From Bradyrhizobium sp. SK17 (GTDB taxonomy: Bacteria > Pseudomonadota > Alphaproteobacteria > Rhizobiales > Xanthobacteraceae), in NCBI RefSeq assembly GCF_002831585.1, contig NZ_CP025114.1:124001-188000 (forward strand): DNA of 64,000 nucleotides, written 5' to 3'. Positions within the stretch are counted from its first letter, which is position 1, and the number at the start of each line of letters is the position of its first letter. The translations under genes were made by a program, and so were the position numbers. Positions 1-64,000 of this stretch are shown piece by piece. The notes below the pieces were generated by a model. It worked only from the letters and a program-made list of their open reading frames with translations. It was not told where the DNA came from and made no database searches.

Positions 1-2
1 GG

Positions 3-572
<570 letters not shown>

Positions 573-588
573 ACCTTGAAGGTACCAC

Positions 589-1914
589 ATGCTGACGAAA
601 ATACAGGATTGGTTCGGTCTGTCGCCGCAACGGCAATCAGTTGACCTCGGTCACGGGCATGACGACGGCCGGGGCCATGGCCACACACACGGTACGATAG
701 ACCCCACCATCGCGACGACAACGCGGGGCATCTGGGCTATCAAATGGTCGTTCATCGTGTTGGCGATCACGTCCATTCTCCAGCTTGGAGTCGTTACGAT
801 TTCGGGCAGCGTCGCGTTGCTCGCCGACACGATCCATAACGTCGGAGACGCGGTGACCGCAATCCCTCTCTGGATTGCTTTCATGTTGGCACGCCGCAAG
901 CCGAGCAAGACGTTCACCTATGGTCTGGGGCGCGTCGAGGATCTGGCGGGCGTGATCATTGTCGCGATCATCCTGTTCAGTGCCGTCTTCGCCGGCTATG
1001 AGGCGATCGAGCGCCTGATCCATCCGCAGAGTATTGATTTCATTCCGTGGGTGGTTGCCGCCGGCATCATCGGATTCATCGGCAACGAAGCCGTGGCGGT
1101 ATTCCGCATTCGGGTCGGGCGCGAAATCAACAGCGTGGCTCTCATCGCCGATGGTTATCATGCGCGCACCGATGGTTTCACAAGCCTGGCCGTCGTCGCG
1201 GGTGCGATCGGCGTTTGGCTAGGATTTCCGCTTGCAGACCCCATCGTGGGTCTCCTCATTACGATCGCCATCTTCGGCATCGTCTGGCAGTCGTCCAAGG
1301 CGGCGTTTGTCCGGATGCTGGACGGCGTCGATCCCGCCATCACCGACGAAGTCATACACGCTGTCGAGCATGTCAAAGGTGTCCGCCGGATTCTTGAAGT
1401 CAAGGCACGTTGGCTTGGACATCGCCTGCTCGCTGATATCGGCATCCAGATCGACGCCGACATGACGATGGCCGACGCCGACCGTTTGGCGGACAACCTC
1501 AAACATGAGCTGTTCGAGCATATTCCCGGCCTCAGCGTGGCCAACGTTCGCGTTTCGTCGCGATTTGCCGGCGATACGGTGGCGCCCGCGAACCATCATG
1601 CGCCGGAGCCGTTCCAGGTGCGGAGCCATCTGGCGGAAGGAGCGCTTTCGATCGCGAGCACACCGGCGGGCGAGCGGATGCGGCTCACCTTGAATCGCCC
1701 CATTGATGGATTGAACGCCGTCGTAGTGATCGCGCGCGCCGGCCTTGCCGAGACGCTTGTGCTTTCTCCATCTTCGTCGAGTCCTTCAATGCTCGAAAGC
1801 ACGTCCGCGCCCGCCGAGCCGCATGAATTCGACGCGCGGCTTATTCTGTCGATAAATGGCGAAGAGGACGTTCAGGAATTTCGTATGGAGGAGCCGGCGG
1901 GCCACGGTCATTGA
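589..1914 (+). CDS. CDF family metal cation exporter (CzcD-like)
   Basis: A 441-residue cation diffusion facilitator, expected to export Zn/Co/Cd across the inner membrane in exchange for protons. Residues ~20-35 form a His/Asp-rich cytoplasmic loop (HGHDDGRGHGHTHG). About six transmembrane helices follow, with paired metal-site motifs in the second helix (LLADTIHNVGDA) and fifth helix (IADGYHARTDG). A cytoplasmic dimerisation domain comes next. The protein is longer than the usual ~300-330 residues because of a ~100-residue C-terminal extension that I do not recognise. An AAGG lies just before the ATG, and the gene is 16 bases behind the CzcA end. Confidence 0.92.
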   Translation: MLTKIQDWFGLSPQRQSVDLGHGHDDGRGHGHTHGTIDPTIATTTRGIWAIKWSFIVLAITSILQLGVVTISGSVALLADTIHNVGDAVTAIPLWIAFMLARRKPSKTFTYGLGRVEDLAGVIIVAIILFSAVFAGYEAIERLIHPQSIDFIPWVVAAGIIGFIGNEAVAVFRIRVGREINSVALIADGYHARTDGFTSLAVVAGAIGVWLGFPLADPIVGLLITIAIFGIVWQSSKAAFVRMLDGVDPAITDEVIHAVEHVKGVRRILEVKARWLGHRLLADIGIQIDADMTMADADRLADNLKHELFEHIPGLSVANVRVSSRFAGDTVAPANHHAPEPFQVRSHLAEGALSIASTPAGERMRLTLNRPIDGLNAVVVIARAGLAETLVLSPSSSSPSMLESTSAPAEPHEFDARLILSINGEEDVQEFRMEEPAGHGH

Positions 1915-1958
1915 AACTCCGAGCAGCCGCCCGCTATGCAACTTGGGTATCCGCCTAG

Positions 1959-2160
1959 CTAAGACGTCGGCTCAGGCCTCGCCATTCCGGTTGCTGAACC
2001 GAACGCCGAGTGTCGGGAATTCCGGACGGCGACGCCACCCAAGCGACGCGCCGGTTGCCGAGTGGTTGCGCACCGTGCAGCTAATCGCCCCTCCCCCGAA
2101 GGAAATCGTCGCGGCCTTCGGGATCCGGTGGCGCGGCGCCGATCTATTGTCATCTTCCAT
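1959..2160 (-). pseudogene. PilZ-domain protein remnant
   Basis: Read on the minus strand, the start codes for a small PilZ-type protein: RSAPRHR, then FGGGAISCTVRN, then GASL. The conserved continuation (VASPSGIPD) lies in another frame, so a small indel sits near base 2035, and the remaining C-terminal strands are not recognisable. Intact relatives, like the one at 19365-19619, are ~85 residues and bind cyclic di-GMP in many cases. This copy cannot make a full domain. It lies between the CDF gene and a truncated cytochrome gene, in a region of broken genes. Confidence 0.6.
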
Positions 2161-2205
2161 CCAACATCCTCCGCTTCCTCCGGCCGACCAACGCTCGCCT
2201 TCGGC

Positions 2206-2580
2206 TCAGTGCTTGTGTTCGCCCCTCTGCGCAGTCTGCATCCCGGCCCCGGCCTTCCCGCCTTTATCCGGTTTCTTATCGCCGCCCTTGTTCATCGACT
2301 CCATCTCTTCGTCCGGCGGTGCCCTCGCCACCACGTCCTTGTAGTGCTCTGCGGACAGGCCGGGCAGCTTGGTGACGAAAGCGACGATACTCCAGATGGC
2401 CGCATCATCGTGCCCGAGCCCCCAGGCCGGCATGCCACTCATCTTCAAGACATGCTTCGTGACCCAGAACGCCGTCTTTGGATCGATGCGCTGCTCCGTG
2501 AGATTCGGGGGCTTCAGGTAGAGGCCGGGCCGGATTTCAGAATCCGATTGCTCCGGCGCAAGATGGCAATTCATCCGCCT
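2206..2580 (-). pseudogene. C-terminal fragment of a class I cytochrome c
   Basis: The minus-strand frame contains CHLAP, PGLYLKPPNLTE, a Met-containing MSGMPAWG segment and a Lys/Gly/His-rich tail (ending EHKH). This is the second half of a small c-type cytochrome, with the CH of the heme motif and a likely Met axial ligand. The first heme cysteine and everything before it, including the signal peptide, are missing: the similarity stops around base 2575-2580. A virB11 piece begins on the opposite strand at that point. The heme attachment site is therefore cut by a recombination junction and the fragment should not make a cytochrome. Confidence 0.65.
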
Positions 2581-2584
2581 CGCC

Positions 2585-2775
2585 GTGATCAACCGCTATT
2601 CGATCCTGCTGTCGGGCGGGACGAGCTCGGGCAAGACCACGTTCGTGAATGCGATCCTCAAGGAAGTGCCGGTCGACGAGCGCATCATCACCATCGAGGA
2701 TACGCGGGAGATCAACCCGGTCCAGAAGAACTACCTGCCGCTCATTGCCTTCAAGAGCGACCAAGGAGAGCGACA
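2585..2775 (+). pseudogene. virB11 (type IV secretion ATPase) fragment
   Basis: About 63 residues from the core of a VirB11-type traffic ATPase are readable: a Walker A motif GGTSSGKTT at ~base 2615, the RIITIEDTREI segment and KNYLPLIAFKSDQGE. The N-terminal domain and the rest of the C-terminal domain are absent. The frame runs straight into VirD4-like sequence near base 2775, so an internal deletion has fused the two. No other T4SS gene is present. This is debris of an integrative or conjugative element. Confidence 0.75.
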
Positions 2776-3499
2776 ACATTTGCCGACATGGGTCGTCGAC
2801 AGTTTCAATCAATATATCGCGCTCGAGCCGGAGACGCGCAACAGCGCCGTCTTCAATGTCAACATGGCGATGTCGCTCTGGAACAACGGGCTGATTTCAG
2901 CGGCAACGGAGACCTCAGACTTCGACATTCGCGAGCTACGCCGCCGGCCGATGACGATCTTCATCGGTTGCACCATCGCACAGTTATCGATCTTCCGACC
3001 GCTGATCCGCATCCTGTTTCAGCAGGTCCATGATCTGATGATGGTGAAGATCCCCGCGAGGACGAGCCACACCAAGTGCTGCTGATGCTCGACGAGTTCT
3101 ATCATGTCGGAAGGATGGACTCGCTGATCTCGAAGATCACGATCAGCGCCGGCTATGGCTTCCGCATGGCCATCATCATGCAGGACATTGCGCAGCTCGA
3201 TGAGCTCTACGAACACGCGCATCACGACGGTGTCCGGTTCCCAGATCAAGCTGTTCATCCAGATCAACGACCTCGTGACGTCGGAGTTCGTGTCGGAGGT
3301 GCTGGGCGAGACAACGCAGGTCTACCAGACACCAATCCAGCGGCCCGGGCAGGGGATATTCGCGCCGCGCGTCTGGTCTCCCCACTACACGCCGCGGCCG
3401 CTGCGCAGCCCGCTCGAGCTGCGCGAGATGTCGGCACGGCGTTCAATCCTGCTGGTGAAAAACTCGCGATCGTTCGAACTGACCAAAATCCGACACTAG
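2776..3499 (+). pseudogene. virD4/traG-type coupling protein fragment with frameshifts
   Basis: This is the C-terminal half of a conjugative coupling protein ATPase. The segments SDFDIRELRRRPMTIFIG and IRILFQQVHDLMM are in the first frame. The Walker B-like LLMLDEF and GYGFRMAIIMQD are in a second frame from ~base 3055. A long C-terminal segment (TVSGSQIKLFIQINDL to the stop) is in a third frame from ~3212. Two indels are thus needed, besides the deletion that joins it to virB11 upstream. In a working system this protein would feed DNA or protein into the T4SS channel. This copy is dead. Confidence 0.75.
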
Positions 3500-3686
3500 A
3501 CGCCCACGCTGGCCGCAAAGAAGGACGACCGTCGCGCCGCCGTTGTCTCAACGGTGCGTCAAAACTCCTGTTATATTCATGGGAACGTCACGGCGCTTGG
3601 CACCGCGGGTCGTCATCCACGCCTGCGTGGAGCCGTGCGGCCACCGGGCGTTTCGAGAGGTCGTTAAGCTCAAGCGGTGCGTTGAC

Positions 3687-4667
3687 TCACTCATTTTTTG
3701 CAGGTGCCCCGAGTGAGGAGCTCTGGCCAAGCACGACGCCATTCACCGATTGGCCATACATCGACATGGGTGAGTCGTGATACTTCTTGCGGGTTTCGGC
3801 AACCGAGCCCGAGAATCGCGGATCCTGAGGACGCTCCTGGCTATCGATAAAGGTCGCCACGTCCCAGGCTTCCTGATCGCTGAGCGTGTTGCCCTGGCTC
3901 AGCGGCATGTTCGCTTTGATAAAGCCGGCGGCATTCGTAATGGAGCTCATGCCGGCTCCCCAGTTGTACGAGCGCGCTCCCCATAGGGGCGGAAACACCA
4001 CCGTGCCGTCGGACGAGTTTTGTCCCTGCCCCGTAACTCCATGGCAGACAGCGCATTTTTGCACATAGACCTGCTCCCCGTGACCATAGTCGAGCTTGGC
4101 AGGCTTCGGTAGTTTCGGATAACCGCGACCGGGCAAATCGACGCCGGTCGGCGCACCCTTCGCCAGGAAATAGGCATAGGTTTCGATGGCGACGAGAACG
4201 TTGTCGCCCAAGGGGGGCGCCTTCCCGTTCATGCTATAACGAAAGCAGCCCTGTACTCGCTGCTGAAATGTGTTCACATGACCGTTCTTGTCGCGGTACG
4301 CCGGATAGGCGACGTATGCGGCCCAGAGAGGCGCGGAGTTCGCGAGCCGGCCTCTGTCGATATGGCAGTTCGCGCACTGAAGCGCGTTACCGACGAATTC
4401 CTTGGCATTGTTCTGAGTATCATGGAAAATATCCGAGCCGAGCCTGACCATTTTGCCGAAATCGTCGTCGGGTATTTCGTCGTCGCGCGGAGGCGTGAAG
4501 ACCTGCTTCGCCTGCGCGCCCTTGTCAGTCGCATTTGTGTCCTTCGTTGATGTCCCCGCGGTCTTCGGGTTTTCTGGCCGCGGAAGCGAATAGCCGACAA
4601 ATCCGGCCAGCCCGAGAAAGAGCAAGCCCGCTGCCCAGGTTTGCGGGTTGGGTCGGCTTTCGCTCAT
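3687..4667 (-). CDS. tsdA: Thiosulfate dehydrogenase TsdA (diheme cytochrome c), copy 1
   Basis: A 326-residue protein with an N-terminal membrane anchor (~12-29) and two c-type heme motifs, CANCH (~98-102) and CAVCH (~205-209). A conserved QGCFRYSMNG segment contains Cys ~141; in characterised TsdA the equivalent cysteine is an axial ligand of the active-site heme. The family oxidises two thiosulfate to tetrathionate in the periplasm, and some members run in reverse. The start overlaps the tsdB stop by ATGA, so the two are translationally coupled. A close paralogue lies at 53654-54652. It is the last gene of the BigR-headed operon. Confidence 0.88.
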   Translation of the reverse strand: MSESRPNPQTWAAGLLFLGLAGFVGYSLPRPENPKTAGTSTKDTNATDKGAQAKQVFTPPRDDEIPDDDFGKMVRLGSDIFHDTQNNAKEFVGNALQCANCHIDRGRLANSAPLWAAYVAYPAYRDKNGHVNTFQQRVQGCFRYSMNGKAPPLGDNVLVAIETYAYFLAKGAPTGVDLPGRGYPKLPKPAKLDYGHGEQVYVQKCAVCHGVTGQGQNSSDGTVVFPPLWGARSYNWGAGMSSITNAAGFIKANMPLSQGNTLSDQEAWDVATFIDSQERPQDPRFSGSVAETRKKYHDSPMSMYGQSVNGVVLGQSSSLGAPAKNE

Positions 4668-5443
4668 GGCTTCGTTCCTTTCTGCCCTGCAGATGCCGAA
4701 GCGACTACTGGCAGGCTGGCATAGTATGCGCCGACCGCGGCCATCTGCGCTTCATCGAGCTTGCTCGCGATCCCCGTCATCAAATTCAACGGATCGTTGC
4801 CGCGCTTTCCTTCCTTCCACGCTTTCAGCTCTTTTACGATATATTCGGCGGATTGGGCGGCCAGCTTCGGAAACGAATCACCAACACCTTGTCCGGCCCG
4901 GCCGTGACATTGCCCACAGCCCGGCAAGCCCTTGGACCAATCTCCTCGCAGCGCGAGAGCAGCACCTATGGCGAGGGTCTTGTCATCCGGCTTTTTCGGC
5001 TCCTGCACTTTGGGGGCCGACAATGCGCCGTAAAAGGACGCCACCGCTCCGCGCTCGTCCGCGCCAAGCGCCTTGGCGATGGGGTGCATGGTTTCACTTT
5101 CGCGTTTTCTGTCGGCAAAATCGTTGAGCTGGCGCAGAAGATATCCGCTATCAAGTCCGGCAAGCCTCGGATAAGCGGCATCGAGCCGCCCCTCGCCTTG
5201 ATTGCCATGGCAGGCGGAACAGGCAGGCGCCCCCTTATCGTTGCCATTCGCTGCTATGCCGCTGCCGTCCGCCGCAATCGCGGTCGCGATGAACAGTCTT
5301 GCCAGCAAGATCATGAAACAGCCAGCCGAGACTAGCGCGAGAAGGTTGACAGACGTCGTCGACCGAGCAGGCAAGTTCTCGGGAGCTTCCGCGCATTCCG
5401 CTGCCCTTTGATCCCCGGATGGTGGTAGCGACTGGAATGCCAA
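4664..5443 (-). CDS. tsdB: Diheme cytochrome c, TsdB-like electron acceptor, copy 1
   Basis: A 259-residue cytochrome c4/c553-like protein with a membrane-anchoring N-terminal segment (~33-58). Two similar heme domains follow: CSACH with YPRLAGLDSGYLLRQL, and CGQCH with FPKLAAQSAEYIVKEL, each ending in a Met-containing helix. TsdB proteins take electrons from TsdA and pass them towards the respiratory chain. Position and the 4-base overlap with tsdA support that role. The frame has no ATG near its start; TTG at 5443 is the best candidate, 30 bases after the SoxB-like gene. A paralogue in the same arrangement is at 54649-55464. Confidence 0.82.
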   Translation of the reverse strand: MAFQSLPPSGDQRAAECAEAPENLPARSTTSVNLLALVSAGCFMILLARLFIATAIAADGSGIAANGNDKGAPACSACHGNQGEGRLDAAYPRLAGLDSGYLLRQLNDFADRKRESETMHPIAKALGADERGAVASFYGALSAPKVQEPKKPDDKTLAIGAALALRGDWSKGLPGCGQCHGRAGQGVGDSFPKLAAQSAEYIVKELKAWKEGKRGNDPLNLMTGIASKLDEAQMAAVGAYYASLPVVASASAGQKGTKP

Positions 5444-5473
5444 AATGTATGTCCCGTAAGTCCTGCGATTTCA

Positions 5474-6922
5474 TCACACAGGAATAAACCGCCCCAGACC
5501 CTCGTTCGGATGAGTTGATTGCCTCCGAAAATAGTCTTGTAGTGCATTGATCGCCTTGACCGGCAAGTCTTGCCGATTCCGACCAAATTTCTGAGGCACA
5601 CCTTGGGCGGTCACGAAGGCTGCTTTGTAGCTGTGGTCCGCCGCTAGGGCCGCGTCTGCCGTAAAGATGTGCTCGATTCGATGGCCCGGAGGATTTTCAA
5701 GCTTGCCGTAGATGGTCAATCCCCTGAAGCGCTTGAGGTAGCCGCCCATCTGCCCGAAAGGATCGGCTGAAAATGTCCGCTCTAGGCTCTCCTCCATCAT
5801 CTCTTGGATTTCCACGCCGGTAAGGTCTACGGTCGAGATCGGCGGATTGCTCGGAATGATATTCCAGAGATCGTTCATGGTAACCGGGCCTGGTGGGACC
5901 GGTGCACCATATCGCCAACCATTTGAAAATGCGATATCCGTTTCCCCGGCTTTCGCAGCGGCCGCAAGGAGCACATCGTCCATCGACGCGGAAAGGATCG
6001 TGTCGCGGTGCAATCCGATAGGTGTATTGCCGACAATCTCTGCCAACATGGCGCGATGGGGACTCATTACTTCGTCAACAAGGCGCTGCATCACCGGGTC
6101 CGGCTCTATAGCATCGCTGACGGAAATAAGCTGATGCTGTACATCAGAAATCCTTCCGTCGGTTACGTTCAGGTCCAGCCGTCCAACAAAGGATCCATGG
6201 CAACCGGACTGAATGATGAGTGTGTTCCCGATCCGGGCGGGGCGTTCGAGCCGGTTGTGCGTGTGACCGCTGACGAGGATGTCGATGCCCTTAACGGAGG
6301 CCGCGAGTTTGACATCTTGAGGAAAACCCAAATGCGACAATACGACAATCAGGTCGACTCTCTCGGCGCACTTTAGCCGATTGATCTCTGCAGGTAGCTC
6401 ATCTAGACCCAAGGTGAAGCGGAGGCCCTCGCTGAAATGTGGCGGCATGCTTTTGTCAAGGATTGTAGCTGCGATTCCGATCACGCCGACGCGCAGTCCG
6501 GCGCACTCGAGAGCCACGGATGCGGGAAAAGCTCGATCACCGGTCGCCTTGTCGTAGCAGTTGATGGCGAGCATCGGGTGGTCAAGCCGATCGACCACCT
6601 TGCGGAAGTGCGCGGGGCCCCAGGCAAACTCCCAATGCGCCGTCATAGCGTCGAGTTTCAGCGCGTTGACGAGCGGGATCAAAGCTTCACCGCGACTTAC
6701 GGCGGCGGGGTATGTCCCATGAAACGTATCACCATTGTCGAGAACCAAGACATTGCCAGGATTTTCACGACGCGCGGAATTTAACAGCGAAGCGATTCGC
6801 GCGTATCCTCCGAGCGTGGGGTAAGACGCTTTGCTTCCGCTCCAGACAAGCTCTGGATGGGGTTCCAGGTAGCCATGTGTGTCGTTGATCTGAATAACTG
6901 TCAGATTGCAGGATTGTGTCAT
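5474..6922 (-). CDS. SoxB-like metallophosphatase/5'-nucleotidase family protein, copy 1
   Basis: A ~482-residue two-domain enzyme. The metallophosphoesterase half has metal motifs INDTHGYLEPHPEL, DNGDTFHGT, AHWEFAWG, LSHLGFPQD and SGHTHNR. The 5'-nucleotidase C-terminal half contains NGWRYG and MNDLWNIIPSNPP. The HWEF segment replaces the usual GNHEF and is the SoxB-type signature; SoxB hydrolyses sulfate from SoxY-bound cysteine S-thiosulfonate. There is no signal peptide from the chosen ATG (a GGAGGT site lies 5-10 bases upstream), and no soxAX or soxYZ is in the window. Substrate is therefore open: a sulfur compound or a nucleotide. A frameshifted paralogue is at 55501-56945. Confidence 0.8.
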   Translation of the reverse strand: MTQSCNLTVIQINDTHGYLEPHPELVWSGSKASYPTLGGYARIASLLNSARRENPGNVLVLDNGDTFHGTYPAAVSRGEALIPLVNALKLDAMTAHWEFAWGPAHFRKVVDRLDHPMLAINCYDKATGDRAFPASVALECAGLRVGVIGIAATILDKSMPPHFSEGLRFTLGLDELPAEINRLKCAERVDLIVVLSHLGFPQDVKLAASVKGIDILVSGHTHNRLERPARIGNTLIIQSGCHGSFVGRLDLNVTDGRISDVQHQLISVSDAIEPDPVMQRLVDEVMSPHRAMLAEIVGNTPIGLHRDTILSASMDDVLLAAAAKAGETDIAFSNGWRYGAPVPPGPVTMNDLWNIIPSNPPISTVDLTGVEIQEMMEESLERTFSADPFGQMGGYLKRFRGLTIYGKLENPPGHRIEHIFTADAALAADHSYKAAFVTAQGVPQKFGRNRQDLPVKAINALQDYFRRQSTHPNEGLGRFIPV

Positions 6923-6932
6923 TCGACCTCCG

Positions 6933-7343
6933 CTACGCTGGCGGAGCTTGCTTGGCTCCAATGTCTGCAATTACTTCCTGCAGCGCAGCGCGGACGCTTG
7001 CTGCAATTCCAGCGAGCTTGGGGTTCTCGATTGCTTGCATAGACGCTACCGGATCCACAGCTGAAATTTCAGTACGACCCGAATCACGCTCTTGCAGGAC
7101 AACATTGCAAGGAAGCATGGTGCCGATTTTATCCTCAGCCTGGAGCGCTTGGTACGCCATTTTTGGGTTGCAAGCGCCCAGGATACGGTAAGGATGAAAG
7201 TCCACATCCAGCTTCTTCTTTAATGTTTGCTGCACATCAATCTCGGTGAGCACACCAAAACCATGTTTCTTCAAGGCTTCGGTAGTCGCAGAAACGGCGG
7301 CTTCCATCGGCAAATCGACAGTCTTAGAAAAATGGTAGCTCAT
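6933..7343 (-). CDS. DUF302 domain protein, cytoplasmic
   Basis: A 136-residue protein with the DUF302 layout: MSYHFSKTVDLPMEAAVSAT at the start, HGFGVLTEIDVQ, YRILGACNPKMAYQAL and LPCNVVLQE. The function of the family is not established; members recur beside sulfur and metal-stress genes. No signal peptide is visible, unlike the second DUF302 protein of this window (45772-46248). It ends 10 bases before the SoxB-like start, whose ribosome site lies in that gap, so they are co-transcribed. The Cys in GACNPK and the Cys in LPCNV are common in the family. Confidence 0.85.
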   Translation of the reverse strand: MSYHFSKTVDLPMEAAVSATTEALKKHGFGVLTEIDVQQTLKKKLDVDFHPYRILGACNPKMAYQALQAEDKIGTMLPCNVVLQERDSGRTEISAVDPVASMQAIENPKLAGIAASVRAALQEVIADIGAKQAPPA

Positions 7344-7531
7344 GAGCGTTTCTCCAGGCGCGGTAAAATATGCGGGGTTAGCTTCGCTGTTAACGCCGTT
7401 CGACAGCTAAGGTTCACTGACATCGCGAATGGCTCGGGTCGAACGACAGCACGCCTACCACTAGCCGCGTTCAGTCGGCGGCAGCAGCACCGGCCGTCGC
7501 GGTGACTCCAGCCGCGACCGAGAGCTATTTC

Positions 7532-8017
7532 CTAGCTCGCCTTCGCACGATTCGTAGCACTCCCGTCCACAGTAGGTTCAACGGCTAAAGCTAACGCGCG
7601 GTCGATTGCAATCGCACCCGATCCGTTAAAGGCGAAATGAATCAACGCGCCAAGGATAGCTATATTCTTGAACAACGGCCCGGCGTGGCCGGGAGCCACG
7701 TGCAGCGTAATCGTAATCGGCACCAGAGTCATGAAAAGCGCGACGGACGACAGCCGGGTCATAAAACCGATAGCAAGCGCGACCCCGGCCGGAACGAAAA
7801 TAGCTCCGGAAACCCAGAGCAAAACAGATGGATTGCCGATCGTGTTGATTGTATTTGCCCACGGCGATTCAGCTATCCGCTCAAGCATCTGACGATGCTC
7901 CACGAAATGTCCGAGCCCGCCAACGATGAAAATGAGGCTGAGGCAACCGCGAAAAATGAGGTCCGAGAAGCTTGAGTTTGTTTTCGAGAACCGCTGTAAT
8001 TGCGCAATAAATGTCAC
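7532..8017 (-). CDS. DoxX family membrane protein
   Basis: A 161-residue protein with four predicted transmembrane helices: LIFRGCLSLIFIVGGLGHF, the INTIGNPSVLLWVSGAIFV region, LSSVALFMTLVPITITLHV and LFKNIAILGALIHFAFNG. This is the DoxX fold. DoxX/DoxD proteins accompany thiosulfate:quinone oxidoreductases and oxidative-stress systems, and here the gene sits between persulfide-handling genes and DUF302 in one minus-strand run. A quinone-linked role in sulfur oxidation is plausible but inferred from context. About 190 bases without a gene separate it from DUF302. Confidence 0.85.
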   Translation of the reverse strand: MTFIAQLQRFSKTNSSFSDLIFRGCLSLIFIVGGLGHFVEHRQMLERIAESPWANTINTIGNPSVLLWVSGAIFVPAGVALAIGFMTRLSSVALFMTLVPITITLHVAPGHAGPLFKNIAILGALIHFAFNGSGAIAIDRALALAVEPTVDGSATNRAKAS

Positions 8018-8069
8018 TCTTCAATCTTTGAGATGAACGGCCCAGGCGCACGCCAATTAACGCTCTCGT

Positions 8070-8189
8070 TTATCGGCCAGAGGACAGGTACTTGGCGAGC
8101 GCTGCACCTGCCAACACCAGCACCACGATGACGACAATCCATGTGAGGCCCATGCCAAACATCATTCCTCCGCCTGTACCGTCCATCAT
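8070..8189 (-). CDS. Small Gly/Met-rich single-span membrane protein (39 aa)
   Basis: A short frame starting with two ATGs: MMDGTGGGMMFGMG, then a hydrophobic helix LTWIVVIVVLVLAGAALA, then a short basic end KYLSSGR. A GAAGGA lies upstream of the start. It sits in the right strand and spacing between the rhodanese and DoxX genes. Tiny one-helix proteins with Met-rich heads occur next to copper and sulfur genes in related bacteria, but I cannot name a function. The clean helix and fit in the operon make it likely real. Confidence 0.55.
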   Translation of the reverse strand: MMDGTGGGMMFGMGLTWIVVIVVLVLAGAALAKYLSSGR

Positions 8190-8237
8190 TGTCTTGGGTC
8201 CTTCTGTTTAGATTGCACTAGTACGTCACGATCCGAC

Positions 8238-8627
8238 TCACGCCGCGCTTTCGGTTTCGCCGCCCGCCTTTTGCATCGCCGGGAATCCACCGGCTACATG
8301 CGAGACGTTGGCGATACCGATGCTCTTGAGCGTCTTCGCAGCCAGCGCTGATCGGTTGCCGGAAGCACAATAGAGCACCAGCCGCTTGCCGCTGCTCAAC
8401 GGCTTGACATGGGTTGGGCTGTTGGGGTCGGCATGGAATTCTAGGAATCCGCGTGAGGCATGCACCGATCCCTTGAGAACGCCAGTCTTGCGTCGCTCGT
8501 TGGTTTCCCGGACATCGACGAATACCACATTCGGGTCGTCCATCAGTTTCACGGCGGCGTCCGCCGAAAGCGTCTCGACCTCCGCCGTGGCCTCGGCGAC
8601 GAGTTCTTTTGCGCTCTTAATGTTCAT
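8238..8627 (-). CDS. Single-domain rhodanese
   Basis: A ~129-residue rhodanese. It carries the DVRE motif (VVFVDVRETNERR), the catalytic loop CASGNRSALAAKTL with the persulfide-forming Cys, and GGFPAMQKAG near the end. Such proteins carry sulfane sulfur from thiosulfate or polysulfide to acceptors. The ATG at 8627 has a GGAG site and lies inside the last codons of the upstream Blh-like gene (11-base overlap), showing translational coupling. An upstream in-frame start would add 14 residues that do not resemble the family. Confidence 0.9.
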   Translation of the reverse strand: MNIKSAKELVAEATAEVETLSADAAVKLMDDPNVVFVDVRETNERRKTGVLKGSVHASRGFLEFHADPNSPTHVKPLSSGKRLVLYCASGNRSALAAKTLKSIGIANVSHVAGGFPAMQKAGGETESAA

Positions 8628-9537
8628 GGAGGTCTCCTTCATTCCAGGGCGCGCTTTCGAGCGCCCCAAGGGGGATTTTGAGATAACGCCGGCCGTTCGA
8701 CTCTGGATCGGGCAGCCGACCGCCTCGAATGTTCACTTGCAGGGATTGCAATATCAGTTTCGGCATAGGCAGTTTCTTGTCACGAGTCTGCCGAAGCGCC
8801 ACGAACTCAGCTTCGGTCTTCGCCTCTCTAAGGTGAATGTTTTCGGATTTCTGCTGTCCCACCGTACTTTCCCAGGCGGGCTGGCGCCCGCCTGGCATGT
8901 AGTCGTGTCCGGTGAAAACCTTGGTGTCCTCTGGCAACGCAAGAATCCTATGGATACTTCTCCAAAGTGCGTGCGCATCCCCACCCGGAAAATCGGCGCG
9001 TGCCGTTCCGAAGTCTGGTTGGAACAGGGTGTCATGAACGAAGATTGCATCTCCGACACCGTAGGCGATCGAGGCAAGCGTATGCCCCGGCGTAAACATC
9101 ACCTCGACATCACAACTGCCGATTTTGAACCGCTCGCCGTCGACGAACAGCTTGTCCCATTGCGAGCCGTCGGTCGGGAAGGTGTCGGAGTAATTGTAGA
9201 TTTCTTTCCAGAGCTTCTGCACTTCGACGACCTTTTCGCCGATCGCGGTCTGGACGCCCGTTTTGCCCCTGAGATAGGCCGCTGCCGAGAAATGGTCGGC
9301 ATGCGGATGCGTGTCGAGAATCCATTCGAGCGTGTAGCCCTCGTTCCGCACATGATCGAGTAGCTCATCGGTCGACCACGTAGCTGTTGAACCGGACTTT
9401 TCATCAAAATCGAGAACAGGGTCGATGATGGCGCAGTGCCGGGTCTCGGGATCCGCGACAACGTACTGCACACTGAAGGTGCGTTTGTCGAAGAACCCCT
9501 TGACGATTGGACGCCCCTGCAACGCTGACTTCACCAT
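8617..9537 (-). CDS. blh: MBL-fold persulfide dioxygenase-like protein (Blh/ETHE1 type)
   Basis: A 306-residue metallo-beta-lactamase fold enzyme with the metal motif THPHADHFSAAAYL, GHTLASIAYGVGD, VHDTLF and FTGHDYMPGGR. This matches the ETHE1/Blh group, which oxidise glutathione persulfide to sulfite using one Fe(II). It follows TauE and precedes a rhodanese in a run headed by an ArsR repressor, the classic BigR operon content in Agrobacterium and Xylella relatives. Sulfite made here could leave through TauE or be oxidised by the SorAB system at 42.6-44.1 kb. Confidence 0.88.
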   Translation of the reverse strand: MVKSALQGRPIVKGFFDKRTFSVQYVVADPETRHCAIIDPVLDFDEKSGSTATWSTDELLDHVRNEGYTLEWILDTHPHADHFSAAAYLRGKTGVQTAIGEKVVEVQKLWKEIYNYSDTFPTDGSQWDKLFVDGERFKIGSCDVEVMFTPGHTLASIAYGVGDAIFVHDTLFQPDFGTARADFPGGDAHALWRSIHRILALPEDTKVFTGHDYMPGGRQPAWESTVGQQKSENIHLREAKTEAEFVALRQTRDKKLPMPKLILQSLQVNIRGGRLPDPESNGRRYLKIPLGALESAPWNEGDLHEH

Positions 9538-9568
9538 GCAACCGTCCTTTCCTGGAGATAAGAGATGT

Positions 9569-10369
9569 TCAAGCCGCGAACAGCGTCACCGTTCCGCGCG
9601 CGACGACGTAGAGGCCGACCAGAATAACCAGGCCAGCGAACGTCAGATTGAGTGACCGCTTCCTTGCTGCGAGCGCTTTTCCGAACGCCACACCGGCGAC
9701 GCCGCCAACCAGGCCGCCGAGAACGAACAGGCTGGCAATCGGCCAGTCGATCATTCCGGAGATTGCATAGCTCGCTGCAGTTGCTGCCCCGAATGCTGCG
9801 ACGGCAACGAGAGAGGTGCCGATCGCCATCGTCAGGGGCATCCCGGTCGCAAGCATGAGGCCGGGCACGATCAGGAAACCGCCTCCAATTCCGAAGAAAC
9901 CCGACAACAGTCCGACCGCAAAACCGATGCCCAGCAGCAGCGGTAAAAGCTCGCGTGCCGTTGTCATCGACAATCGCACCTCCGGATTCCCCGCCGTACT
10001 GCGGCTGCGCAGCATGGTGATTCCCACGATGATCATCAGCGCGCCGAACAGGACCAGGAGTTTCTGCCCATCGAGCGCTTTGGCCACCGTAGAGCCCGCA
10101 ACCGCCCCGAACACGCCGGCTGACGCAAAGACGGCCGCACAGCGCCACTTCACATTTCCGGCGCGGGCATGGCTCACCACGTTGCCGAGTGCGCTCAGTG
10201 AGACCGCAATAGCACTTGTGCCGATAGCGACATGTGGCGACGTGACCCCGACAGCGTAAACCAGAAGAGGAACTGCGAGGATAGAACCGCCGCCCCCGAC
10301 AAGGCCGAGCACCAGACCAACAATTCCGCCCGAAATCGTTGTCGAAATGCCGACGGGAAAGTCCATCAT
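9569..10369 (-). CDS. TauE/SafE family sulfite/sulfonate exporter
   Basis: A 266-residue membrane protein with about eight helices and the repeated GLxxGxxGGGGS-type motif near the start (VLGLVGGGGSILAVPLLVY) and at mid-length (GFFGIGGGFLIVPGLM). This is the TauE/SafE (DUF81) exporter fold. In BigR operons it is thought to remove sulfite generated by the dioxygenase. It lies 19 bases after the rhodanese-DUF2892 gene and 31 bases before blh. Confidence 0.92.
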   Translation of the reverse strand: MMDFPVGISTTISGGIVGLVLGLVGGGGSILAVPLLVYAVGVTSPHVAIGTSAIAVSLSALGNVVSHARAGNVKWRCAAVFASAGVFGAVAGSTVAKALDGQKLLVLFGALMIIVGITMLRSRSTAGNPEVRLSMTTARELLPLLLGIGFAVGLLSGFFGIGGGFLIVPGLMLATGMPLTMAIGTSLVAVAAFGAATAASYAISGMIDWPIASLFVLGGLVGGVAGVAFGKALAARKRSLNLTFAGLVILVGLYVVARGTVTLFAA

Positions 10370-10388
10370 GGCTCAGCAACGCTCCCTG

Positions 10389-10910
10389 TTACGCCTGAGC
10401 CATTCGATTCCACGGAGCAAACGCGAGAATTCGGGCCATAACGCAGGTGCCGGTGCTCCCGGCGATGACCAGACCGGCGCCGACGAATCCCGATAGGGCG
10501 TAGAATCCCGGATGCAGCAGCGCGCCCAAACCAACGCCAAGAATCACGAGACTGCCTGCCGCGATCTGCACCTGCCGCATTATTTCGATCGGCCGGCGGG
10601 TATCCTTGAGAACCGGCAGCCCGGCCGCTTTCCAGGCGTTCAGTCCGCCACGTAGAATGTGTGCGTCGCCGCCGGCAGCGACCGCGAGCTTTTCCGCCGC
10701 TGCACCGGTTCGGCTTCCTGACCGGCAGTGAAAGATCAGCAGCTGCGCCTCGTGCCGATCCAGCGGAACGGTAAGGCGGGACAATGGAACAAGCTTGGCA
10801 TTTGGGATACGCTCGCGCGCATGTTCGTCCGGTTCGCGCACGTCGATGAGCAAGGCCCCCTCTTCATTGATCAAGCGCAATGCTTCCTGTGGATCATGAT
10901 GTGTGGTCAT
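10389..10910 (-). CDS. Rhodanese domain fused to a DUF2892 membrane domain
   Basis: A 173-residue protein. Residues ~5-100 are a rhodanese with LLIDVREPDEHARERIP and the active-site loop FHCRSGSRTGAAAEKL. Residues ~110-173 form a DUF2892 membrane hairpin with two helices (LVILGVGLGALLHPGFYAL and FVGAGLVIAGSTG). The fusion would hold sulfurtransferase activity at the inner membrane. Its ATG overlaps the arsR stop by ATGA, so it is the first structural gene of the operon. Confidence 0.92.
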   Translation of the reverse strand: MTTHHDPQEALRLINEEGALLIDVREPDEHARERIPNAKLVPLSRLTVPLDRHEAQLLIFHCRSGSRTGAAAEKLAVAAGGDAHILRGGLNAWKAAGLPVLKDTRRPIEIMRQVQIAAGSLVILGVGLGALLHPGFYALSGFVGAGLVIAGSTGTCVMARILAFAPWNRMAQA

Positions 10911-11242
10911 TTGTGTTTTCCTGATTTTCTGACCGGCTTACAAAACAGCCGATGAAGCGTCGCAAAAAGCTCTTCAATCCGCCCGTCCGCGATTCGGTAC
11001 CAAACCGTGTGGGAATCTCGTCGAAACGTGACGATTCCCTCGTCGCGCATTTTCGCAAGATGTTGAGACAGCGCGGATTGGCTAATGCCGACTGCATCGA
11101 CGAGGGAACCCACGGTCGCTTCGCCGTATTCGACCAGCTGGCAAAGAATCATCAACCGACGCTCGTTCGCGAGCGCACGGAGAATGCCCGCCACTTCCAT
11201 GGCGCTTTTCTCAAAGTCCGCGAGATTCAGCATAGTCGTCAC
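10907..11242 (-). CDS. bigR: ArsR-family persulfide sensor repressor, BigR/SqrR-like
   Basis: A 111-residue winged-helix repressor: ALANERRLMILCQL, the recognition helix ISQSALSQHLAKMRDEGIV, and HTVWYRI. Cys ~34 and Cys ~101 match in position and spacing the two cysteines of BigR/SqrR, which form a sulfur bridge when exposed to reactive sulfur and then release DNA. It heads the rhodanese-TauE-Blh operon that such repressors control. The paired ATTAG-N6-CTAAT elements upstream (11260-11275 and 11461-11476) are the likely operators, the nearer one just 18 bases before the start. Confidence 0.88.
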   Translation of the reverse strand: MTTMLNLADFEKSAMEVAGILRALANERRLMILCQLVEYGEATVGSLVDAVGISQSALSQHLAKMRDEGIVTFRRDSHTVWYRIADGRIEELFATLHRLFCKPVRKSGKHK

Positions 11243-11259
11243 TATGTCACTTGCATTGC

Positions 11260-11275
11260 ATTAGTAGTTGCTAAT
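11260..11275. promoter_or_regulatory. Inverted-repeat operator 1 upstream of bigR
   Basis: ATTAG-N6-CTAAT, a perfect 5-base inverted repeat in AT-rich DNA, 18 bases upstream of the bigR ATG. The inner bases differ from operator 2 at only three positions, and TTGCTAAT is shared. Size, symmetry and position suit an ArsR dimer, giving autoregulation of the sulfur operon. Inferred; no binding data. Confidence 0.65.
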
Positions 11276-11460
11276 TTAGTGTGTTATGATATTAATTCAA
11301 GAGGCCTCGTGCAGATGCCAGTCCGGATACTCTATTCGCGTCACGGAAGGTGGCCGAAACAGGCCTTAAATGCGCGTTAGCCGCAAAGGGACGCCCGGTC
11401 GATATCTCGGATGACCGTTGGGTTCTTCTCCCGCGATTGAGCCCAGGGTTCTGATATAAT
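11276..11460. other. Intergenic stretch between two operator copies
   Basis: No gene is supported here. Short open frames exist on the plus strand (about 21 to 30 codons) but have no ribosome site or recognisable product. The stretch should hold the promoters for the divergent bigR operon and multicopper oxidase gene. Confidence 0.4.
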
Positions 11461-11476
11461 ATTAGATATTGCTAAT
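11461..11476. promoter_or_regulatory. Inverted-repeat operator 2 upstream of the multicopper oxidase
   Basis: A second ATTAG-N6-CTAAT, 13 of 16 bases identical to the copy at 11260-11275, lying 75 bases before the oxidase ATG. Two copies in one divergent intergenic region suggest that the BigR-like repressor controls the copper oxidase as well as the sulfur operon, or loops between the two. Inferred. Confidence 0.6.
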
Positions 11477-11550
11477 TTTTCGGCCGCCATATCTGTTTCT
11501 CATCAGCACGTAGGCGTTCGAATGACATCCATTGAACCGCAGGCGTACCG

Positions 11551-13053
11551 ATGAAATTCAACCGCCGATCCTTTCTTGCCGGTGCTGGGGTTATCGGCGC
11601 AGGCGCCTTCACGTCCTATTATGCCGATTGGACCGCGGCGGATGCGGCAGCGGAACGGCAGCCCCTGCGGATGCCTCCACTTATTGACGCGCGGAAAGAA
11701 GGCAACGCGGTTGCGCTACACGTGCAAGCGGGCACGACTGAATTCTTTCCGGGACGAGCGAGCGCTAGTCTCGGGTACAGTGGGAGCTACCTTGGTCCTT
11801 CAATCCGTGTCTATCAGGGGGACGACGTTGAGATTGCCGTGACCAACACGCTGAACGAAGACACCACGGTTCATTGGCACGGCCTTCTCATTCCAGCCGA
11901 ACTCGATGGCGGACCCCACCGGATCATCACCGCTGGTAACGTTTGGCGTCCGGCGCTGCCTATTCGCCAGCCAGCCGCCACGCTGTTCTATCATTCCCAC
12001 GTTCACGGGCGGACTGGAGTGCAGGTGTATTCCGGGCTGGCAGGCTTGCTGCTTGTTACCGATGAGGCCGAGCGGGCTCTTGCTTTACCCTCTGAGTACG
12101 GTGTCGATGACCTTCCCGTGGTCATTCAAGACAGGCAGTTCGCGGACGGGCTAATGGTGGTCCCGCAAGGAATGATGACGATGATGCAGGGACGTCGTGG
12201 CAATACCATCTTGTCCAATGGCACCCCGAACGCCACGGCGCGTGTTCCAAATCGATTGGTGCGTCTGCGGCTCGTAAATGGGTCTAATGCCAGAATCTAT
12301 GACCTTTCGTTCAGCGACAATCGAACGTTTCACTGGATCGCAAGCGAGGGCGGTCTTCTCGATCGCCCCATCAGCGTCAGCTCGCTCACACTTGCGCCGG
12401 GCGAGCGCGCCGAGGTGTTGGTGGACTTTTCGAATGGCCAAGCCGTGTCCCTCAAGACGGCTCCGGACACCAACATGCCGATGATGACGGGACCGCTGGC
12501 AAAAGCACGCAATTTCGCGAAGGAAATTCTTGGCGGTCAGGGCGAGACAGTTTTGCAGTTTGACCCCGTTGGAGGCCATGGCGCGCCTAGCAAGATTCCA
12601 GAGCGCCTTGTGGAACGGCCGCGTGCGGATCCGTCGAAAGCCAACACACGACGCCGATTTGTTCTGAATATGGGGATGGGTGGAATGGGCATGGGGGGTA
12701 TGATGGGCGGAGGGACGGACTCGGGTGGCGGCATGGTCATCAACGGCCGTCCGTTCGATATGAACCGCATCGACGAAAAAGTCCGGCTGGGTGATACTGA
12801 AATCTGGGAAGTATCGGGAGAGATGATGTCCCACCCCTTCCATATTCACGGAGTGCAGTTCGAGGTCCTTAGTCGCAACGGCGGCAAGCCGATTCTTCGC
12901 GACGCCGGTACTCGTGACACTGTAGTCATTAGAGCGCCGGTGGAATTGCTCGTGCATTTCAATCAGCCTGCCGAAATAGCGCCATTCATGTATCACTGTC
13001 ATATCCTGGAGCACGAGGACAACGGCATGATGGGACAGTTTCGCACAATCTGA
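11551..13053 (+). CDS. Periplasmic multicopper oxidase (CueO/CopA-like)
   Basis: A 500-residue enzyme with a Tat signal (NRRSFLAGAG, cut near residue 30). The copper-ligand motifs are in order: TVHWHGLLIPAELDG, FYHSHVHGRTG, SHPFHIHGVQF and MYHCHILEHEDNGMMGQF. Together they hold a T1 copper and the T2/T3 trinuclear cluster. A Met/Gly-rich loop (MGMGGMGMGGMMGGG) lies near residue 380, like the Met-rich insert of CueO that admits Cu(I). It would oxidise Cu(I) to less toxic Cu(II) in the periplasm. It starts 308 bases from bigR, divergently, with a shared-type operator between them. Confidence 0.93.
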   Translation: MKFNRRSFLAGAGVIGAGAFTSYYADWTAADAAAERQPLRMPPLIDARKEGNAVALHVQAGTTEFFPGRASASLGYSGSYLGPSIRVYQGDDVEIAVTNTLNEDTTVHWHGLLIPAELDGGPHRIITAGNVWRPALPIRQPAATLFYHSHVHGRTGVQVYSGLAGLLLVTDEAERALALPSEYGVDDLPVVIQDRQFADGLMVVPQGMMTMMQGRRGNTILSNGTPNATARVPNRLVRLRLVNGSNARIYDLSFSDNRTFHWIASEGGLLDRPISVSSLTLAPGERAEVLVDFSNGQAVSLKTAPDTNMPMMTGPLAKARNFAKEILGGQGETVLQFDPVGGHGAPSKIPERLVERPRADPSKANTRRRFVLNMGMGGMGMGGMMGGGTDSGGGMVINGRPFDMNRIDEKVRLGDTEIWEVSGEMMSHPFHIHGVQFEVLSRNGGKPILRDAGTRDTVVIRAPVELLVHFNQPAEIAPFMYHCHILEHEDNGMMGQFRTI

Positions 13054-13150
13054 CATCGATCGAATAGCTGCAACCGCCGTTCCATTCGATCCCTCTTGGC
13101 AGGGAGTGCATAGAAGCCCTTACCCGCCAAGATGGAACTTGCATCGCCGC

Positions 13151-13441
13151 TCATCGTTCCGTCCGGCCAATGACGGCCATCAATTCGGCGACCTTCTTTC
13201 GCTGGTCTACTTTGTCGCCACTCGCGATGGCGTGTTCGACCCAGTGGGAGACATGGTCTTTCAGGACTTCTTCCTCGACCCGCCGCAGCGCGGCACGGAC
13301 CGCTGAAATCTGCGTGACGATGTCGATGCAGTAACGCTCCTCCTCCACCATCCTGGAAAGGCCGCGCACCTAGCCTTCGATCCGGCTGAGGTGTTTTTGA
13401 CAGGGCTGGTCCGACAGGGCAAGCTGCTCGATTACGTTTAT
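13151..13441 (-). pseudogene. csoR/rcnR-family metal-sensing repressor broken by a nonsense codon
   Basis: The minus strand reads VIEQLALSDQPCQKHLSRIEG, a TAG stop, then VRGLSRMVEEERYCIDIVTQ and the rest of a CsoR/DUF156 repressor to 13151. In intact members the stop position is Gln (RIEGQVRGL), so one C-to-T change (CAG to TAG, bases ~13370-13372) explains it. The Cys and His residues expected for metal binding (YCIDI, DHVSHWVEHA) remain. The start also looks lost: ATA stands where a start would be expected at ~13441. Members repress copper, nickel or formaldehyde genes. It sits just past the copper oxidase. Confidence 0.75.
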
Positions 13442-13485
13442 GTTCCTACCTCTATTCGGCTCTCGCCTGGATGCCTGCCAGCCCT

Positions 13486-14235
13486 CTACGGCAGCAGCAG
13501 TATGCAGGCGACGATAAACGCCGCGAGAATTGCCGAGATAGAAGCGGCTAAAGGCCATGCCGCCGTCAGCAAGCGGCTTATCGAGCAGGTCGCCCACGGT
13601 GGCTCCCAGTGGCCGCGTAAGGATGAACGCACTCCAGAACAGCAGGGTGCGTGATACATTTGTATAGAAATAAGCTCCAGCAATCACGACAAGACCGGCA
13701 CCGAATACGAGCGCACCCCTTTCATAACCGAGCCCGGTCGTGTCAGCCATCCAATCACCGAGCGCCGTACCCAGGTTTGAGAAAACAGAATAGCGCCCCA
13801 GTAGAACATCTCGATCTTCGGCGAAATTCACGGTGTCGACGGATACCGAGCCGGCCGACCAATACCAAACGCCTAGGGCTGCCATGAGGAACAGGAAAAG
13901 GATCGATGCGCCGCCGGCATAACCGATGCCGAGCGATCGGTCCGCAAAATCGGCCATGGTGGACCCCGCGGTCGTGGTTGCAACGATTACGGCCAATAAA
14001 GGAACGGGTGGAATTTCTTCGCGGATACCTGTGCGGCGATGGCTGCAACGAAGATGCTGATAAAAATCGCGCTGCCGATTGCGTAGCCAAGATGCATCGA
14101 CATTAAGACGGCATCACCGGCAGTTTCGCCGAGCGTCGTGGCGGCGACCTTGATGATCCAAAAACCCAAAGTGACTACCGGAACTTTGCTTGCATGAAGA
14201 TCGATAACACTGACTGTTTTGCGAGGAGCTTCCAT
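13486..14235 (-). pseudogene. COG4705 membrane protein, copy A, multiply frameshifted
   Basis: Pieces of the COG4705 membrane protein can be followed in several frames. Start: KVPVVTLGFWIIKVAATTLGE up to KFHPFLYWP. After a shift near 13990: VATTTAGSTMADFADRSLGI to GSVSVDTV. Then a short out-of-frame patch at ~13800 where intact copies have EAFYWGAI and FSQTLG. Then NLGTALGDWMADTTGLGY to TRPLGATVGDLLDKPLADGG. After another shift near 13560: the last helix FIVACILLLP. At least four indels are needed. Intact relatives are at 20845-21639 and 36268-37026. Confidence 0.8.
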
Positions 14236-14411
14236 TATTTGATCAACCTTGTCGTTAATCCGGGAACCGTAGGCCAAATTTTGTCGCACCTATTCCGCTG
14301 CGCAACGTGACTAACCGAAGCGCGAACGTCTGGATGCAAGTGCCTGAGAACAGTTAGCCCGACAGAGTTAGGAGCGAATTAGCCCGCCGCCTTGACAGGA
14401 GCCCGAAGTGA

Positions 14412-14945
14412 TCATGACCCGGGAAGCATTCGCTGCATGATCCGGTCGCGCAAGACGAAGACATGTATGAGGGCTGCAATAACGTGAATGCCGATGGCGA
14501 TGAGCAGTCCCCATTCGGCTGTTTGATGCCAGCCACCGATCAGGCGGCCAGCGACGGATTCGGGAGCGGTCAGCATCGGCAGCGGCACAGCGAAAAAGAA
14601 TGATATCTGCCAGCCCCTAAACGATGCAAAGAACCAGCCTGTCACGGTGGTTGTAAAGACCAATCCATAGAGAAGCCAATGAACGTTCTCTGACATGAGA
14701 CGCTGCCAGCGCGGCAGCGTATCCGCCGGTGCGACAGGGTGGAACAGACGCCATACAAAGCGCAAGACGATCAGCATCAGGATGATAAGCCCGATCGAGA
14801 TGTGCAAAGTCATGGCTTTTCCGGGCGTCGCGCCCCGCCGAATGTCGGGCATCAGCCAACCGATCGGGAACTGGACCAGGAGGAGCGCCACGATCATCCA
14901 ATGGAAGACCTTGGCGGTATTTCCGTAGCTGAGTTGTTTTGTCAT
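14412..14945 (-). CDS. Cytochrome b561 family protein
   Basis: A 177-residue four-helix membrane protein with heme-ligand His residues in AKVFHWMIVALLLVQF, MTLHISIGLIILMLIV, ENVHWLLYGLVFTTTV and GIHVIAALIHVFVLRD. The fold moves electrons between quinol and a periplasmic partner; bacterial members include CybB, a superoxide:quinone reductase. It follows the ferritin-like gene by 41 bases on the same strand, so it may move electrons for iron handling or share Irr control. That link is contextual. Confidence 0.88.
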   Translation of the reverse strand: MTKQLSYGNTAKVFHWMIVALLLVQFPIGWLMPDIRRGATPGKAMTLHISIGLIILMLIVLRFVWRLFHPVAPADTLPRWQRLMSENVHWLLYGLVFTTTVTGWFFASFRGWQISFFFAVPLPMLTAPESVAGRLIGGWHQTAEWGLLIAIGIHVIAALIHVFVLRDRIMQRMLPGS

Positions 14946-14986
14946 TCGGCAATCTAAGTCTCAATGAGAAGGAATGGATCGCAGTC

Positions 14987-15301
14987 TCAGTCTGCCTTCT
15001 TCTCGGCCTTCTCCGCCGCTTCGACGATATCCCCGTCGGTGAACAGAATGCCCTTGAGAATCTCTCGCCACTCCTTCTTGCGTCGAAGTAGAAATTCCAG
15101 GTCCATGCCGAAATGCTTGAACTCCTCCTTTTGAGCATTTTCCATGATCGCACGGGCTTCCTTGTCCTTCTCAAGTGAAATTCGCTGCTCATACCAGCCG
15201 ATTGCCTCGGCTTCTTCGACCAGCCCGGTGATCATCCGCGCAAAGGTGCGTATCTCCGAGGAGAGTTCGGCAGCGGGCTCATGATATTGTTCGGTGGCCA
15301 T
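14987..15301 (-). CDS. Encapsulated-ferritin (EncFtn)-like protein without a nearby encapsulin
   Basis: A 104-residue, nearly all-helical protein. Helix 1 has EEAEAIGWYEQR (Glu ~30, Trp 36, Tyr 37), helix 2 has QKEEFKHFGMDLEFLLRR (Glu ~60, His ~63), and a third helix REILKGILFTDGDIVEAAEK follows. These are the landmark residues of EncFtn proteins, whose ring-shaped decamers hold a di-iron ferroxidase site and usually act inside an encapsulin shell. No encapsulin gene is in the window and no clear shell-targeting tail is seen. It is divergent from mbfA across an Irr-type box. Confidence 0.75.
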   Translation of the reverse strand: MATEQYHEPAAELSSEIRTFARMITGLVEEAEAIGWYEQRISLEKDKEARAIMENAQKEEFKHFGMDLEFLLRRKKEWREILKGILFTDGDIVEAAEKAEKKAD

Positions 15302-15440
15302 ACTCTGTTCCTATGATTGTTCGTTGGAGTCGATTTTTGGCCGCATCAGGGGTTGCATTGGTTTATGCAGATCCGCGAAGACGGCGTGCCGTAACGCTGA
15401 AAAGAGGGATTGATCGCAGCGGCGTACCCCCTATACACGA

Positions 15441-15457
15441 TTTAGAATCATTCTAAA
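15441..15457. promoter_or_regulatory. Iron control element (Irr box) upstream of mbfA
   Basis: TTTAGAA-TCA-TTCTAAA, a perfect 7-base inverted repeat with a 3-base centre. It matches the iron control element bound by Irr in Bradyrhizobium and other Hyphomicrobiales. It ends 19 bases before the mbfA start, a position that fits repression by Irr when iron is scarce. It may also influence the divergent ferritin-like gene 140 bases away. Confidence 0.88.
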
Positions 15458-15476
15458 TAGAAAAAATGGGTGCGTC

Positions 15477-16448
15477 GTGAAGAAATTTTCCGATCTGTCT
15501 GAGCGCGAAGTTTTGGCCGTCGCCATTTCCGGCGAAGAAGAGGACAGCCGCATTTATATGAGCTTCGCCGAAGATCTCAGCGAGCGCTATCCGGAGTCTG
15601 CCAAGCTGTTCGAGGTGATGGCAGAGGAGGAAAAAGGCCATCGTCATCTGCTGCTCGAAATGTACGAAAAGAGCTTTGGGCCGAATCTGCCCCCTATTCG
15701 GCGCACCGACGTGAAAGGCTTCCTGAGACGCCGTCCGGTTTGGTTGACGAAGAACTTGTCGCTCGACGTCGTCCGCAAGGAGGCGGAGATCATGGAGTTC
15801 GAAGCGCAGCGCTTCTATTCCAAGGCAGCGGAGCAGGCTACCAACGTGGGAGTCCGAAAGCTCTTGGGGGACCTGGCGGAAATCGAGAAAAGCCACGTAA
15901 GCCTGGCGGCAAAGCTTACCGACAAGATTCTCACGCCGAATGTCCGCGAGGAGGAGGACAGGACACGCAAACGCATGTTCGTCCTTCAATATGTGCAGCC
16001 CGGCCTCGCCGGTCTGATGGATGGTTCGGTCTCGACTTTGGCGCCGCTTTTCGCTGCAGCCTTCGCCACCCATCACAACTGGCAGACGTTCCTGGTAGGT
16101 TTGGCGGCATCAATCGGAGCCGGTATCAGCATGGGCTTTGCGGAAGCGCTGTCGGACGACGGCTCATTGACCGGGCGCGGCTCGCCATGGTTGCGCGGGG
16201 GGATCTGCGGGCTAATGACGACGCTGGGAGGACTGGGTCACACGATCCCCTATCTCGTTCCCGACTCCTGGCAGAACGCGTTTTGGATCGCAACCGCCAT
16301 CGCCGGTGTCGTCGTATTCTTCGAGCTTTGGGCGATCGCATACATCCGGGCCCGATACATGGACACGCCGTTCCTCCAAGCCGTTTTCCAGATTGTGCTC
16401 GGAGGCGCGATTGTGCTTGCGGTCGGCATTCTTATCGGAGCCGCCTAG
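15477..16448 (+). CDS. mbfA: Membrane-bound ferritin MbfA (iron exporter)
   Basis: A 323-residue fusion. Residues 1-~165 are a rubrerythrin-type ferritin domain with [30 protein letters not shown] and [12 protein letters not shown] (E-x-x-H iron ligands). Residues ~175-323 are a VIT1-like membrane domain, starting [19 protein letters not shown] and containing [11 protein letters not shown]. MbfA exports iron and protects Bradyrhizobium and Agrobacterium against iron overload and peroxide. The start is GTG at 15477. The Irr box lies directly upstream, as expected for this gene. Confidence 0.95.
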
Positions 16449-16468
16449 TGTCGGCGTGAAGTGAGCAT

Positions 16469-16571
16469 ACCCGCCACCCTCGTCAGCACGGGTGAAGACG
16501 CTCGGGCGATAGCCGCCGCGGCATTTAAGCGGCGATCAAGGACGGAAATCGTCCAAAGCCTGGTGGCGGGT
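16469..16571. other. Cloverleaf-like inverted-repeat structure between mbfA and the response regulator
   Basis: A perfect 10-base inverted repeat, ACCCGCCACC (16469-16478) and GGTGGCGGGT (16562-16571), closes ~83 bases that hold three further hairpins: CGTC/GACG (16481-16484, 16497-16500), CGCCGC/GCGGCG (16514-16519, 16529-16534) and GGACG/CGTCC (16540-16544, 16550-16554). The result would be a compact four-stem junction in RNA or DNA. It matches no RNA class I recognise and has no uridine run. It could be a structured leader or a small RNA, or a terminator or repeat element. Confidence 0.4.
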
Positions 16572-16688
16572 GCCGTGTGACACAGGGTTTGTTCGCGAGA
16601 TTGGTCGCGGACGCATCTCCAGCTTGATTGACAGCAATCAGATGCCTCTAATCGCTATCGACGGTTTGTCGTTTGACGGAAGCAGCAT

Positions 16689-17345
16689 ATGCGAATTCTG
16701 CTAATTGAGGACGACCCGATGATCGGCAAAAGCCTGGTCCGTGCGTTGCGCGATCAAGGCATGTCCGTTGATTGGACAACGAGCGACATTGAGGGCGAAG
16801 AAGCATTGGCCGTCGGAGGCCACGCGCTGGTGCTGCTGGATCTGGGGCTGCCTGGCAAATCAGGACTGGATGTTCTCAGGACCGCGCGAGCGGCCGGAAA
16901 CAAAATTCCTGTCGTCGTGCTGACGGCTCGCGACGACCTGGACAACAGGATCGCTGGTCTGGACCTGGGAGCCGACGACTATATCACCAAACCATTTGAA
17001 GTACGCGAACTCGTCGCACGAATGCGCGCCGTCATGCGAAGGCAAAGCGGTTCCGCCAGATCGGTGCTCGAAGCAGGTGGGATTACATTAGATATGGAGA
17101 CTCATGAAGTGGCCTTCCGAGGCAACCACGTCCTGCTTCCCGCTCGCGAATTCGCGCTGATGCGAGCTCTGATGGACAGACCCGGCGCTATCCTGTCTCG
17201 CGAACAGATCGAGAAGCGGCTCTACGGCTGGGGCGAGGAAGCGGAAAGCAATGCGGTCGATGTCTTGATCCACTCGGTCCGCAAAAAATTTGACAAAGAC
17301 ATCATCCAGAATGTCCGGGGGATGATCATCAAGACCTCGCCATGA
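16689..17345 (+). CDS. OmpR/PhoP-type response regulator
   Basis: A 218-residue regulator: receiver domain with EDD near the start, the phospho-acceptor in VLLDLGLPG (Asp ~51), TAR and the Lys of DDYITKPFEVREL. The C-terminal winged helix contains LLPAREFALMRALMDRPG and AESNAVDVLIHSVRKKF. The end (NVRGMIIKTSP) is three or so residues shorter than usual, where GxGY/GAGW is expected in the wing. Its stop overlaps the start of a sensor kinase gene (ATGA), but that kinase is broken. It parallels the intact pair at 37557-39526. Confidence 0.9.
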   Translation: MRILLIEDDPMIGKSLVRALRDQGMSVDWTTSDIEGEEALAVGGHALVLLDLGLPGKSGLDVLRTARAAGNKIPVVVLTARDDLDNRIAGLDLGADDYITKPFEVRELVARMRAVMRRQSGSARSVLEAGGITLDMETHEVAFRGNHVLLPAREFALMRALMDRPGAILSREQIEKRLYGWGEEAESNAVDVLIHSVRKKFDKDIIQNVRGMIIKTSP

Positions 17346-18652
17346 ACTCCTTACGAAACACTGCGCTTGTGTGGATGACCTCGCTCCTGACAGTCGTGGG
17401 GATATTAGCAGTCGTGATTTCGTATCAACTGGCGCGAAACGAGGCCGCAGGCTTCCTCGACAGCCAGCTACGTCAGATCGCACTCAACGCCGGCCAGGGA
17501 TTGGTCGCCGACGCGGCACCCCCGGCAGTCTACGATCCGGAGGACGACTTCGCTATTCAGATATGGGACGCTCCGGCAAAGAAGATCAGAAATTCTTCCG
17601 GCGGAATAGAGGTGCCTCTTCAGGCAAGTCCGGGCTTTGCGACAATTTCGGCAAGCGGCGAAGAGTGGCGAGTCTACATTGGGCGATGCCCGACGTACCG
17701 TGCAGGTCGCACAGCGCATGGTCGTTCGACAGGAGCTCGCCGAGAGCGCTGCGATCGCCCGCGGCCGCGCCGATCCTGACCGTTATTCCGTTGACCTGGC
17801 TCGTTATTGGCTAGTCGCTTGGCGGCGTAATGGGAAGTTGGCGCAGCTTGCGCAGGCGATCGCCGATCGCGGCGGCGATAGCAAGGAACCTCTCTCCGTC
17901 GAGGGAGTGCCGAGGGAGGTGAGGCCCCTGGTTGACGCGATGAATATTTTGATTGGGCGTTTGCAAATCGCGCTCGATCAACAGCGGCGCTTCGTTTCCG
18001 ATGCCGCCCATGAATTGCGGACGCCCCTGACGGCACTACAGCTTCAGATCGAGAACTTGTGGAACGATGCCCCCGTTGGCAAAACCGGGCAGGCAGCTTT
18101 GGAATTGGGCAACGGGATCCGCCGCGCCTCGGTCCTGCTGGAACAACTTCTCCGGATGGCGAGGTTCGAAGCACCTGTCGGGCTGGAGCATTGGGCACGG
18201 ATCAGCTTGTCGGGCCTCATAACCGAATGCGTGGCCGACCAGATGGCGATCGCGACCGGCAAGGAGATCGATCTAGGCATCGTTGCGCGGGATCCCGTTG
18301 AAATCTCGGGCGCGCCGAGCGACTGAAGATTCTTTTTGGAAACCTTCTGAACAACGCAGTCCGCTACACTCCGCGCGGCGGGATGATCGACGTCTCGGTG
18401 CGATTTGCGCATGGCAACGCCGTTGTGGAGTTTGTGGATTCCGACTACGGGGTGGCGGAGAGCGATTTGCCTCGCCTTTTCGATCGATCTTTTCGGGCGG
18501 CTCCGGCTGAAATCGATGGCAGCGGATTGGAGCTTGCGATCGTGCACGCGATCGCCAGGCGTCACGGATGGGTCGTGACGGTCGAAAACCGGACCGATCG
18601 ATCGGGCATGATCGCGCGGGTCACCGGGCCAGGCTTCCTCATTCCCTCCTAA
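17342..18652 (+). pseudogene. Sensor histidine kinase, frameshifted and degenerate
   Basis: Frame 1 (to ~17690) gives an N-terminal helix and periplasmic domain ending GEEWRVYIG. After shifts around 17690-17830 the frame gives QRRFVSDAAHELRTPLTAL (His box) up to GAPSD at 18326. A third frame carries the N box FGNLLNNAVRYTPRGG and the end. The G1 box reads DSDYGV instead of DTGPG and the G2 box reads GSGLELAIV instead of GTGLGLAIV, so ATP binding is also damaged. This is decay beyond a read error. The intact homologue is at 37557-38870. Confidence 0.85.
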
Positions 18653-18719
18653 GTCTTCGCGACTACTTTGGGCCAGTAAGTCCATCCTTGCTGATGGATC
18701 GCTATTGGAATTCTCCGTG

Positions 18720-19298
18720 ATGTTCGAAGCGTTGACCGATCGCCTTTTCGACGCAATCGCGGCAGCGTCAACGCTTGCAGGAGGGAGCCTCACCTTCGCA
18801 ATGTTGTGGGCTCAATCTGCTGTGTATCTCGGTCCGTGCCCTGCTCGTCCTCCTCTGGATTTTGGGGCGCACGCCGAGCGGCGGGCTGCCGTCGATGCCG
18901 GCTTTTCGTCGCTTCTGGCGTTGACGACGGCGGTCATCGTCTCGTCCGTATGGATGCATCCTCGTCCCTTCACGGTTCTGCCAATCCGCAACTATCTCAA
19001 TCACACTCCGGACAGTTCCTTTCCAAGCGATCACGGCACCCTGTTATTCGCACTGGGCTTCGCACTCTTGATATCCACATCCAGGCCAGGTCGTCAGTTT
19101 GGATCTCTGGCTGTGGTTCTGGGCGTCTCGGTGGGCTGGGCTCGAATCTTTCTCGGCGCTCACTATCCATTGGATATTGTTGGCGCTGCCGTGGTAGCCG
19201 CGATAGCCGTATTGGTCGTTGCATCGCCCGGGGGGCCGCACAATTGGCGCACGCCTGACCGTTTGGGGGGAGCATCTTTTTGGCTGGTCGATCGCTAA
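18720..19298 (+). CDS. PAP2-family lipid phosphatase
   Basis: A ~192-residue membrane phosphatase with VWMHPRPF, SSFPSDHGTLLF and GWARIFLGAHYPLDIVGA, the three PAP2 motifs. This group includes undecaprenyl-pyrophosphate phosphatases. Between ~18800 and ~18900 the frame reads a poorly hydrophobic stretch (GPCPARPPLDFGAHAERR). The next frame there would give a proper helix, LLVLLWILGR, followed by TPSGGLPSMPAF. Two compensating indels may thus have scrambled a transmembrane segment. Start taken as ATG at 18720. A relative is at 33090-33704. Confidence 0.75.
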   Translation: MFEALTDRLFDAIAAASTLAGGSLTFAMLWAQSAVYLGPCPARPPLDFGAHAERRAAVDAGFSSLLALTTAVIVSSVWMHPRPFTVLPIRNYLNHTPDSSFPSDHGTLLFALGFALLISTSRPGRQFGSLAVVLGVSVGWARIFLGAHYPLDIVGAAVVAAIAVLVVASPGGPHNWRTPDRLGGASFWLVDR

Positions 19299-19364
19299 GA
19301 ATCTACGGCAACGCTTTTAAAAATCGACGTCCCGTCTTCGATCTGAAACTGTTTGGCATGTCAA

Positions 19365-19619
19365 ATGAACGATAAGCGGACTGCATCGCGACATCGCGTT
19401 TTCAAAGCGGGGAAAATAGCATTTGATGGTGGTGTGATCGATTGCACCGTTCGCAACCTTTCAAAAACCGGCGCGGCGTTGGAAGTCGAGAGCCCCGTCG
19501 GCATTCCTCACAAATTCACCGTGGTGATCGAATCGGATCGCATCCGGCGGGGTTGCCATGTCGTTTGGCGGAAGGAGCGGCGCATTGGCGTCATGTTCCA
19601 CAACGACCCGGAAAACTGA
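19365..19619 (+). CDS. PilZ domain protein (84 aa)
   Basis: A single small PilZ domain: RTASRHRVFKAGKIAF, then DCTVRNLSKTGAALEV, then SPVGIPHKF and the final strands CHVVWRKERRIGVMF. The RxxxR-like RHR and the (D/N)xSxxG-like NLSKTG motifs suggest cyclic di-GMP binding. Being one domain, it would act by binding a partner. It is the intact counterpart of the remnants at 1959-2160 and 35195-35290. Ribosome site is weak. Confidence 0.85.
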   Translation: MNDKRTASRHRVFKAGKIAFDGGVIDCTVRNLSKTGAALEVESPVGIPHKFTVVIESDRIRRGCHVVWRKERRIGVMFHNDPEN

Positions 19620-19741
19620 AATATGGTTCGCGCGGAAGCCCTTGCCGTGTGGAACAAAGTTGAATTTCAAGCAATGTCTAAATGCCTTTTCGATGAGTCC
19701 CTCATTTTCTCCTAACAATTGATGGCTACAGATCCCTGACG

Positions 19742-20077
19742 GTGGCGACTTACGGCATCCAGGAAATCCACACGTCACAGCTTGCGAACAATCTATCCCG
19801 CGCGACCTTGATCGGACTTACTCTTCTGACCGCGACCGCTTCGTCCGCCATGGGCGGCAGCAGCTTCGCAAAGGAAGCTGCGATCACCCTCGATCAGGCC
19901 CGCGCCGCCGCGACGAAGGCGCAGCCGGGCACAATTCTCGATCAGGAGCTCGAGCACCGCAAGGGCGGCTCCGGCTTGCGTTACTCCTTCGACATCAAGG
20001 TCGGGGCGATCACCCACGAAGTTGGCATCGACGCCAAAACCGGAACCGTTCTGCAGAACTCGGCTGAAAAGCGATGA
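19742..20077 (+). CDS. PepSY domain periplasmic protein, copy 1
   Basis: A 111-residue protein: signal-like segment (SRATLIGLTLLTATASSA), then one PepSY repeat with ITLDQARAAATKAQPG, DQELEHRKGGSGLRYSFDI and EVGIDAKTGTVLQN. PepSY domains are thought to bind or inhibit partners outside the cytoplasm and often sit beside two-component systems that respond to cations. The start (GTG 19742) is uncertain; the first ~15 residues do not resemble the second copy at 37106-37423. It belongs to the same module as the regulator at 16689 and COG4705 at 20845. Confidence 0.85.
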   Translation: MATYGIQEIHTSQLANNLSRATLIGLTLLTATASSAMGGSSFAKEAAITLDQARAAATKAQPGTILDQELEHRKGGSGLRYSFDIKVGAITHEVGIDAKTGTVLQNSAEKR

Positions 20078-20109
20078 TGTGACGCGGTCGACCATTCGGA
20101 GACAGGATC

Positions 20110-20702
20110 ATGACCCGTGCAAGCCCCTCACGGCCCCATTCCCTCGCTATAGCCGGCATTCTCGCCGCGAGCCTGGGCCTGGGACCACATATTATGACAA
20201 CTGCGATGGCGGAGGATACCGTGATCGCTCCGGAGAAGAATCCCCGGGCGACATTCCAGACAGTCAGGTGTTCATCGAATATCGCTCGCCGCTCGGGTTC
20301 ACCATCAAGGTACCGGAGGGTTGGGCGCGTCGTGAGACAAAAAGCGGCGTCACGTTCAGCGACAAGTACAACACGGTGCGGACGACAATTGAAGAACACG
20401 TTGAACCGCTCACGATTGCCGTTGTGAAAAACGAATTGACGGCTCAACTCGAGATGTCCGGTAAGGCGGTACGAATCTCGGGGGTCACATTAACGAGTGT
20501 TCCTTCGGGGCCGGCCATCGTCATCTCATACGCTTCGAATTCGGATGCAAATCCGGTGACCAACAAGGCGATCCGCCTGGAGAACGAACGTTACTTCTTC
20601 TGGAAGGGCGGTAAGCTTACCACCTTGACTCTGTCGGCGCCATACGGCGCGGACGACGCCGATCAGTGGCTCCTGATGGCGAAGAGCTTTAGGTGGCTCT
20701 GA
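20110..20702 (+). pseudogene. Secreted PsbP-like hypothetical protein with one frameshift
   Basis: The ATG at 20110 (GGAGACAGG upstream) opens a signal peptide, SLAIAGILAASLGLG, ending MAEDTVIAPEKNP. The remainder, SQVFIEYRSPLGFTIKVPEGW to WLLMAKSFRWL, is in another frame, so an indel lies near 20245 in a CCCCGGG run. The mature part resembles small PsbP-like lipoproteins of unknown role. With one base corrected it would be a normal ~197-residue secreted protein, so either a sequencing error or a recent mutation is possible. Confidence 0.6.
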
Positions 20703-20844
20703 TGATAACGACCACGACGACGCAAAGCTGCGAATATCGTTGCAACATCGTCTGCGTCGTTTGGCGACCGCAAGGCTTCGCGACGCTGGCCGTTCGCCGC
20801 GCGATGAGAGAGCTGCAAACTGAACAATCAATGGGGCGCATCCT

Positions 20845-21639
20845 ATGATCGCGATGGAAAATCAGCGTGTTTCGACCATGCTCAACAAGGTTCCGGAAAT
20901 CACTATCTCGTTCTGGATCATCAAGGCCCTGGCCGTGACCGTCGGCGAGACGGCCGCCGATTTCCTGAACACAAATCTGGGTTTTGGACTCACGGTCACC
21001 TCGTGGATTATGAGTGCGTTTCTTGCCGTCGCACTGATCGTACAGTTCGCGCGCAAAAAATATGTCCCGTCGATCTACTGGATCTCCGTCGTGCTCATCA
21101 GCGTCGTCGGCACCTTGATTACAGACAATCTCGTCGACAACCTCGGCATCAGTCTCAAGGCGACCACGCTCTTTTTCGGCATGGCGCTGCTCGTCACATT
21201 CGCCGTGTGGTATGCGGTTGAGCGAACACTGTCGATCCATACAATCTATACGACGCGCCGCGAAGCGTTCTACTGGCTCGCTATTTTGCTCACCTTCGCT
21301 CTCGGCACGGCGGGCGGGGATCTCACAGCAGAAGGGCTGGGGCTGGGTTACGCACAGGCGGGACTCATATTCGGCGCGCTAATCGCGGTCGTCGCATTCG
21401 CCTACTATTTCCTGAAGATGGATGCGGTTCTGTCATTCTGGCTCGCCTATATTCTGACCCGCCCGTTGGGAGCTTCGTTCGGCGATCTGCTTTCGCAGCC
21501 GCTCGACAAGGGCGGACTGGGGCTCGGCACGACGCTCACCAGCGTGATCTTCTTCGTATGCATTTTCGGCCTCATTGTTTTTATGACTATCAGACATGGC
21601 AATCGCGGATCGTCCTATAAAGCATCCGGTAAAAGCTGA
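20845..21639 (+). CDS. COG4705 membrane protein, copy B
   Basis: A 264-residue protein with about seven transmembrane helices in two similar halves. Half one: NKVPEITISFWIIKALAVTVGETAADFLN. Half two: EAFYWLAILLTFALGTAGGDLTAEGLGLGY and SFWLAYILTRPLGASFGDLLSQP. The polar residues in GET and GTAGGD sit inside helices and look functional. The family (COG4705) has no established role. This copy diverges most from the other three. It follows the PepSY and PsbP-like genes in the first two-component module. Confidence 0.88.
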   Translation: MIAMENQRVSTMLNKVPEITISFWIIKALAVTVGETAADFLNTNLGFGLTVTSWIMSAFLAVALIVQFARKKYVPSIYWISVVLISVVGTLITDNLVDNLGISLKATTLFFGMALLVTFAVWYAVERTLSIHTIYTTRREAFYWLAILLTFALGTAGGDLTAEGLGLGYAQAGLIFGALIAVVAFAYYFLKMDAVLSFWLAYILTRPLGASFGDLLSQPLDKGGLGLGTTLTSVIFFVCIFGLIVFMTIRHGNRGSSYKASGKS

Positions 21640-21959
21640 AGTTTGCATTCAGATCCGGCGACCTTCAAACGAGCACAAGTTCGTTTGGAGGTCGCCGGAT
21701 TCGTGCAGGGCCTGGTGTTCGTGTCCTCCGGCGATAGCCATTGGCTTGAGTATGGGTCGGATTCCGCGATCCATCCGCGATCAGAGACAGACGGGAGTCT
21801 GCGAGCAGCCGAACCCCTTATTCGCCACTAAGTCCCGACGATTATGTTTTCGAACGGGCACCTCGCACGAGAAACCGACATGTCTCAAAAACAATGTGAA
21901 TCCGGATCGCGCCAATGGTGCATCCAAAAGGTCAGAACGACCGCCGGAGGAGGGCTTTG
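21640..21959. other. 320-base gap between COG4705 copy B and the ABC transporter genes
   Basis: Holds the strong hairpin at 21653-21700 and a 62-codon open frame (21643-21831) that reads through that hairpin and has no recognisable product. The ABC gene's ribosome site is at ~21946. Nothing else is seen. Confidence 0.4.
21653..21700. repeat. Near-perfect 20-base inverted repeat (hairpin)
   Basis: Arms 21653-21672 and 21681-21700 pair at 19 of 20 positions, the exception being a T/G that still wobble-pairs in RNA, around an 8-base loop GCACAAGT. It starts 13 bases after the COG4705 stop. There is no T-run after either arm, so it is not a classic terminator. It may be an mRNA 3'-end stabiliser or a palindromic repeat element. 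Confidence 0.75.
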
Positions 21960-22625
21960 ATGGCGGCTATTCAGGCCTTCGACCTCTATCGCTTCTTTCA
22001 CACGCGCGACTCCGAAACGTTGGCTTTGCGCGGCGTAAACTTGCGGATCGAGGCAGGAGAGATGATTGCCATGGTCGGGCCCTCCGGGAGCGGAAAGTCG
22101 ACGTTGCTGTCCTGTCTCGCGGGGCTCGACGAGCCAGACGGCGGATACGTCGAGCTCTCCGGCGAGCGCCTCACAACACTCCGGCCCGAAGCCGTGCGGG
22201 CGAGCCGCCGAGCGGAGGGCATCGGCATTCTGATGCAGCCCGGAAACTTGTTTCCGACTTTGTCCATTGCCGACAACGTCAGGCTGCCGATGGCCATGAT
22301 CGGCAAACCGAACGCGGCAAGGATTGGAGCGCTCTTGCATGACGTCGACCTCACAGACCGCCAGCATGCCCGTCCAGGCCATTTGTCAGGTGGCGAAGCG
22401 GCGCGAGCCGGATTGGCCGTCGCTCTGGCCACCTCCCCGCGCGTTCTTTTTGCCGATGAGCCCACAGGGCAAGTCGACGCCGCGGCAGAGGAGCGCGTGC
22501 TGGATCTTCTTGGCAGACAACGCGCGGCCGGGACTGCAATTTTGATTGCGACACATAGCCAGGCGCTCGCCGGACGGGCGGACCGGGTCATTCGCCTCGA
22601 AGACGGACGTATTGTCGATGTCTAA
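21960..22625 (+). CDS. ABC transporter ATP-binding protein (MacB/LolD-like)
   Basis: A 221-residue nucleotide-binding subunit, complete: Walker A GPSGSGKST (~residue 40), Q-loop MQPGNLFPTLS, signature LSGGEAARAGLAVALA, Walker B VLFADEPTGQVD and the switch His in ATHSQ. It is of the type that works with FtsX-like permeases to export lipoproteins or small molecules. GGAGG precedes the ATG at 21960. Its partner genes immediately downstream are truncated and fused, so this ATPase probably has no working permease. Confidence 0.88.
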   Translation: MAAIQAFDLYRFFHTRDSETLALRGVNLRIEAGEMIAMVGPSGSGKSTLLSCLAGLDEPDGGYVELSGERLTTLRPEAVRASRRAEGIGILMQPGNLFPTLSIADNVRLPMAMIGKPNAARIGALLHDVDLTDRQHARPGHLSGGEAARAGLAVALATSPRVLFADEPTGQVDAAAEERVLDLLGRQRAAGTAILIATHSQALAGRADRVIRLEDGRIVDV

Positions 22626-23378
22626 ATCATTCATCCAAGCGATCGACGTCGCCAGGCAGTTTCGGCAGGCCAACAGAACTGTCGAAGCCCTGCTTCCTGC
22701 CTCATTCGTCGTCCGGTCTGGCGACCGGATTGCCCTCGTCGGTCCCTCCGGCAGCGGGAAGTCAACGCTGCTGCACCTGATGGCGGGACTCGACACAACG
22801 ACTGGCGGAAAGCTGGCCTGGCCTGAACTCGGTACGCGCAGCGGGCTGCGCCCGAGACGGATCGGAATGGTGTTTCAAACGCCGGGCCTTATCGCGCACG
22901 ACGCTTTGCCGCCCGATCCGGGCGCCGCCTTCATTCAGGCGCAGCAAACCGCCAATAATTTCGAGGCGCGCGTCGCCAACAATCTCGTCGCTCGATTGGA
23001 TGGCGCGCGCAGTGACGCCCTCTACGCCAAGGTGCTGTTCCTGTTTCTTGGTCTTCCGGGGGTCACGCTCGCAATCCTTTTGACTCTGGCGGTGGCGATG
23101 TCGGGGACGGAGCTGCGGCAGCGCGAGCAGGCGCTTTTGCGAACCCGGGCGCATCGCTGGCGCAGATATTGCGGTTGGCAGGCGCCGAAGCGCTGACCAT
23201 CGGAACCGTCGGAGTGGTCCTCGGCATCGCTCTCGCCGGTCTCGTGGCCTGGACCTCATGGCGGGTGACGGACGCGCGCCTTATCGCGCCCTACTTCGCT
23301 CTGGCGGCCGCAGTCGGTTTCGCGCTCGCCATCGCGGCGTTGTCAGCACGCTCACCACATAGGCCAGCGCAAACATAG
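22618..23378 (+). pseudogene. Fused remains of a second ABC ATPase and an FtsX-like permease
   Basis: Starts with an ATG that overlaps the previous gene by 8 bases and reads as an ABC ATPase through Walker A (GPSGSGKSTLLHLMAGLD) to the Q-loop (VFQTPGL). Near base 22905 it switches in frame to permease sequence: FEARVANNLVARLDG and VLFLFLGLPGVTLAILLTLA. Around 23140 a frameshift occurs. The last helices (TIGTVGVVLGIALAGLVAW) continue to 23378. A deletion therefore removed the rest of the ATPase and the front of the permease. No function expected. Confidence 0.85.
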
Positions 23379-23512
23379 AGGCGAACGTGACCGGCATCCA
23401 CCGCCAGCCTGCCGTTTCACGCCAGATGGCGAGCGTCGACGCGCATTGCGGCGAAGATATACCGCGCCAGCAGTGAAAACGCGGTCGCTAGACATCACTT
23501 GAAGAGCTATGA

Positions 23513-23566
23513 ATGCAACAGGTGTTGCATTGAACTGACTACTCAGATATGCAACAGGTGTTTCAG
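23513..23566. promoter_or_regulatory. Tandem palindromic operator and possible promoter before chrB
   Basis: ATGCAACA-GG-TGTTGCAT (23513-23530) is an inverted repeat with perfect 8-base arms. ATGCAACAGGTGTTTCAG (23549-23566) repeats its left two-thirds 36 bases further on. TTGCAT (23525-23530), 17 bases, and TATGCA (23548-23553) could form -35 and -10 boxes overlapping both repeats. This layout suits a dimeric repressor. ChrB itself is a candidate, as it regulates chromate genes in other bacteria. Confidence 0.55.
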
Positions 23567-23580
23567 CGGAGAGATATCTC

Positions 23581-24201
23581 ATTCCAATTCAATGGCTTCT
23601 TTTCTTGGGGCAACTTCCTGCCGCTCCGTCCAGCGGGCGGGTTGCGCTGTGGAGACGCCTTCGCGCTGCCGGTGCTGCCAGCGTGCTGAATGGGGCGTGG
23701 GTCCTACCTGTTACGGACGAGCACAAACTGCTTTATGCCCAGCTCGTCGAGATAGTACGCGCGCAGGGCGGCAGCGCCACCGTCTTTGCAACCACTGCAA
23801 CCAGCGAAGAAGAAGAGCAAGCCATCGTTGCCCGGTTTCAGGCGGACCGAGCACGCGAATACGACGAGTTCTCCGAGCGCTCCGGCGAATTTTTTGCCGA
23901 GATCGAAAAGGAGACGCGTCGTCGGAAATTCACGTTTGCAGAACTTGAAGAGATCGAGGACGACCTCGACAAGCTTTCTGCGTGGCTCGCCAAGATCAAG
24001 GCGCGCGACTTTTTTCCCAATGCTCGGATACAGGCGGCGAAGGAAACGCTAGAAACCTGTGGCGCCACCTTGCGAACCTTTGCCGACGAGGTCTATGCGC
24101 AAGAGGGCGTTGTAGACGCGACTGAGGTCAGCACTGGTTCGCTGGATTCCGACATTCCGAATTCTTCTCTCAAGAAGCGCGAGAGACCCCGGCATGGCTG
24201 A
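23581..24201 (+). CDS. chrB: ChrB N-terminal-domain protein (chromate resistance)
   Basis: About 206 residues matching the ChrB N-terminal domain: WLLFLGQLPAAPSSGRVALW, GAASVLNGAWVLP, and a charged helical region FAELEEIEDDLDKLSAWLAK with ARDFFP. ChrB proteins sense or bind chromate; the C-terminal ChrB domain found in longer members is missing. No ATG lies near the conserved WLL start. ATT at 23581, 9 bases after GGAG, is the best-placed codon, and TTG at 23605 would cut into the domain. It overlaps the MFS gene by 8 bases, so it heads that operon. Confidence 0.8.
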   Translation: MPIQWLLFLGQLPAAPSSGRVALWRRLRAAGAASVLNGAWVLPVTDEHKLLYAQLVEIVRAQGGSATVFATTATSEEEEQAIVARFQADRAREYDEFSERSGEFFAEIEKETRRRKFTFAELEEIEDDLDKLSAWLAKIKARDFFPNARIQAAKETLETCGATLRTFADEVYAQEGVVDATEVSTGSLDSDIPNSSLKKRERPRHG

Positions 24202-25456
24202 CCACGTTCTGACGACCTCGATGGCGCTTCGAAACCTGCCGCGCGGAATCTGGGCGCTCGGGTTCGTATCGATGTTCATGGACCTCTCATCCGAGATGAT
24301 CCACGCTCTGCTTCCCGTCTATCTCGTCACCATGCTCGGAGCCTCGGCGCTCACGGTCGGGCTCATCGAGGGTCTTACCGAAGCGACGGCGATGATCACC
24401 AAAATCTTCTCCGGCGCGCTGTCTGATTGGTTGGGCCGCCGCAAGCTGCTGGCCGTTATCGGCTACGGGCTTGCCGCCCTTACCAAGCCAATCTTCCCGC
24501 TCGCGACTACGATTGAGTGGGTCGTGACTGCTCGCTTCCTCGACCGCGTGGGAAAGGGTATTCGCGGGGCACCGCGCGACGCGTTGGTGGCCGATCTCGC
24601 GCCCGCTCCGTTGCGAGGAGCAAGCTTCGGCTTGAGACAATCCCTCGACACGATCGGGGCCTTCCTCGGTCCCCTCGCCGCAATCGGGCTTATGCTTTTC
24701 ACCGGCGATAATTACACCGCGGTGTTCTGGATCGCGGTCATCTCCGCGTTCATCGCGTTTGGCCTGATGGCGTTCGGGGTGAAGGAGCCGGAACGCGCCA
24801 TTGACGCTGCGGCAAGACCCAAGCCGCACTTCGCCGATGTCTGGCGGCTCTCAGGGCCATTCTGGGCCGTGGTAGCGGTTGCGGTGGTGCTGACACTGGC
24901 CCGGTTCAGCGAAGCCTTTCTGGTTCTGCGGGCTCAGAATGTAGGTCTCGCGATTGCGATCGTACCCGTCGTCATGGTCGTTATGAACATTGCTTACGCA
25001 TTCGCGGCTTACCCCGCCGGCGTACTGTCCGATCGGTTCGGGCGTCAGGGCGTCCTGATCGTCGGCGTCGCCACACTCGTGGTCGCCGATCTGCTCCTGG
25101 CACTCACGACGTCAGTGCCCATCCTTTTGTTCGGCGCGGTGTTTTGGGGCCTGCACATGGGCCTGACCCAAGGGCTGCTTGCAACGCTGGTGGCGGACAC
25201 CGCGCCTGCCGATCTGCGCGGAACCGCGTTTGGAGTGTTCAACCTCGCGAGCGGGGTGGCCATGCTCGTCGCCAGCGTGGTCGCCGGAGCGCTCTGGGAT
25301 GTCTACGGACCGATCGCGACTTTCCTGGCCGGCGCGACTTTCACCGCCATCGCTTTGGCCGGCCTGCTCGCTCTACGAAAGCAATTCCGGTTCAGACAAC
25401 ACTTCATCAGCTTAGAGCAATCGGAAACTGTCGATGGATGTGAGCATGGCCGGTAG
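24194..25456 (+). CDS. MFS transporter of the chr operon
   Basis: A 420-residue, 12-helix major facilitator with motif A-like loops GALSDWLGRRKLLAVIGYG and AGVLSDRFGRQGVLIVGV, and RFLDRVGKGIRGAPRDALVAD between helices 4 and 5. This subtype often follows chrB in place of the ChrA chromate pump. The substrate is not known from sequence; export of a metal oxyanion or related compound fits the context. It overlaps chrB by 8 bases and the adaptor gene by 23 bases. Confidence 0.85.
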   Translation: MADHVLTTSMALRNLPRGIWALGFVSMFMDLSSEMIHALLPVYLVTMLGASALTVGLIEGLTEATAMITKIFSGALSDWLGRRKLLAVIGYGLAALTKPIFPLATTIEWVVTARFLDRVGKGIRGAPRDALVADLAPAPLRGASFGLRQSLDTIGAFLGPLAAIGLMLFTGDNYTAVFWIAVISAFIAFGLMAFGVKEPERAIDAAARPKPHFADVWRLSGPFWAVVAVAVVLTLARFSEAFLVLRAQNVGLAIAIVPVVMVVMNIAYAFAAYPAGVLSDRFGRQGVLIVGVATLVVADLLLALTTSVPILLFGAVFWGLHMGLTQGLLATLVADTAPADLRGTAFGVFNLASGVAMLVASVVAGALWDVYGPIATFLAGATFTAIALAGLLALRKQFRFRQHFISLEQSETVDGCEHGR

Positions 25457-26543
25457 CGAGCACAAGAATCCCAGTGGACCTAGGCGTCGAATCGTCCGGC
25501 TTCTGGCTATTCTGGCGGCGATCGGAGGTGTTGGCGTGCTTGTGGTCTGGGGTTTCCTCGCCGGACGCGGCGAGGCAACGATGGAAGCCGAGCGAGAACG
25601 TCCGGTCAAAGCGCCCTTACGCGTGTCGACCGACGGCCGGGGTCAGCCCGTCGTGACCCTCGACGCCGCAACGCGTAGGCAGAGCGGAGTCGATGTCACC
25701 AAACCAAAGCCGACGCAATACCAGGAGCAAGTCCGCGCCTACGGAACAGTGCTTGACCTCGACAAGCTGGTTACGCTGGACAACAATTATGTAACCGCCG
25801 TCGCCCAGCTTCAGAGCGCTCAGGCCAGGATCGTTGCATCGAAGGCGGCTTTCGAGCGCGCGCAGGCCCTTTCCAAGGACAACATCACAACTGTGGCGCA
25901 GCTACAATCGGCCCAGGCCACATTCGGTGCGGATCAAGCCGGAGTCGCAACGGCAGAAGCCCAGGTCAAAACGCTAAAAGCAACGGCGCTGCAGGAGTGG
26001 GGAACGGTCATCGGCAAGGCACTCATCGAGGGCGGCCCGCTGGTGACGCGTCTGATCGAACGTCAGACTTTCCTCCTCCAGATCACGCTGCCGCCTGGGA
26101 CGTTCATAACGGCGGCACCGAAGGCGACGGTTCAATTCGGCGCAAGCGCCTCGCGCCATCAAGTCGATTTTGTCTCGCCCGCCACGCAAACGGACCCAAA
26201 GATCCAAGGCCTGAGTTTTTATTATGCGGCCGATGCCGCGAGCAATCTGTTGCCAGGAATGAACGTCCTTGCGTTCCTGCCGTCCGGTGCTCCCATCGAT
26301 GGAATTGAAATTTCAGCCTCGGCCGTGGTGTGGTGGACGGGGCGGGCATGGATCTATCTGCGCACTGGCGCGGACACGTTCACGCGCCACGAAATTCCAA
26401 CCGATATGCCCGCGCCCGGAGGCGGCTTCATCGTTTCCGTCAAGAGCCTCCCACCCACTCCGGAGATTGTGACCCAGGGAGCACAGATCTTGTTGTCCGA
26501 AGAATTCCGCGCGCAGATCCAGGTCGGCGAGGACAACAAATGA
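25434..26543 (+). CDS. RND efflux periplasmic adaptor (HlyD/CzcB family)
   Basis: A 369-residue membrane-fusion protein. A single N-terminal helix (~20-44) anchors it. A helical hairpin region ~120-185 has the repeated VAQLQSAQA heptad-like segments. A beta-barrel part follows (LLQITLPPGTFI, VDFVSPATQTDPKIQGLSFYY). It would link the RND pump encoded next (4-base overlap) to an outer-membrane channel. No outer-membrane component gene is in the operon. The barrel-sandwich region looks shorter than in CzcB. ATG at 25434 or 25446. Confidence 0.85.
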   Translation: MDVSMAGSEHKNPSGPRRRIVRLLAILAAIGGVGVLVVWGFLAGRGEATMEAERERPVKAPLRVSTDGRGQPVVTLDAATRRQSGVDVTKPKPTQYQEQVRAYGTVLDLDKLVTLDNNYVTAVAQLQSAQARIVASKAAFERAQALSKDNITTVAQLQSAQATFGADQAGVATAEAQVKTLKATALQEWGTVIGKALIEGGPLVTRLIERQTFLLQITLPPGTFITAAPKATVQFGASASRHQVDFVSPATQTDPKIQGLSFYYAADAASNLLPGMNVLAFLPSGAPIDGIEISASAVVWWTGRAWIYLRTGADTFTRHEIPTDMPAPGGGFIVSVKSLPPTPEIVTQGAQILLSEEFRAQIQVGEDNK

Positions 26544-29500
26544 CGCCGGCAACCCCCGGTCCCTCAGCCCCGTCGGGCTTGCAAGCGAATGTGATCGGCT
26601 TCGCGATCCGCTTCCGCGGCATCGTCGTGGCGTTGGCGTTGCTGCTGCTCGGCTACGGCATCCTCTCGGTTATTCGCGCGAAATATGACGTTTTCCCGGA
26701 GTTCGCACCGCCCCAGGTCGGCATCCAGACCGAGGCGCCCGGCCTTACGCCAGAACAGATCGAGGTCCTCGTCACCCAGCCGATCGAGAATGCCATCAAT
26801 GGTGTCCCCGGCGTGCAATCGTTGCGGTCCACCTCGATCCAGGGGCTCTCCGTCATCACAGTTATCTTCGCGCCCGGAAGTGACATCTATCGGGATCGGC
26901 AAGTGGTGGCCGAGCGTCTGGCGGTCGCCGCACAACAGCTCCCGGCGGGGACGGGGCCGCCGGGAATGACGCCGCTGACCTCCTCGACGAGTACCATCCT
27001 TGTCGCCGGGCTCACCTCCGACACACACTCGCTGATGGATTTACGCACTATCGCCGATTGGACGCTGCGCCTGCGGCTTCTCGCCGTGCCGGGCGTCGCC
27101 AAGGTCGCGGTGTTCGGCGGCGATCTTCGTTCGCTTCAGGTTCAGGTCCATCCGGACCAGCTCATTCGCTATAATCTCACCCTCACCGACGTTCTGACCG
27201 CGGCGAAGAAGGCGACCGGCGTGCGCGGTGCGGGCTTTATCGACACAACCAATCAACGCATCGTCTTCCAGACCGAGGGCCAGTCACTCCAGGTGGAGGA
27301 TGTTGCTCACACTGTTCTGCTGAACCAGGGCGCTTCGAGCGTGCTTCTCGGCGACGTCGCCGAGGTGGTCTATGCGCCGGAGCCGCCGATCGGCGGCGCG
27401 ACGATTATGGGCCAGCCCGGCGTAATGTTGAATGTCTCGGGGCAATACGGGGCCAATACGGTCGAGGTGACCCAGCGCGTCGAAGAGGCGCTGGCGAGCT
27501 TGCGGCCGGGGCTGGAGAAGGCCGGTATTAAATTTCACGGCGATCTTTTTCGCCCGGCCAACTTCATCGATACGGCCACCAACAATGTCCGGGACTCGCT
27601 GGTTCTTGGTGGCATCCTCGTCATTGTGGTGCTGTTTCTGTTCCTGTTCGATCTACGCAGCGCAGCGATCGCCTGCACGGCGATCCCGCTGTCGCTGCTT
27701 GCCGCCGTCATTATCCTCGACGCTTTGGGGCAGAGCCTGAACACAATGACCTTGGGCGGGCTCGCGATCGCCATCGGCGAAGTGGTTGATGATGCGGTAA
27801 TCGGCGTTGAGAACATCGTCCGGCGTTTACGCGAGAACAGGCGTTTGCCGGAACCTCGACCGGTGGGCCGGGTCGTACTCGACGCCTCGCTCGAAGTGCG
27901 CGGCGCTGTCATTTATGCGACCTTCGCGGTTATCCTTGTCTTCTTGCCCGTGCTGACGTTGCCAGGTCTCGCCGGCCGGTTCTTTGCGCCGCTCGGCATG
28001 GCCTATATCTTCGCCATTCTCGCATCGCTTGTCGTGGCACTGACGGTGACGCCGGCGCTCTCGATGCTGCTGCTCACCGGCCGCGGACGAGGAGGCGAAG
28101 GCGCGGGTGCGGTCGCGCATGATAGAGAGCCGCCCGTCGTTCGCTGGACGCGCGGGCGTTATGAGCGAATTTTGCGCGGTATCGCCATCCATCCGCGGAC
28201 GGCGATCGCCGCCGCTCTGGTTTTTACCGTGGCCGGTTGTGCCGCCCTTCCGTTCTTTGGTAGCGCCTTCCTGCCCGAACTCAAGGAAGGGCATTTCATT
28301 CTTCACATGTCGGCTGTGCCCGGCACCTCGATTGCCGAATCCGAGCGCCTCGGCGCGCTTGTGACCAAGGCTCTGATCGCTCTGCCGGTGGTGCGCTCGG
28401 TCGCCCAGCACATCGGCCGCGCCGAGAAAGCCGACGACACCGCAGGCACGCATGAAAGCGAGTTCGAAGTCGACCTCAAATCCGGATTATCGGGCGACCA
28501 GACGGAAGGAGCGCAGGCCGACGTACATAAAGCGCTCCGCGGGTTCGCGGGAGTCAATTTCGCGGTAACGCCATTCCTGACCGAGCGCGTAGAGGAAACC
28601 TTGTCGGGCTACACGGCTGCCGTCGTCGTCAACATCTTCGGCGACGATCTCGACACGCTCGATCGCGCGGCACGGGACGTCGCGCGTACCGTTGGGGGTA
28701 TCCAGGGTGCGGCGGACGTGCAATTGCAATCGCCGCCTGGCATGCCGCAGTTGACCATTCGACTCCGGAAAAAGGACGTGGAGCGCTGGGGCTTCGATGC
28801 GGTGGACGTCCTCGATTTGGTCCGCACCGCCTATCAGGGCGATGTTGTGGGCCAGAGCTATGATGGCAACCGGGTTTTCAACGTCATCACGGTGCTTGAC
28901 GCCGAGAGCCGCAATAGTATCACCAAGGTCGGTGACCTCGCGCTACGCGCCCCGAGCGGCAGCTATGTGCTTCTCAAGCAAATCGCGGACATATACGAAA
29001 CCGCCGGGCGCTATCAGGTATCTCATCTCGGCGGCCGACGTCTCCAAACGGTGACGGCGAACGTTGCCGGCCGTGACGTCGCCTCGTTCGTGCGGGATGC
29101 TCAGGCCGCGGTCTCTGCCAACGTAGAACTCCCGAGCGGGGGCTACGTGGAATTCGCCGGTTCGGCGCAGGCGCAGGCGCAATCCCGGCGCGACCTGCTG
29201 ATTCATTCGTCGATCGCCGCAATCGGCGTGGTGCTGCTGCTGTCGATCGTAACGCGCAACTGGCGAAACCTGCTGCTCGTTCTCGTCAATCTGCCCTTCG
29301 CGCTCGTTGGTGGCGTGCTGGCGGTATTTGCGACCGGAGGCGTACTCTCACTCGGTTCGATGGTTGGTTTCGTGACACTGTTCGGAATCACGCTGCGCAA
29401 CTCGATCATGATGATCTCCCACTATGAGCATCTGGTCGAAACTGACGGCATGCTTTGGGGTCTCGAAGCTGCAATCAAAGGCGCCGGCGACCGGCTGACG

Positions 29501-29743
29501 CCGATCCTGATGACCTCGCTCGTTACTGCGCTCGGTCTCCTGCCTCTCGTGATCGGAATGGGAGATCCAGGCCGTGAGATAGAAGGCCCCATGGCGCTCG
29601 TGATCCTGGGAGGCCTGCTGACCTCGATGGCCCTGAATTTGCTTGTCTTACCCACCCTAGCCCTGCGCTTCGGGCGGTTCGAGTCGGCCGTCGATGAACT
29701 CGGCGGCGGTTCGCCTGAATTGGCGAAACAAAACTCGAGCTAA
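26540..29743 (+). CDS. RND efflux permease (CusA/CzcA-related)
   Basis: A 1067-residue proton-driven pump starting with ATGA overlap to the adaptor gene. Twelve helices in two repeats flank two large periplasmic loops. The first helix region GIVVALALLLLGYGILSV is followed by YDVFPEFAPPQVGIQTEAPG. Helix 4 carries GEVVDDAVIGVENIVRRL, the proton-relay segment, with two Asp as in metal-type RND pumps. The end of the second repeat (FGITLRNSIMMISHYEHL) is intact. With the adaptor it likely exports a metal or toxic anion under the chrB-type control region. Confidence 0.93.
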   Translation: MTPATPGPSAPSGLQANVIGFAIRFRGIVVALALLLLGYGILSVIRAKYDVFPEFAPPQVGIQTEAPGLTPEQIEVLVTQPIENAINGVPGVQSLRSTSIQGLSVITVIFAPGSDIYRDRQVVAERLAVAAQQLPAGTGPPGMTPLTSSTSTILVAGLTSDTHSLMDLRTIADWTLRLRLLAVPGVAKVAVFGGDLRSLQVQVHPDQLIRYNLTLTDVLTAAKKATGVRGAGFIDTTNQRIVFQTEGQSLQVEDVAHTVLLNQGASSVLLGDVAEVVYAPEPPIGGATIMGQPGVMLNVSGQYGANTVEVTQRVEEALASLRPGLEKAGIKFHGDLFRPANFIDTATNNVRDSLVLGGILVIVVLFLFLFDLRSAAIACTAIPLSLLAAVIILDALGQSLNTMTLGGLAIAIGEVVDDAVIGVENIVRRLRENRRLPEPRPVGRVVLDASLEVRGAVIYATFAVILVFLPVLTLPGLAGRFFAPLGMAYIFAILASLVVALTVTPALSMLLLTGRGRGGEGAGAVAHDREPPVVRWTRGRYERILRGIAIHPRTAIAAALVFTVAGCAALPFFGSAFLPELKEGHFILHMSAVPGTSIAESERLGALVTKALIALPVVRSVAQHIGRAEKADDTAGTHESEFEVDLKSGLSGDQTEGAQADVHKALRGFAGVNFAVTPFLTERVEETLSGYTAAVVVNIFGDDLDTLDRAARDVARTVGGIQGAADVQLQSPPGMPQLTIRLRKKDVERWGFDAVDVLDLVRTAYQGDVVGQSYDGNRVFNVITVLDAESRNSITKVGDLALRAPSGSYVLLKQIADIYETAGRYQVSHLGGRRLQTVTANVAGRDVASFVRDAQAAVSANVELPSGGYVEFAGSAQAQAQSRRDLLIHSSIAAIGVVLLLSIVTRNWRNLLLVLVNLPFALVGGVLAVFATGGVLSLGSMVGFVTLFGITLRNSIMMISHYEHLVETDGMLWGLEAAIKGAGDRLTPILMTSLVTALGLLPLVIGMGDPGREIEGPMALVILGGLLTSMALNLLVLPTLALRFGRFESAVDELGGGSPELAKQNSS

Positions 29744-30122
29744 TATCTTACCAGTACCCGCAGCCGAATGTTTCCGGAACGAGCGAACTCATCGGCCATC
29801 TGGTGCTCTCGACCCCCGCAATGAGCGCGATCGATGCATTGTCGAGCCACGTCGAGCCGGATGAAAAGGCCAAACATTCCGGCGGCTACCCGTCCTCTGA
29901 ATATAACGACAATATCGACGCGATCCGAACGAGGTCACGTTTCGGTCATCACACCCATCCTCCGACCGTTCGCAAACCCGTGCGACGGCGGCGTGGAGCG
30001 TCGACCGCTCTTCTAGGAACTTTATGCTTTCACTGGGACGATGGCCGGACGGCGCGTCGAGCATCGAACTCGGATCGATCGTTGACCGATTTGGTCGGAG
30101 CGACTAGTGTTGGAGTACAGAT
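29744..30122. other. Gene-free stretch before the fluoride riboswitch
   Basis: No convincing gene. A plus-strand frame of ~137 codons (29803-30216) runs through the riboswitch and terminator and has no ribosome site or family resemblance. The promoter of the crcB operon should lie in the last ~100 bases. Confidence 0.5.
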
Positions 30123-30172
30123 GGGGATGGAGTCCCCCGATACCCGCCCGTCGTGGGCTGATGACTCCTGCT
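30123..30172 (+). promoter_or_regulatory. Fluoride riboswitch (crcB motif) aptamer
   Basis: The sequence matches the crcB RNA: GGGGATGGAGTCCCCC (30123-30138), hairpin GCCC-GTCGT-GGGC (30146-30158), then TGATGACTCC (30159-30168). GGAGTC pairs with GACTCC to form the long-range stem, and the GATG and TGATGA elements are the conserved fluoride/magnesium pocket. Bound fluoride normally turns expression on. It is followed by two competing hairpins and crcB ~300 bases on, the expected target. Confidence 0.93.
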
Positions 30173-30185
30173 GGGATGGGGCTGC

Positions 30186-30237
30186 AAAGCTCCGTCATGG
30201 CGGGAGCTTTGTTTAACCCGCCATAGGCGGGTTTTTT
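30186..30237 (+). terminator. Riboswitch expression platform with intrinsic terminator
   Basis: AACCCGCC-ATA-GGCGGGTT (30215-30233) followed by six T forms a Rho-independent terminator. Upstream, AAAGCTCC/GGAGCTTT (30186-30193, 30203-30210) forms a second hairpin. ATGGCGGG (30197-30204) can instead pair with CCCGCCAT (30217-30224), taking the terminator's 5' arm. These alternatives make a plausible transcription switch controlled by the aptamer. Confidence 0.8.
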
Positions 30238-30268
30238 GTTGCCCTTCGATGATTGCAAGGGCAGCCGC

Positions 30269-30475
30269 ATGGACATTCTTACCAGGCAATTGCGCGAATG
30301 GCTTAAATTGATCGCGGGCGATGGCTTTGCCGCGTCAATTCTTGCTGCCGTCGCCGCGGTCTGTTTTCTCGCGTTCGGATTGGGCGTGGCCTACGACCTC
30401 GTCGGCGGCCTGCTTGTCCTCGGACTAGTCACCGCTATCTTCGAAGCGCGGTCGCGCGCGAAGAATCGAAGATAG
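30269..30475 (+). CDS. Small two-helix membrane protein of the fluoride operon (68 aa)
   Basis: MDILTRQLREWLKLIAGDGF is an amphipathic start, followed by two helices (AASILAAVAAVCFLAFGLGV and YDLVGGLLVLGLVTAIF) and a basic tail SRAKNRR. It is the first gene after the riboswitch and ends 4 bases before crcB. I do not recognise the family. The position suggests an accessory part in fluoride export or tolerance. An AAGGGC lies upstream of the ATG. Confidence 0.7.
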   Translation: MDILTRQLREWLKLIAGDGFAASILAAVAAVCFLAFGLGVAYDLVGGLLVLGLVTAIFEARSRAKNRR

Positions 30476-30479
30476 CGCG

Positions 30480-30860
30480 ATGCAAGCGTATCTGATCGTG
30501 TTCCTTGGCGCTGGCATCGGCGGTGCTTTCCGACATGGAGTCAACGTCTGGTCCGCTCGCGTCTTCGGTCTGAATTTTCCCTACGGCACATTGATCGTCA
30601 ACATCGTGGGGTCGCTGGCGATGGGTTTGATCGCCGGCTATTTCATGGCGAGCGGAAGCGCCTCCCAGCACTGGCGGTTGTTTCTCGCGACCGGCATTCT
30701 TGGCGGCTTCACTACCTTTTCGTCGTTCTCGCTCGACGTCGCCCTGCTTTATGAGCGCGGCGAGTTGGTGGTCCTCGCCTTTTACGTTCTGGCTTCGGTG
30801 TTGGCGTCTGCTACGGCGTTGTTCATCGGACTCTGGGCGACGCGGAGTTTAATTTCTTGA
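30480..30860 (+). CDS. crcB: CrcB/Fluc fluoride ion channel
   Basis: A 126-residue four-helix protein with GAGIGGAFRHGVN, YGTLIVNIVGSLAMG and GILGGFTTFSSFSLD, the Fluc signature including the sodium-binding break and Phe box. As a dual-topology dimer it lets fluoride out of the cell. The fluoride riboswitch upstream and gpmA downstream support the assignment. A single gene is present, so a homodimer is expected. Confidence 0.95.
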   Translation: MQAYLIVFLGAGIGGAFRHGVNVWSARVFGLNFPYGTLIVNIVGSLAMGLIAGYFMASGSASQHWRLFLATGILGGFTTFSSFSLDVALLYERGELVVLAFYVLASVLASATALFIGLWATRSLIS

Positions 30861-30923
30861 AAGGGTTACATCGGCAAAGGCATGTCGCGAGGGACGCCGT
30901 TTGGCCGACGCAAAGGAGCGCGC

Positions 30924-31589
30924 ATGTCCTTTGACAATCCTGCTACGCAGCCATCGATCGACCGGCGTCTCGTCCTCGTCCGGCACGGCCAAAGCGAGGG
31001 AAATCTGAAGAACATCTTCACTGGCTCGCGCGATCTCGGTCTGACGGAACAGGGAATTGCCGAAGCCGGCAGTGTTGCGCAACGGTTGCAAGCGTTGGAT
31101 GTTCGGTTCGATATCGCCTTCACCTCAAGGCTTCGACGGGCATGGCAATCGTGTTCGATCGTCCTGGAGAACATGGGACAAGCCAATGTCCGGCAGTGTC
31201 GCAATGCCGCACTCAACGAGCGAGACTACGGCGATCTCACTGGTCTGAACAAGGATGAGGCTCGAACGCGTTGGGGCGACGATCAAGTTCATCTGTGGCG
31301 CCGCTCGTATGATGTGTCGCCGCCGGGCGGAGAGAGCCTGAAGGATACGTCCGCACGGGTATTGCCATTCTTCATCCAAACGATCTTGCCCGCAGTCATG
31401 CGCGGCGACAGGACGTTAGTGGTTGCCCACGGGAATAGTCTGCGCTCCCTGGTCATGGTTCTGGACAGATTGTCGCCCGAAACAGTCACCTCGGTCGAGT
31501 TTGCGACCGGCGATATTCATCTTTATCGCCTCGCTGCCGATACGACCGTCGCGCAAAGGCAAGTCTCACTGGCATCAGGTGAAACATGA
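30924..31589 (+). CDS. gpmA: 2,3-bisphosphoglycerate-dependent phosphoglycerate mutase (fluoride operon)
   Basis: A 221-residue histidine phosphatase-fold mutase. [12 protein letters not shown] carries the phospho-accepting His ~21. [42 protein letters not shown] and [13 protein letters not shown] complete the active site. It interconverts 2- and 3-phosphoglycerate, the step before enolase, which fluoride inhibits. A second glycolytic gene under fluoride control would help keep flux when 2-phosphoglycerate builds up. AAAGGAG precedes the ATG at 30924; the end overlaps the next gene by ATGA. Confidence 0.9.
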
Positions 31590-31945
31590 CATTTCCCACA
31601 TTCGTACCGGCAATACCGATCCAATGCTTCGCCCTCGATGCCATCGAGAAGAGCGCGACCGCTTTCGGCAAGCCCGTTTTGCTGATTCACGGCGACAATC
31701 ATTACTTTTCCATCGAGCCGCTGAAGAACGGCAAGGGCCGCCCAACCCCAGGCGTCAACAACAGCGATACCCTGGTTCACGGGTTTCGTGCGCTGCGCGA
31801 TCCCGATCCACCCGGCGTATCCGGATTCGCGCCGCTCATCATTCCAGAGAACGGCTTCGGGTGCACCAAAGTGAACTGCGGGCGAAATGGCATCCATCGG
31901 CGTCATCATCCGTTCGGAATTGCTCGTCGGAGAGCAGCCGCATGA
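31586..31945 (+). CDS. Fragment resembling the C-terminus of a calcineurin-like phosphoesterase
   Basis: A 119-residue frame whose middle, [30 protein letters not shown], looks like the last metal-binding segment (HGDxH) of a calcineurin-like phosphoesterase. The N-terminal metal motifs are absent, and the last ~30 residues (from NGFGCTK) look like out-of-frame reading. It begins with an ATGA overlap with gpmA and ends with another. Probably a truncated relic kept inside the operon; a real short protein cannot be excluded. Confidence 0.45.
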
Positions 31946-32151
31946 AGAATTTTGTCAGTCCATCTTTCTTTCGGCTGTTCGATCTTTTGATGAGCACCCA
32001 CAATCCGGGTTCGAAGCGATCGCATTGGACGTTGGACGGCGTCGAGTGCGCGAGAGAGAGGCACAGTTATAGCGGCCCGACGAATGGCTTCGTTGTCGAA
32101 GCTTTTACTCTTAGCGGTCCGGTCGTCGGGGATGGATGCTCATGGTCGTGA
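31942..32151 (+). CDS. Short unrecognised ORF in the fluoride operon (69 aa)
   Basis: Opens with ATGA overlapping the previous stop: [20 protein letters not shown], then a polar middle part and a Gly-rich end. No motif or membrane helix is clear. It overlaps the next short ORF by 16 bases. The only support is the chain of overlaps that continues from gpmA to the phosphatase at 32312. Confidence 0.25.
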   Translation: MKNFVSPSFFRLFDLLMSTHNPGSKRSHWTLDGVECARERHSYSGPTNGFVVEAFTLSGPVVGDGCSWS

Positions 32152-32315
32152 AGGAATACTGGTGGATGGGCGAAGCCGCCAAAGCGATAAAAACCATCCG
32201 GTGGGCGCGCCCGATCAGCGGCAGGCGGCTCGATGCCATCGCATGGTTTCGTAATCAGGAGGTCGAGCTCGATCGCGCGGCGCCTCCGATAGCACATATT
32301 GGAAACTCGCAATGA
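32136..32315 (+). CDS. Short unrecognised ORF upstream of the tyrosine phosphatase gene (59 aa)
   Basis: MLMVVKEYWWMGEAAKAIK, then RWARPISGRRLDAIAWFRNQ, then EVELDRAAPPIAHI to the stop. The composition (amphipathic, Trp-rich, basic) looks like coding sequence rather than noise. The stop overlaps the start of the phosphatase gene by ATGA. It may be a small protein or the tail of a lost gene. No family recognised. Confidence 0.35.
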   Translation: MLMVVKEYWWMGEAAKAIKTIRWARPISGRRLDAIAWFRNQEVELDRAAPPIAHIGNSQ

Positions 32316-32977
32316 CCGAAGGAACGGCGAACGACCGAGGTCGCCAATCAAATGTCGGGAGGTCCTGTCTCGCTTTCTTTGCGACAACGAACCGGTTTTT
32401 GAAGTCTCACCCGATTGGCCGCGCCGTGACATATACGACAAATGCGCTTCTCATCTGCGTTGGTCTTGCCGGCGGGTGGGCCATCGGCCTGCAACTGGTT
32501 GGGAATATTCACGTCGTCGAACCCGGGGTGCTTTACCGCTCCGCCCAGTTGAACGGGCAGAAGTTGGCCGATGTGATGGCTGCCTACGGCATCAAGTCGG
32601 TGATCAACCTGCGCGGAAAAAATAGCGGGTCTTGGTGGTACGACAACGAAGTGGAGGTGACGACCGCGCATGGAGCCTCTCATCTGGACGTTCGAATGTC
32701 GGCCTTACGGGACCCGGAGGACGCGACGATCGCCCAACTGATTGAGACGATGCGCACCGCCCCTCGGCCGATGCTGATCCACTGTCAAAGCGGGGCCGAT
32801 CGGACCGGATTGGCCGCAGCTTTGTTTGAGCGTTTTGTCGAAAGGCGCCCTACCGATATTGCAGCTCATCAAATTTCCTTCCGGTACGGGCATTTTCCGT
32901 GGCTCGGAAGCCGGTCAATTGCCATGGACCGAACATATTGGAAGCTTTCGACCGGTGGCTTGCCGAAGACTGAGTAA
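32312..32977 (+). CDS. Membrane-anchored dual-specificity/tyrosine phosphatase
   Basis: A 221-residue protein with a transmembrane helix at ~43-64 (NALLICVGLAGGWAIGLQLV). The phosphatase domain follows: VLYRSAQLNG, YGIKSVINLRG and the catalytic loop LIHCQSGADRTGL, with nucleophile Cys ~158 and Arg ~164. The domain would probably face the periplasm if the helix is an N-in anchor. It is the fifth or sixth reading frame after the fluoride riboswitch. Substrate unknown; phosphatases are common fluoride targets or responders. Confidence 0.85.
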   Translation: MTEGTANDRGRQSNVGRSCLAFFATTNRFLKSHPIGRAVTYTTNALLICVGLAGGWAIGLQLVGNIHVVEPGVLYRSAQLNGQKLADVMAAYGIKSVINLRGKNSGSWWYDNEVEVTTAHGASHLDVRMSALRDPEDATIAQLIETMRTAPRPMLIHCQSGADRTGLAAALFERFVERRPTDIAAHQISFRYGHFPWLGSRSIAMDRTYWKLSTGGLPKTE

Positions 32978-33089
32978 TGTATCGAAAGCGACCCGAAAGA
33001 AACGAGCAAACGACAGGAAAGATGATTGCTGAGATCGAAGTTTTTGAACGGCTGGCACCTGCCCGTGACGAGCGTTATCTCAAAACGCT

Positions 33090-33704
33090 TCATCGATCAG
33101 CGACGCGGCGGGGGAAAATCCCCTTGGGCAAACGGAGGGCATGTAGCAAAAATTCGTAAGACCGCTCTATCAGCGGCAGAATACGGTCTGCAACGTGAAG
33201 ATGAACAGCCCATGCCACAGCAGCACCTGTGGCCGCGACAACGGCGGATCCGACCATATCGAGAGGAAAGTGAACGCCCACGTAGATTCGAGCCAAGGCC
33301 GTCGCAAGACCGGCGAGAACCAATACCCATCCCCACCCGCGCTGTACTCGCGTGACGAGGAGACCGAAGCCGAAGGTCCAAAGGAATGTGGTGTGATCGC
33401 TCGGAAAAGAGCTGTCGGGCGAGTGGGCGAGAAGGGTGTGGCCCAAGCCTATCGCGAAGGGGCGTGGATGATACCAGAGAAGGCCAATGGTCCAGCTCAG
33501 TACAAACGCGGTCAGGAGCCCGGTCCCGATCGAAATCAACGCATCCCGTTGGTCGCGCACGCCTCGAATCCACAAGCATACCGCCAGAACGGCGGCCACA
33601 TAAACGAGATATTCCGCGGCTACCTTGGCGAACGCTATCGTTACGACATTCGCTGAAGCCGGGGCATTGAGGGCCAGAAAAAGTGCGGTATTCCAGGTTT
33701 CCAT
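33090..33704 (-). CDS. PAP2-family undecaprenyl-diphosphatase-like protein
   Basis: A 204-residue membrane phosphatase from METWNTALFLALNAP. Motifs: LLWYHPRPFAIG, SPDSSFPSDHTTFLW and ARIYVGVHFPLDMVGSAV, typical of BcrC-type enzymes that recycle undecaprenyl pyrophosphate. The ATG at 33704 has a GAGAGAA site; a longer frame upstream is not family-like. It is on the opposite strand to the fluoride genes on both sides and ends 112 bases past the tyrosine phosphatase stop. Related to 18720-19298. Confidence 0.88.
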   Translation of the reverse strand: METWNTALFLALNAPASANVVTIAFAKVAAEYLVYVAAVLAVCLWIRGVRDQRDALISIGTGLLTAFVLSWTIGLLWYHPRPFAIGLGHTLLAHSPDSSFPSDHTTFLWTFGFGLLVTRVQRGWGWVLVLAGLATALARIYVGVHFPLDMVGSAVVAATGAAVAWAVHLHVADRILPLIERSYEFLLHALRLPKGIFPRRVADR

Positions 33705-33998
33705 CGTTCTCTCAGCAATACGTCCGCATCGGCGCGGGAGGAAGGTTAGGACCATCGCGTCTGAATTGGGCGCGGTCGGGGCGGAAACAAAATCGACACT
33801 CAATGTTGGCGCTTTCAACGCAGACCCACCATTCTGCGGAAAGATAGGTCGTCCCATTTTCCGTATTCGGCAAGTGTCGGTTTCCTTCACGGAGGATTCG
33901 CTCGCCGACAATGATACAATACTCGGTGTACCTAAATTCATCTTGCATCACCGGTTCGCGTCGGTGCGCTGTCTCAAATTCTCATCGGAAGAAGTAAC

Positions 33999-34760
33999 AT
34001 GATCGTTAATTGGGCGCATGCTTGGCCGCCGGCGATTGCCGCATTTCTGGCCTCACTCGTCGAGTTCGTCGAAGCTCTGACCGTGGTTCTGGCCGTGGGC
34101 GCGGTCCGCGGCTGGAGCGGTGCACTGATCGGAAGTGGGGCCGCGCTTGGCGTGCTGCTGGCCATCGTCGTGGCTATCGGTCCGGCGCTCACGCGTATCC
34201 CGCTGGATGTCGTCCAGCTCGCCGTCGGACTGCTTCTGCTCCTCTTCGGAATGCGATGGCTGCGCAAGGCAATCCTGCGTTCGGCCGGAGTTATTCCTTT
34301 GCATGACGAGAACGCGATCTATTCCAGGCAAACGGAATCGCTGCGCAAGCTCGCGCAGCGTGGGCGAGGATGGGACAAGGTCGCCATCGCAACAGCTTTC
34401 AAAATCACGATGCTCGAGGGCACAGAGGTAGTCTTCATTGTTATCGCTGTCGGTTCCGGCGGCGTGGGCTTGCTTGTTCCGGCGAGCGTGGGGGCGCTGG
34501 CCGCGCTGCTTGTCGTCGTCCTGCTTGGCTTTGTCGTTCACAAACCTTTGGCATCCATTCCGGAGAATACCTTGAAGTTCATGGTCGGTGTATTGCTCTC
34601 CGCCTTTGGGGCTTTCTGGGTTGGCGAAGGCATGGGACTTCGATGGCCGGGGCAGGACTGGTCGATCCTTGGTCTCGTCGCTGGCTTTCTGATCATCGCA
34701 TTGATCGCAACCTCGCTTTGCCGGGCCCGGTTTGCCGCGCGCGATGCCGCGAAACGATAG
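33999..34760 (+). CDS. COG4280-type polytopic membrane protein
   Basis: A 253-residue protein with about seven helices in two inverted-repeat-like halves. Half one opens FLASLVEFVEALTVVLAVGA; half two contains FKITMLEGTEVVFIVIAVGS. A Glu followed by a conserved small stretch (EFVEA / EGTEV) sits in each half, as in GDT1/cation exchanger-like folds. COG4280 has no settled function. It follows the fluoride cluster on the same strand and is followed by a small membrane protein 10 bases on. Confidence 0.8.
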   Translation: MIVNWAHAWPPAIAAFLASLVEFVEALTVVLAVGAVRGWSGALIGSGAALGVLLAIVVAIGPALTRIPLDVVQLAVGLLLLLFGMRWLRKAILRSAGVIPLHDENAIYSRQTESLRKLAQRGRGWDKVAIATAFKITMLEGTEVVFIVIAVGSGGVGLLVPASVGALAALLVVVLLGFVVHKPLASIPENTLKFMVGVLLSAFGAFWVGEGMGLRWPGQDWSILGLVAGFLIIALIATSLCRARFAARDAAKR

Positions 34761-34770
34761 GAGCTCATGC

Positions 34771-34974
34771 ATGCGCTGGTTCAAGACGATCATTCTGGAG
34801 CTTTACGGCCTGTTCGTGGATGACGGCAGCTTTGCAATCACAATCGTTGTATGGCTTGGCGTCGCGTGGCTTGTGCTGCCATGGCTGATTCCGGGCTCGG
34901 CCTGGGGCGGCGCAATCCTGTTCGCCGGTCTTGCCGTGATTCTCACCGAGAGTGTCTGGCGGCATCGGACGTAG
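34771..34974 (+). CDS. Small two-helix membrane protein partner of COG4280 (67 aa)
   Basis: MRWFKTIILELYGLFVDDGS, then two helices (FAITIVVWLGVAWLVLPWL and WGGAILFAGLAVILTESVW), then RHRT. AGGAG lies 8 bases before the ATG. The layout is common for small proteins encoded right after COG4280 in related genomes as far as I can recall. Function unknown. Confidence 0.75.
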   Translation: MRWFKTIILELYGLFVDDGSFAITIVVWLGVAWLVLPWLIPGSAWGGAILFAGLAVILTESVWRHRT

Positions 34975-35194
34975 GTGGATCTCCTCCGACACGACCGATC
35001 CTATCGACCGTCTGACGACCACCTTCGGAATACGATCAAGGCTATGTTTCCCGTTTTTGGTCATCGGAATGCGATGCGGTGAAGCGAACACCGATACGCT
35101 TCTCCTTGCGCCAGATAACCCGGCACTGATGCGCGCCGTTCTCCATTACCAGGGAAAAGACGTCAGGAATTCCGATGGGTGATGTCACGTCAAG

Positions 35195-35290
35195 CTAGGC
35201 GCCGTACTCGGAAAGATTTCGAATTGAGCAACTGATCGCACCTCCACCAAAGGAGACCCCGCGACGCGGTGTTGAACGATGTTCCTCCAT
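35195..35290 (-). pseudogene. PilZ N-terminal remnant
   Basis: MEEHRSTPRRG, then SFGGGAISCSIRNLSEYGA and a stop: the first third of a PilZ protein like that at 19365-19619, with the linker shortened and the rest missing. It would give 31 residues. It lies just past the true end of COG4705 copy C and is read through when that gene's frameshift is ignored. Confidence 0.6.
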
Positions 35291-35330
35291 TTGAGAACTC
35301 CATGATGTAGTCTTCAACCAACGCCTAATC

Positions 35331-36106
35331 TCAGGGACGCGGCGAAAATGCCGCGGGATGCGGTCCCGGCCGCTGCGGAATAACGAGGATACAAACGGTA
35401 ATGACAACGATGAGGGCCGCCGAGACGGAAAAATCTCCAATGGCAAGCCCCCGGCGGCGATCGGCTTGTCAAGTGAGTTGGCGATCGTGGCGCCCAGCGG
35501 GCGCGTCAGGATGAAAGCGGCCCAGAACAACGTGGTGCGAGACATCGTCGTAAAGAAGTAAAGAACAGCGACGATTGCCAAGACGACGGCGATCACAAGC
35601 GCACTGCCGTTGTAACCGAGCCCGGTGTCATCTGCCATCCAGTCGCCGAGCGCCGTGCCGAGGGTCTGCGAGAACATGATGGTCGCCCAGTAGAACGCTT
35701 CGACTTTGGGCGACGTAACGGTTTCGACGGAGACGGAGCCGAGCGACCAGTACCACAAGCCCAGTGTCGCCATGACCATCGTGAAGAGCGACAGGGAGCC
35801 GCCGAGATAGCCAATGCCGAGCGAACGATCGACCAAGTCGGCAAGCGTCGTTCCGGCGAGCGTGGTCGCCGTGATGGCGGCCCAGTACAGGAAGGGCTGA
35901 AATCGCTTCGCCCTAATCTGAGCACTCACGGCCGCAATCAATACGGTGGCAAAGATTGCAGTGCCGATCAGATAACCGAGACCCAACGTCAATGTTACCG
36001 CGTTGCCGCCCACCTCGCCCAGGGTGGTCGCGAATATCTTGATGACCCAGAATCCGAGCGTGATTGCCGGCACCTTGCTGGCTTCTGTGCTGACGATTCT
36101 GTACAT
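35331..36106 (-). pseudogene. COG4705 membrane protein, copy C, frameshifted near its end
   Basis: From MYRIVSTEASKVPAITLGFW (GGAGAAAG before the ATG at 36106) the protein is complete through GTALGDWMADDTGLGY, FILTRPLGATIANSLDKPIAAGG. A missing base near 35452 then shifts the frame. In the correct frame the last helix (ALIVVITVCILVIPQR) ends at 35331; in the shifted frame translation runs on to 35195. Only one helix is affected, so the protein may still fold, or the base may be a sequencing loss. TRPLGATIAN replaces the GATVGD of copy D. Confidence 0.85.
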
Positions 36107-36267
36107 GCGGCTTTCTCCGAACAACGATTGCTGATTGAACGACAAATTGACAAATTGAACATGGGAGCCGCTCTCCGACGGCTACGGATCCTGCATCGCT
36201 CGACGCGCCACGCTTGAAAATTTGCGAACGCTCATGAGGATCGCCATCGCTTGCCGACGCAGTAGCG

Positions 36268-37026
36268 TCATGCCGGATGCTTGCCCGCGCGCTGCGGCAA
36301 CAGGATCAGGCACGCAAGGATGAAGGCTGCGATCACCGCCGATGCGAGCGGTCTGCTGAGACTGAGACCCCCGGCAGCGACCGGTTTATCGAGGAAGTCG
36401 CCGACCGTCGCGCCGAGCGGACGGGTCAGAATGAAGGCCGCCCAGAACAGCAGCACCCGCGACACGTTTGTGCGATAATAGAGTGCGACAACGACGGCCA
36501 GCCCGGCCGCAAAGACGAGAGCGCCCCCTTCATAACCAAGGCCGCCGGTGTCGGCCAGCCAGTCGCCGAGCGCAGTGCCGAGGGTTTGCGAGAACGTGAT
36601 CGCTCCCCAGTAAAACGCCTCGACCTTCGGCGTAGAGACAGTGTTGACCGATACCGTTCCCTCCGACCAATACCAAAGCCCGAGGACGCTCACGAGGCAG
36701 AGAAACAGCAGCGATGAGCCGCCGGTATAACCGATCCCGAGCGATCGGTCGGCGAAGTCGGCCATCGTGGTGCCAAAGGTGGTCGAGGCCACGATGGTCG
36801 CCCAGTAGAGAAACGGGTGAAAGCGCTTCGCGACGATCTGTGCGATCACGAACGCGATGAGCAGCACCGCGAACAAGGCTGTTCCCGCCAAATAACCCCA
36901 GTTCAGCGTCATGGTGACGGTGTCACCGCCGGTCTCGCCGAGCGTTGTGGCAAGAATTTTGATGATCCAGAAGCCGAGCGTGACTTCAGGGACTTTGCTC
37001 AATGCGAATTTCTGGGCTGGGGTCAT
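36268..37026 (-). CDS. COG4705 membrane protein, copy D (intact)
   Basis: A 252-residue protein with two similar halves. Half one: KVPEVTLGFWIIKILATTLGE and GGDTVTMTLNWGYLAGTALF. Half two: EAFYWGAITFSQTLGTALGD, WLADTGGLGYEGGALVF and AAFILTRPLGATVGDFLDKP. Conserved TTLGETGGD and GTALGDWLAD place acidic residues inside helices, suggesting ion or proton movement. It sits downstream of PepSY and an intact two-component pair on the same strand. ATG at 37026; longer readings upstream are not family-like. Confidence 0.9.
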   Translation of the reverse strand: MTPAQKFALSKVPEVTLGFWIIKILATTLGETGGDTVTMTLNWGYLAGTALFAVLLIAFVIAQIVAKRFHPFLYWATIVASTTFGTTMADFADRSLGIGYTGGSSLLFLCLVSVLGLWYWSEGTVSVNTVSTPKVEAFYWGAITFSQTLGTALGDWLADTGGLGYEGGALVFAAGLAVVVALYYRTNVSRVLLFWAAFILTRPLGATVGDFLDKPVAAGGLSLSRPLASAVIAAFILACLILLPQRAGKHPA

Positions 37027-37053
37027 GATTGCATTTCCGTTATGTAGCCGGCC

Positions 37054-37081
37054 ACCCGGCGCGTGCGAGGACGCACCGGGT
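37054..37081. repeat. Hairpin between PepSY and COG4705 copy D
   Basis: ACCCGG (37054-37059) pairs with CCGGGT (37076-37081), and inside it GTGCG (37063-37067) pairs with CGCAC (37072-37076 region) around AGGA. GC-rich stem in a 79-base gap of a same-strand gene pair, without a T-run. It could lower read-through or protect the upstream message. Confidence 0.45.
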
Positions 37082-37105
37082 TTGTTCGTGGGACCATGCT
37101 GCGGG

Positions 37106-37423
37106 TCAGTCCGGATGAGGACCTTCTGTCTTGTTTTCGAGCACCTTGCCGCTCGCGGCATCGACGCCGACTTCCTGCGTCCGCGAGCCGTTCTTGATGT
37201 CGAACGAATAACGCAGGCCGCTGCCTCCGGATTCGCGCTCAAGCTCTTCGTCGGTGACTTTCCCGGGATGGGCCTTGAGGGCGGTTTCCCGGGCCTGCGT
37301 AATGGTGACCTTCGCTTGACCGGCAAGCTTTTGACCGGTGTAGGCCAGCGCTGGCGCCGCGAGCGCCAGCAAGATACCTGCGGCGCCCAAGGCGCCCAGG
37401 CGATACGGGGTAGTCCTGATCAT
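37106..37423 (-). CDS. PepSY domain periplasmic protein, copy 2
   Basis: A 105-residue protein: signal peptide MIRTTPYRLGALGAAGILLA ending near LAYTG, then one PepSY domain with VTITQARETALKAHPGKV, DEELERESGGSGLRYSFDI and EVGVDAASGKVLEN. GGAGAGAC precedes the ATG at 37423. It is encoded between the two-component pair (133 bases upstream) and COG4705 copy D (79 bases downstream). The same neighbour set surrounds copy 1 at 19742, so it belongs to a recurring module. Confidence 0.92.
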   Translation of the reverse strand: MIRTTPYRLGALGAAGILLALAAPALAYTGQKLAGQAKVTITQARETALKAHPGKVTDEELERESGGSGLRYSFDIKNGSRTQEVGVDAASGKVLENKTEGPHPD

Positions 37424-37556
37424 GTGTCTCTCCAATTCGCCCCCGCTTGCGAACGGATGCGCGACGCGTCGGCGACGGCCCGCTCCGATGAGATGACCAT
37501 GGCCCCGGAGACTGAGGACAAAATGAGCCTGGGTGGGGCGAGAAGAAAAAAGAGCG

Positions 37557-38870
37557 CTATGCCGGTAATGTGACGCGCGCGAGAACGCCGGCGGCCCCGT
37601 CGGGGCGATTCTCGACGGTCAGGACAAGACCGTTGCGCTCGGCAATTCGCCGCGCGATCGCCAGCCCCAGACCGGTTCCCTCGACGTCCGGCGGCGACGC
37701 GCGATAGAACCGATCGAAGATGCGGGAAACGGCGCCGGGCGGCAAACCGGTACCCGTATCCAGAACCTCGACAACGCTTCGCCCGTCGCGCAGAGTCAGG
37801 GAAACGTCCACCTGCCCGCCGGAGGGCGTGTACCGCACGGCGTTATCGATCAGGTTTGCGAATAGAACGCGCAATTCCTCGACCGAACCATGCAGCGTCG
37901 CGGACGTCTCCATCCGGGCCCCGAGATCGATGCCCTTGTGTTCGGCCAGCACCACATGATCGCCGACGCAGTCGAGCAGCAGCGGACCCACCTCAACCGT
38001 TTCGCTGAGGGGTGCTACGGGTTCATCGAGGCGAGCCAGTCGCAGCAGTTGACCGACGAGGGCGCTCGCGCGCCTTACGCCCTGCGCAAGTGCCGCCTTG
38101 CCAGCCTCGAATTCCGCTCCGACCGAACCGGAACTGTTGATCTTGAGGTTATCTACCTGGATTTGCATCGCGGCGAGCGGGGTGCGGAGTTCATGCGCCG
38201 CGTCGGAGAGAAACCGCTTCTGCGCTTCGACGGCGGCGCGCAGGCGCTCGATCAGGCCGTTCATGCTTTCGACCAGAGGCGCCACTTCGACCGGAATTCC
38301 GGTGAGGGGAATGGCTGCGGCCGCTACCGCACTTCGATTGGCGATATCTCGCGCCAAGGTGTCCAACCGTCCAAGCATCCGGTTCAGCGCCCAGCCGACG
38401 ACGAGCCAGGACAGCGGTATGACGATCAGGATCGGCGCCGCGGCCCCCACGGCGGCGCTTCGGGCAAACTCCTGACGAACCTTGTCGCGCTGCGCGACCA
38501 GCACGGTCCAGGTGTCGTTGTCCGTTGAATAAACCCGCCAAGGTTCGCCGGCGATGACGACATTTTCAAAGCCAGGTTTCCTCGGCCGCGCGATATTGAG
38601 ACCGCGAAGCGTGGTATGGACAACGACGCCACCCTTCCAGATCGTTACCGCAATCTGATCTTCCGGATCCTGATCGCTGGCCGGCGGCGCGTCAGCATCG
38701 GGAAGACCCAAACCGGCGTTGAGTGCAACCTGGCGTAGCTGCCCGTCAAGAAAATCAGCGGCTTCGTCACGCGCAAGCTTGTAGGCGAGCAACATCGCGG
38801 CGGCGCCGACCAAGGTCAGAAGAACGGTCATCGAGACAAGGGTTGCTCGCCGGAGCGATACCGTCGTCAT
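37557..38870 (-). CDS. Sensor histidine kinase (intact)
   Basis: A 437-residue membrane kinase: helix ~13-33, a ~110-residue periplasmic domain ending FENVVIAGEPWRVYSTDND, a second helix (PILIVIPLSWLVVGWAL) and HAMP linker. H-box RFLSDAAHELRTPLAAMQIQ, N-box FANLIDNAVRYTPSGG, G1 DTGTGLP and G2 GTGLGLAIARRIAE are all complete. The phospho-acceptor His is in AAHELRTPL. The start overlaps the regulator stop by ATGA. The sensed signal may be periplasmic, and PepSY encoded next is a candidate partner. Confidence 0.93.
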   Translation of the reverse strand: MTTVSLRRATLVSMTVLLTLVGAAAMLLAYKLARDEAADFLDGQLRQVALNAGLGLPDADAPPASDQDPEDQIAVTIWKGGVVVHTTLRGLNIARPRKPGFENVVIAGEPWRVYSTDNDTWTVLVAQRDKVRQEFARSAAVGAAAPILIVIPLSWLVVGWALNRMLGRLDTLARDIANRSAVAAAAIPLTGIPVEVAPLVESMNGLIERLRAAVEAQKRFLSDAAHELRTPLAAMQIQVDNLKINSSGSVGAEFEAGKAALAQGVRRASALVGQLLRLARLDEPVAPLSETVEVGPLLLDCVGDHVVLAEHKGIDLGARMETSATLHGSVEELRVLFANLIDNAVRYTPSGGQVDVSLTLRDGRSVVEVLDTGTGLPPGAVSRIFDRFYRASPPDVEGTGLGLAIARRIAERNGLVLTVENRPDGAAGVLARVTLPA

Positions 38871-39526
38871 GATTTTTGTACCATCCAGCCCGCCCCCCTC
38901 ACATTGAAGATGATGTCCTTCCCAAACTTGCGCCGTATCGAGTAGATCAGGGCATCGACCGCGTTGCTTTCCACCTCTTCTCCCCAGCCGTAAATACGCT
39001 CCTCCACCTGCGCGCGGGAAAGAATACGACCCGGGCGCTCCATCAAGGCGTGCATCAAAGCGTACTCGCGGGCAGGCAATACCTGCACGATGTCGGCATG
39101 CGACAACTCATGGGTCTCGGTGTTGAGCTCAATCGTGCCCGTCACCAGATAGGATGTCGCGCTGCCCGCCCGACGGCGAAGGACCGCGCGCATTCTGGCG
39201 AGCAACTCCCGTGTCTCGAACGGTTTGACGAGATAGTCGTCCGCGCCGAGATCGAGCCCGGCCACCCGAGAATCAAGCCCTTCGCGCGCCGTGATGATCA
39301 GCACAGGTGTATCGAACCCCCGGCTCCGCGCCGCCTTCAAAAGATCGAGACCTTCAACGCCAGGCAGCCCGAGGTCGAGCAGCACAATCGCATGTCCGCC
39401 ATCGGCGAGCGCGGCTTCCGCCTCTCCGCCGGCGCGCACCCAATCTACCGACATGCCTTCCTCCGCAAGCGTCCGGGAAAGGCCCTCGCCGATCATCGCG
39501 TCGTCTTCCAAGAGCAGAACGCGCAT
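38867..39526 (-). CDS. OmpR/PhoP-type response regulator
   Basis: A 219-residue regulator: MRVLLLEDDAMIGEGLSRTL, phospho-acceptor Asp in IVLLDLGLPGVEG, and Lys in DDYLVKPFETRELL. The winged helix has LPAREYALMHALMERPG, VESNAVDALIYSIRRKFGK and NVRGAGWMVQ. First gene of the minus-strand module with kinase, PepSY and COG4705 genes. ATG at 39526 fits the family; a start 9 codons earlier is possible. Confidence 0.93.
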   Translation of the reverse strand: MRVLLLEDDAMIGEGLSRTLAEEGMSVDWVRAGGEAEAALADGGHAIVLLDLGLPGVEGLDLLKAARSRGFDTPVLIITAREGLDSRVAGLDLGADDYLVKPFETRELLARMRAVLRRRAGSATSYLVTGTIELNTETHELSHADIVQVLPAREYALMHALMERPGRILSRAQVEERIYGWGEEVESNAVDALIYSIRRKFGKDIIFNVRGAGWMVQKS

Positions 39527-40112
39527 CGCCAATTCACTCACATCCCGGGGCAAAAGGCCACGCTACTTAGGGAAACCGCCGCGCCCACTCGATGGCTTTT
39601 CCATTACAATAGAATGGTGCCAATCTTCGGTCCAAGACTTGTGCGCGAACAGGACGTGGTTCATTCGCTCGGACGTCGCTTTATCCTGACGCCCTTGACA
39701 GTCTCATCTTACAAACCATGAGGTCGATTGAATCGAGCCCATTTAGAACGTCCATCGGACCTTTCACAGCTTTAATCTTTGCGTAGCATTTCTTGCTCTT
39801 ATCAACATCTTAAAACTTTTTGCGCTCAGCGCATTCCCGACGCTTACGGTACAGCACTGTCGAACCGATGGCAGCGCAGCTCTGCGGATTTCCGCCAGCT
39901 CTTGAGTGTGCCCTAGAGCTGGCGATCAATTTGTGTCGTCGCCAACGCGCGGCGTTTATGGGAGACACGTCTCTGACGGATAGTCATTGTATATGGCCTG
40001 CATCAGCGCAGAGCCGCGAGACGAGACGACATAGAGGTTTTCGCTTGCTTCGATATTCAGTGCAGGCGCACAAACATCACGCTCGGATCAATTGCAATGT
40101 CATTGAGTACGG
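39527..40112. other. 586-base stretch without a convincing gene
   Basis: The promoter of the regulator-kinase operon must lie in its left end. A plus-strand frame of ~140 codons (39820-40242) lacks a ribosome site and any family look, and overlaps the methyltransferase gene. The part around 39740-39830 is unusually AT-rich. I see no hairpin or repeat worth naming. Confidence 0.4.
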
Positions 40113-40670
40113 TTATGTTCTTCGGAAAGTGCTGAATTGGAATCGCTGCGTTGCACCGCGCGGCGTGATATGTTCATGCGGCTGGGTGGCGATTAATTCA
40201 AATTCCGGTCCAATCTCTTCTGACAGACCTGCCGCATCATAACGAATGACTGGTAAACCACTGCATCGCTCCGGGCCGTCTAGAGCAAACGTTCCAATGA
40301 TAATGTGGCCGCCTGATCTGAGTGCCGTTTTGAGTCGGCGCGTGTAGGCGATGCGATCGGCAGCCTCCGTGAGAAAATGAAACGCTGCGCGATCGTGCCA
40401 AATATCGTAATTTTCTGACGGCTCCCATTTTGTCACATCCACCGTCACCCATTCGAGCACTGTTACACGCTCGAACCCGTTGGCAATCAGACCATCAACA
40501 ACACGTGACGCACCTCCTCCGATATCCACGATGGCTGAGGCCGAAGTTACTCCAGCGAGCTTAATCAGTTCGAGCGATAGAGCCGGGTTCTCCTGAAACC
40601 AGCTACCCGCATTCTCACCCTTGCTGGTATAGACTTCATCCCAATGCGCTTGACGATTCTCGTCGCTCAT
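40113..40670 (-). CDS. SAM-dependent methyltransferase with an internal deletion
   Basis: A 185-residue class I methyltransferase: MSDENRQAHWDEVYTSKGEN, motif I VDIGGGASRVVDGL, then VTVLEW directly followed by VTVDVTKWEP, then YDIWHDRAAFHFLT and GGHIIIGTFALDGPERCSG. In relatives about 20-25 residues lie between VTVLD and the VADVTTWEP segment; they include the acidic residue that holds the ribose of S-adenosylmethionine. The deletion is in frame but would be expected to harm cofactor binding. Substrate unknown (thiol, metalloid and nickel-type guesses are all unsupported). GGGAG precedes the ATG. Confidence 0.75.
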   Translation of the reverse strand: MSDENRQAHWDEVYTSKGENAGSWFQENPALSLELIKLAGVTSASAIVDIGGGASRVVDGLIANGFERVTVLEWVTVDVTKWEPSENYDIWHDRAAFHFLTEAADRIAYTRRLKTALRSGGHIIIGTFALDGPERCSGLPVIRYDAAGLSEEIGPEFELIATQPHEHITPRGATQRFQFSTFRRT

Positions 40671-40712
40671 GAAAACTCCCATTCATCACCGGTGATGTAA
40701 GGTTGACCCAAA

Positions 40713-41501
40713 ATGGTTACGCCCCCGATACTCGACAATAAGCACGCCTCGTCGCCGTCAGTATTCGTACCTTCGACGCTGCTGCGCGAGGCAAGACGCC
40801 AAAAGAATATAGCAGCGGTTCAGGTGCCCTCGGTATGTCTACTGGACCCCGATGGAGACCTCGTGCGTGTCCTACGCGAGACGGGGCGAGCCAAGCCATT
40901 TGCAGGTTGGCCCTGTTACCATACCGAGCTCGACACATTCCTGCTTGCGGGGCAGCAGGTAGGAATTATTGGCCGCGTTGTGGGAGCCCCATTCGCGGTG
41001 CTCGTGGCAGAAGAATTGTTCGCAAGTGGTTGCCGTTTGCTAGTGAGCCTAACGTCGGCGGGCCAGATCCTGCCATCAAAAACTCCGCCGTATTTTGTCA
41101 TTATTGATCGAGCGCTCCGCGATGAGGGAACGAGCTATCACTATGCGACCCCTTCTGAATTTGCAGAGGCCGATCCGCAGATGGTGAAAGTGGCGGCCGA
41201 TGCGATACTCGAAACAACGCTGCAGGCGGTCGTTGGCTCAAGCTGGACGACGGACGCCCCGTTTCGCGAAACCGCTGAAGCTATTGAAGCTGCACGCGAG
41301 AAGGGGATCCTTGCCGTCGAGATGGAGGCCGCAGCGCTTTACACTTTCGCCCGGATTGCGGGTGTTCGGCTGCTATGTTTGGCCCATGTCACTAATACTA
41401 TGGGACAGACTGACGATGACTTCGAAAAGGGAGAGGCTGATGGCACGCGTGACGCGCTCAATATGCTGGGCGCGGTTGTAGGCGCCTTGCTCGCGTATTG
41501 A
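40713..41501 (+). CDS. Nucleoside phosphorylase family protein
   Basis: A 262-residue PNP/UDP-type enzyme: VGIIGRVVGAPFAVLVAEEL, SLTSAGQILP, GTSYHYATPS and the ribose/base-binding GILAVEMEAAALYTFARIAG with the conserved MEA. It would split purine or pyrimidine nucleosides with phosphate. It is divergent from the methyltransferase gene with 42 bases between them. The exact nucleoside cannot be told. Confidence 0.82.
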   Translation: MVTPPILDNKHASSPSVFVPSTLLREARRQKNIAAVQVPSVCLLDPDGDLVRVLRETGRAKPFAGWPCYHTELDTFLLAGQQVGIIGRVVGAPFAVLVAEELFASGCRLLVSLTSAGQILPSKTPPYFVIIDRALRDEGTSYHYATPSEFAEADPQMVKVAADAILETTLQAVVGSSWTTDAPFRETAEAIEAAREKGILAVEMEAAALYTFARIAGVRLLCLAHVTNTMGQTDDDFEKGEADGTRDALNMLGAVVGALLAY

Positions 41502-41612
41502 GTTTCAAAATTTCTCGAAGTGATCTTTAGATTCTTTAATCGACCCGTTCCTGGTGTCAGGAATATCGCCGTTCTGCATCGCTTCGTGCGTCTACTGTCA
41601 ATGTCGCTTAGC

Positions 41613-42593
41613 TCAATCGAAGCACATCAAATCTTCGGCGACTTTGGTAGGTCCATCGTAATGTTGTCGTATGATGGCAAGATTTTCCTGTAGCGGGCCA
41701 AGGCTGCGCGCCATGTTGTGCGACAATACGAGTTGAGCCACGCCGCTCTTGGCGGCGAGTAATCCGATTTCACTCGGCCTCGCATGCAACTGACGCGAAA
41801 CCGGGTCCGCCATTTCTGGCACAGCGTGATCCATTACGAGGATGTCTGCACCCTTGATCATGGCGGCGAAAGCGGAATTGTCGCCATTCTGGTCACCGGC
41901 GAAGGCAATGCGGCGACCGCGGACCTCGACCAAATAACCAAGTGCGGGGACCGGGCCATGTTTGACGCCGATGGCCGTCAATTTGAACCGGTCGTTTCCA
42001 AAGGCAGCTTTTGGCGTCGCCGCGGCGGCATTCATTTCGATGATATCAGCGCGAACCATCCCTCCGCTCCCGTCGAGATAACCCGACAGATATCGGAACG
42101 CCCCTCGTTTTGGATCGAACAGCGCGCGCATAAATTCCTTCATGCCGGGAAATGCACTGCCGCCGCTGGGGCCGACGATCGGTAACGGGCGCTGCCGCTC
42201 ACCGAAAAAGCCGCTCTTGAGCAGTGCCGGAAGGTCGGAGACGTGATCGGCATGCAGATGCGTGATGGCGATGGCATCGAGCGACTCGAACTTTGCTTTG
42301 GCCTCGCCGAAACGCAGGAAAACGCCTCCCCCAGCATCGACCAGAAGCCGCGCTTCGCCATCCACCCACAACAGATACCCTGAACTCGCCCGGGCGTCGT
42401 TTGAGTCCGGGCCGCCCGAGCCGAGAACCTGAACAGCGACAGGTGCGGAACACGCGGCGAAGGCTTTGAGCGGAACTGCCAGCGCTAGAATTGTGGCGAC
42501 GGCCGCCAGGCGCCGCCGCCATCGCGAGCCCGACTGACGCCGCCTCCTGCGTTCCGTTGCCGATCGGCACGCCGCGGCAACTGCGCCGCTCAT
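41613..42593 (-). CDS. Periplasmic MBL-fold hydrolase, last gene of the sor operon
   Basis: A 326-residue protein with a basic start and signal peptide (AAVATILALAVPLKAFA), then a metallo-beta-lactamase fold. Motifs: AITHLHADHVSDLPALL, IGVKHGPVPALGYLV, FAGDQNGDN and LVLSHNMAR. This is the RNase Z/arylsulfatase-like MBL group. The ATG overlaps the sorB stop (TGATG), so it is translated with the sulfite dehydrogenase. A role on an organic sulfur ester in the periplasm is possible but inferred. Confidence 0.82.
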   Translation of the reverse strand: MSGAVAAACRSATERRRRRQSGSRWRRRLAAVATILALAVPLKAFAACSAPVAVQVLGSGGPDSNDARASSGYLLWVDGEARLLVDAGGGVFLRFGEAKAKFESLDAIAITHLHADHVSDLPALLKSGFFGERQRPLPIVGPSGGSAFPGMKEFMRALFDPKRGAFRYLSGYLDGSGGMVRADIIEMNAAAATPKAAFGNDRFKLTAIGVKHGPVPALGYLVEVRGRRIAFAGDQNGDNSAFAAMIKGADILVMDHAVPEMADPVSRQLHARPSEIGLLAAKSGVAQLVLSHNMARSLGPLQENLAIIRQHYDGPTKVAEDLMCFD

Positions 42594-42916
42594 CAATAAG
42601 TCGCGGCGAGATAGTCCACGATTTTGCCAACGTCGGCATCTTCAATCGGCGCGCCGTAGACCTTTATCATTTTTGTCACCTCCGCCTGCCAAAAATCCTT
42701 CTTGAACTTTGGACCCTGCGGTTGGGTCTTAACGTAGTCAGCGGAGTGGCAGGCCGTGCAGTTGTTCTGGACAACTTCTAGGTTGGGACCAGGCTTAAAC
42801 GCCGCAGTCTCATCGGGAAGCTTGTAAGATACGGGCTTGGCGCTGACCACAGCAAGACCGGAACCGGCAACGGCGAGTGCAACGACGCCTGCGAACGTGA
42901 GTGCTAATCGCTTCAT
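42593..42916 (-). CDS. sorB: Cytochrome c subunit of sulfite dehydrogenase
   Basis: A 107-residue secreted monoheme cytochrome: signal peptide to ~26 (VSAKP), heme motif CTACH (~53-57), and a Met ligand probably in VTKMIKVYGAP. SorB carries electrons from the molybdenum subunit SorA to soluble cytochrome c. It follows sorA by 11 bases; GAGG lies before the chosen ATG, with two other in-frame ATGs a few codons upstream. Confidence 0.9.
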   Translation of the reverse strand: MKRLALTFAGVVALAVAGSGLAVVSAKPVSYKLPDETAAFKPGPNLEVVQNNCTACHSADYVKTQPQGPKFKKDFWQAEVTKMIKVYGAPIEDADVGKIVDYLAATY

Positions 42917-42927
42917 GGTCATCATCC

Positions 42928-44139
42928 TCAAGCCGCCGTGACGCGGACGGTCTCGACCACGTTGCGCAGATAGCCCGCTGGATTCCAGAGCGCTTCCATC
43001 GGTTGCGTCTTGCCGTCGTTGCTGGTTGCACGAACCTTTAACTCATGCGCTCCTGCGGCCAATTTCACCGGCAACCGCCATTCGCGGAATGAGTATTTGC
43101 CAAGGTCCTTGTCCAGCGTTCCCGTTGTCCATGTCTTGCCTCCGTCGATCGAGACTTCCACCATCTTGATGCCCGTGCCGCCGTCGAACGCGATACCCTT
43201 CAGCGGCGTTTCCGCGCCAGCTTTTACCTTGGCTCCATCGGCGACATTCGTGATGAACGATCGCACCGTGAACTTGTTGATGGGGATCGTCGCCTTCGGC
43301 GCCGTGCCAGGCTCGACACAACCGCAGTCGGTATCGGGGATGCGATAAGCGGTCTTCATCCAGAAGCCGTCGAACACGTTATCGACGACGTTAATTTCGT
43401 TGAGGTGCTTGACCCAATAGGTGCCGTAGTATCCCGGCACGATCAGCCGCAGCGGAAATCCATTTAGTACAGGCAAATCCTGGCCGTTCATGGCATAGGC
43501 CAGCATCACCTCGCCGTCGCGGGCATGGTCAATCTCGAGCGCCTTGGCAAAGTCCGGGGTCTTGTCGCTCACAGGCCCATCCATGCCGCCGAACACGACT
43601 TGCTTGGCGCCTGACTGGACACCGGCCTTGTCGAGCACCGTCTTGAGCGGTACGCCTTTCCAGCGCGCATTGCCCATGGCCCCATTACCAAGCTGACCAC
43701 CGGCGACGCGCGGGTTGAAAAACCCGCGGCTGTTGCCGGAGCATTGATTGACCGCAATCAATTCCATCGCCGGCATTTTTTTGATGTCGGCAAGCGACAG
43801 CTTCATTGGCTTGTCGATCTTGCCCTTGATATCGACGGAAAATTTGTCGGGATCGATATCCAGCGGCACATCGGCCAGGTGGTACCGCACGAAGAACGCG
43901 TCGTTCGGCGTGATGATATTTTCATTGAACACGGAAAACGGTGTTTCAAGCTGGGGCGGCCGGCTGGTGAGGCCGATCATCGTGCGCTTCTGAGGATATT
44001 TGACGAGCGGCCGCTCGCCATTCTCGAACGGCAGCGTCACAGTTTCGGCTGCGAAGCTTGCGAGCGACGATCCACCGATCATGCCGCTTCCGGCCAGCAA
44101 AGCCGCTCCGCCCTTGAGGGCGGTCCTTCGGTTCATCAT
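42928..44139 (-). CDS. sorA: Sulfite dehydrogenase molybdopterin subunit SorA
   Basis: A 403-residue Tat-exported enzyme (NRRTALKGGAALLAG). The molybdopterin domain has VRYHLADVP, AVNQCSGNSRGFFNPR with Mo-ligand Cys ~133, and FPLRLIVPGYYGTYWVKHL. A C-terminal Ig-like dimer domain contains MVEVSIDGGKTW. SorAB oxidises sulfite to sulfate in the periplasm. The gene is third in an operon behind an ECF sigma/anti-sigma pair, an arrangement known for sulfite-induced sorT in Sinorhizobium. Confidence 0.93.
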   Translation of the reverse strand: MMNRRTALKGGAALLAGSGMIGGSSLASFAAETVTLPFENGERPLVKYPQKRTMIGLTSRPPQLETPFSVFNENIITPNDAFFVRYHLADVPLDIDPDKFSVDIKGKIDKPMKLSLADIKKMPAMELIAVNQCSGNSRGFFNPRVAGGQLGNGAMGNARWKGVPLKTVLDKAGVQSGAKQVVFGGMDGPVSDKTPDFAKALEIDHARDGEVMLAYAMNGQDLPVLNGFPLRLIVPGYYGTYWVKHLNEINVVDNVFDGFWMKTAYRIPDTDCGCVEPGTAPKATIPINKFTVRSFITNVADGAKVKAGAETPLKGIAFDGGTGIKMVEVSIDGGKTWTTGTLDKDLGKYSFREWRLPVKLAAGAHELKVRATSNDGKTQPMEALWNPAGYLRNVVETVRVTAA

Positions 44140-44216
44140 TAGTCTCTCCCAGGGGACATATTCCCGCCAAGGAGATGAAACGCATCACTGGCCCAATTTA
44201 TTCCAAAGTTTTTTGC

Positions 44217-45017
44217 CTAGACCCGACAGGCGGTTCCGGTCCGTGTTACATTCCGCAATGCGGTACGAATGCCGTCATCGACGATCTGGCCGGGGTCGAC
44301 AAGCCGTGCGACAGCTTCGGCAAGACGATCAATACGGGTGGGGTCCATTCCCTTGGCTATCAAAGCGTAGCCCGCCACCCGATCGCGCCACGCACGCACG
44401 CGAAAATCTCCCGCATCGAGCGACTTCGGCGCCGACTCAAGGCCTGCTGGCGGAGTACCGATCCAGAAGCCGACCATGCAGCCATGCGGGCCGCGATAGC
44501 CCAGGAACGCTGTCTCGCCGCCGATTGATGAGGGCATCTGTGCGACGTAAACCAGCTTGAGTTGGGCATCGGAAAGGTCCAGCGGACGGGCCGCTGCGGC
44601 AGCGTCAATTGTCACGATGGTTCGATCGTCGGGATTATTCCGCGAAGCGGATGCAAGCCATTGCTGTTGCGCGGCCAACGCGCCGTCCAGCCAGGCTTGA
44701 GCCGCTTTCGGAGCAGGGTGAGAATGGATCAACAGACCGGCAGCCAAGACCGCGACAAGGCTCGCAGCGGCGGCGTAGATGCGCCACGCCGCAAACCGGC
44801 GGCCCTGCAATCCGATTGGAAGCGGAGGCAGTTGACCTGCGGAAAATTCAAGCTGGTGCACGCTCGCTTTCAATTTCGACAACGTTGCGACCCGCGCCGC
44901 TAGCGTTGCGTCTTGTGCAACGGCCGCAGCCACCTTTGCCGACATGAAACGGTCGAGTTCGCCGTCCACATAAGCGTTCAGCAAGTCCCAGCTCATCTCG
45001 ATATCATCTGTCGTCAT
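44217..45017 (-). CDS. Anti-sigma factor of the sor operon
   Basis: A 266-residue membrane anti-sigma: N-terminal cytoplasmic part with LLNAYVDGELD, one transmembrane helix (~87-105, IYAAAASLVAVLAAGLLI), and a periplasmic domain with QLKLVYVAQMPSSIGG and GCMVGFWIG. It would hold the ECF sigma encoded just before it (ATGA overlap) until a periplasmic signal, perhaps sulfite, releases it. No zinc-binding HxxxCxxC motif is present. Confidence 0.85.
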   Translation of the reverse strand: MTTDDIEMSWDLLNAYVDGELDRFMSAKVAAAVAQDATLAARVATLSKLKASVHQLEFSAGQLPPLPIGLQGRRFAAWRIYAAAASLVAVLAAGLLIHSHPAPKAAQAWLDGALAAQQQWLASASRNNPDDRTIVTIDAAAAARPLDLSDAQLKLVYVAQMPSSIGGETAFLGYRGPHGCMVGFWIGTPPAGLESAPKSLDAGDFRVRAWRDRVAGYALIAKGMDPTRIDRLAEAVARLVDPGQIVDDGIRTALRNVTRTGTACRV

Positions 45018-45541
45018 TTCTGCTGGCTTCGCAACGACCGCATCGGCCTCAAGTTATCTTCTGCAACGATTTCCAGTAATGCTAACCGCGCGCGACTCAA
45101 ACGGCTCATGACAGTCCCGACAGGGATATCGAGCACCGTAGAAACATCGGCATACTGGAAACCCCAGATATCGACCAGTTCAATAATTTCACGGTAGGCC
45201 GGATCGATCTTACCCAGCCCTTGCCTAATGGTGATCTCCGCAATCACCCGATCGTCATATCCCCATCCTCCGTTTTGGAATTCGTCAGCGAACGCGTCAT
45301 CGGCGCGGACCTTCTTACGCCGGTATTGGTCTATCGAGGCATTTCTGACAATTTTGAAAAGCCAGGCGCGAGCGGCTTCAGGGTCATCCGGAGCATTTTT
45401 GCTTGCGAGAGCATTAAGCGCGCTCTGCTGAATCAAATCGCGTGCGTTGTCGGTATCGCCGGTCAAACTCAATGCATAGCCGAACAAACGGCTCCAATTC
45501 AGCTCAAGAGCGGCTTCCACGGTGCGTCTCGACTTGCGCAT
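45014..45541 (-). CDS. ECF RNA polymerase sigma factor of the sor operon
   Basis: A 175-residue ECF sigma: region 2 with LFGYALSLTGDTDNARDLIQ and ARAWLFKIVRNASIDQYRR; region 4 with YREIIELVDIWGFQYADVS, then LDIPVGTVMSRLSRARLALL. It lies first in a minus-strand operon with anti-sigma, sorA, sorB and the MBL gene. A 6-base inverted repeat TTCTGC-CAA-GCAGAA (45602-45616) lies about 60 bases upstream and could be a control site. ATG 45541 chosen; a TTG 12 codons earlier is less likely. Confidence 0.9.
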   Translation of the reverse strand: MRKSRRTVEAALELNWSRLFGYALSLTGDTDNARDLIQQSALNALASKNAPDDPEAARAWLFKIVRNASIDQYRRKKVRADDAFADEFQNGGWGYDDRVIAEITIRQGLGKIDPAYREIIELVDIWGFQYADVSTVLDIPVGTVMSRLSRARLALLEIVAEDNLRPMRSLRSQQK

Positions 45542-45771
45542 GCCGGCCAGCCTAATGAACTTTCGCCACCTTGCCAAATGGCCGGCGTGTCGCCTTCATC
45601 CTTCTGCCAAGCAGAAATCTCCAATGTTACCTGACGTTTAATCACGATGTTTTCATCCTGGCCTAAACGCTATCCGTCATTCGCCAGAGCGGTGTTGTGC
45701 GGAGGCTGATACATTGCACTCCGGCAAGCGGATCAGTGGATCCGAGAGTGCCAACGCAAGGAGGGTTCGAC

Positions 45772-46248
45772 GTGATATCGAAAAGCATGGTTATCGCAGC
45801 AGGCCTGATAGCAATATCGTCTACGTTCGCCTTCGCAGACGATGGTTTGATCACAAAGCCAAGCAAATACTCCGTCAAAGACACTATCGAGAAGTTTGAA
45901 GCCGCCATCAAGGCGAAGGCTGCGGGAGGATGGGTTATCTTCAGTCGCATCGACCACGCCGCCGCGGCAAAGGAAGCCGGATTGGAAATGCGTCCGCGAA
46001 CCGTCATCGTTTTCGGCAATCCAAAAGCTGGAACGCCTCCGATGACCAAGAGCGCCACGCTCGCCATTGACCTGCCGATGAAGGCGTTGGTCTGGCAAGA
46101 CGATCAGGACAAGGTCTGGCTGACGTATAATTCCAGCGAGTACGGCGCAAAGGTGATCTCTCCTCGCCATGGTCTCGCCGTTCCGGAGGAAGCCGCCAAG
46201 AGACTCGAGAAATTCCTTGCCGAGGCCAGCGACCAGAGCACGCAATAA
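45772..46248 (+). CDS. DUF302 domain protein, secreted
   Basis: A 158-residue protein: signal peptide from GTG (ISKSMVIAAGLIAISSTFAFA), then a DUF302 domain with YSVKDTIEKFEAAIKAKAAG, IDHAAAAKEAGLEMRPRTV and PLKAL-like MKALVWQDD, ending LEKFLAEAS. AGGAGG lies 9 bases before the GTG at 45772. It is divergent from the sor sigma operon and may share its regulation. Function of the family is unknown; compare the cytoplasmic version at 6933-7343. Confidence 0.85.
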   Translation: MISKSMVIAAGLIAISSTFAFADDGLITKPSKYSVKDTIEKFEAAIKAKAAGGWVIFSRIDHAAAAKEAGLEMRPRTVIVFGNPKAGTPPMTKSATLAIDLPMKALVWQDDQDKVWLTYNSSEYGAKVISPRHGLAVPEEAAKRLEKFLAEASDQSTQ

Positions 46249-46301
46249 CAAATTGATTCCGCTTCTTTCCGGACATTGCTTTGAATCGCCGGCCCACAAG
46301 C

Positions 46302-46721
46302 TTACGATGCGGGCGACGACAGCGCTTCCAAAATTGGACAAGGAACGGACTCGCCCGGCGCGCAGGCTTTCGCCAACGCCGCCAGCGCTTTTTCCAGCTT
46401 TTTGAGACTCCCAATTTTCCCGCGTACATCGTCCAGATGACGCGCGGTCAATTCTTTTGCAGCGGTCGTACACATCGTGCCGCTGTCCGCCAACTGCAGC
46501 AATTTCCGTATATCGTTCAGAGAAAAGCCAAGCTCGCGGCTGCGCCGGACGAATGAAAGCCGCTGTACGTGCTGCTGTTCATAAGCTCGATGCCCCCCTC
46601 TTGTGCGGGGTGGGACAGCGATAAGCCCTTCGCGCTCGTAGTAGCGGATCGTTTCAATGTTGGTGCCAGTTTCTCCGGCGAGACCACCGATCAACATCGG
46701 TCCAGCAGACTTTTTGCTCAT
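46302..46721 (-). CDS. MerR-family metal-responsive regulator
   Basis: A 139-residue MerR protein: helix-turn-helix IGGLAGETGTNIETIRYYER, RTRGGHRAYEQQHV and the long dimer helix. Metal-ligand candidates are Cys84 (GTMCTT), Cys120 and Cys128 (KACAPGESVPCPI), the pattern of MerR-type mercury or ZntR-type zinc sensors with slightly different spacing. It is divergent from a 27-residue peptide gene across a textbook MerR promoter (46736-46766), which it should activate. No merTPA genes are present. Confidence 0.9.
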   Translation of the reverse strand: MSKKSAGPMLIGGLAGETGTNIETIRYYEREGLIAVPPRTRGGHRAYEQQHVQRLSFVRRSRELGFSLNDIRKLLQLADSGTMCTTAAKELTARHLDDVRGKIGSLKKLEKALAALAKACAPGESVPCPILEALSSPAS

Positions 46722-46735
46722 TCCTCAAAATCCCC

Positions 46736-46766
46736 TTGTATCTGTAGTTGCTACAGGTTCTAGGAT
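46736..46766 (+). promoter_or_regulatory. MerR-type promoter with 19-base spacer
   Basis: -35 TTGTAT (46736-46741), a 19-base spacer, and -10 TAGGAT (46761-46766). The spacer holds the dyad CTGTAG-TTG-CTACAG (46742-46756). The over-long spacer with a centred dyad is the hallmark of MerR-activated promoters. It points towards the peptide gene at 46808. Confidence 0.85.
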
Positions 46767-46807
46767 AACATCGAGTCAAAACCTAGTGGCTCGACAAGGA
46801 GAAAAAA

Positions 46808-46891
46808 ATGATCGTTCGGTTGATGACAGCAGTTTTCGCTCTCGCTGTCTTTGGCGGTACAGTGGCCGCTGCTTGCCCATTGTGTCCGTAA
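46808..46891 (+). CDS. 27-residue exported Cys-Pro peptide under MerR control
   Basis: An AGGAG site sits 7 bases before the ATG. The peptide is MIVRLMTAVFALAVFGGTVA followed by AACPLCP and a stop. It is a plain signal peptide with a possible cut after VAAA that would leave CPLCP, a CxxC metal-type pair. Between a MerR promoter and a terminator, it is the only open frame on a transcript of ~150 bases. It could be a metal-binding peptide, a truncated longer protein, or a leader. I know no named family. Confidence 0.55.
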   Translation: MIVRLMTAVFALAVFGGTVAAACPLCP

Positions 46892-46902
46892 CTCAAGAAG
46901 GA

Positions 46903-46929
46903 GGCCGCCTTTACAGGCGGCCTTCGTTT
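46903..46929 (+). terminator. Terminator of the peptide mini-gene
   Basis: GGCCGCC (46903-46909), loop TTTACA, GGCGGCC (46916-46922), followed by TTCGTTT. A GC-rich 7-base stem with a T-rich tail 11 bases past the peptide stop, closing the short unit. Confidence 0.75.
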
Positions 46930-47018
46930 CATTCCAGCATGATAAGGAATCCACGGACTTCGCTTGGCTGACATTGCATGCCTGTGGGCGTAACTACGAT
47001 CGCTCGACAGACGCTTCT

Positions 47019-47501
47019 CTATCCGCCGACTCCGCACCACACAGCGAGCATCACGATAATGGTTCCACCCATCGAAAGAATCACGGGCAACGCAGCGATC
47101 TGCAGCAGAGCTTCACGGCCGGTGATCCTGCCGGTTGCCGTATCAACCGGACCTCTGACAAAGGCGCCAAACGACCGCGTCATAGATCGTTCCGGCGTCA
47201 TGTTGCGAGAATACCATCCGCCTCCTGCCAGCAGGCCGATGAGCATCACATTGATGAATCCAACCATGACGATCGAGACAGCGGCTTCGCGGTCTCCAGC
47301 AAAGCCAATCCAGGCTGCTATCACGAACCAGGCAAAAGCTCCGATTGAAATCCAGATTGCAGCTGGATGAACAGCGGTCGATTGCTTCAGAAGCGGCTGG
47401 GTTAGCGGGATCCTGGCAACCGACGTTGATCGCCGCGCGACTGGAAGGGAATTCGCTTGAAACGCACCTTTGGGTGCTTGTAACGCTACTTGTGCCATCA
47501 T
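47019..47501 (-). CDS. Unrecognised two-to-three-helix membrane protein
   Basis: 160 residues: a polar N-terminal ~45 (APKGAFQANSLPVARR), helices AAIWISIGAFAWFVIAAWI, AVSIVMVGFINVMLIGLLAG and ALPVILSMGGTIIVMLAVW, with the segment WYSRNMTPERSMTRSFGAFV between helices 2 and 3. GGAG sits just upstream of the ATG. The family is common in Bradyrhizobium-type genomes but has no function known to me. No close operon partner. Confidence 0.7.
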   Translation of the reverse strand: MMAQVALQAPKGAFQANSLPVARRSTSVARIPLTQPLLKQSTAVHPAAIWISIGAFAWFVIAAWIGFAGDREAAVSIVMVGFINVMLIGLLAGGGWYSRNMTPERSMTRSFGAFVRGPVDTATGRITGREALLQIAALPVILSMGGTIIVMLAVWCGVGG

Positions 47502-47645
47502 CTGGCTCCTTATCGTTCACAGCTTCGATGGGGCATGTCGCCTTCCACCGTTCGTTATAATGAACGTAAGCAGAGCCAATCCATTGATCCAATTCATTGT
47601 TCGTGTGCTTCCAATCGACAGCTACGATCAATGAGTCCGACCTGT

Positions 47646-47680
47646 CATGGTCGTGCCGCGTTTCTAGCAGCACGACCATG
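47646..47680. repeat. 11-base inverted repeat past the beta-propeller gene
   Basis: CATGGTCGTGC (47646-47656) and GCACGACCATG (47670-47680) pair perfectly around 13 bases. It begins 23 bases past the minus-strand beta-propeller stop. No T-run, so termination is uncertain; an mRNA end structure is the simplest idea. Confidence 0.55.
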
Positions 47681-47702
47681 GAATGAAAGAGCGCCGAAGA
47701 TT

Positions 47703-49136
47703 TCAAGGCATTTGAACTTGTACAGCAGCGCTGAGGTCGCTCGCCGATCCTGCCGCAATTACCAGGTAACGCCGAGCGTCATCCTGCTTTGCCTCGATCA
47801 ATTGGCGAATGGGTCCCACTGTGTTGACGATGGCGGCGCCGGCTGGATTGGTCATGAATGCGGCCAAAGGCTGAAGCGGGCCTTCGCCATTAGCGCTGCT
47901 TGATAACGCCAACGTGTATGCCTTCTTCGGTTCAAGCCCGGTCACCGCAGCTTGTACGACTTGCACCAGCCCCTGATTGAACAACGTTACTTGCGTCGCA
48001 GTTTTTCCGCCGGGTGCAGCGAGCTTAAGCTGCGCGGATTCGGATGCTGCCGCGAGGGGCTGTAAATTGGCAATGCCGTCGCCTGATGGCACCGCGTTGG
48101 GTACATAGGCAACGCCCTGTGGCGCTTGTCCGAGCGGGATAGTCGCGATCAGCTTGTTCTCGATCGTGTCGATCGCTGCCGCCGCGTCGGCGTTTTCGAG
48201 TCCGACATAGACCCGCGTGCCGTCACCGGACGGCCAGATGCCGTGCGGAAGCGCGCCGGTTTCTATCATGGCTACTTGCTCGAACGTATCGGTCCGAAAT
48301 ACCTTGACCGAATTGAGTCCGCCGACAGTCACATAGGCGAATTGGCCGTTGCGGTTACGGACAATATTGACATGGTTGGTGATCGGACCGGTATCGATCG
48401 TTTTGATGACATCGAATGGCGGCTTTGCATTGAAAACCATGGTTTTGCCGACGTCCTTCAACGTGAGCCAGACCTGCTTGCCATCCGGGGTTGCTGCGAT
48501 ATCCGGACAGAATGGGCTTTCCTGTTTGACGCGGCCAACAATTTTGTGGCTGTCGGTGGCGACAACGACCGTCTCCGGACTGAAGCTCGAACAGATGTAG
48601 CCGTATTTGCCGTCGGGCGAGAAAATCGTCATGCCGGGACCGTTCGGAACTTCAATCCGGCGCGTTTCCTTGTAGGTTTTGCCATCGAGTACAGCGATGT
48701 AGTTTTCGCCGCGCACCGCGACCCAGATTTCCTTGGCATCGGGCGTGAAGAACGCCTCGTGCGGCGAGCGTCCAACATAGGTGACGTGTTTCACAGTATT
48801 GGTCGCGGTGTCGATGAAACTGACGGAATTGGAGCCAATCGAAATTACTGCGAGGGTTTTGTGGTCGGGCGAAAACCCCATGCCGTGAACCAGCAACTGG
48901 CCTTTATAAAGCGGACTGAGATTGCCGGGCGCTGGATCGCCGAGCTTGATGACACCGAGCAGCTTATTGCTCATGGGATCAATCACCGAGACGGTGTTCG
49001 AGAATTGGTCCGATGTGTAAAAGCGATCACGCGAATTAATGGCAATGTCAGGCTTTTCCGCTGCGCCGGGCGCTTGGCCAGCCGTCGCCGACAGTGTCGT
49101 CGCAAGCAGCACACAAATCGATAGTTGGGCTTTCAT
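47703..49136 (-). CDS. Secreted YVTN-type beta-propeller protein
   Basis: 477 residues: signal peptide to ~19, then six to seven blade repeats with the typical VSVIDPMSNKLLGVIKLG, VSFIDTATNTVKHVTYVG, IAVLDGKTYKETRRIEVPNG and AAIDTIENKLIATIPLGQAP. A C-terminal Ig-like part has TQVTLFNQGLVQVVQAAVTG. Such propellers are periplasmic and of varied role. It follows the DUF305 gene by 1 base on the same strand, so the two form an operon. Confidence 0.88.
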   Translation of the reverse strand: MKAQLSICVLLATTLSATAGQAPGAAEKPDIAINSRDRFYTSDQFSNTVSVIDPMSNKLLGVIKLGDPAPGNLSPLYKGQLLVHGMGFSPDHKTLAVISIGSNSVSFIDTATNTVKHVTYVGRSPHEAFFTPDAKEIWVAVRGENYIAVLDGKTYKETRRIEVPNGPGMTIFSPDGKYGYICSSFSPETVVVATDSHKIVGRVKQESPFCPDIAATPDGKQVWLTLKDVGKTMVFNAKPPFDVIKTIDTGPITNHVNIVRNRNGQFAYVTVGGLNSVKVFRTDTFEQVAMIETGALPHGIWPSGDGTRVYVGLENADAAAAIDTIENKLIATIPLGQAPQGVAYVPNAVPSGDGIANLQPLAAASESAQLKLAAPGGKTATQVTLFNQGLVQVVQAAVTGLEPKKAYTLALSSSANGEGPLQPLAAFMTNPAGAAIVNTVGPIRQLIEAKQDDARRYLVIAAGSASDLSAAVQVQMP

Positions 49137-49137
49137 G

Positions 49138-49557
49138 TCAAAAATCCTTGTGGTTGAGATTGAATGTTGCCGGTTCGGTTGGCTGCGATAAGTGGGCCGG
49201 GAGCTGCGTCAACGCGCGTTTCATGACGTCTATCTCCTGCAATTGCTCGACGATGATGCCCTGTGCCAGACGCCGCAGCACCGGATCCTTCCCGAATTGC
49301 AACTGGATGCGCGCCATATCGACAGCACCCTGATGATGCGGAATCATCATCGCCGCGAAGTCACGATCAGGATCGCCCGAAGGCGCAACCATCATGTCGC
49401 GATTCATGAGCTCCATGGCGCGACCCATCTGGGCGTCGAACGAATTGTCGGTGGTGGAACTCGTCGGCAAATGATGCATCTGCCCATCATGAGCAAAGAC
49501 AGCGGTGCCGACGATGAGAGCGGCACCAAGTGCCGTGGTCATGATGTATTTTGACAT
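49138..49557 (-). CDS. DUF305 family secreted protein
   Basis: 139 residues: signal peptide to ~22, then a four-helix DUF305 domain with FDAQMGRAMELMNRDMMV, FAAMMIPHHQGAVDMARI and IVEQLQEIDVMKRAL. The His and Met residues of the MMIPHHQGA segment are often seen in copper-related gene sets. Ferritin-like fold is predicted for the family; function not proven. First gene of an operon with the beta-propeller protein. Confidence 0.88.
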   Translation of the reverse strand: MSKYIMTTALGAALIVGTAVFAHDGQMHHLPTSSTTDNSFDAQMGRAMELMNRDMMVAPSGDPDRDFAAMMIPHHQGAVDMARIQLQFGKDPVLRRLAQGIIVEQLQEIDVMKRALTQLPAHLSQPTEPATFNLNHKDF

Positions 49558-49723
49558 GTGCTCCTCGCTTACAGGTCATGCGGGGACGCCCTGCAGACGA
49601 GAAAATTCCGTGGTATCCGAGAATGCGCGTCACGATAGCGTGACAGAAAACAAGGTGGGCATCGGAATAAAGTCGTCGAACCAGCGTCTTCTGCAGGCTG
49701 ACACCATTCACAAGGAGATCGCC

Positions 49724-50143
49724 GTGAAGACTTTCCTGCTTTCGACCGTCGCACTTACGCTGCTGACGGGTGCTGCTTTTGCTGGCCCGGCCGAGGATAT
49801 GGCCAAGGCCCGTATCGACGCCATTGCCAAGGGCGACGTTGCCGCCGTTACGTCATCCTATGCCGATGGGGCAACCTTGCATTGGGTTGGCGGTCCGCTG
49901 GACGGCCAATACACCGGCGCCGACAAGCTCAAGGAAGTCTGGGGCAAATTCACCAAGGCCCAGGGCGATCAAAAAGCCACGGTCGCGGCGATTGCCGAAT
50001 CTGCAAACCCGAAGGGGTCCACGGTTACTGCGAATGTGGCGTTCGCCGGCAAGAATACCGTCAAGGTTCGCTATGTGATGGTCTATCGTGACGGCAAGCT
50101 GGGCGACGAAATCTGGCAGGTCGATCCGAACGCAACTTTTTAA
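49724..50143 (+). CDS. Secreted NTF2-like (SnoaL-type) protein
   Basis: 139 residues from GTG at 49724 (AAGGAG 7 bases before): signal peptide TFLLSTVALTLLTGAAFA, then an NTF2-like domain with MAKARIDAIAKGDVAAVTSS, ATLHWVGGPLDGQYTG, KLKEVWGKFTK and DEIWQVDP. The fold binds small ligands or catalyses simple reactions; nothing more can be said. It lies 66 bases before the second ECF sigma gene and may be its target or co-transcribed. Confidence 0.8.
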   Translation: MKTFLLSTVALTLLTGAAFAGPAEDMAKARIDAIAKGDVAAVTSSYADGATLHWVGGPLDGQYTGADKLKEVWGKFTKAQGDQKATVAAIAESANPKGSTVTANVAFAGKNTVKVRYVMVYRDGKLGDEIWQVDPNATF

Positions 50144-50209
50144 GCTTCATAACTCTGGCTGGGATGAACGCCTCATCCCGGCTGGAGAAGACGGGCGAGA
50201 GGCTTTGTC

Positions 50210-50719
50210 TTGGACGAAACCGCGGTTTTTCTGGAACAGCACATTCCCGCACTGCGCCGGTATGCGTTCGCGCTGGTGCGGCAGCACGATGCCGCTGACG
50301 ATCTCGTTCAGGACTGTCTCGAACGTGCGATTGGCCGATGGCATCTGCGGCATCACGATGGCGACCTGAAGGCATGGCTTCTCACCATCCTGCGTAACCA
50401 GTTCATCAACACCTATCGTCAAAAGCGCCGCCGCGGGATTCATTTTGCCTGGGAGGATGTGACCGAGCCGCCAACGTCGGACGGCGCGCCCGATAGCAGT
50501 ACGGCGGTTCGCGACATTCTCGCCGGTCTGGAAACGTTGCCGGAGGACCAAAAGTCGGTGATCCTGCTCGTGGGTGTGGAGGATTTATCTTACGATGAGG
50601 CCGCGCGTGTACTCGGCCTGCCCGTGGGCACGGTCATGTCACGCCTCAGCCGTGGCCGTGAGAAGCTGCGGGAATATATGGAAACCGGCCGCACCGCCGT
50701 GTTGCGGAGGGTAAAATGA
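50210..50719 (+). CDS. ECF RNA polymerase sigma factor (second system)
   Basis: 169 residues: region 2 LRRYAFALVRQHDAADDLVQ and LKAWLLTILRNQFINTYRQ; region 4 LPEDQKSVILLVGVEDLSYD, then EAARVLGLPVGTVMSRLSRG. The start is TTG at 50210, the only good start in range, after GAGAGG. Overlaps the anti-sigma start by ATGA. It is distinct in sequence from the sor sigma factor. Confidence 0.9.
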   Translation: MDETAVFLEQHIPALRRYAFALVRQHDAADDLVQDCLERAIGRWHLRHHDGDLKAWLLTILRNQFINTYRQKRRRGIHFAWEDVTEPPTSDGAPDSSTAVRDILAGLETLPEDQKSVILLVGVEDLSYDEAARVLGLPVGTVMSRLSRGREKLREYMETGRTAVLRRVK

Positions 50720-51516
50720 CCAACCACGAGAGCCCAATCGGCGAGGACGATCTGCACGCCTACGTCGACCGGCGTCTGCCGCAGGATCGCCTTGAGAAGG
50801 TCGAAGCGTATCTGAAGTCAAACCCGGACGTTGCCGCCCAGATATCCGCATGGCGGACGCAGCGCGAGACCTTGCGCGATCAATTGGCGTCGAAAGCCGC
50901 CGAACCTATTCCGGCCCGTCATCGCATCTCGAACATTCGCGCCATCAGACGGCAGGGTCGTCTTCGCCAACTCAACTTGATGGCTGCATCCGTGCTCTTG
51001 CTTGTCGCAGGGGGCGCCACCGGCTGGATCGCAAAGACCGAATGGCCGGCCAGCAGCGGTGTTCAAGGCGTGATGGTCAGTGACGCCATCTCTGCCTATC
51101 GAACCTTCGTTGTTGATGCTGCCCATCCGGTCGAGGTGAAGGCGACCGAACAGGATCATCTGGTTCAATGGCTGTCCAACCGGCTGGGTCAGCCCATCAA
51201 GACGCCAGACCTGACCGGATTTGGTTTCCGCTTGATGGGCGGTCGTGTGCTGCCTGCAGCAACCAACGGCGTCGCCGCTATGTTGATGTATGACGATGAT
51301 CACGGAACTCGCCTGACGCTCTACCTCCGAAATGGCGAAAGTGGCGAGACCGCCTATCGCTTCGTTCGCGAGGGTAACATTTCGGCGTTCTACTGGATCG
51401 ATCGTGGGCTTGGATTTGCGCTCTCGGCTGCGGCCAGCCGCGAGAGATTGTTGCCGATCGTGGACGCGGTCCATCATCAGATCGAAAAGTCAAAACCGCT
51501 AAACAATAAATCGTAA
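50716..51516 (+). CDS. Membrane anti-sigma factor (second system)
   Basis: 266 residues: cytoplasmic part with DDLHAYVDRRLPQDRLEKVE, a transmembrane helix (~92-112, LNLMAASVLLLVAGGATGWI), and a periplasmic part with AYRTFVVDAAHPVEV, FRLMGGRVLPAATNG and FYWIDRGLGFALSAAASR. Built like the anti-sigma of the sor operon, and the two domains share the pattern of a final catalytic-looking FxWIxxG segment. Signal unknown. Confidence 0.88.
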   Translation: MTNHESPIGEDDLHAYVDRRLPQDRLEKVEAYLKSNPDVAAQISAWRTQRETLRDQLASKAAEPIPARHRISNIRAIRRQGRLRQLNLMAASVLLLVAGGATGWIAKTEWPASSGVQGVMVSDAISAYRTFVVDAAHPVEVKATEQDHLVQWLSNRLGQPIKTPDLTGFGFRLMGGRVLPAATNGVAAMLMYDDDHGTRLTLYLRNGESGETAYRFVREGNISAFYWIDRGLGFALSAAASRERLLPIVDAVHHQIEKSKPLNNKS

Positions 51517-51602
51517 AAATCGATTGATTTGACACTTATAATCTGTTGGATTGATTGATTAAAGATGCCGATATTGGGTTGGTAAGCCAATGGAGCCAAC
51601 TC

Positions 51603-52705
51603 ATGAACACCCTAGCTTCGCCAATCGTTTCACGCGCCGACGTCACCGTCTCGCTCGACAACGATACCGCCGGACCCGTGCCTTCAGGACCGGAACGTGG
51701 GCTGGGCGCTGCAACCTTGGCTGTCCTGCCGGGCTTGCTCCTGACGTCGGCGGTGGCGGCATCGGCTTATGCGCTCCGGCAGCTGCCGGGAATGGCGACG
51801 TTCAGCCCAATGATCCTCGCCATCCTGATCGGCATCGCCTTCCATAACCTCGCCGGCACGCCGGCGATCGCCAAGCCGGGAGTAACGTTCAGCCTGCGAC
51901 GGCTGCTGCGCATCGCGATCATTTTGCTCGGGCTCCAATTAACGATCACACAGGTGATCGAGGTCGGTGGACGCGGCATCGGCATCATCGCGGCGACGTT
52001 GCTGGCCACTTTTGCTTTTACCGTATGGACAGGCAAACTGCTGGGCGTCGACCGCAAACTCGCGCAATTGATCGCAGCCGGAACATCCATCTGCGGCGCT
52101 TCGGCTGTCATCGCGACCAACACGGTGACCAACGCTCATGATGAAGACGTTGCCTACGCGGTCGCCTGTGTGACAGTCTTCGGGTCGGTGGCGATGTTTG
52201 CCTATCCGCTATTGCCGGGCTGTTACATCTCGATCCGCACGCGTTCGGATTATGGACCGGCGCATCGATTCACGAAATTGCGCAAGTCGTCGCGGCAGCT
52301 TTCCAGGATGGACAAAAGGCCGGCGAGTTCGCAACAATCGCAAAACTGTCGCGTGTCATGCTGCTCGCTCCCATGGTGATCGCGCTGGGATTGATGGCGG
52401 CTCGCGCCGCCAAGAAGAACGATCCGGCCGCGAGCGCGTCATCGGCCCGGCCGCCGATGCCGTGGTTCGTGCTCGGCTTCGTGGCGCTGGTCGGCGTCAA
52501 TAGCCTGATCACCGTTCCGGCCGAAGCAAAAGTCTGGGTTGTAGCAGTGACGACGTTCCTGCTCTCCGTTGCGCTGGCGGCGATGGGGCTGGAGACTGAC
52601 ATTCGCAAGCTGACGGCCAAGGGCTTTCGGCCTGCCATACTGGGCGCCCTCGCCTTCCTTTTCATCGCAGGCTTCAGTCTGGCGCTGATCAAAATGATTG
52701 GGTAA
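51603..52705 (+). pseudogene. YeiH/UPF0324 family putative sulfate exporter with one frameshift
   Basis: From ATG at 51603 (GGAG 8 bases before) the frame gives helices of a YeiH-type exporter ([54 protein letters not shown]) up to AYPLLPG. Near 52222 one base is lost or gained; the other frame continues [36 protein letters not shown] and [20 protein letters not shown] to 52705. Corrected it would be a normal ~367-residue protein. Gene order with a LysR regulator matches yeiH-yeiE, linked to sulfite handling. Confidence 0.85.
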
Positions 52706-52711
52706 CGGTTC

Positions 52712-53590
52712 ATGACGCTGGAACAGCTTCGTATCTTCATCGCGGTTGCGGAAAAGCAACATGTCACACAGGCAGCGAGCGAATTGAACCTGACCCAATC
52801 AGCAACGAGCGCCGCGATCGCGGCGCTCGAATCGCGTTATGGTATCAAGTTGTTCGACCGTATCGGCCGAGGCATCGTGTTAACGCAGACCGGGCGCGAC
52901 TTCCTCGACGAAGCCCGCGCTGTCGTGGCGCGAGCCAAAACAGCAGCGCAGGTACTGAATGACCTAGCCGGGCTCAAACGTGGCGCGTTGGCCATCGCAG
53001 CCAGCCAGACTGTTGCAAACTATTGGCTACCGCCGCGCATCCAGACTTTTCACATGTCTTATCCTGGTATTAATCTCAACATGACGATTGCAAATACAGA
53101 GCAGGTCGCACGTGCCGTCCATCAGGGTTACGCAGATCTTGGGTTTGTGGAAGGTGAAGTCGACGATGCCTCCCTTACTATCAGCAAAATGGATGGAGAT
53201 TCGCTCATCGTGGTCGTTGGAACGAAACATCCATGGGTTGGTCGAACAAAAATTGCACCGAAAGACCTTTTGGCAGCCGATTGGGTATTGCGAGAGTCCG
53301 GCTCCGGCACGAGATCGATGTTCGAAACAGCGCTTCGGAAATTCAAAATCAAGCTATCCGATCTTCGACTCGCGCTAGAACTTCCGTCCAATGAAGCCGT
53401 ACGCGCCGCGGTTGAAGCCGGCGACTGCGCCACCGCAATTTCAGACCTGGTTGTGAGAGCTTCGGTTACCGCCGGGACGCTTCACCGCGTTGAGATTGAT
53501 TTACCGCGGCGGTCGTTTTTCTGGTTACGGCATAAAGAGCGATATGCGAGTCAGGCGGAGAAGGCATTCATTGCCTCCTTACGTGCCTAG
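52712..53590 (+). CDS. LysR-family regulator (YeiE/CysB-like)
   Basis: 292 residues: helix-turn-helix MTLEQLRIFIAVAEKQHVTQ, ASELNLTQSATSAAIAALE; effector domain with GALAIAASQTVANYWLPPRI, GFVEGEVDDASL and LRESGSGTRSMFETAL, a serine-rich pocket for a small anion. It begins 6 bases after the YeiH frame on the same strand. Relatives (YeiE) respond to sulfite, so control of yeiH and perhaps the tsd cassette downstream is a fair guess. Confidence 0.88.
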   Translation: MTLEQLRIFIAVAEKQHVTQAASELNLTQSATSAAIAALESRYGIKLFDRIGRGIVLTQTGRDFLDEARAVVARAKTAAQVLNDLAGLKRGALAIAASQTVANYWLPPRIQTFHMSYPGINLNMTIANTEQVARAVHQGYADLGFVEGEVDDASLTISKMDGDSLIVVVGTKHPWVGRTKIAPKDLLAADWVLRESGSGTRSMFETALRKFKIKLSDLRLALELPSNEAVRAAVEAGDCATAISDLVVRASVTAGTLHRVEIDLPRRSFFWLRHKERYASQAEKAFIASLRA

Positions 53591-53653
53591 GAGGCGCGGA
53601 AACGGGCTTGGATACCGAATTGGCAGCCTCGCGCATAATAGCCGCCATACAGA

Positions 53654-54652
53654 TCAATTCTTAGCGGGTCCGGAAGGCACCGAATTCTGCCCGAGAACAA
53701 TGCCGTTGACGGTTTGTCCGTACATATCCATCGGCGAATCGTGATGTTGCTTCCGAGTCTCAGCGACCGAACCTTTGAAGCGGGGGTCTTGAGGACGTTC
53801 CTGACTATCGATGTAAGACGCGACGTCCCATGCCTCTTCATCGGTGAGGGTATTACCCTGACTGAACGGCATATTCGCTTTGACGAATCCAGCGGCGTTG
53901 GTGATTGAACTCATGCCGGCGCCCCAGTTGAAAGACTTGGCGCCCCACAGCGGCGGAAAAACAACCGAACCGTCCGTCGCGTTCTGCCCTTGACCATCGG
54001 CGCCGTGGCAGAGCGCACATTTTTCCGCATAGACCTGCTGCCCGTGTGCGTAATCGAGCTTCGCGGGTTTAGCCAATTTAGGATAACCTCTTCCAGGCAA
54101 TTCCGCACCGATTGGTGCCCCCTTGGCAAGATAATACGCGTAGCTTTCCAATGCGACCAAGACCTTGTCATTCAAGGCGGGAGCCTTTCCGTTCATGCTG
54201 TACATGAAGCAGCCCTGCATGCGCTCCTGGAACGTGTTCACATGTCCATTCTTCGCACGATAGGTCGGAAACGCCACGTAGGCCGCCCAGAGTGGGGCGG
54301 CATTGGCTAGGCGCCCCGCATCAAGATGACAGTTTGAGCACTGCAATGAGTTGCCGACGAATTCTTTTGCGTTGCTTTGCGTATCGTGAAAAATCTTTTC
54401 GCCCAGCCGAACCATGTCGCCGAATTCATTTTTTGGAATTTCATCTTCGCCTGGCGGCTTGAACACCACTTTTTGACTTTCGTGTTTTTGTGCGACGCTG
54501 CTTGCGACGGGCTTGGCTGCCTGCACCACCGCAGGTTCAGTTTTCTTGGGCGTATCGCTGTTTCTGGGCAGCGTATAGCCGATGAACCCCGCCAGCCCCA
54601 CGAACAGTATGCCTGCGGCCCACGCGGCTTTATCTGGCTTATGCCCGCTCAT
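53654..54652 (-). CDS. tsdA: Thiosulfate dehydrogenase TsdA, copy 2
   Basis: 332 residues, collinear with copy 1 at 3687-4667: membrane anchor (AAGILFVGLAGFIGYTLP), heme motifs CSNCH and CALCH, and QGCFMYSMNG with the axial-ligand Cys. The ends match closely (SQERPQDPRF, SVAETRK, HDSPMDMYGQTVNG). Differences are spread through the protein, so the duplication is old or one copy was acquired. Overlaps tsdB copy 2 by ATGA, exactly as in copy 1. Confidence 0.88.
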   Translation of the reverse strand: MSGHKPDKAAWAAGILFVGLAGFIGYTLPRNSDTPKKTEPAVVQAAKPVASSVAQKHESQKVVFKPPGEDEIPKNEFGDMVRLGEKIFHDTQSNAKEFVGNSLQCSNCHLDAGRLANAAPLWAAYVAFPTYRAKNGHVNTFQERMQGCFMYSMNGKAPALNDKVLVALESYAYYLAKGAPIGAELPGRGYPKLAKPAKLDYAHGQQVYAEKCALCHGADGQGQNATDGSVVFPPLWGAKSFNWGAGMSSITNAAGFVKANMPFSQGNTLTDEEAWDVASYIDSQERPQDPRFKGSVAETRKQHHDSPMDMYGQTVNGIVLGQNSVPSGPAKN

Positions 54653-55464
54653 AGCTTCGATCCTTGCGGCGTTGTTGACGGTTTAGCAGCCGGCAAAGTT
54701 GCATAGTAGGCTGCGACGGCGGCAACCTGCTTATCATCCAACTTGCTGGCGATCCCTGTCATAAGATGCAAAGGATCGCTCGTTCGCGTTCCGTCTTTCC
54801 ACGCCTTCAATTGGCTCGTTATATATTCGGACGATTGACCCGCCAGTTTCGGGAATGTCTTGCCGACACCCTGTCCCATAGCGCCGTGACATTGGCCGCA
54901 CCCCGGCAGTCCCTTCGACCAGTCGCCGCGGCTCGCTAAAGCAGCGCCAATCGCAATTGCCTTGTCGTCAGCCTTTTTCGGCTCCGCTACCACCGCCGTT
55001 GTGAGTCCGGCATAAAAATTCGCGACGGCCTGACGTTCGTCCGGCGTAAGCGCCTTTGCGATCGGATGCATCGTTTCATTGTCGCGCTTCCCTTCCGCAA
55101 ATGCATTGAGTTGTTGAACAAGATACTGGCTGTCCAGACCCGCTAACCTCGGATATGCGGCGTCGGGCCGGCCTTCTCCTTGCTCGCCATGGCAAGCGGA
55201 GCACGCAGGCGCATCGCGGCCATTGCCATTCGCGGCGATATTCTTGCCGTCGAATGCCCGCGCCGGACCAGAGTACAGTAGCGCCAGGAAGAGCAGTGTG
55301 ATGCAGACAATCACCACCGGCAGCACGATCGCTTTTTCGGCAACCTGGCGCCCGTCCAACGCATGCGGGAAATGCATCTCAACCCAGGGTGTGCCAAGCA
55401 AGCTACTTCCTCCGTAGTATCGGGCCGTTGTTGTTTTGCCCTGCTCATGCAGGCGATCATGCAC
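54649..55464 (-). CDS. tsdB: Diheme cytochrome c, TsdB-like, copy 2
   Basis: 271 residues, start GTG at 55464: membrane helix ~48-68 (IVLPVVIVCITLLFLALLYS), then heme domains CSACHGEQGEGRPDAAYPRL and CGQCHGAMGQGVGKTFPKL. It matches copy 1 (4664-5443) over the heme domains; the N-terminal ~45 residues differ. It lies 36 bases after the frameshifted SoxB-like gene, the same spacing pattern as in cassette 1. Confidence 0.83.
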   Translation of the reverse strand: MHDRLHEQGKTTTARYYGGSSLLGTPWVEMHFPHALDGRQVAEKAIVLPVVIVCITLLFLALLYSGPARAFDGKNIAANGNGRDAPACSACHGEQGEGRPDAAYPRLAGLDSQYLVQQLNAFAEGKRDNETMHPIAKALTPDERQAVANFYAGLTTAVVAEPKKADDKAIAIGAALASRGDWSKGLPGCGQCHGAMGQGVGKTFPKLAGQSSEYITSQLKAWKDGTRTSDPLHLMTGIASKLDDKQVAAVAAYYATLPAAKPSTTPQGSKL

Positions 55465-55500
55465 TGAAATAATCTGGAATCAACTTTGCAGACGGCATCC

Positions 55501-56945
55501 TTACGCAGCTATAAAACGCCCGATTCCCTCTTTTGTGCCGGCCTTGCTTTCTTTTAGGTAAGCGACGAGAGCCTGGATTGCCCGAACGGGAAGGTCCCTG
55601 CGATTGCGCCCGAACTGCTTTGGTACGCCCTGCGCCGTTACGAACGCCGCTCTATAGGTCTCGCCAGCGAGGACAGGCGCGCCTCGCCTGAAGATATGCT
55701 CGATCCGCTGACCTGGCGGATTTTCCAGCTTGCCGTAAATGGTCAGCCCCGAAATCGCTTGAGGTATCCTCCCATCTGTCCGAAGGGATCCGCTGAAAAC
55801 GTTCGCTCAAGGTTTTTCTCCATCATTTCCTGAATCTCGGTACCCGTCAGATCGACCGTCGACACCGGTGGATTGGTGGGGATGATGTTCCACAAATCAT
55901 TCATCGTAATGAGGCCAGGCGGTATCGGTGCGCCGTATCGCCACCCGTTCGAAAAGGCGATATCCGTATCGCCAGCGGTTGCTATCGCGGCGAGTAGAAG
56001 ATCGTCCATCGGCGCATATAGATTAGTGTCCCGATGCAAGCCAACGGCCGTCTGCCCGACGACCTCATTCAACATCTCTCGATGCGGCTTCATCACACCT
56101 TCGATACGCGCGCTCATCTCAGCATCGTCTGCGATCGACTGATCGACAGGGATCAGGCGATGTCGCCAACCAGCAATTTTTCCATCCGCGACAGTCAGAT
56201 CAAGTCGACCAACGAATGATCCATGGCACCCAGACTGGATGATAAGCGTATTTCCGATGCGGGCCGGCTGTTCGAGACGGTTGTGGGTATGACCGCTCAC
56301 GATCACGTCAATGTCTTTCACCACATGAGCAACGCGGATATCCTGCGGGAGGCCAAGGTGGGAAAGGACAACAATCAGTTCTGCGCCCTCGTCGTTGCGC
56401 AAGCGACTGATTTCGGCGGGCAATTCTTCGCACCCTGACGTAAAGCGCACTCCCTCGCTGAAGTAGGGCGGCATACTCTTGTCAATGATGGTCGCGGCGA
56501 TGCCGATTATGCCGACGCGAAGGCCACCTCGTTCGATTACAATCGATGCCGGAAAGTACAATTCGCCGGTTTCTACATCGTAGCAATTGATCGCAAGCAT
56601 CGGGTGATTCAGCTGGGCAGACAATGCGCGCCAATGGCGCGGTCCCCATGCAAACTCCCAATGCGCAGTCATGGCATCGAACCCCAACGCATTGACCAGC
56701 GGGACGAGTGCAGCACCTTTGCTGCTCACTACAGGATACGTCCCGTGGAACGTATCGCCGTTGTCCAAGGCAAGAACCGATCCATGGCCCTCTGCCCGAG
56801 CGCCCTTTAAGATAGACGCGATACGCGCGTAACCTCCCATGATGGGATATGCGGCGGTATCGCCATGCCACATCAGTTCGGGGTGAGCCTCCAGGTAGCC
56901 ATGGGTGTCGTTGACCTGGATGATCGTCAGATTCCGGGCGTCCAT
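55501..56945 (-). pseudogene. SoxB-like metallophosphatase, copy 2, with a frameshift
   Basis: From ATG at 56945 the frame matches copy 1 (metal motifs NDTHGYLEAHPEL, DNGDTFHGT, AHWEFAWG, LSHLGLPQD, SGHTHNR) to GGYLKRFRG at 55743, then stops. One base later the conserved end resumes (LTIYGKLENPPGQRIEHIF) and runs to 55501. A single G is missing in a CGGGGC run where copy 1 keeps the frame. ~80 residues of the C-terminal domain would be lost. Homopolymer sequencing error or a recent mutation are both possible. No signal peptide here either. Confidence 0.88.
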
Positions 56946-57021
56946 GGAAAGCTTTCATTTTGAAAAACGTTAAACGATTGGGCTGGGAGCTCTTGTCAGA
57001 CGTTATTTCAAACGAGATCAG

Positions 57022-57037
57022 TCGGAACTAGTTCCGA
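57022..57037. promoter_or_regulatory. Perfect 16-base palindrome between divergent genes
   Basis: TCGGAACTAGTTCCGA reads the same on both strands. It lies 77 bases before the SoxB-like copy 2 start and 38 bases before the small membrane protein start, in a divergent 129-base gap. A dimeric repressor or activator site for the second thiosulfate cassette is likely. I do not recognise its protein. Confidence 0.6.
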
Positions 57038-57074
57038 TATGAGAGGGTGAGAATAGCGGGAGGTCGGAGATGGT

Positions 57075-57239
57075 ATGGCAGATCGCGAAACGACTCCCAT
57101 TGAGCGAACGGATGTTGAGGCGAGAGGGGCTGTCGTCGGTCACAATGTTCGCTATGTGTTTCTGTGGGGCACGATCGCCGCGGCGGCGATGATGATCTTC
57201 CTATATTTTATGCTGCTTCACAGTCGCGCTCCTGGTTGA
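57075..57239 (+). CDS. Small single-span membrane protein (54 aa)
   Basis: MADRETTPIERTDVEARGAV, then VGHNVRYVFLWGTIAAAAMM IFLYFMLL as one helix, then HSRAPG. GGAG sits 5 bases before the ATG. The N-terminal half is polar and acidic, and the helix is long. Divergent from the second thiosulfate cassette across the palindrome, so perhaps co-regulated. No family recognised. Confidence 0.65.
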   Translation: MADRETTPIERTDVEARGAVVGHNVRYVFLWGTIAAAAMMIFLYFMLLHSRAPG

Positions 57240-57241
57240 TC

Positions 57242-58243
57242 TCATTTGCCCGCTGCTTCATAGCGTTTGAATCCGTACCGCTCGAAAATGGTGAGAGCTG
57301 CAGGCGATTTGATAAACTCTAGCCATGCTTTGGCAGCGTCAGGATGCGCCGCGCCGTGAACTTCCGCCCCAGCATAAATGGCCGTTGTGTTCTGCTCCGC
57401 CGGAATTTCGACGTGTGAGATCGGGTGGCCGACTTGCTCCTGAAAAACGGCCTCGGATTGCCAGGTCACGCCCGCGTCAGCTACGCCTTGGATCAGAAAT
57501 AGCGGCGTCTGCCGGTGATGGATATGGGTCAGCACGGTACTGCCGTCCTTCACCTTGTCCTCGTACACGGATTTGACCAGCTTTTCTCCACCCGCCTTTT
57601 GCAACGACGCTTTGATCTGGCGGGCAATCCCCTCGAACTCCGGATTGGGCATTGCCAGCCGGACCTTGGGCTGCCCGAGATCAGCCAGACTCTTCACCTG
57701 AGCGGGGTTGTCTTTCGGCACCATGATCGTCAACGTGTTGGTCACGTAAGGCACCGCAGGCGGGACCAATAATCCGTCATCGATTAACTGCTTGACCTTC
57801 ACAAGGCCGGCAAAATAGGCATCCGGCTTGGCGGTCCACGTCATATTACCCGAAGTGATCGTTCCGCCGGCCTTCATTTGCTTGACGAGTAAGCCCGGTG
57901 GAATCGTCTCCCAGTAGATCTTGCCTTTGTATTCCTGATGCTTCTCCTCAAACGCCTTCACAAGTGGCGCCATCGCGAAAAAGTAATTGCCGCCAACATA
58001 CAGAACCAGCTTGGGATCCGTTATGTCGCCGTGAAAATCCGCCAGACTGTTAACCTCCGGAATGGTGAACTCGAAACCCCGGTTAACGGCATCGTTATTC
58101 TCGCCCTTTTGCCACGGAGGGAAAACATCTCCCTTGTAGTGCGGAGTTTCGGCCTGCCCTCTCCAACCCTCGCTGGCCAACGAAATGACTGGTGTTGCTG
58201 CGCCCAGTGCAACCAAGCTTGCAACGATTGCTTTTAAAATCAT
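57242..58243 (-). CDS. ModA-like periplasmic substrate-binding protein
   Basis: 333 residues: signal peptide to ~23, then a type II binding-protein fold with DPKLVLYVGGNYFFAMAPLV, WETIPPGLLVKQMKAGG, LADLGQPKVRLAMPNPEFEG, AGVTWQSEAVFQEQVGHPIS and KAWLEFIKSPAALTIFERYG. These are molybdate/sulfate binder-type segments. No permease or ATPase genes are nearby, so it may act as an oxyanion binder or sensor. It begins 9 bases after the DsrE-like gene stop. Confidence 0.82.
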   Translation of the reverse strand: MILKAIVASLVALGAATPVISLASEGWRGQAETPHYKGDVFPPWQKGENNDAVNRGFEFTIPEVNSLADFHGDITDPKLVLYVGGNYFFAMAPLVKAFEEKHQEYKGKIYWETIPPGLLVKQMKAGGTITSGNMTWTAKPDAYFAGLVKVKQLIDDGLLVPPAVPYVTNTLTIMVPKDNPAQVKSLADLGQPKVRLAMPNPEFEGIARQIKASLQKAGGEKLVKSVYEDKVKDGSTVLTHIHHRQTPLFLIQGVADAGVTWQSEAVFQEQVGHPISHVEIPAEQNTTAIYAGAEVHGAAHPDAAKAWLEFIKSPAALTIFERYGFKRYEAAGK

Positions 58244-58252
58244 GGTCGCTCC

Positions 58253-59047
58253 TTATTTGGCGTAGTGGAAGCCGGCTCGTTGCAACTCGGGTAGCGTCCC
58301 AACGGCGCCCGGCGTGAGCACCACCCCGGGTAGAAGATGATTCGTTAGCTCCGCCGCGAGTTGCTCGTGATTCAGCTTGTCGGGGTTACTCTCGGCCTTG
58401 AGGAGTGCGGCTGCCTCCTCCCATATTGCATTGTGGCAGGACAGAAACACGACGCCCCGTCTCATCAATATCGGAATTGAATTGTCAGCCGGTGAGAATA
58501 CGCCGTTGGCGTCCTCAAAATTCTTCGCATCCGCTTTGGCAGCAGACGATTCCTTGATCAGGGTGTTTGATTTGAACTTCTGTCCCGCAAGCTTCGTCAG
58601 TTGATATTTTTCCCAGGTCGCGTCGTCAAACAATGCTAAATGCGCCGTTCCATGGGTCGCCGACACCGCCAGGAAGTCGGGATGCTTGAAGGACCACACC
58701 TGCGCATTGATCGAATTGCGCATCAGGTTGAGCCAGGGGCTGCCAATCTCCGTGTTGTCCCAGACCTGCTTGTACGGCGCCTTGTACGAAATAACGGCGT
58801 TAAGGGCCTCGGCATCCCACTGATCGGTCTCCGTCAGAATCATGGGAACGGTCTTGAAATCCCTTCGCCTCGTCAGCTTGTCGAGTTGATCCGATAACTT
58901 TTTTAGATGATGCCCGTCCGATGGAACGAGAACGGACCCGTCAGCCTCCTTCGCCGACGCTTGATCTATTGCAGAGAGGCTCATGGCACCGGCAATAGTT
59001 CCCAGCCCCAACGCTTGCATCGCGGTTCGTCGTCCAATCATGGTCAT
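58253..59047 (-). CDS. Tat-exported protein with a DsrE-like C-terminal domain
   Basis: 264 residues: Tat signal GRRTAMQALGLGTIAGAMSL, a middle part with ILTETDQWDAEALNAVISYK and HPDFLAVSATHGTAHLALFD, and a C-terminal segment GVVFLSCHNAIWEEAA followed by LLPGVVLTPGAVGTLPELQR. The last two resemble the Cys loop and final strand of DsrE/YchN proteins that carry sulfur on a Cys. A periplasmic sulfur carrier would fit the neighbours. GGAG is 7 bases before ATG 59047. Confidence 0.6.
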   Translation of the reverse strand: MTMIGRRTAMQALGLGTIAGAMSLSAIDQASAKEADGSVLVPSDGHHLKKLSDQLDKLTRRRDFKTVPMILTETDQWDAEALNAVISYKAPYKQVWDNTEIGSPWLNLMRNSINAQVWSFKHPDFLAVSATHGTAHLALFDDATWEKYQLTKLAGQKFKSNTLIKESSAAKADAKNFEDANGVFSPADNSIPILMRRGVVFLSCHNAIWEEAAALLKAESNPDKLNHEQLAAELTNHLLPGVVLTPGAVGTLPELQRAGFHYAK

Positions 59048-59076
59048 TCTAATTCTCCAGTAGCCCCACACGGCGT

Positions 59077-59561
59077 TCAGATGAGCCATCTCGGGACCCG
59101 AGATGCATAGTCGATCCACTCCTGACCAAAACGCGCCGCGAGATGACGCTCTTCACGGCGAATGGCCAGTCGATCCACGGCGAGCGCAGAAACAACGCCC
59201 AAAAGAACAAACCAGAGATTCCCGAAAGCGACCCCGACACCCGCCATCAAAGTCGCGTTACCGACGTAAATAGGATTGCGGGTGAAACTGAACGGCCCCG
59301 TGGTCACAAGCCGGCCTGCGGCGCGATGAGGAAGAATGTTGGTTTGACGCCGTCTCATTGTCAAAATGGCGCATAGATCGAGTGCGATGCCAACGGACGC
59401 AACGACGAACCCTGTAATCCGTATCCAGAGATCGCTCCGGACAGGTAAAGGGACAATAGACCAAGTCCGAGACTCGCAACCATGGCTATCGCCAAAATGA
59501 GAGGCGGCCACGGCACAGAATTTGGACTTTGACTTTCATCCACGATCATCTGGGCTTCCAT
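59077..59561 (-). pseudogene. Isoprenylcysteine-methyltransferase (ICMT)-type membrane protein with one frameshift
   Basis: N-terminal frame: NSVPWPPLILAIAMVASLGL up to LLSLYL. After an indel near 59445 the frame continues PVRSDLWIRITGFVVASVGI, PHRAAGRLVTTGPFSFTRNP, IYVGNATLMAGVGVAFGNLW and EERHLAARFGQEWIDYASRV, the ICMT/NnrU-type active-site region. Corrected it is a normal four-to-five-helix methyltransferase. As with other single indels here, sequencing error is possible. Confidence 0.75.
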
Positions 59562-59596
59562 GCCTGCTAACGAACCGGCGCCAAGGCCGAGGCGCA

Positions 59597-60283
59597 TCAC
59601 CGAACCACGACCTTCGAACCGTCAGGCACCCGGCTGTAAAGATCAATAATATCCTGATTGACCATTCGAATGCAGCCGGAAGAAACTGCTTTTCCGATGC
59701 TCCAAGGCTCGGTCGTGCCGTGAATGCGAAACAGCGTATCCTTGCCATTCTTGAAAAGATACAATGCGCGCGCGCCTAACGGATTTCGGGCACCCCCATC
59801 CATGCCTTTCTGCCAGGGTTTGTAGCGGGCAGGTTCGCGTTTGATCATGTCGCTGGTCGGTGTCCAGTGCGGCCACTTCTTCTTGTATTCGATCGTCGCA
59901 GTCCCCGTGAATTCGAGACCCGCTTTCCCGACGCCGACACCGTAGCGCAACGCTTTTCCATGTTCTCGCACCAGGTAAACAAAGCGCTCGTGCGGATCGA
60001 CGACGATTGTTCCGACCTGCTCACGGGTCGGAAAATCGACCACCTGCCGAAGGTATTTGGGATCGATGTCAGCGACGTCGATGGCATCCACTTTGTACGG
60101 TTCATTGGTGGTTGCGGCGTAAGCCTGGGCAGCAGCCGGATTTGCCCGCGGTGAAAACGCCACCGGCGCCGGCGTAGACGACGTTGTGGTACATCCAGCC
60201 AATAATGCTATTCCGGCAAAAACCATTGCGGCGTTGCCGGCCCATCGGATGCGGGCGAGCGAGTTCGTCACAAGTCGTGACAT
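59597..60283 (-). CDS. Lipoprotein L,D-transpeptidase (YkuD domain)
   Basis: 228 residues: lipoprotein signal with lipobox LLAGC (Cys ~31), then a YkuD domain: TIVVDPHERFVYLVREHGKA, YGVGVGKAGLEFTG and the catalytic stretch FRIHGTTEPWSIGKAVSSGC followed by IRMVNQDIIDLY. The Cys of SSGCIRM forms the acyl-enzyme. It cross-links peptidoglycan stem peptides or attaches proteins to them. It starts at the base after the dsbA-like stop. Confidence 0.92.
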   Translation of the reverse strand: MSRLVTNSLARIRWAGNAAMVFAGIALLAGCTTTSSTPAPVAFSPRANPAAAQAYAATTNEPYKVDAIDVADIDPKYLRQVVDFPTREQVGTIVVDPHERFVYLVREHGKALRYGVGVGKAGLEFTGTATIEYKKKWPHWTPTSDMIKREPARYKPWQKGMDGGARNPLGARALYLFKNGKDTLFRIHGTTEPWSIGKAVSSGCIRMVNQDIIDLYSRVPDGSKVVVR

Positions 60284-60922
60284 TTATTTTTTTGCCTGGG
60301 CACGAGCGTCCGCCACCGCACGCTTGAAACCGTCATAGGTCAGGGCAGACGTCACCCTGTAGTGACCGACAAGATAAGCTGGCGTTCCCTGCAATCCCAA
60401 CGAATCGGCCTGGGCGAGGTTACGCCGAAGCAACGCGGTGATCTCATCGCCATGCGCTTTGAGATCAGCGTCAAGCTTGTCCATGTCGACGCCGGATTTG
60501 CGAATCGCCGCAAGCATCTGATCTTCGGGAATCTTCGGACCGGGAATCGACATCAGCGCGGCGTGGACGGCGGCGTATTTGCCTTGATATTTGGCGGCCA
60601 GCGCGAGCTGCGCGCCATAAACGGATGCTTTGGTAAGGATCGGCCAGTCCTTATAAACAAGGCGAATATGGCCATCTTCCTCCACAACCTGCTCCAACGC
60701 CGGCTCGGCTTTCTTGCAGAACGGGCAGTTGTAATCGAAGAAGGTCACGATCGTCAGATCGCCTTTCGGATTTCCCGCGGTGGGAGTGGCCGGATCGTTT
60801 TGGATGGCCTCGGCGGACGTGTCGGCATCCTGCGCGAATGCGTGAGAAACGGCCATCGGCATCAAGAGAGCCAATGAGAGGATCAAACGAGCTGCAAAAT
60901 TGTTCGGGCGTGTGGCGGACAT
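60284..60922 (-). CDS. DsbA-family thiol oxidoreductase
   Basis: 212 residues: signal peptide to ~30 (SHAFAQD), thioredoxin fold with FFDYNCPFCKKAEPALEQV (CPFC at ~66-69), a helical insert with KYQGKYAAVHAALMSIPG, and the cis-Pro region LGLQGTPAYLVGH. It forms or shuffles disulfides in the periplasm. Encoded between dsbD (30 bases upstream) and the transpeptidase, so the three are co-transcribed. DsbD upstream suggests this one may be kept reduced (ScsC/DsbC-like use). Confidence 0.88.
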   Translation of the reverse strand: MSATRPNNFAARLILSLALLMPMAVSHAFAQDADTSAEAIQNDPATPTAGNPKGDLTIVTFFDYNCPFCKKAEPALEQVVEEDGHIRLVYKDWPILTKASVYGAQLALAAKYQGKYAAVHAALMSIPGPKIPEDQMLAAIRKSGVDMDKLDADLKAHGDEITALLRRNLAQADSLGLQGTPAYLVGHYRVTSALTYDGFKRAVADARAQAKK

Positions 60923-60952
60923 GATGTCTCTCCTCGGATAAAATGGACTGTT

Positions 60953-62778
60953 TCAGGACGGTTGAAGCTGATTGAGCCGCTTCAGGAACGTGGCTGAATC
61001 GACGGGGCCGACGATTCTCGCCCCGGCAATTTCCTTGCTGTCTCGCGCGCCAAGGAAAACAACCGTGGGTGGTCCGACAACGCCGAACCTTTTCATCAAT
61101 GATCGTGTATCTTCGTTGTAGTTGGTGGCGTCCGCACGGATCAGCGTGAAGTCGTTCAAACGCGCCAATACGGCTGCGTCTGAGAAGACGGTGCGATCCA
61201 TGACCTTGCACTCGACGCACCACTCGGCTGAGAAATCGAGCACAACGGGCTTGCCACTCTGACCCGCGCTTGCAATCGCCGCATCGAGCGCCTGCGACGT
61301 CGCGACGGTCTCGAATTTAGCCGCGTGCGCGGCGGTGATTGTTGCGAAGGCGGGAATTCTGGTGAGCTGTCCCAGCAAACCGAACGAGCCTAGACCGGGG
61401 AAACCATCAGAAACGCACCAACGCCGACTGAAGCCGCGCCCGCAAAGGCAGTCCATTTGCGCCATGCTTGTCCTCGGGTTCGGGCCCGTAGCTGTGGCGC
61501 CGCCAGGTAGATGCCAGTTCCGGCGAGGCCCACGCCCCACAGGGCTAGCATGAGCCACGTTGGAAGAACGCGCGAGATCACCCAGATCGCCACTCCGAGG
61601 AAAACGAAGCCAAACACGTGCTTCACACGTGCCAGCCACGGGCCAGATCTGGGCAAAATGCTTGCGCCAAACGTCCCGAATGCCATCAACGGCAAACCCA
61701 TCCCGATGCCCAGGGCGAACAGTGCTGACGCTCCACGCCACGCGTTTCCGGTCTGAGCGACATAGACGAGGGCCGCGGCCAGGGGCGGCGTTACGCACGG
61801 GCCGACAATCAATGCAGAGCCGAAGCCCATGATCGCAGCCCCGCCAAGTGATCCGGCGCGGCGGCTACCGGCGCCGACGATGCGGCTCTGCCAGGCCTGC
61901 GGAAGCTGCAGGTCAAAGAGGCCGAACATCGACAGCGCGAGCACGACGAAAATTGCGCTCATTACACCAAGCGCGAGCGGCGTTTGAAGCGCAGCCTGCA
62001 GGTTCTGTCCGGACCAAGCGACCACCACTCCCAGAGATGCGTAGGCAAGCGCCATCGCCATGACATAGGCGGCTGACAGCATAAAGCCGCGTCGGGCCGT
62101 CAGCTTCTCGCCAGACTGCGCCAGCATCCCCGACAGGATCGGTATCATCGGAAACACACACGGCGTGAAGGCCAACAGCAAACCAAACCCCACAAAGGCG
62201 GCGAGCATGGAGATAAAACTTCCGCCGAGCTCTGGCTGTTCCGGCTCCGCATCGATGGCATTCGCATGAGATACGCTTGGACGTTCCAAAGCCGGATCGG
62301 AAATCCAATTGCTGTTCAACTGTGCTGGCGCCGACGTCCGAGCGGCCGGTTCGGCAACCGACAGCGTTTTCAAATCGACAGTCTTGGTGACCGGCGGATA
62401 GCAAATTCCTTGCTCTGCACACCCCTGAAAGGAGACCACAAGCGTGTTCAGACCGCTTGCCGATTCCGCAGATACGGTAGCGCGCGCCTGCCGGTGATAT
62501 ATTTCCGTCCTACCAAAAGACGGGTCGTCTTTCATGTCGCCGGCAGGAGTACTCACCTTAATCGGAACACCTTGCTGGCTCGTGACAGTGATTCTGTCAC
62601 GATAGAGGTAATTGCCTGGCGCGATCACCCAATTAAGAACCAAGGTATCTTGCACTCCGCGCGCAACGTTTAGCTGGAAAGCCTTGTTAACAGCCGGCGG
62701 GCTTTGCGCCTGCGCGGAGGCAGCCATGACCGTAAACAGAAGAAAGCCGAAGAACGTTTTCAGGCAGGCGTTTGGCAT
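60953..62778 (-). pseudogene. dsbD: Thiol:disulfide interchange protein DsbD with one frameshift
   Basis: The N-terminal frame gives a signal peptide, a DsbD alpha domain (SFQGCAEQGICYPPVTKTVD, carrying the CxxxxxC pair) and eight membrane helices with the DsbD Cys residues (FTPCVFPMIPI; GPCVTPPLAAALV), up to SVGVGAFLMVSP near 61400. The thioredoxin-like gamma domain (VVLDFSAEWCVECKVMDRTV) is in another frame to 60953. One indel separates them. DsbD moves electrons from cytoplasmic thioredoxin to periplasmic thiols. A sequencing error is possible, as the rest is intact. Confidence 0.88.
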
Positions 62779-62821
62779 GACATTCCACATAAAAAGGTGG
62801 AGTCTGGCTTCGCCGCCCTAC

Positions 62822-62838
62822 CTTAAGGCAGCCTTAAG
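62822..62838. promoter_or_regulatory. PmrA/QseB-like response regulator box
   Basis: CTTAAG (62822-62827), five bases, CTTAAG (62833-62838): a direct repeat with 11-base period, the form bound by PmrA/QseB-type OmpR-family dimers. It lies in the gap between divergent dsbD and the response regulator gene, 41 bases before the latter's ATG and ~44 bases before dsbD's. The regulator probably controls both directions. Confidence 0.75.
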
Positions 62839-62878
62839 GCTCGCCTGTGACGTACCGATTTGGTGAAGCGAGGACGTG

Positions 62879-63544
62879 ATGCGAATTCTGGTTGTCGAGG
62901 ATGATCCCGTCCTACTGGACGGCTTGAAAGCTGGCCTGAGCCTGGCGGGCGCCACCGTTGATGCGGTGACCTCTTGTGCTGACGGCTTGGAGGCCTTGGC
63001 GACGGCATCATTTGATGCCGTGGTATTGGACCTGATGCTGCCGGACGGTTCCGGACTTGATTTTCTGTCTGGCATTCGCGCGGCAGGAAACGCAACGCCC
63101 GTTCTTCTCCTGACCGCCCTTGACGAAGTCGTTGACCGGATCAGAGGGCTGGACGCAGGCGCAGACGATTATTTGGGGAAACCGTTCGATCTGGACGAAC
63201 TCGCCGCCAGAGTACGCGCCATCGTGCGGAGAAAAGCAGGCCGTGCCGCGCCGCATCTCGCATACAACGGGATCACGCTTGATCCGGCGACACTTGCCGC
63301 GACCGCGGCCGGAAGCACCGTAAGCCTGTCACGTCGCGAATTTGCGCTTCTCTCCGCGTTGATGGAGCGACCCGGAGCGATCCGCTCCAAGAGCGACCTT
63401 GAGGATCGTCTATACGGCTGGCAGGACGAGATCGGAAGCAATGCCGTCGAGGTACATATTCACAACCTTCGCAGCAAACTCGGGCGCGACATCATCGAGA
63501 CGGTGCGTGGCATAGGGTATCGAATGCGAGACGCCAAATCATGA
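62879..63544 (+). CDS. OmpR-family response regulator (QseB/PmrA-like)
   Basis: 221 residues: EDDPVLLDGLKAGLSLAGAT, phospho-acceptor Asp in AVVLDLMLPDGSG, TAL and Lys in DDYLGKPFDLDEL; winged helix SLSRREFALLSALMERPG, IGSNAVEVHIHNLRSKLG and ETVRGIGYRMRD. This is the QseB/PmrA subgroup, which matches the CTTAAG repeat upstream. ATG at 62879 after GAGG; the frame overlaps the kinase start by ATGA. Confidence 0.93.
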   Translation: MRILVVEDDPVLLDGLKAGLSLAGATVDAVTSCADGLEALATASFDAVVLDLMLPDGSGLDFLSGIRAAGNATPVLLLTALDEVVDRIRGLDAGADDYLGKPFDLDELAARVRAIVRRKAGRAAPHLAYNGITLDPATLAATAAGSTVSLSRREFALLSALMERPGAIRSKSDLEDRLYGWQDEIGSNAVEVHIHNLRSKLGRDIIETVRGIGYRMRDAKS

Positions 63545-64000
63545 TTACCCGTTCCATGAAAGGTCGCCTTTTCATCGTGCTCGCGGTCGCAACGGGTATA
63601 ATCTGGCTATTCGCAAGCGCATGGATATTTTTCCAGACCCGCAGCGAGGTTGAACATGTGCTTGACACTCGGCTCCAGGAAGCGGCCCGCATGGTTAGCT
63701 CGCTGGCCATCAACGGTGACGCGGTTCCGTCGCGTACCTCGCGATCCGACGTGCAAACGTTACCTGAGACCGCAAGCTATGAACGTCAATTATCGTGCCA
63801 GATCTGGTCGCTGGATGGTCGGCTAGTTGCACGGTCAAGCGGCGCACCGAACGAAAGTTTGGGTAATGAGGCTGATGGCTTCTCCGACCAGCAAGTCGGT
63901 CGCGAAACGTGGCGCGTCTATGCCATTTCCGATTCGGCCAAAGGCATTCGCGTGCTCGTCGGAGATCGCCTCGGGCTACGTGAACGGCTTGTCACCGACC
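63541..64000 (+). CDS. Sensor histidine kinase, N-terminal part (runs off the window)
   Basis: 153 residues visible: MITRSMKGRLFIVLAVATGI, one helix (IIWLFASAWIFFQTRSEVEH), then a QseC-like periplasmic sensor domain with HVLDTRLQEAARMVSSLAIN, YERQLSCQIWSLDGRLVARS and GRETWRVYAISDS. The second helix and kinase core are beyond the end. A Cys in the sensor (LSCQIW) could respond to thiol state, which would fit the divergent dsbD. Frame open to base 64000. Confidence 0.88.
   Translation, partial: MITRSMKGRLFIVLAVATGIIWLFASAWIFFQTRSEVEHVLDTRLQEAARMVSSLAINGDAVPSRTSRSDVQTLPETASYERQLSCQIWSLDGRLVARSSGAPNESLGNEADGFSDQQVGRETWRVYAISDSAKGIRVLVGDRLGLRERLVTD

Follow-up and report, generated by a model that had tools for sequence, protein, structure and literature searches.

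In Bradyrhizobium sp. SK17, roughly 190 bases lying between a merR gene and a gene convergent to them appear to form a self-contained, metal-induced gene for an exported micro-peptide with two thiols, a reading to which we give a probability of about one half. The unit lies within the window, the 64,000 nucleotides analysed here (G000:C2:124001-188000), on a plasmid of this soil bacterium, the second contig (285,478 bases) of a genome of 8.29 Mb. MerR regulons are usually recognised by the pumps, reductases and chaperones that they drive; here a conserved MerR clade drives a very short product. At the level of sequence a MerR-type promoter, an open reading frame, a terminator, a pairing with one MerR clade and purifying selection are established, and because the pair of switch and peptide is kept in other bacteria, it is probable that the gene encodes a genuine metal-response peptide missed by annotation, and that it is no broken remnant. 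The unit and its regulator are composed as follows.

46302-46721, minus strand: merR, a MerR-family regulator of 139 amino acids with Cys83, Cys120 and Cys128 (ORF call and family matches)
46736-46741, plus strand: -35 hexamer TTGTAT (direct reading, rechecked; relatives have TTGCAT, TTGCGT or TTGTGC at the same place)
46742-46756, plus strand: operator dyad CTGTAG-TTG-CTACAG (CTGTAGTTGCTACAG) in the 19-base spacer (direct reading, rechecked)
46761-46766, plus strand: -10 hexamer TAGGAT (direct reading, rechecked)
46773-46792, plus strand: 5' leader hairpin GAGTCA-AAACCTAG-TGGCTC, directly before the ribosome site (fold and conservation)
46796-46801, plus strand: ribosome binding site AAGGAG, with the ATG 6 bases on (direct reading, rechecked)
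46808-46891, plus strand: 27-codon peptide gene MIVRLMTAVFALAVFGGTVAAACPLCP, stop included, from the ATG at 46808 to the end of the TAA at 46891 (reading, homologues, selection test)
46900-46925, plus strand: terminator hairpin of 11 pairs with a T-rich tail after it (terminator scan; hairpin also in L238 and L271)

The original prediction had described a MerR promoter whose 19-base spacer holds the dyad, a ribosome site, a 27-codon frame and a terminator, all divergent from a MerR gene, and re-reading bears out each of these parts. The dyad is centred in the spacer, as expected of a promoter of a MerR-type regulon. A promoter scan lists none at the unit because it considers spacers of 16-18 bases alone, and the spacer here has 19. 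The terminator scan by itself is no proof, since 1.7 terminator-like sites are expected per shuffle of the region. The next called gene (47019-47501), which has no family, is on the opposite strand, and longer plus-strand frames (e.g. 46978-47370) overlap it. The borders of the unit emerge when the window is aligned with two relatives, L238 and L271. The leader hairpin is conserved best, with 20/21 positions identical to either relative; promoter and operator agree with both at 26/31 positions. The stretch of the ribosome site reaches 9/15 in either comparison, a low value that stems from a 4-base indel. For L238 and L271, in that order, the ORF has 59/84 and 58/84 identical positions, the gap from stop codon to hairpin 5/8 and 3/8, and the terminator hairpin 20/26 and 19/26; in the flanks the figures are 12/23 and 11/23 before the promoter and 14/41 and 15/41 after the terminator. 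A simple terminator scan does not list the hairpins of L238 and L271, which were read from the sequence and, for L238, also from the fold.

Searches for the MerR-peptide pair in other genomes, which the original prediction had called for, added eight distinct loci from seven genomes to that of the window. The divergent ORF is thus present at nine loci in eight genomes (the window, L238, L271, L237, L240, L239, L009, L178 and L184), and each of the eight relatives encodes a peptide with a signal-type N-terminus, then an [AVI]-x-A site, and [AVIL]C[PT][LF]C(P/Q) as its ending. The perfect dyad CTGTAGNNNCTACAG is present in seven of the eight units compared (the exception is L184) and in L271 as well, i.e. 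it is intact at eight of the nine loci. Among 231 MerR loci (209 distinct places) whose upstream sequence spans 300 nt or more, the peptide is found at 12, namely the nine and L038, L039 and L118, which are near-identical to the window. L226 and L093 also have a C..C ending, in unrelated-looking frames, and at the remaining MerR loci of the 231 no ORF of 20-50 codons has a C..C at its end.

The first genome search (120 genomes) yielded as best other relative L009 of genome G102, whose MerR is 53% identical and whose divergent strand holds an operator, a ribosome site, a 26-codon ORF MIAKFVLATGLLLAMGATAYAICPFC, a hairpin and then a convergent gene. From the family of G102 (30 genomes) came two more pairs, both in G848 (L178 and L184), and from that of the window (248 genomes, of which 44 had a match) L237, L238, L239 and L240, besides L236, which repeats the window's own sequence and belongs to the record of L038. 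L271 came from the genus of G1357 (29 genomes), along with L270 matching L039, and nothing new from the genus of G1368 (43 genomes). An order search covered 397 genomes (121 with a match) and a class search 385 (70 with a match); inspection covered the loci returned, at most 30 for each order, class or family search. Over 398 genomes of the phylum a MerR profile gave 25 matches, one being the window and the other 24 lacking the MerR-peptide pair. A contig scan with the MerR protein, of which the best 80 of 571 loci were kept, includes L038, identical to the window over 8,417 bases, and L039, 99.99% identical over 7,666; being copies of the window, these add no independent information. Of the named records, the Bradyrhizobium betae plasmid pBbPL7HG1 comes closest (99.9% identity over the 681 bases compared), and in a plasmid collection the window peptide matches this B. 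betae copy only, the G848 peptide nothing. Peptides without a MerR were sought as well. A two-row peptide profile over 149 relatives was significant in G000 and G102 only (next best E 0.035). A nine-row profile, which is weak for distant copies, was convincing in G000 and G1210 only over 134 family genomes, a draw that may omit other known carriers. Its weaker matches L305 and L306 lie inside long unrelated frames and L307 has no such motif; none of the three has a MerR match, and they were set aside. The fourth is L308 (E 0.0197).

In all nine peptides the chain ends directly behind the CxxC, at 26-27 codons counted from the aligned start, and none extends past this ending. Upstream in-frame starts exist in six of them, giving 37-48 codons (L009, L237, L239) or 27-28 (L238, L271, L240). 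Longer homologues that would have made the window copy a truncation were thus looked for and not found. Five residues are invariant in all nine: A8, G16, A21, C23 and C26. Inspection places alanine at -1 of the putative cleavage site in 9/9 and glycine five residues before it, also in 9/9; position -3 holds alanine in six and, in the other three, V or I, residues still allowed there at signal peptidase sites. The pattern of substitutions is that of a protein-coding gene. In four disjoint pairs (a test on 25 codons of eight sequences, L271 being left out) the 94 differences divide into 25/12/57 by codon position (1/2/3), a third-position count reached by 0 of 100,000 random placements, with pS 0.66, pN 0.19 and pN/pS of about 0.28. 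This pattern places the ORF under purifying selection at the protein level, less clearly so between distant copies, since pN/pS ranges from 0.20 to 1.07 over all 28 pairs and the highest value is that of L238/L009. For the window and L238, pS is 0.78 and pN 0.16. Both of these units are stand-alone, and the peptide sequence is therefore kept even where no gene that it could regulate lies behind it.

The window MerR has the three metal cysteines and matches PF13411 (70.4 bits) and PF09278 (62.0 bits); its best NCBIfam model is TIGR02051, the mercury MerR, at 124.6 bits against a cut-off of 150.85, and it stays below the cut-off of all 20 NCBIfam families listed. In a tree of 128 columns and a chosen 109 of 250 MerR rows (L271 left out; many other forks unresolved), the peptide-linked MerRs of eight loci and one relic form a group of nine rows with an SH-aLRT of 99, inside which none of the other 100 rows falls. 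Two same-clade MerRs, L124 (G260) and L125 (G179), have a broken N-terminus and no peptide; behind them, by reading, stand Cys-rich exported-type ORFs and a DUF411-like ORF. The B. betae plasmid merR (L118, NZ_CP044544.1, 15023-15232) is disrupted in frame by a one-base difference in a run of C, is annotated as a 70-aa protein and appears as two tblastn pieces; a sequencing error is a possible cause, and the stretch of peptide, promoter and terminator shows no further difference from the window. The record lists no gene over the peptide ORF, in a gene table known to be incomplete. Given that the L009 MerR lacks the first metal cysteine, that L184 lacks the dyad and that the B. betae merR is disrupted, not every copy looks regulated.

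How might such a gene work? Once loaded with a thiophilic metal (mercury as Hg(II), or else Cu(I)/Ag(I)), the MerR protein would untwist the promoter with its 19-base spacer. An mRNA of about 150 nt with a hairpin near each end would be made, and the peptide of 26-27 residues translated and exported; cleavage behind [AVI]-x-A would then leave [A/V/I/L]-C-[P/T]-[L/F]-C-(P/Q). The predicted product is ACPLCP in the window, L238 and L271, and ICPFC, LCPFC, VCPLCP, ICPLCQ or VCTLCQ in the others. Outside the cytoplasm its two thiols may hold a metal or hand it on, as the CxxC loop of MerP does, minus the rest of the protein. The motifs CPFC and CPLC resemble the active site of glutaredoxin, and they resemble the CVLC of the replicon's own MerP. 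One point counts against this course of events: a chain of 27 residues is still almost wholly inside the ribosome tunnel at termination, and export would therefore need to be post-translational.

Like MerP (TIGR02052), the peptide has a putative signal peptide followed by a CxxC metal motif under MerR control, and in G1368 it precedes a MerT-like gene and a GDCCVxC gene. MerP is an HMA-type protein of about 90 residues, whereas the present peptides have 26-27 (27 in the window), match nothing in Pfam or NCBIfam and can form no HMA fold. The peptide is perhaps a reduced MerP-like metal ligand. If it is exported and binds metal, a dithiol of five or six residues does a job that falls to a folded protein elsewhere, and other MerR-family regulators with no obvious target may hide such outputs. 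With clearly less confidence we propose a new family of MerR-induced periplasmic metal ligands, possibly the smallest dedicated ones, in which the active product left by signal cleavage, a [AVIL]-C-[PT]-[LF]-C-(P/Q) of 5-6 residues, replaces MerP and which spread together with their regulator as a 190-bp cassette of promoter, peptide and terminator through metal-resistance islands. Its novelty is judged against family libraries and annotated records. The regulator itself is a MerR / CueR / CadR-PbrR type in its domains, its three cysteines and the dyad in a 19-base spacer; it differs from these in forming its own clade, in lying below the NCBIfam cut-offs and in having a tiny peptide as its output. 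Many of 45 top MerR loci have a MerT, MerE-like or GDCCVxC gene as the apparent first divergent gene, and some, by reading, a cation diffusion facilitator.

The alternatives differ in what the peptide, or its transcript, would do. Foremost among them is an uncleaved membrane microprotein, a short helix that spans the membrane once, its CPLC facing outwards, and would serve as partner of MerT or of another metal transporter. Length and hydrophobic core suit it, as does the MerT-like gene 70 nt downstream in G1368; we nevertheless hold it to be unlikely, given that the alanine at -1, the A, V or I at -3 and the glycine kept in all nine fit cleavage, and that four units have no transporter gene behind them on the same strand.

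A role as leader peptide or nascent-chain sensor, in which the CxxC, while the chain grows, responds to metal or redox state and so sets the expression of the genes behind, has models in TnaC and in the copper uORFs CruR and CutF. CruR and CutF are small exported-type ORFs with a CxxC-type motif that head metal genes and control the gene downstream. The ORF likewise heads a short operon in G848 (first copy), G1350 and G1368, a hairpin lacking a T-run stands between ORF and GDCCVxC gene in L178, and Pro directly precedes the stop codon in four of the nine copies. However, the next gene is convergent in four of the nine units, namely the window, G1357, G1421 and G102, which leaves these without a downstream gene to control, and yet the peptide of the window and L238 is under purifying selection. 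In four further units a gene does follow the peptide. We regard this role as less likely still.

The original prediction had left open whether the output is a peptide or a short regulatory RNA. The codon pattern favours the peptide, though the leader hairpin would allow the RNA a role in addition. An RNA, or an RNA and peptide in one, whose short two-hairpin transcript acts on other mRNAs, would account for a leader hairpin identical at 20/21 positions between the window and L238 when 78% of the synonymous sites of the ORF differ. Such conservation exceeds the needs of a mere mRNA leader; protection of the 5' end of a very short mRNA and a role of the RNA itself are the options. The window leader folds with -7.1 kcal/mol (z -2.0, p 0.047 against shuffles), and the fold is unusual also in L009 (p 0.007); against shuffles it is not unusual in L238 (0.103), L178 (0.120) and four others (0.31 to 0.71). 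L009 and L178 have a comparable stem, GAGCC...GGCTC, in the corresponding position. Rfam adds a weak match to the sRNA BjrC1505 (RF02356), at 30.0 bits and E 0.0021. Like this sRNA, the predicted transcript would be short, alphaproteobacterial and ended by a GCCGCC...GGCGGC terminator, but the match lies below the 50-bit gathering cut-off and aligns best over the GC-rich terminator, and the genome's real BjrC1505 is found elsewhere, at G000:C1:383385-383524 with 135.9 bits. Since the real copy lies on C1, we put the match down to likeness of terminators and reject the unit as a copy of this sRNA. The third-position excess speaks for selection on a protein, and an RNA output seems about as improbable as the leader peptide.

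That the unit is a decayed remnant of merP or merT is scarcely credible: the replicon's MerP has a signal peptide and a C-V-L-C, which makes a distant origin from merP by internal loss thinkable, but the nine distinct loci share one ending, selection acts on the short form, and the MerR-clade loci inspected hold no longer homologue, so that a truncated relic is rejected.

The original prediction held that no mer or metal pump genes follow the unit. This stands for the window, where no mer transport or reductase gene is under the unit's promoter, and does not extend to three relatives with a MerT-like gene, a GDCCVxC gene or both. In G1368 the MerT-like gene that stands behind L237 (57.6 bits, cut-off 150) is followed by a GDCCVxC gene above its cut-off, and the 755 bases up to the contig end hold no merP. 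The first copy of G848 has its GDCCVxC gene 72 nt downstream, and in G1350 the conserved part of that gene begins 61 nt after the stop. Behind the second copy of G848 (L184 / L209), which has lost the dyad and kept the peptide, is a copper-resistance multicopper oxidase (above cut-off); by reading, G848 has a P-type ATPase-like ORF too. In G1210 the contig ends 109 bases on.

The convergent neighbour of the stand-alone units is CusF-like in G1357, a cation diffusion facilitator-like ORF in G1421 and, by reading, a phosphoketolase-like ORF in G102. The CusF-like and copper-oxidase-like proteins of G1357 are both below the NCBIfam cut-offs; Cus-like ORFs are present there as well. Thus the best model of the regulator points to mercury and much of the company to copper or silver, which does not decide between them. 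The window's replicon has two further MerRs beside mer genes, with MerT and MerA read from the sequence, and its MerP scores 55.5 bits with TIGR02052 (cut-off 92.55). Two near-duplicate mer clusters, L002 and L003, are on G000:C2, and the merT frame of L003 seems interrupted relative to that of L002. GDCCVxC genes recur behind the peptide (L178, L237, L240), and on plasmids they also neighbour MerT or MerR genes. Close to the unit, the window has a DUF305 protein (CopM-type metallochaperone; 49138-49557) and a DUF302 protein (45697-46248).
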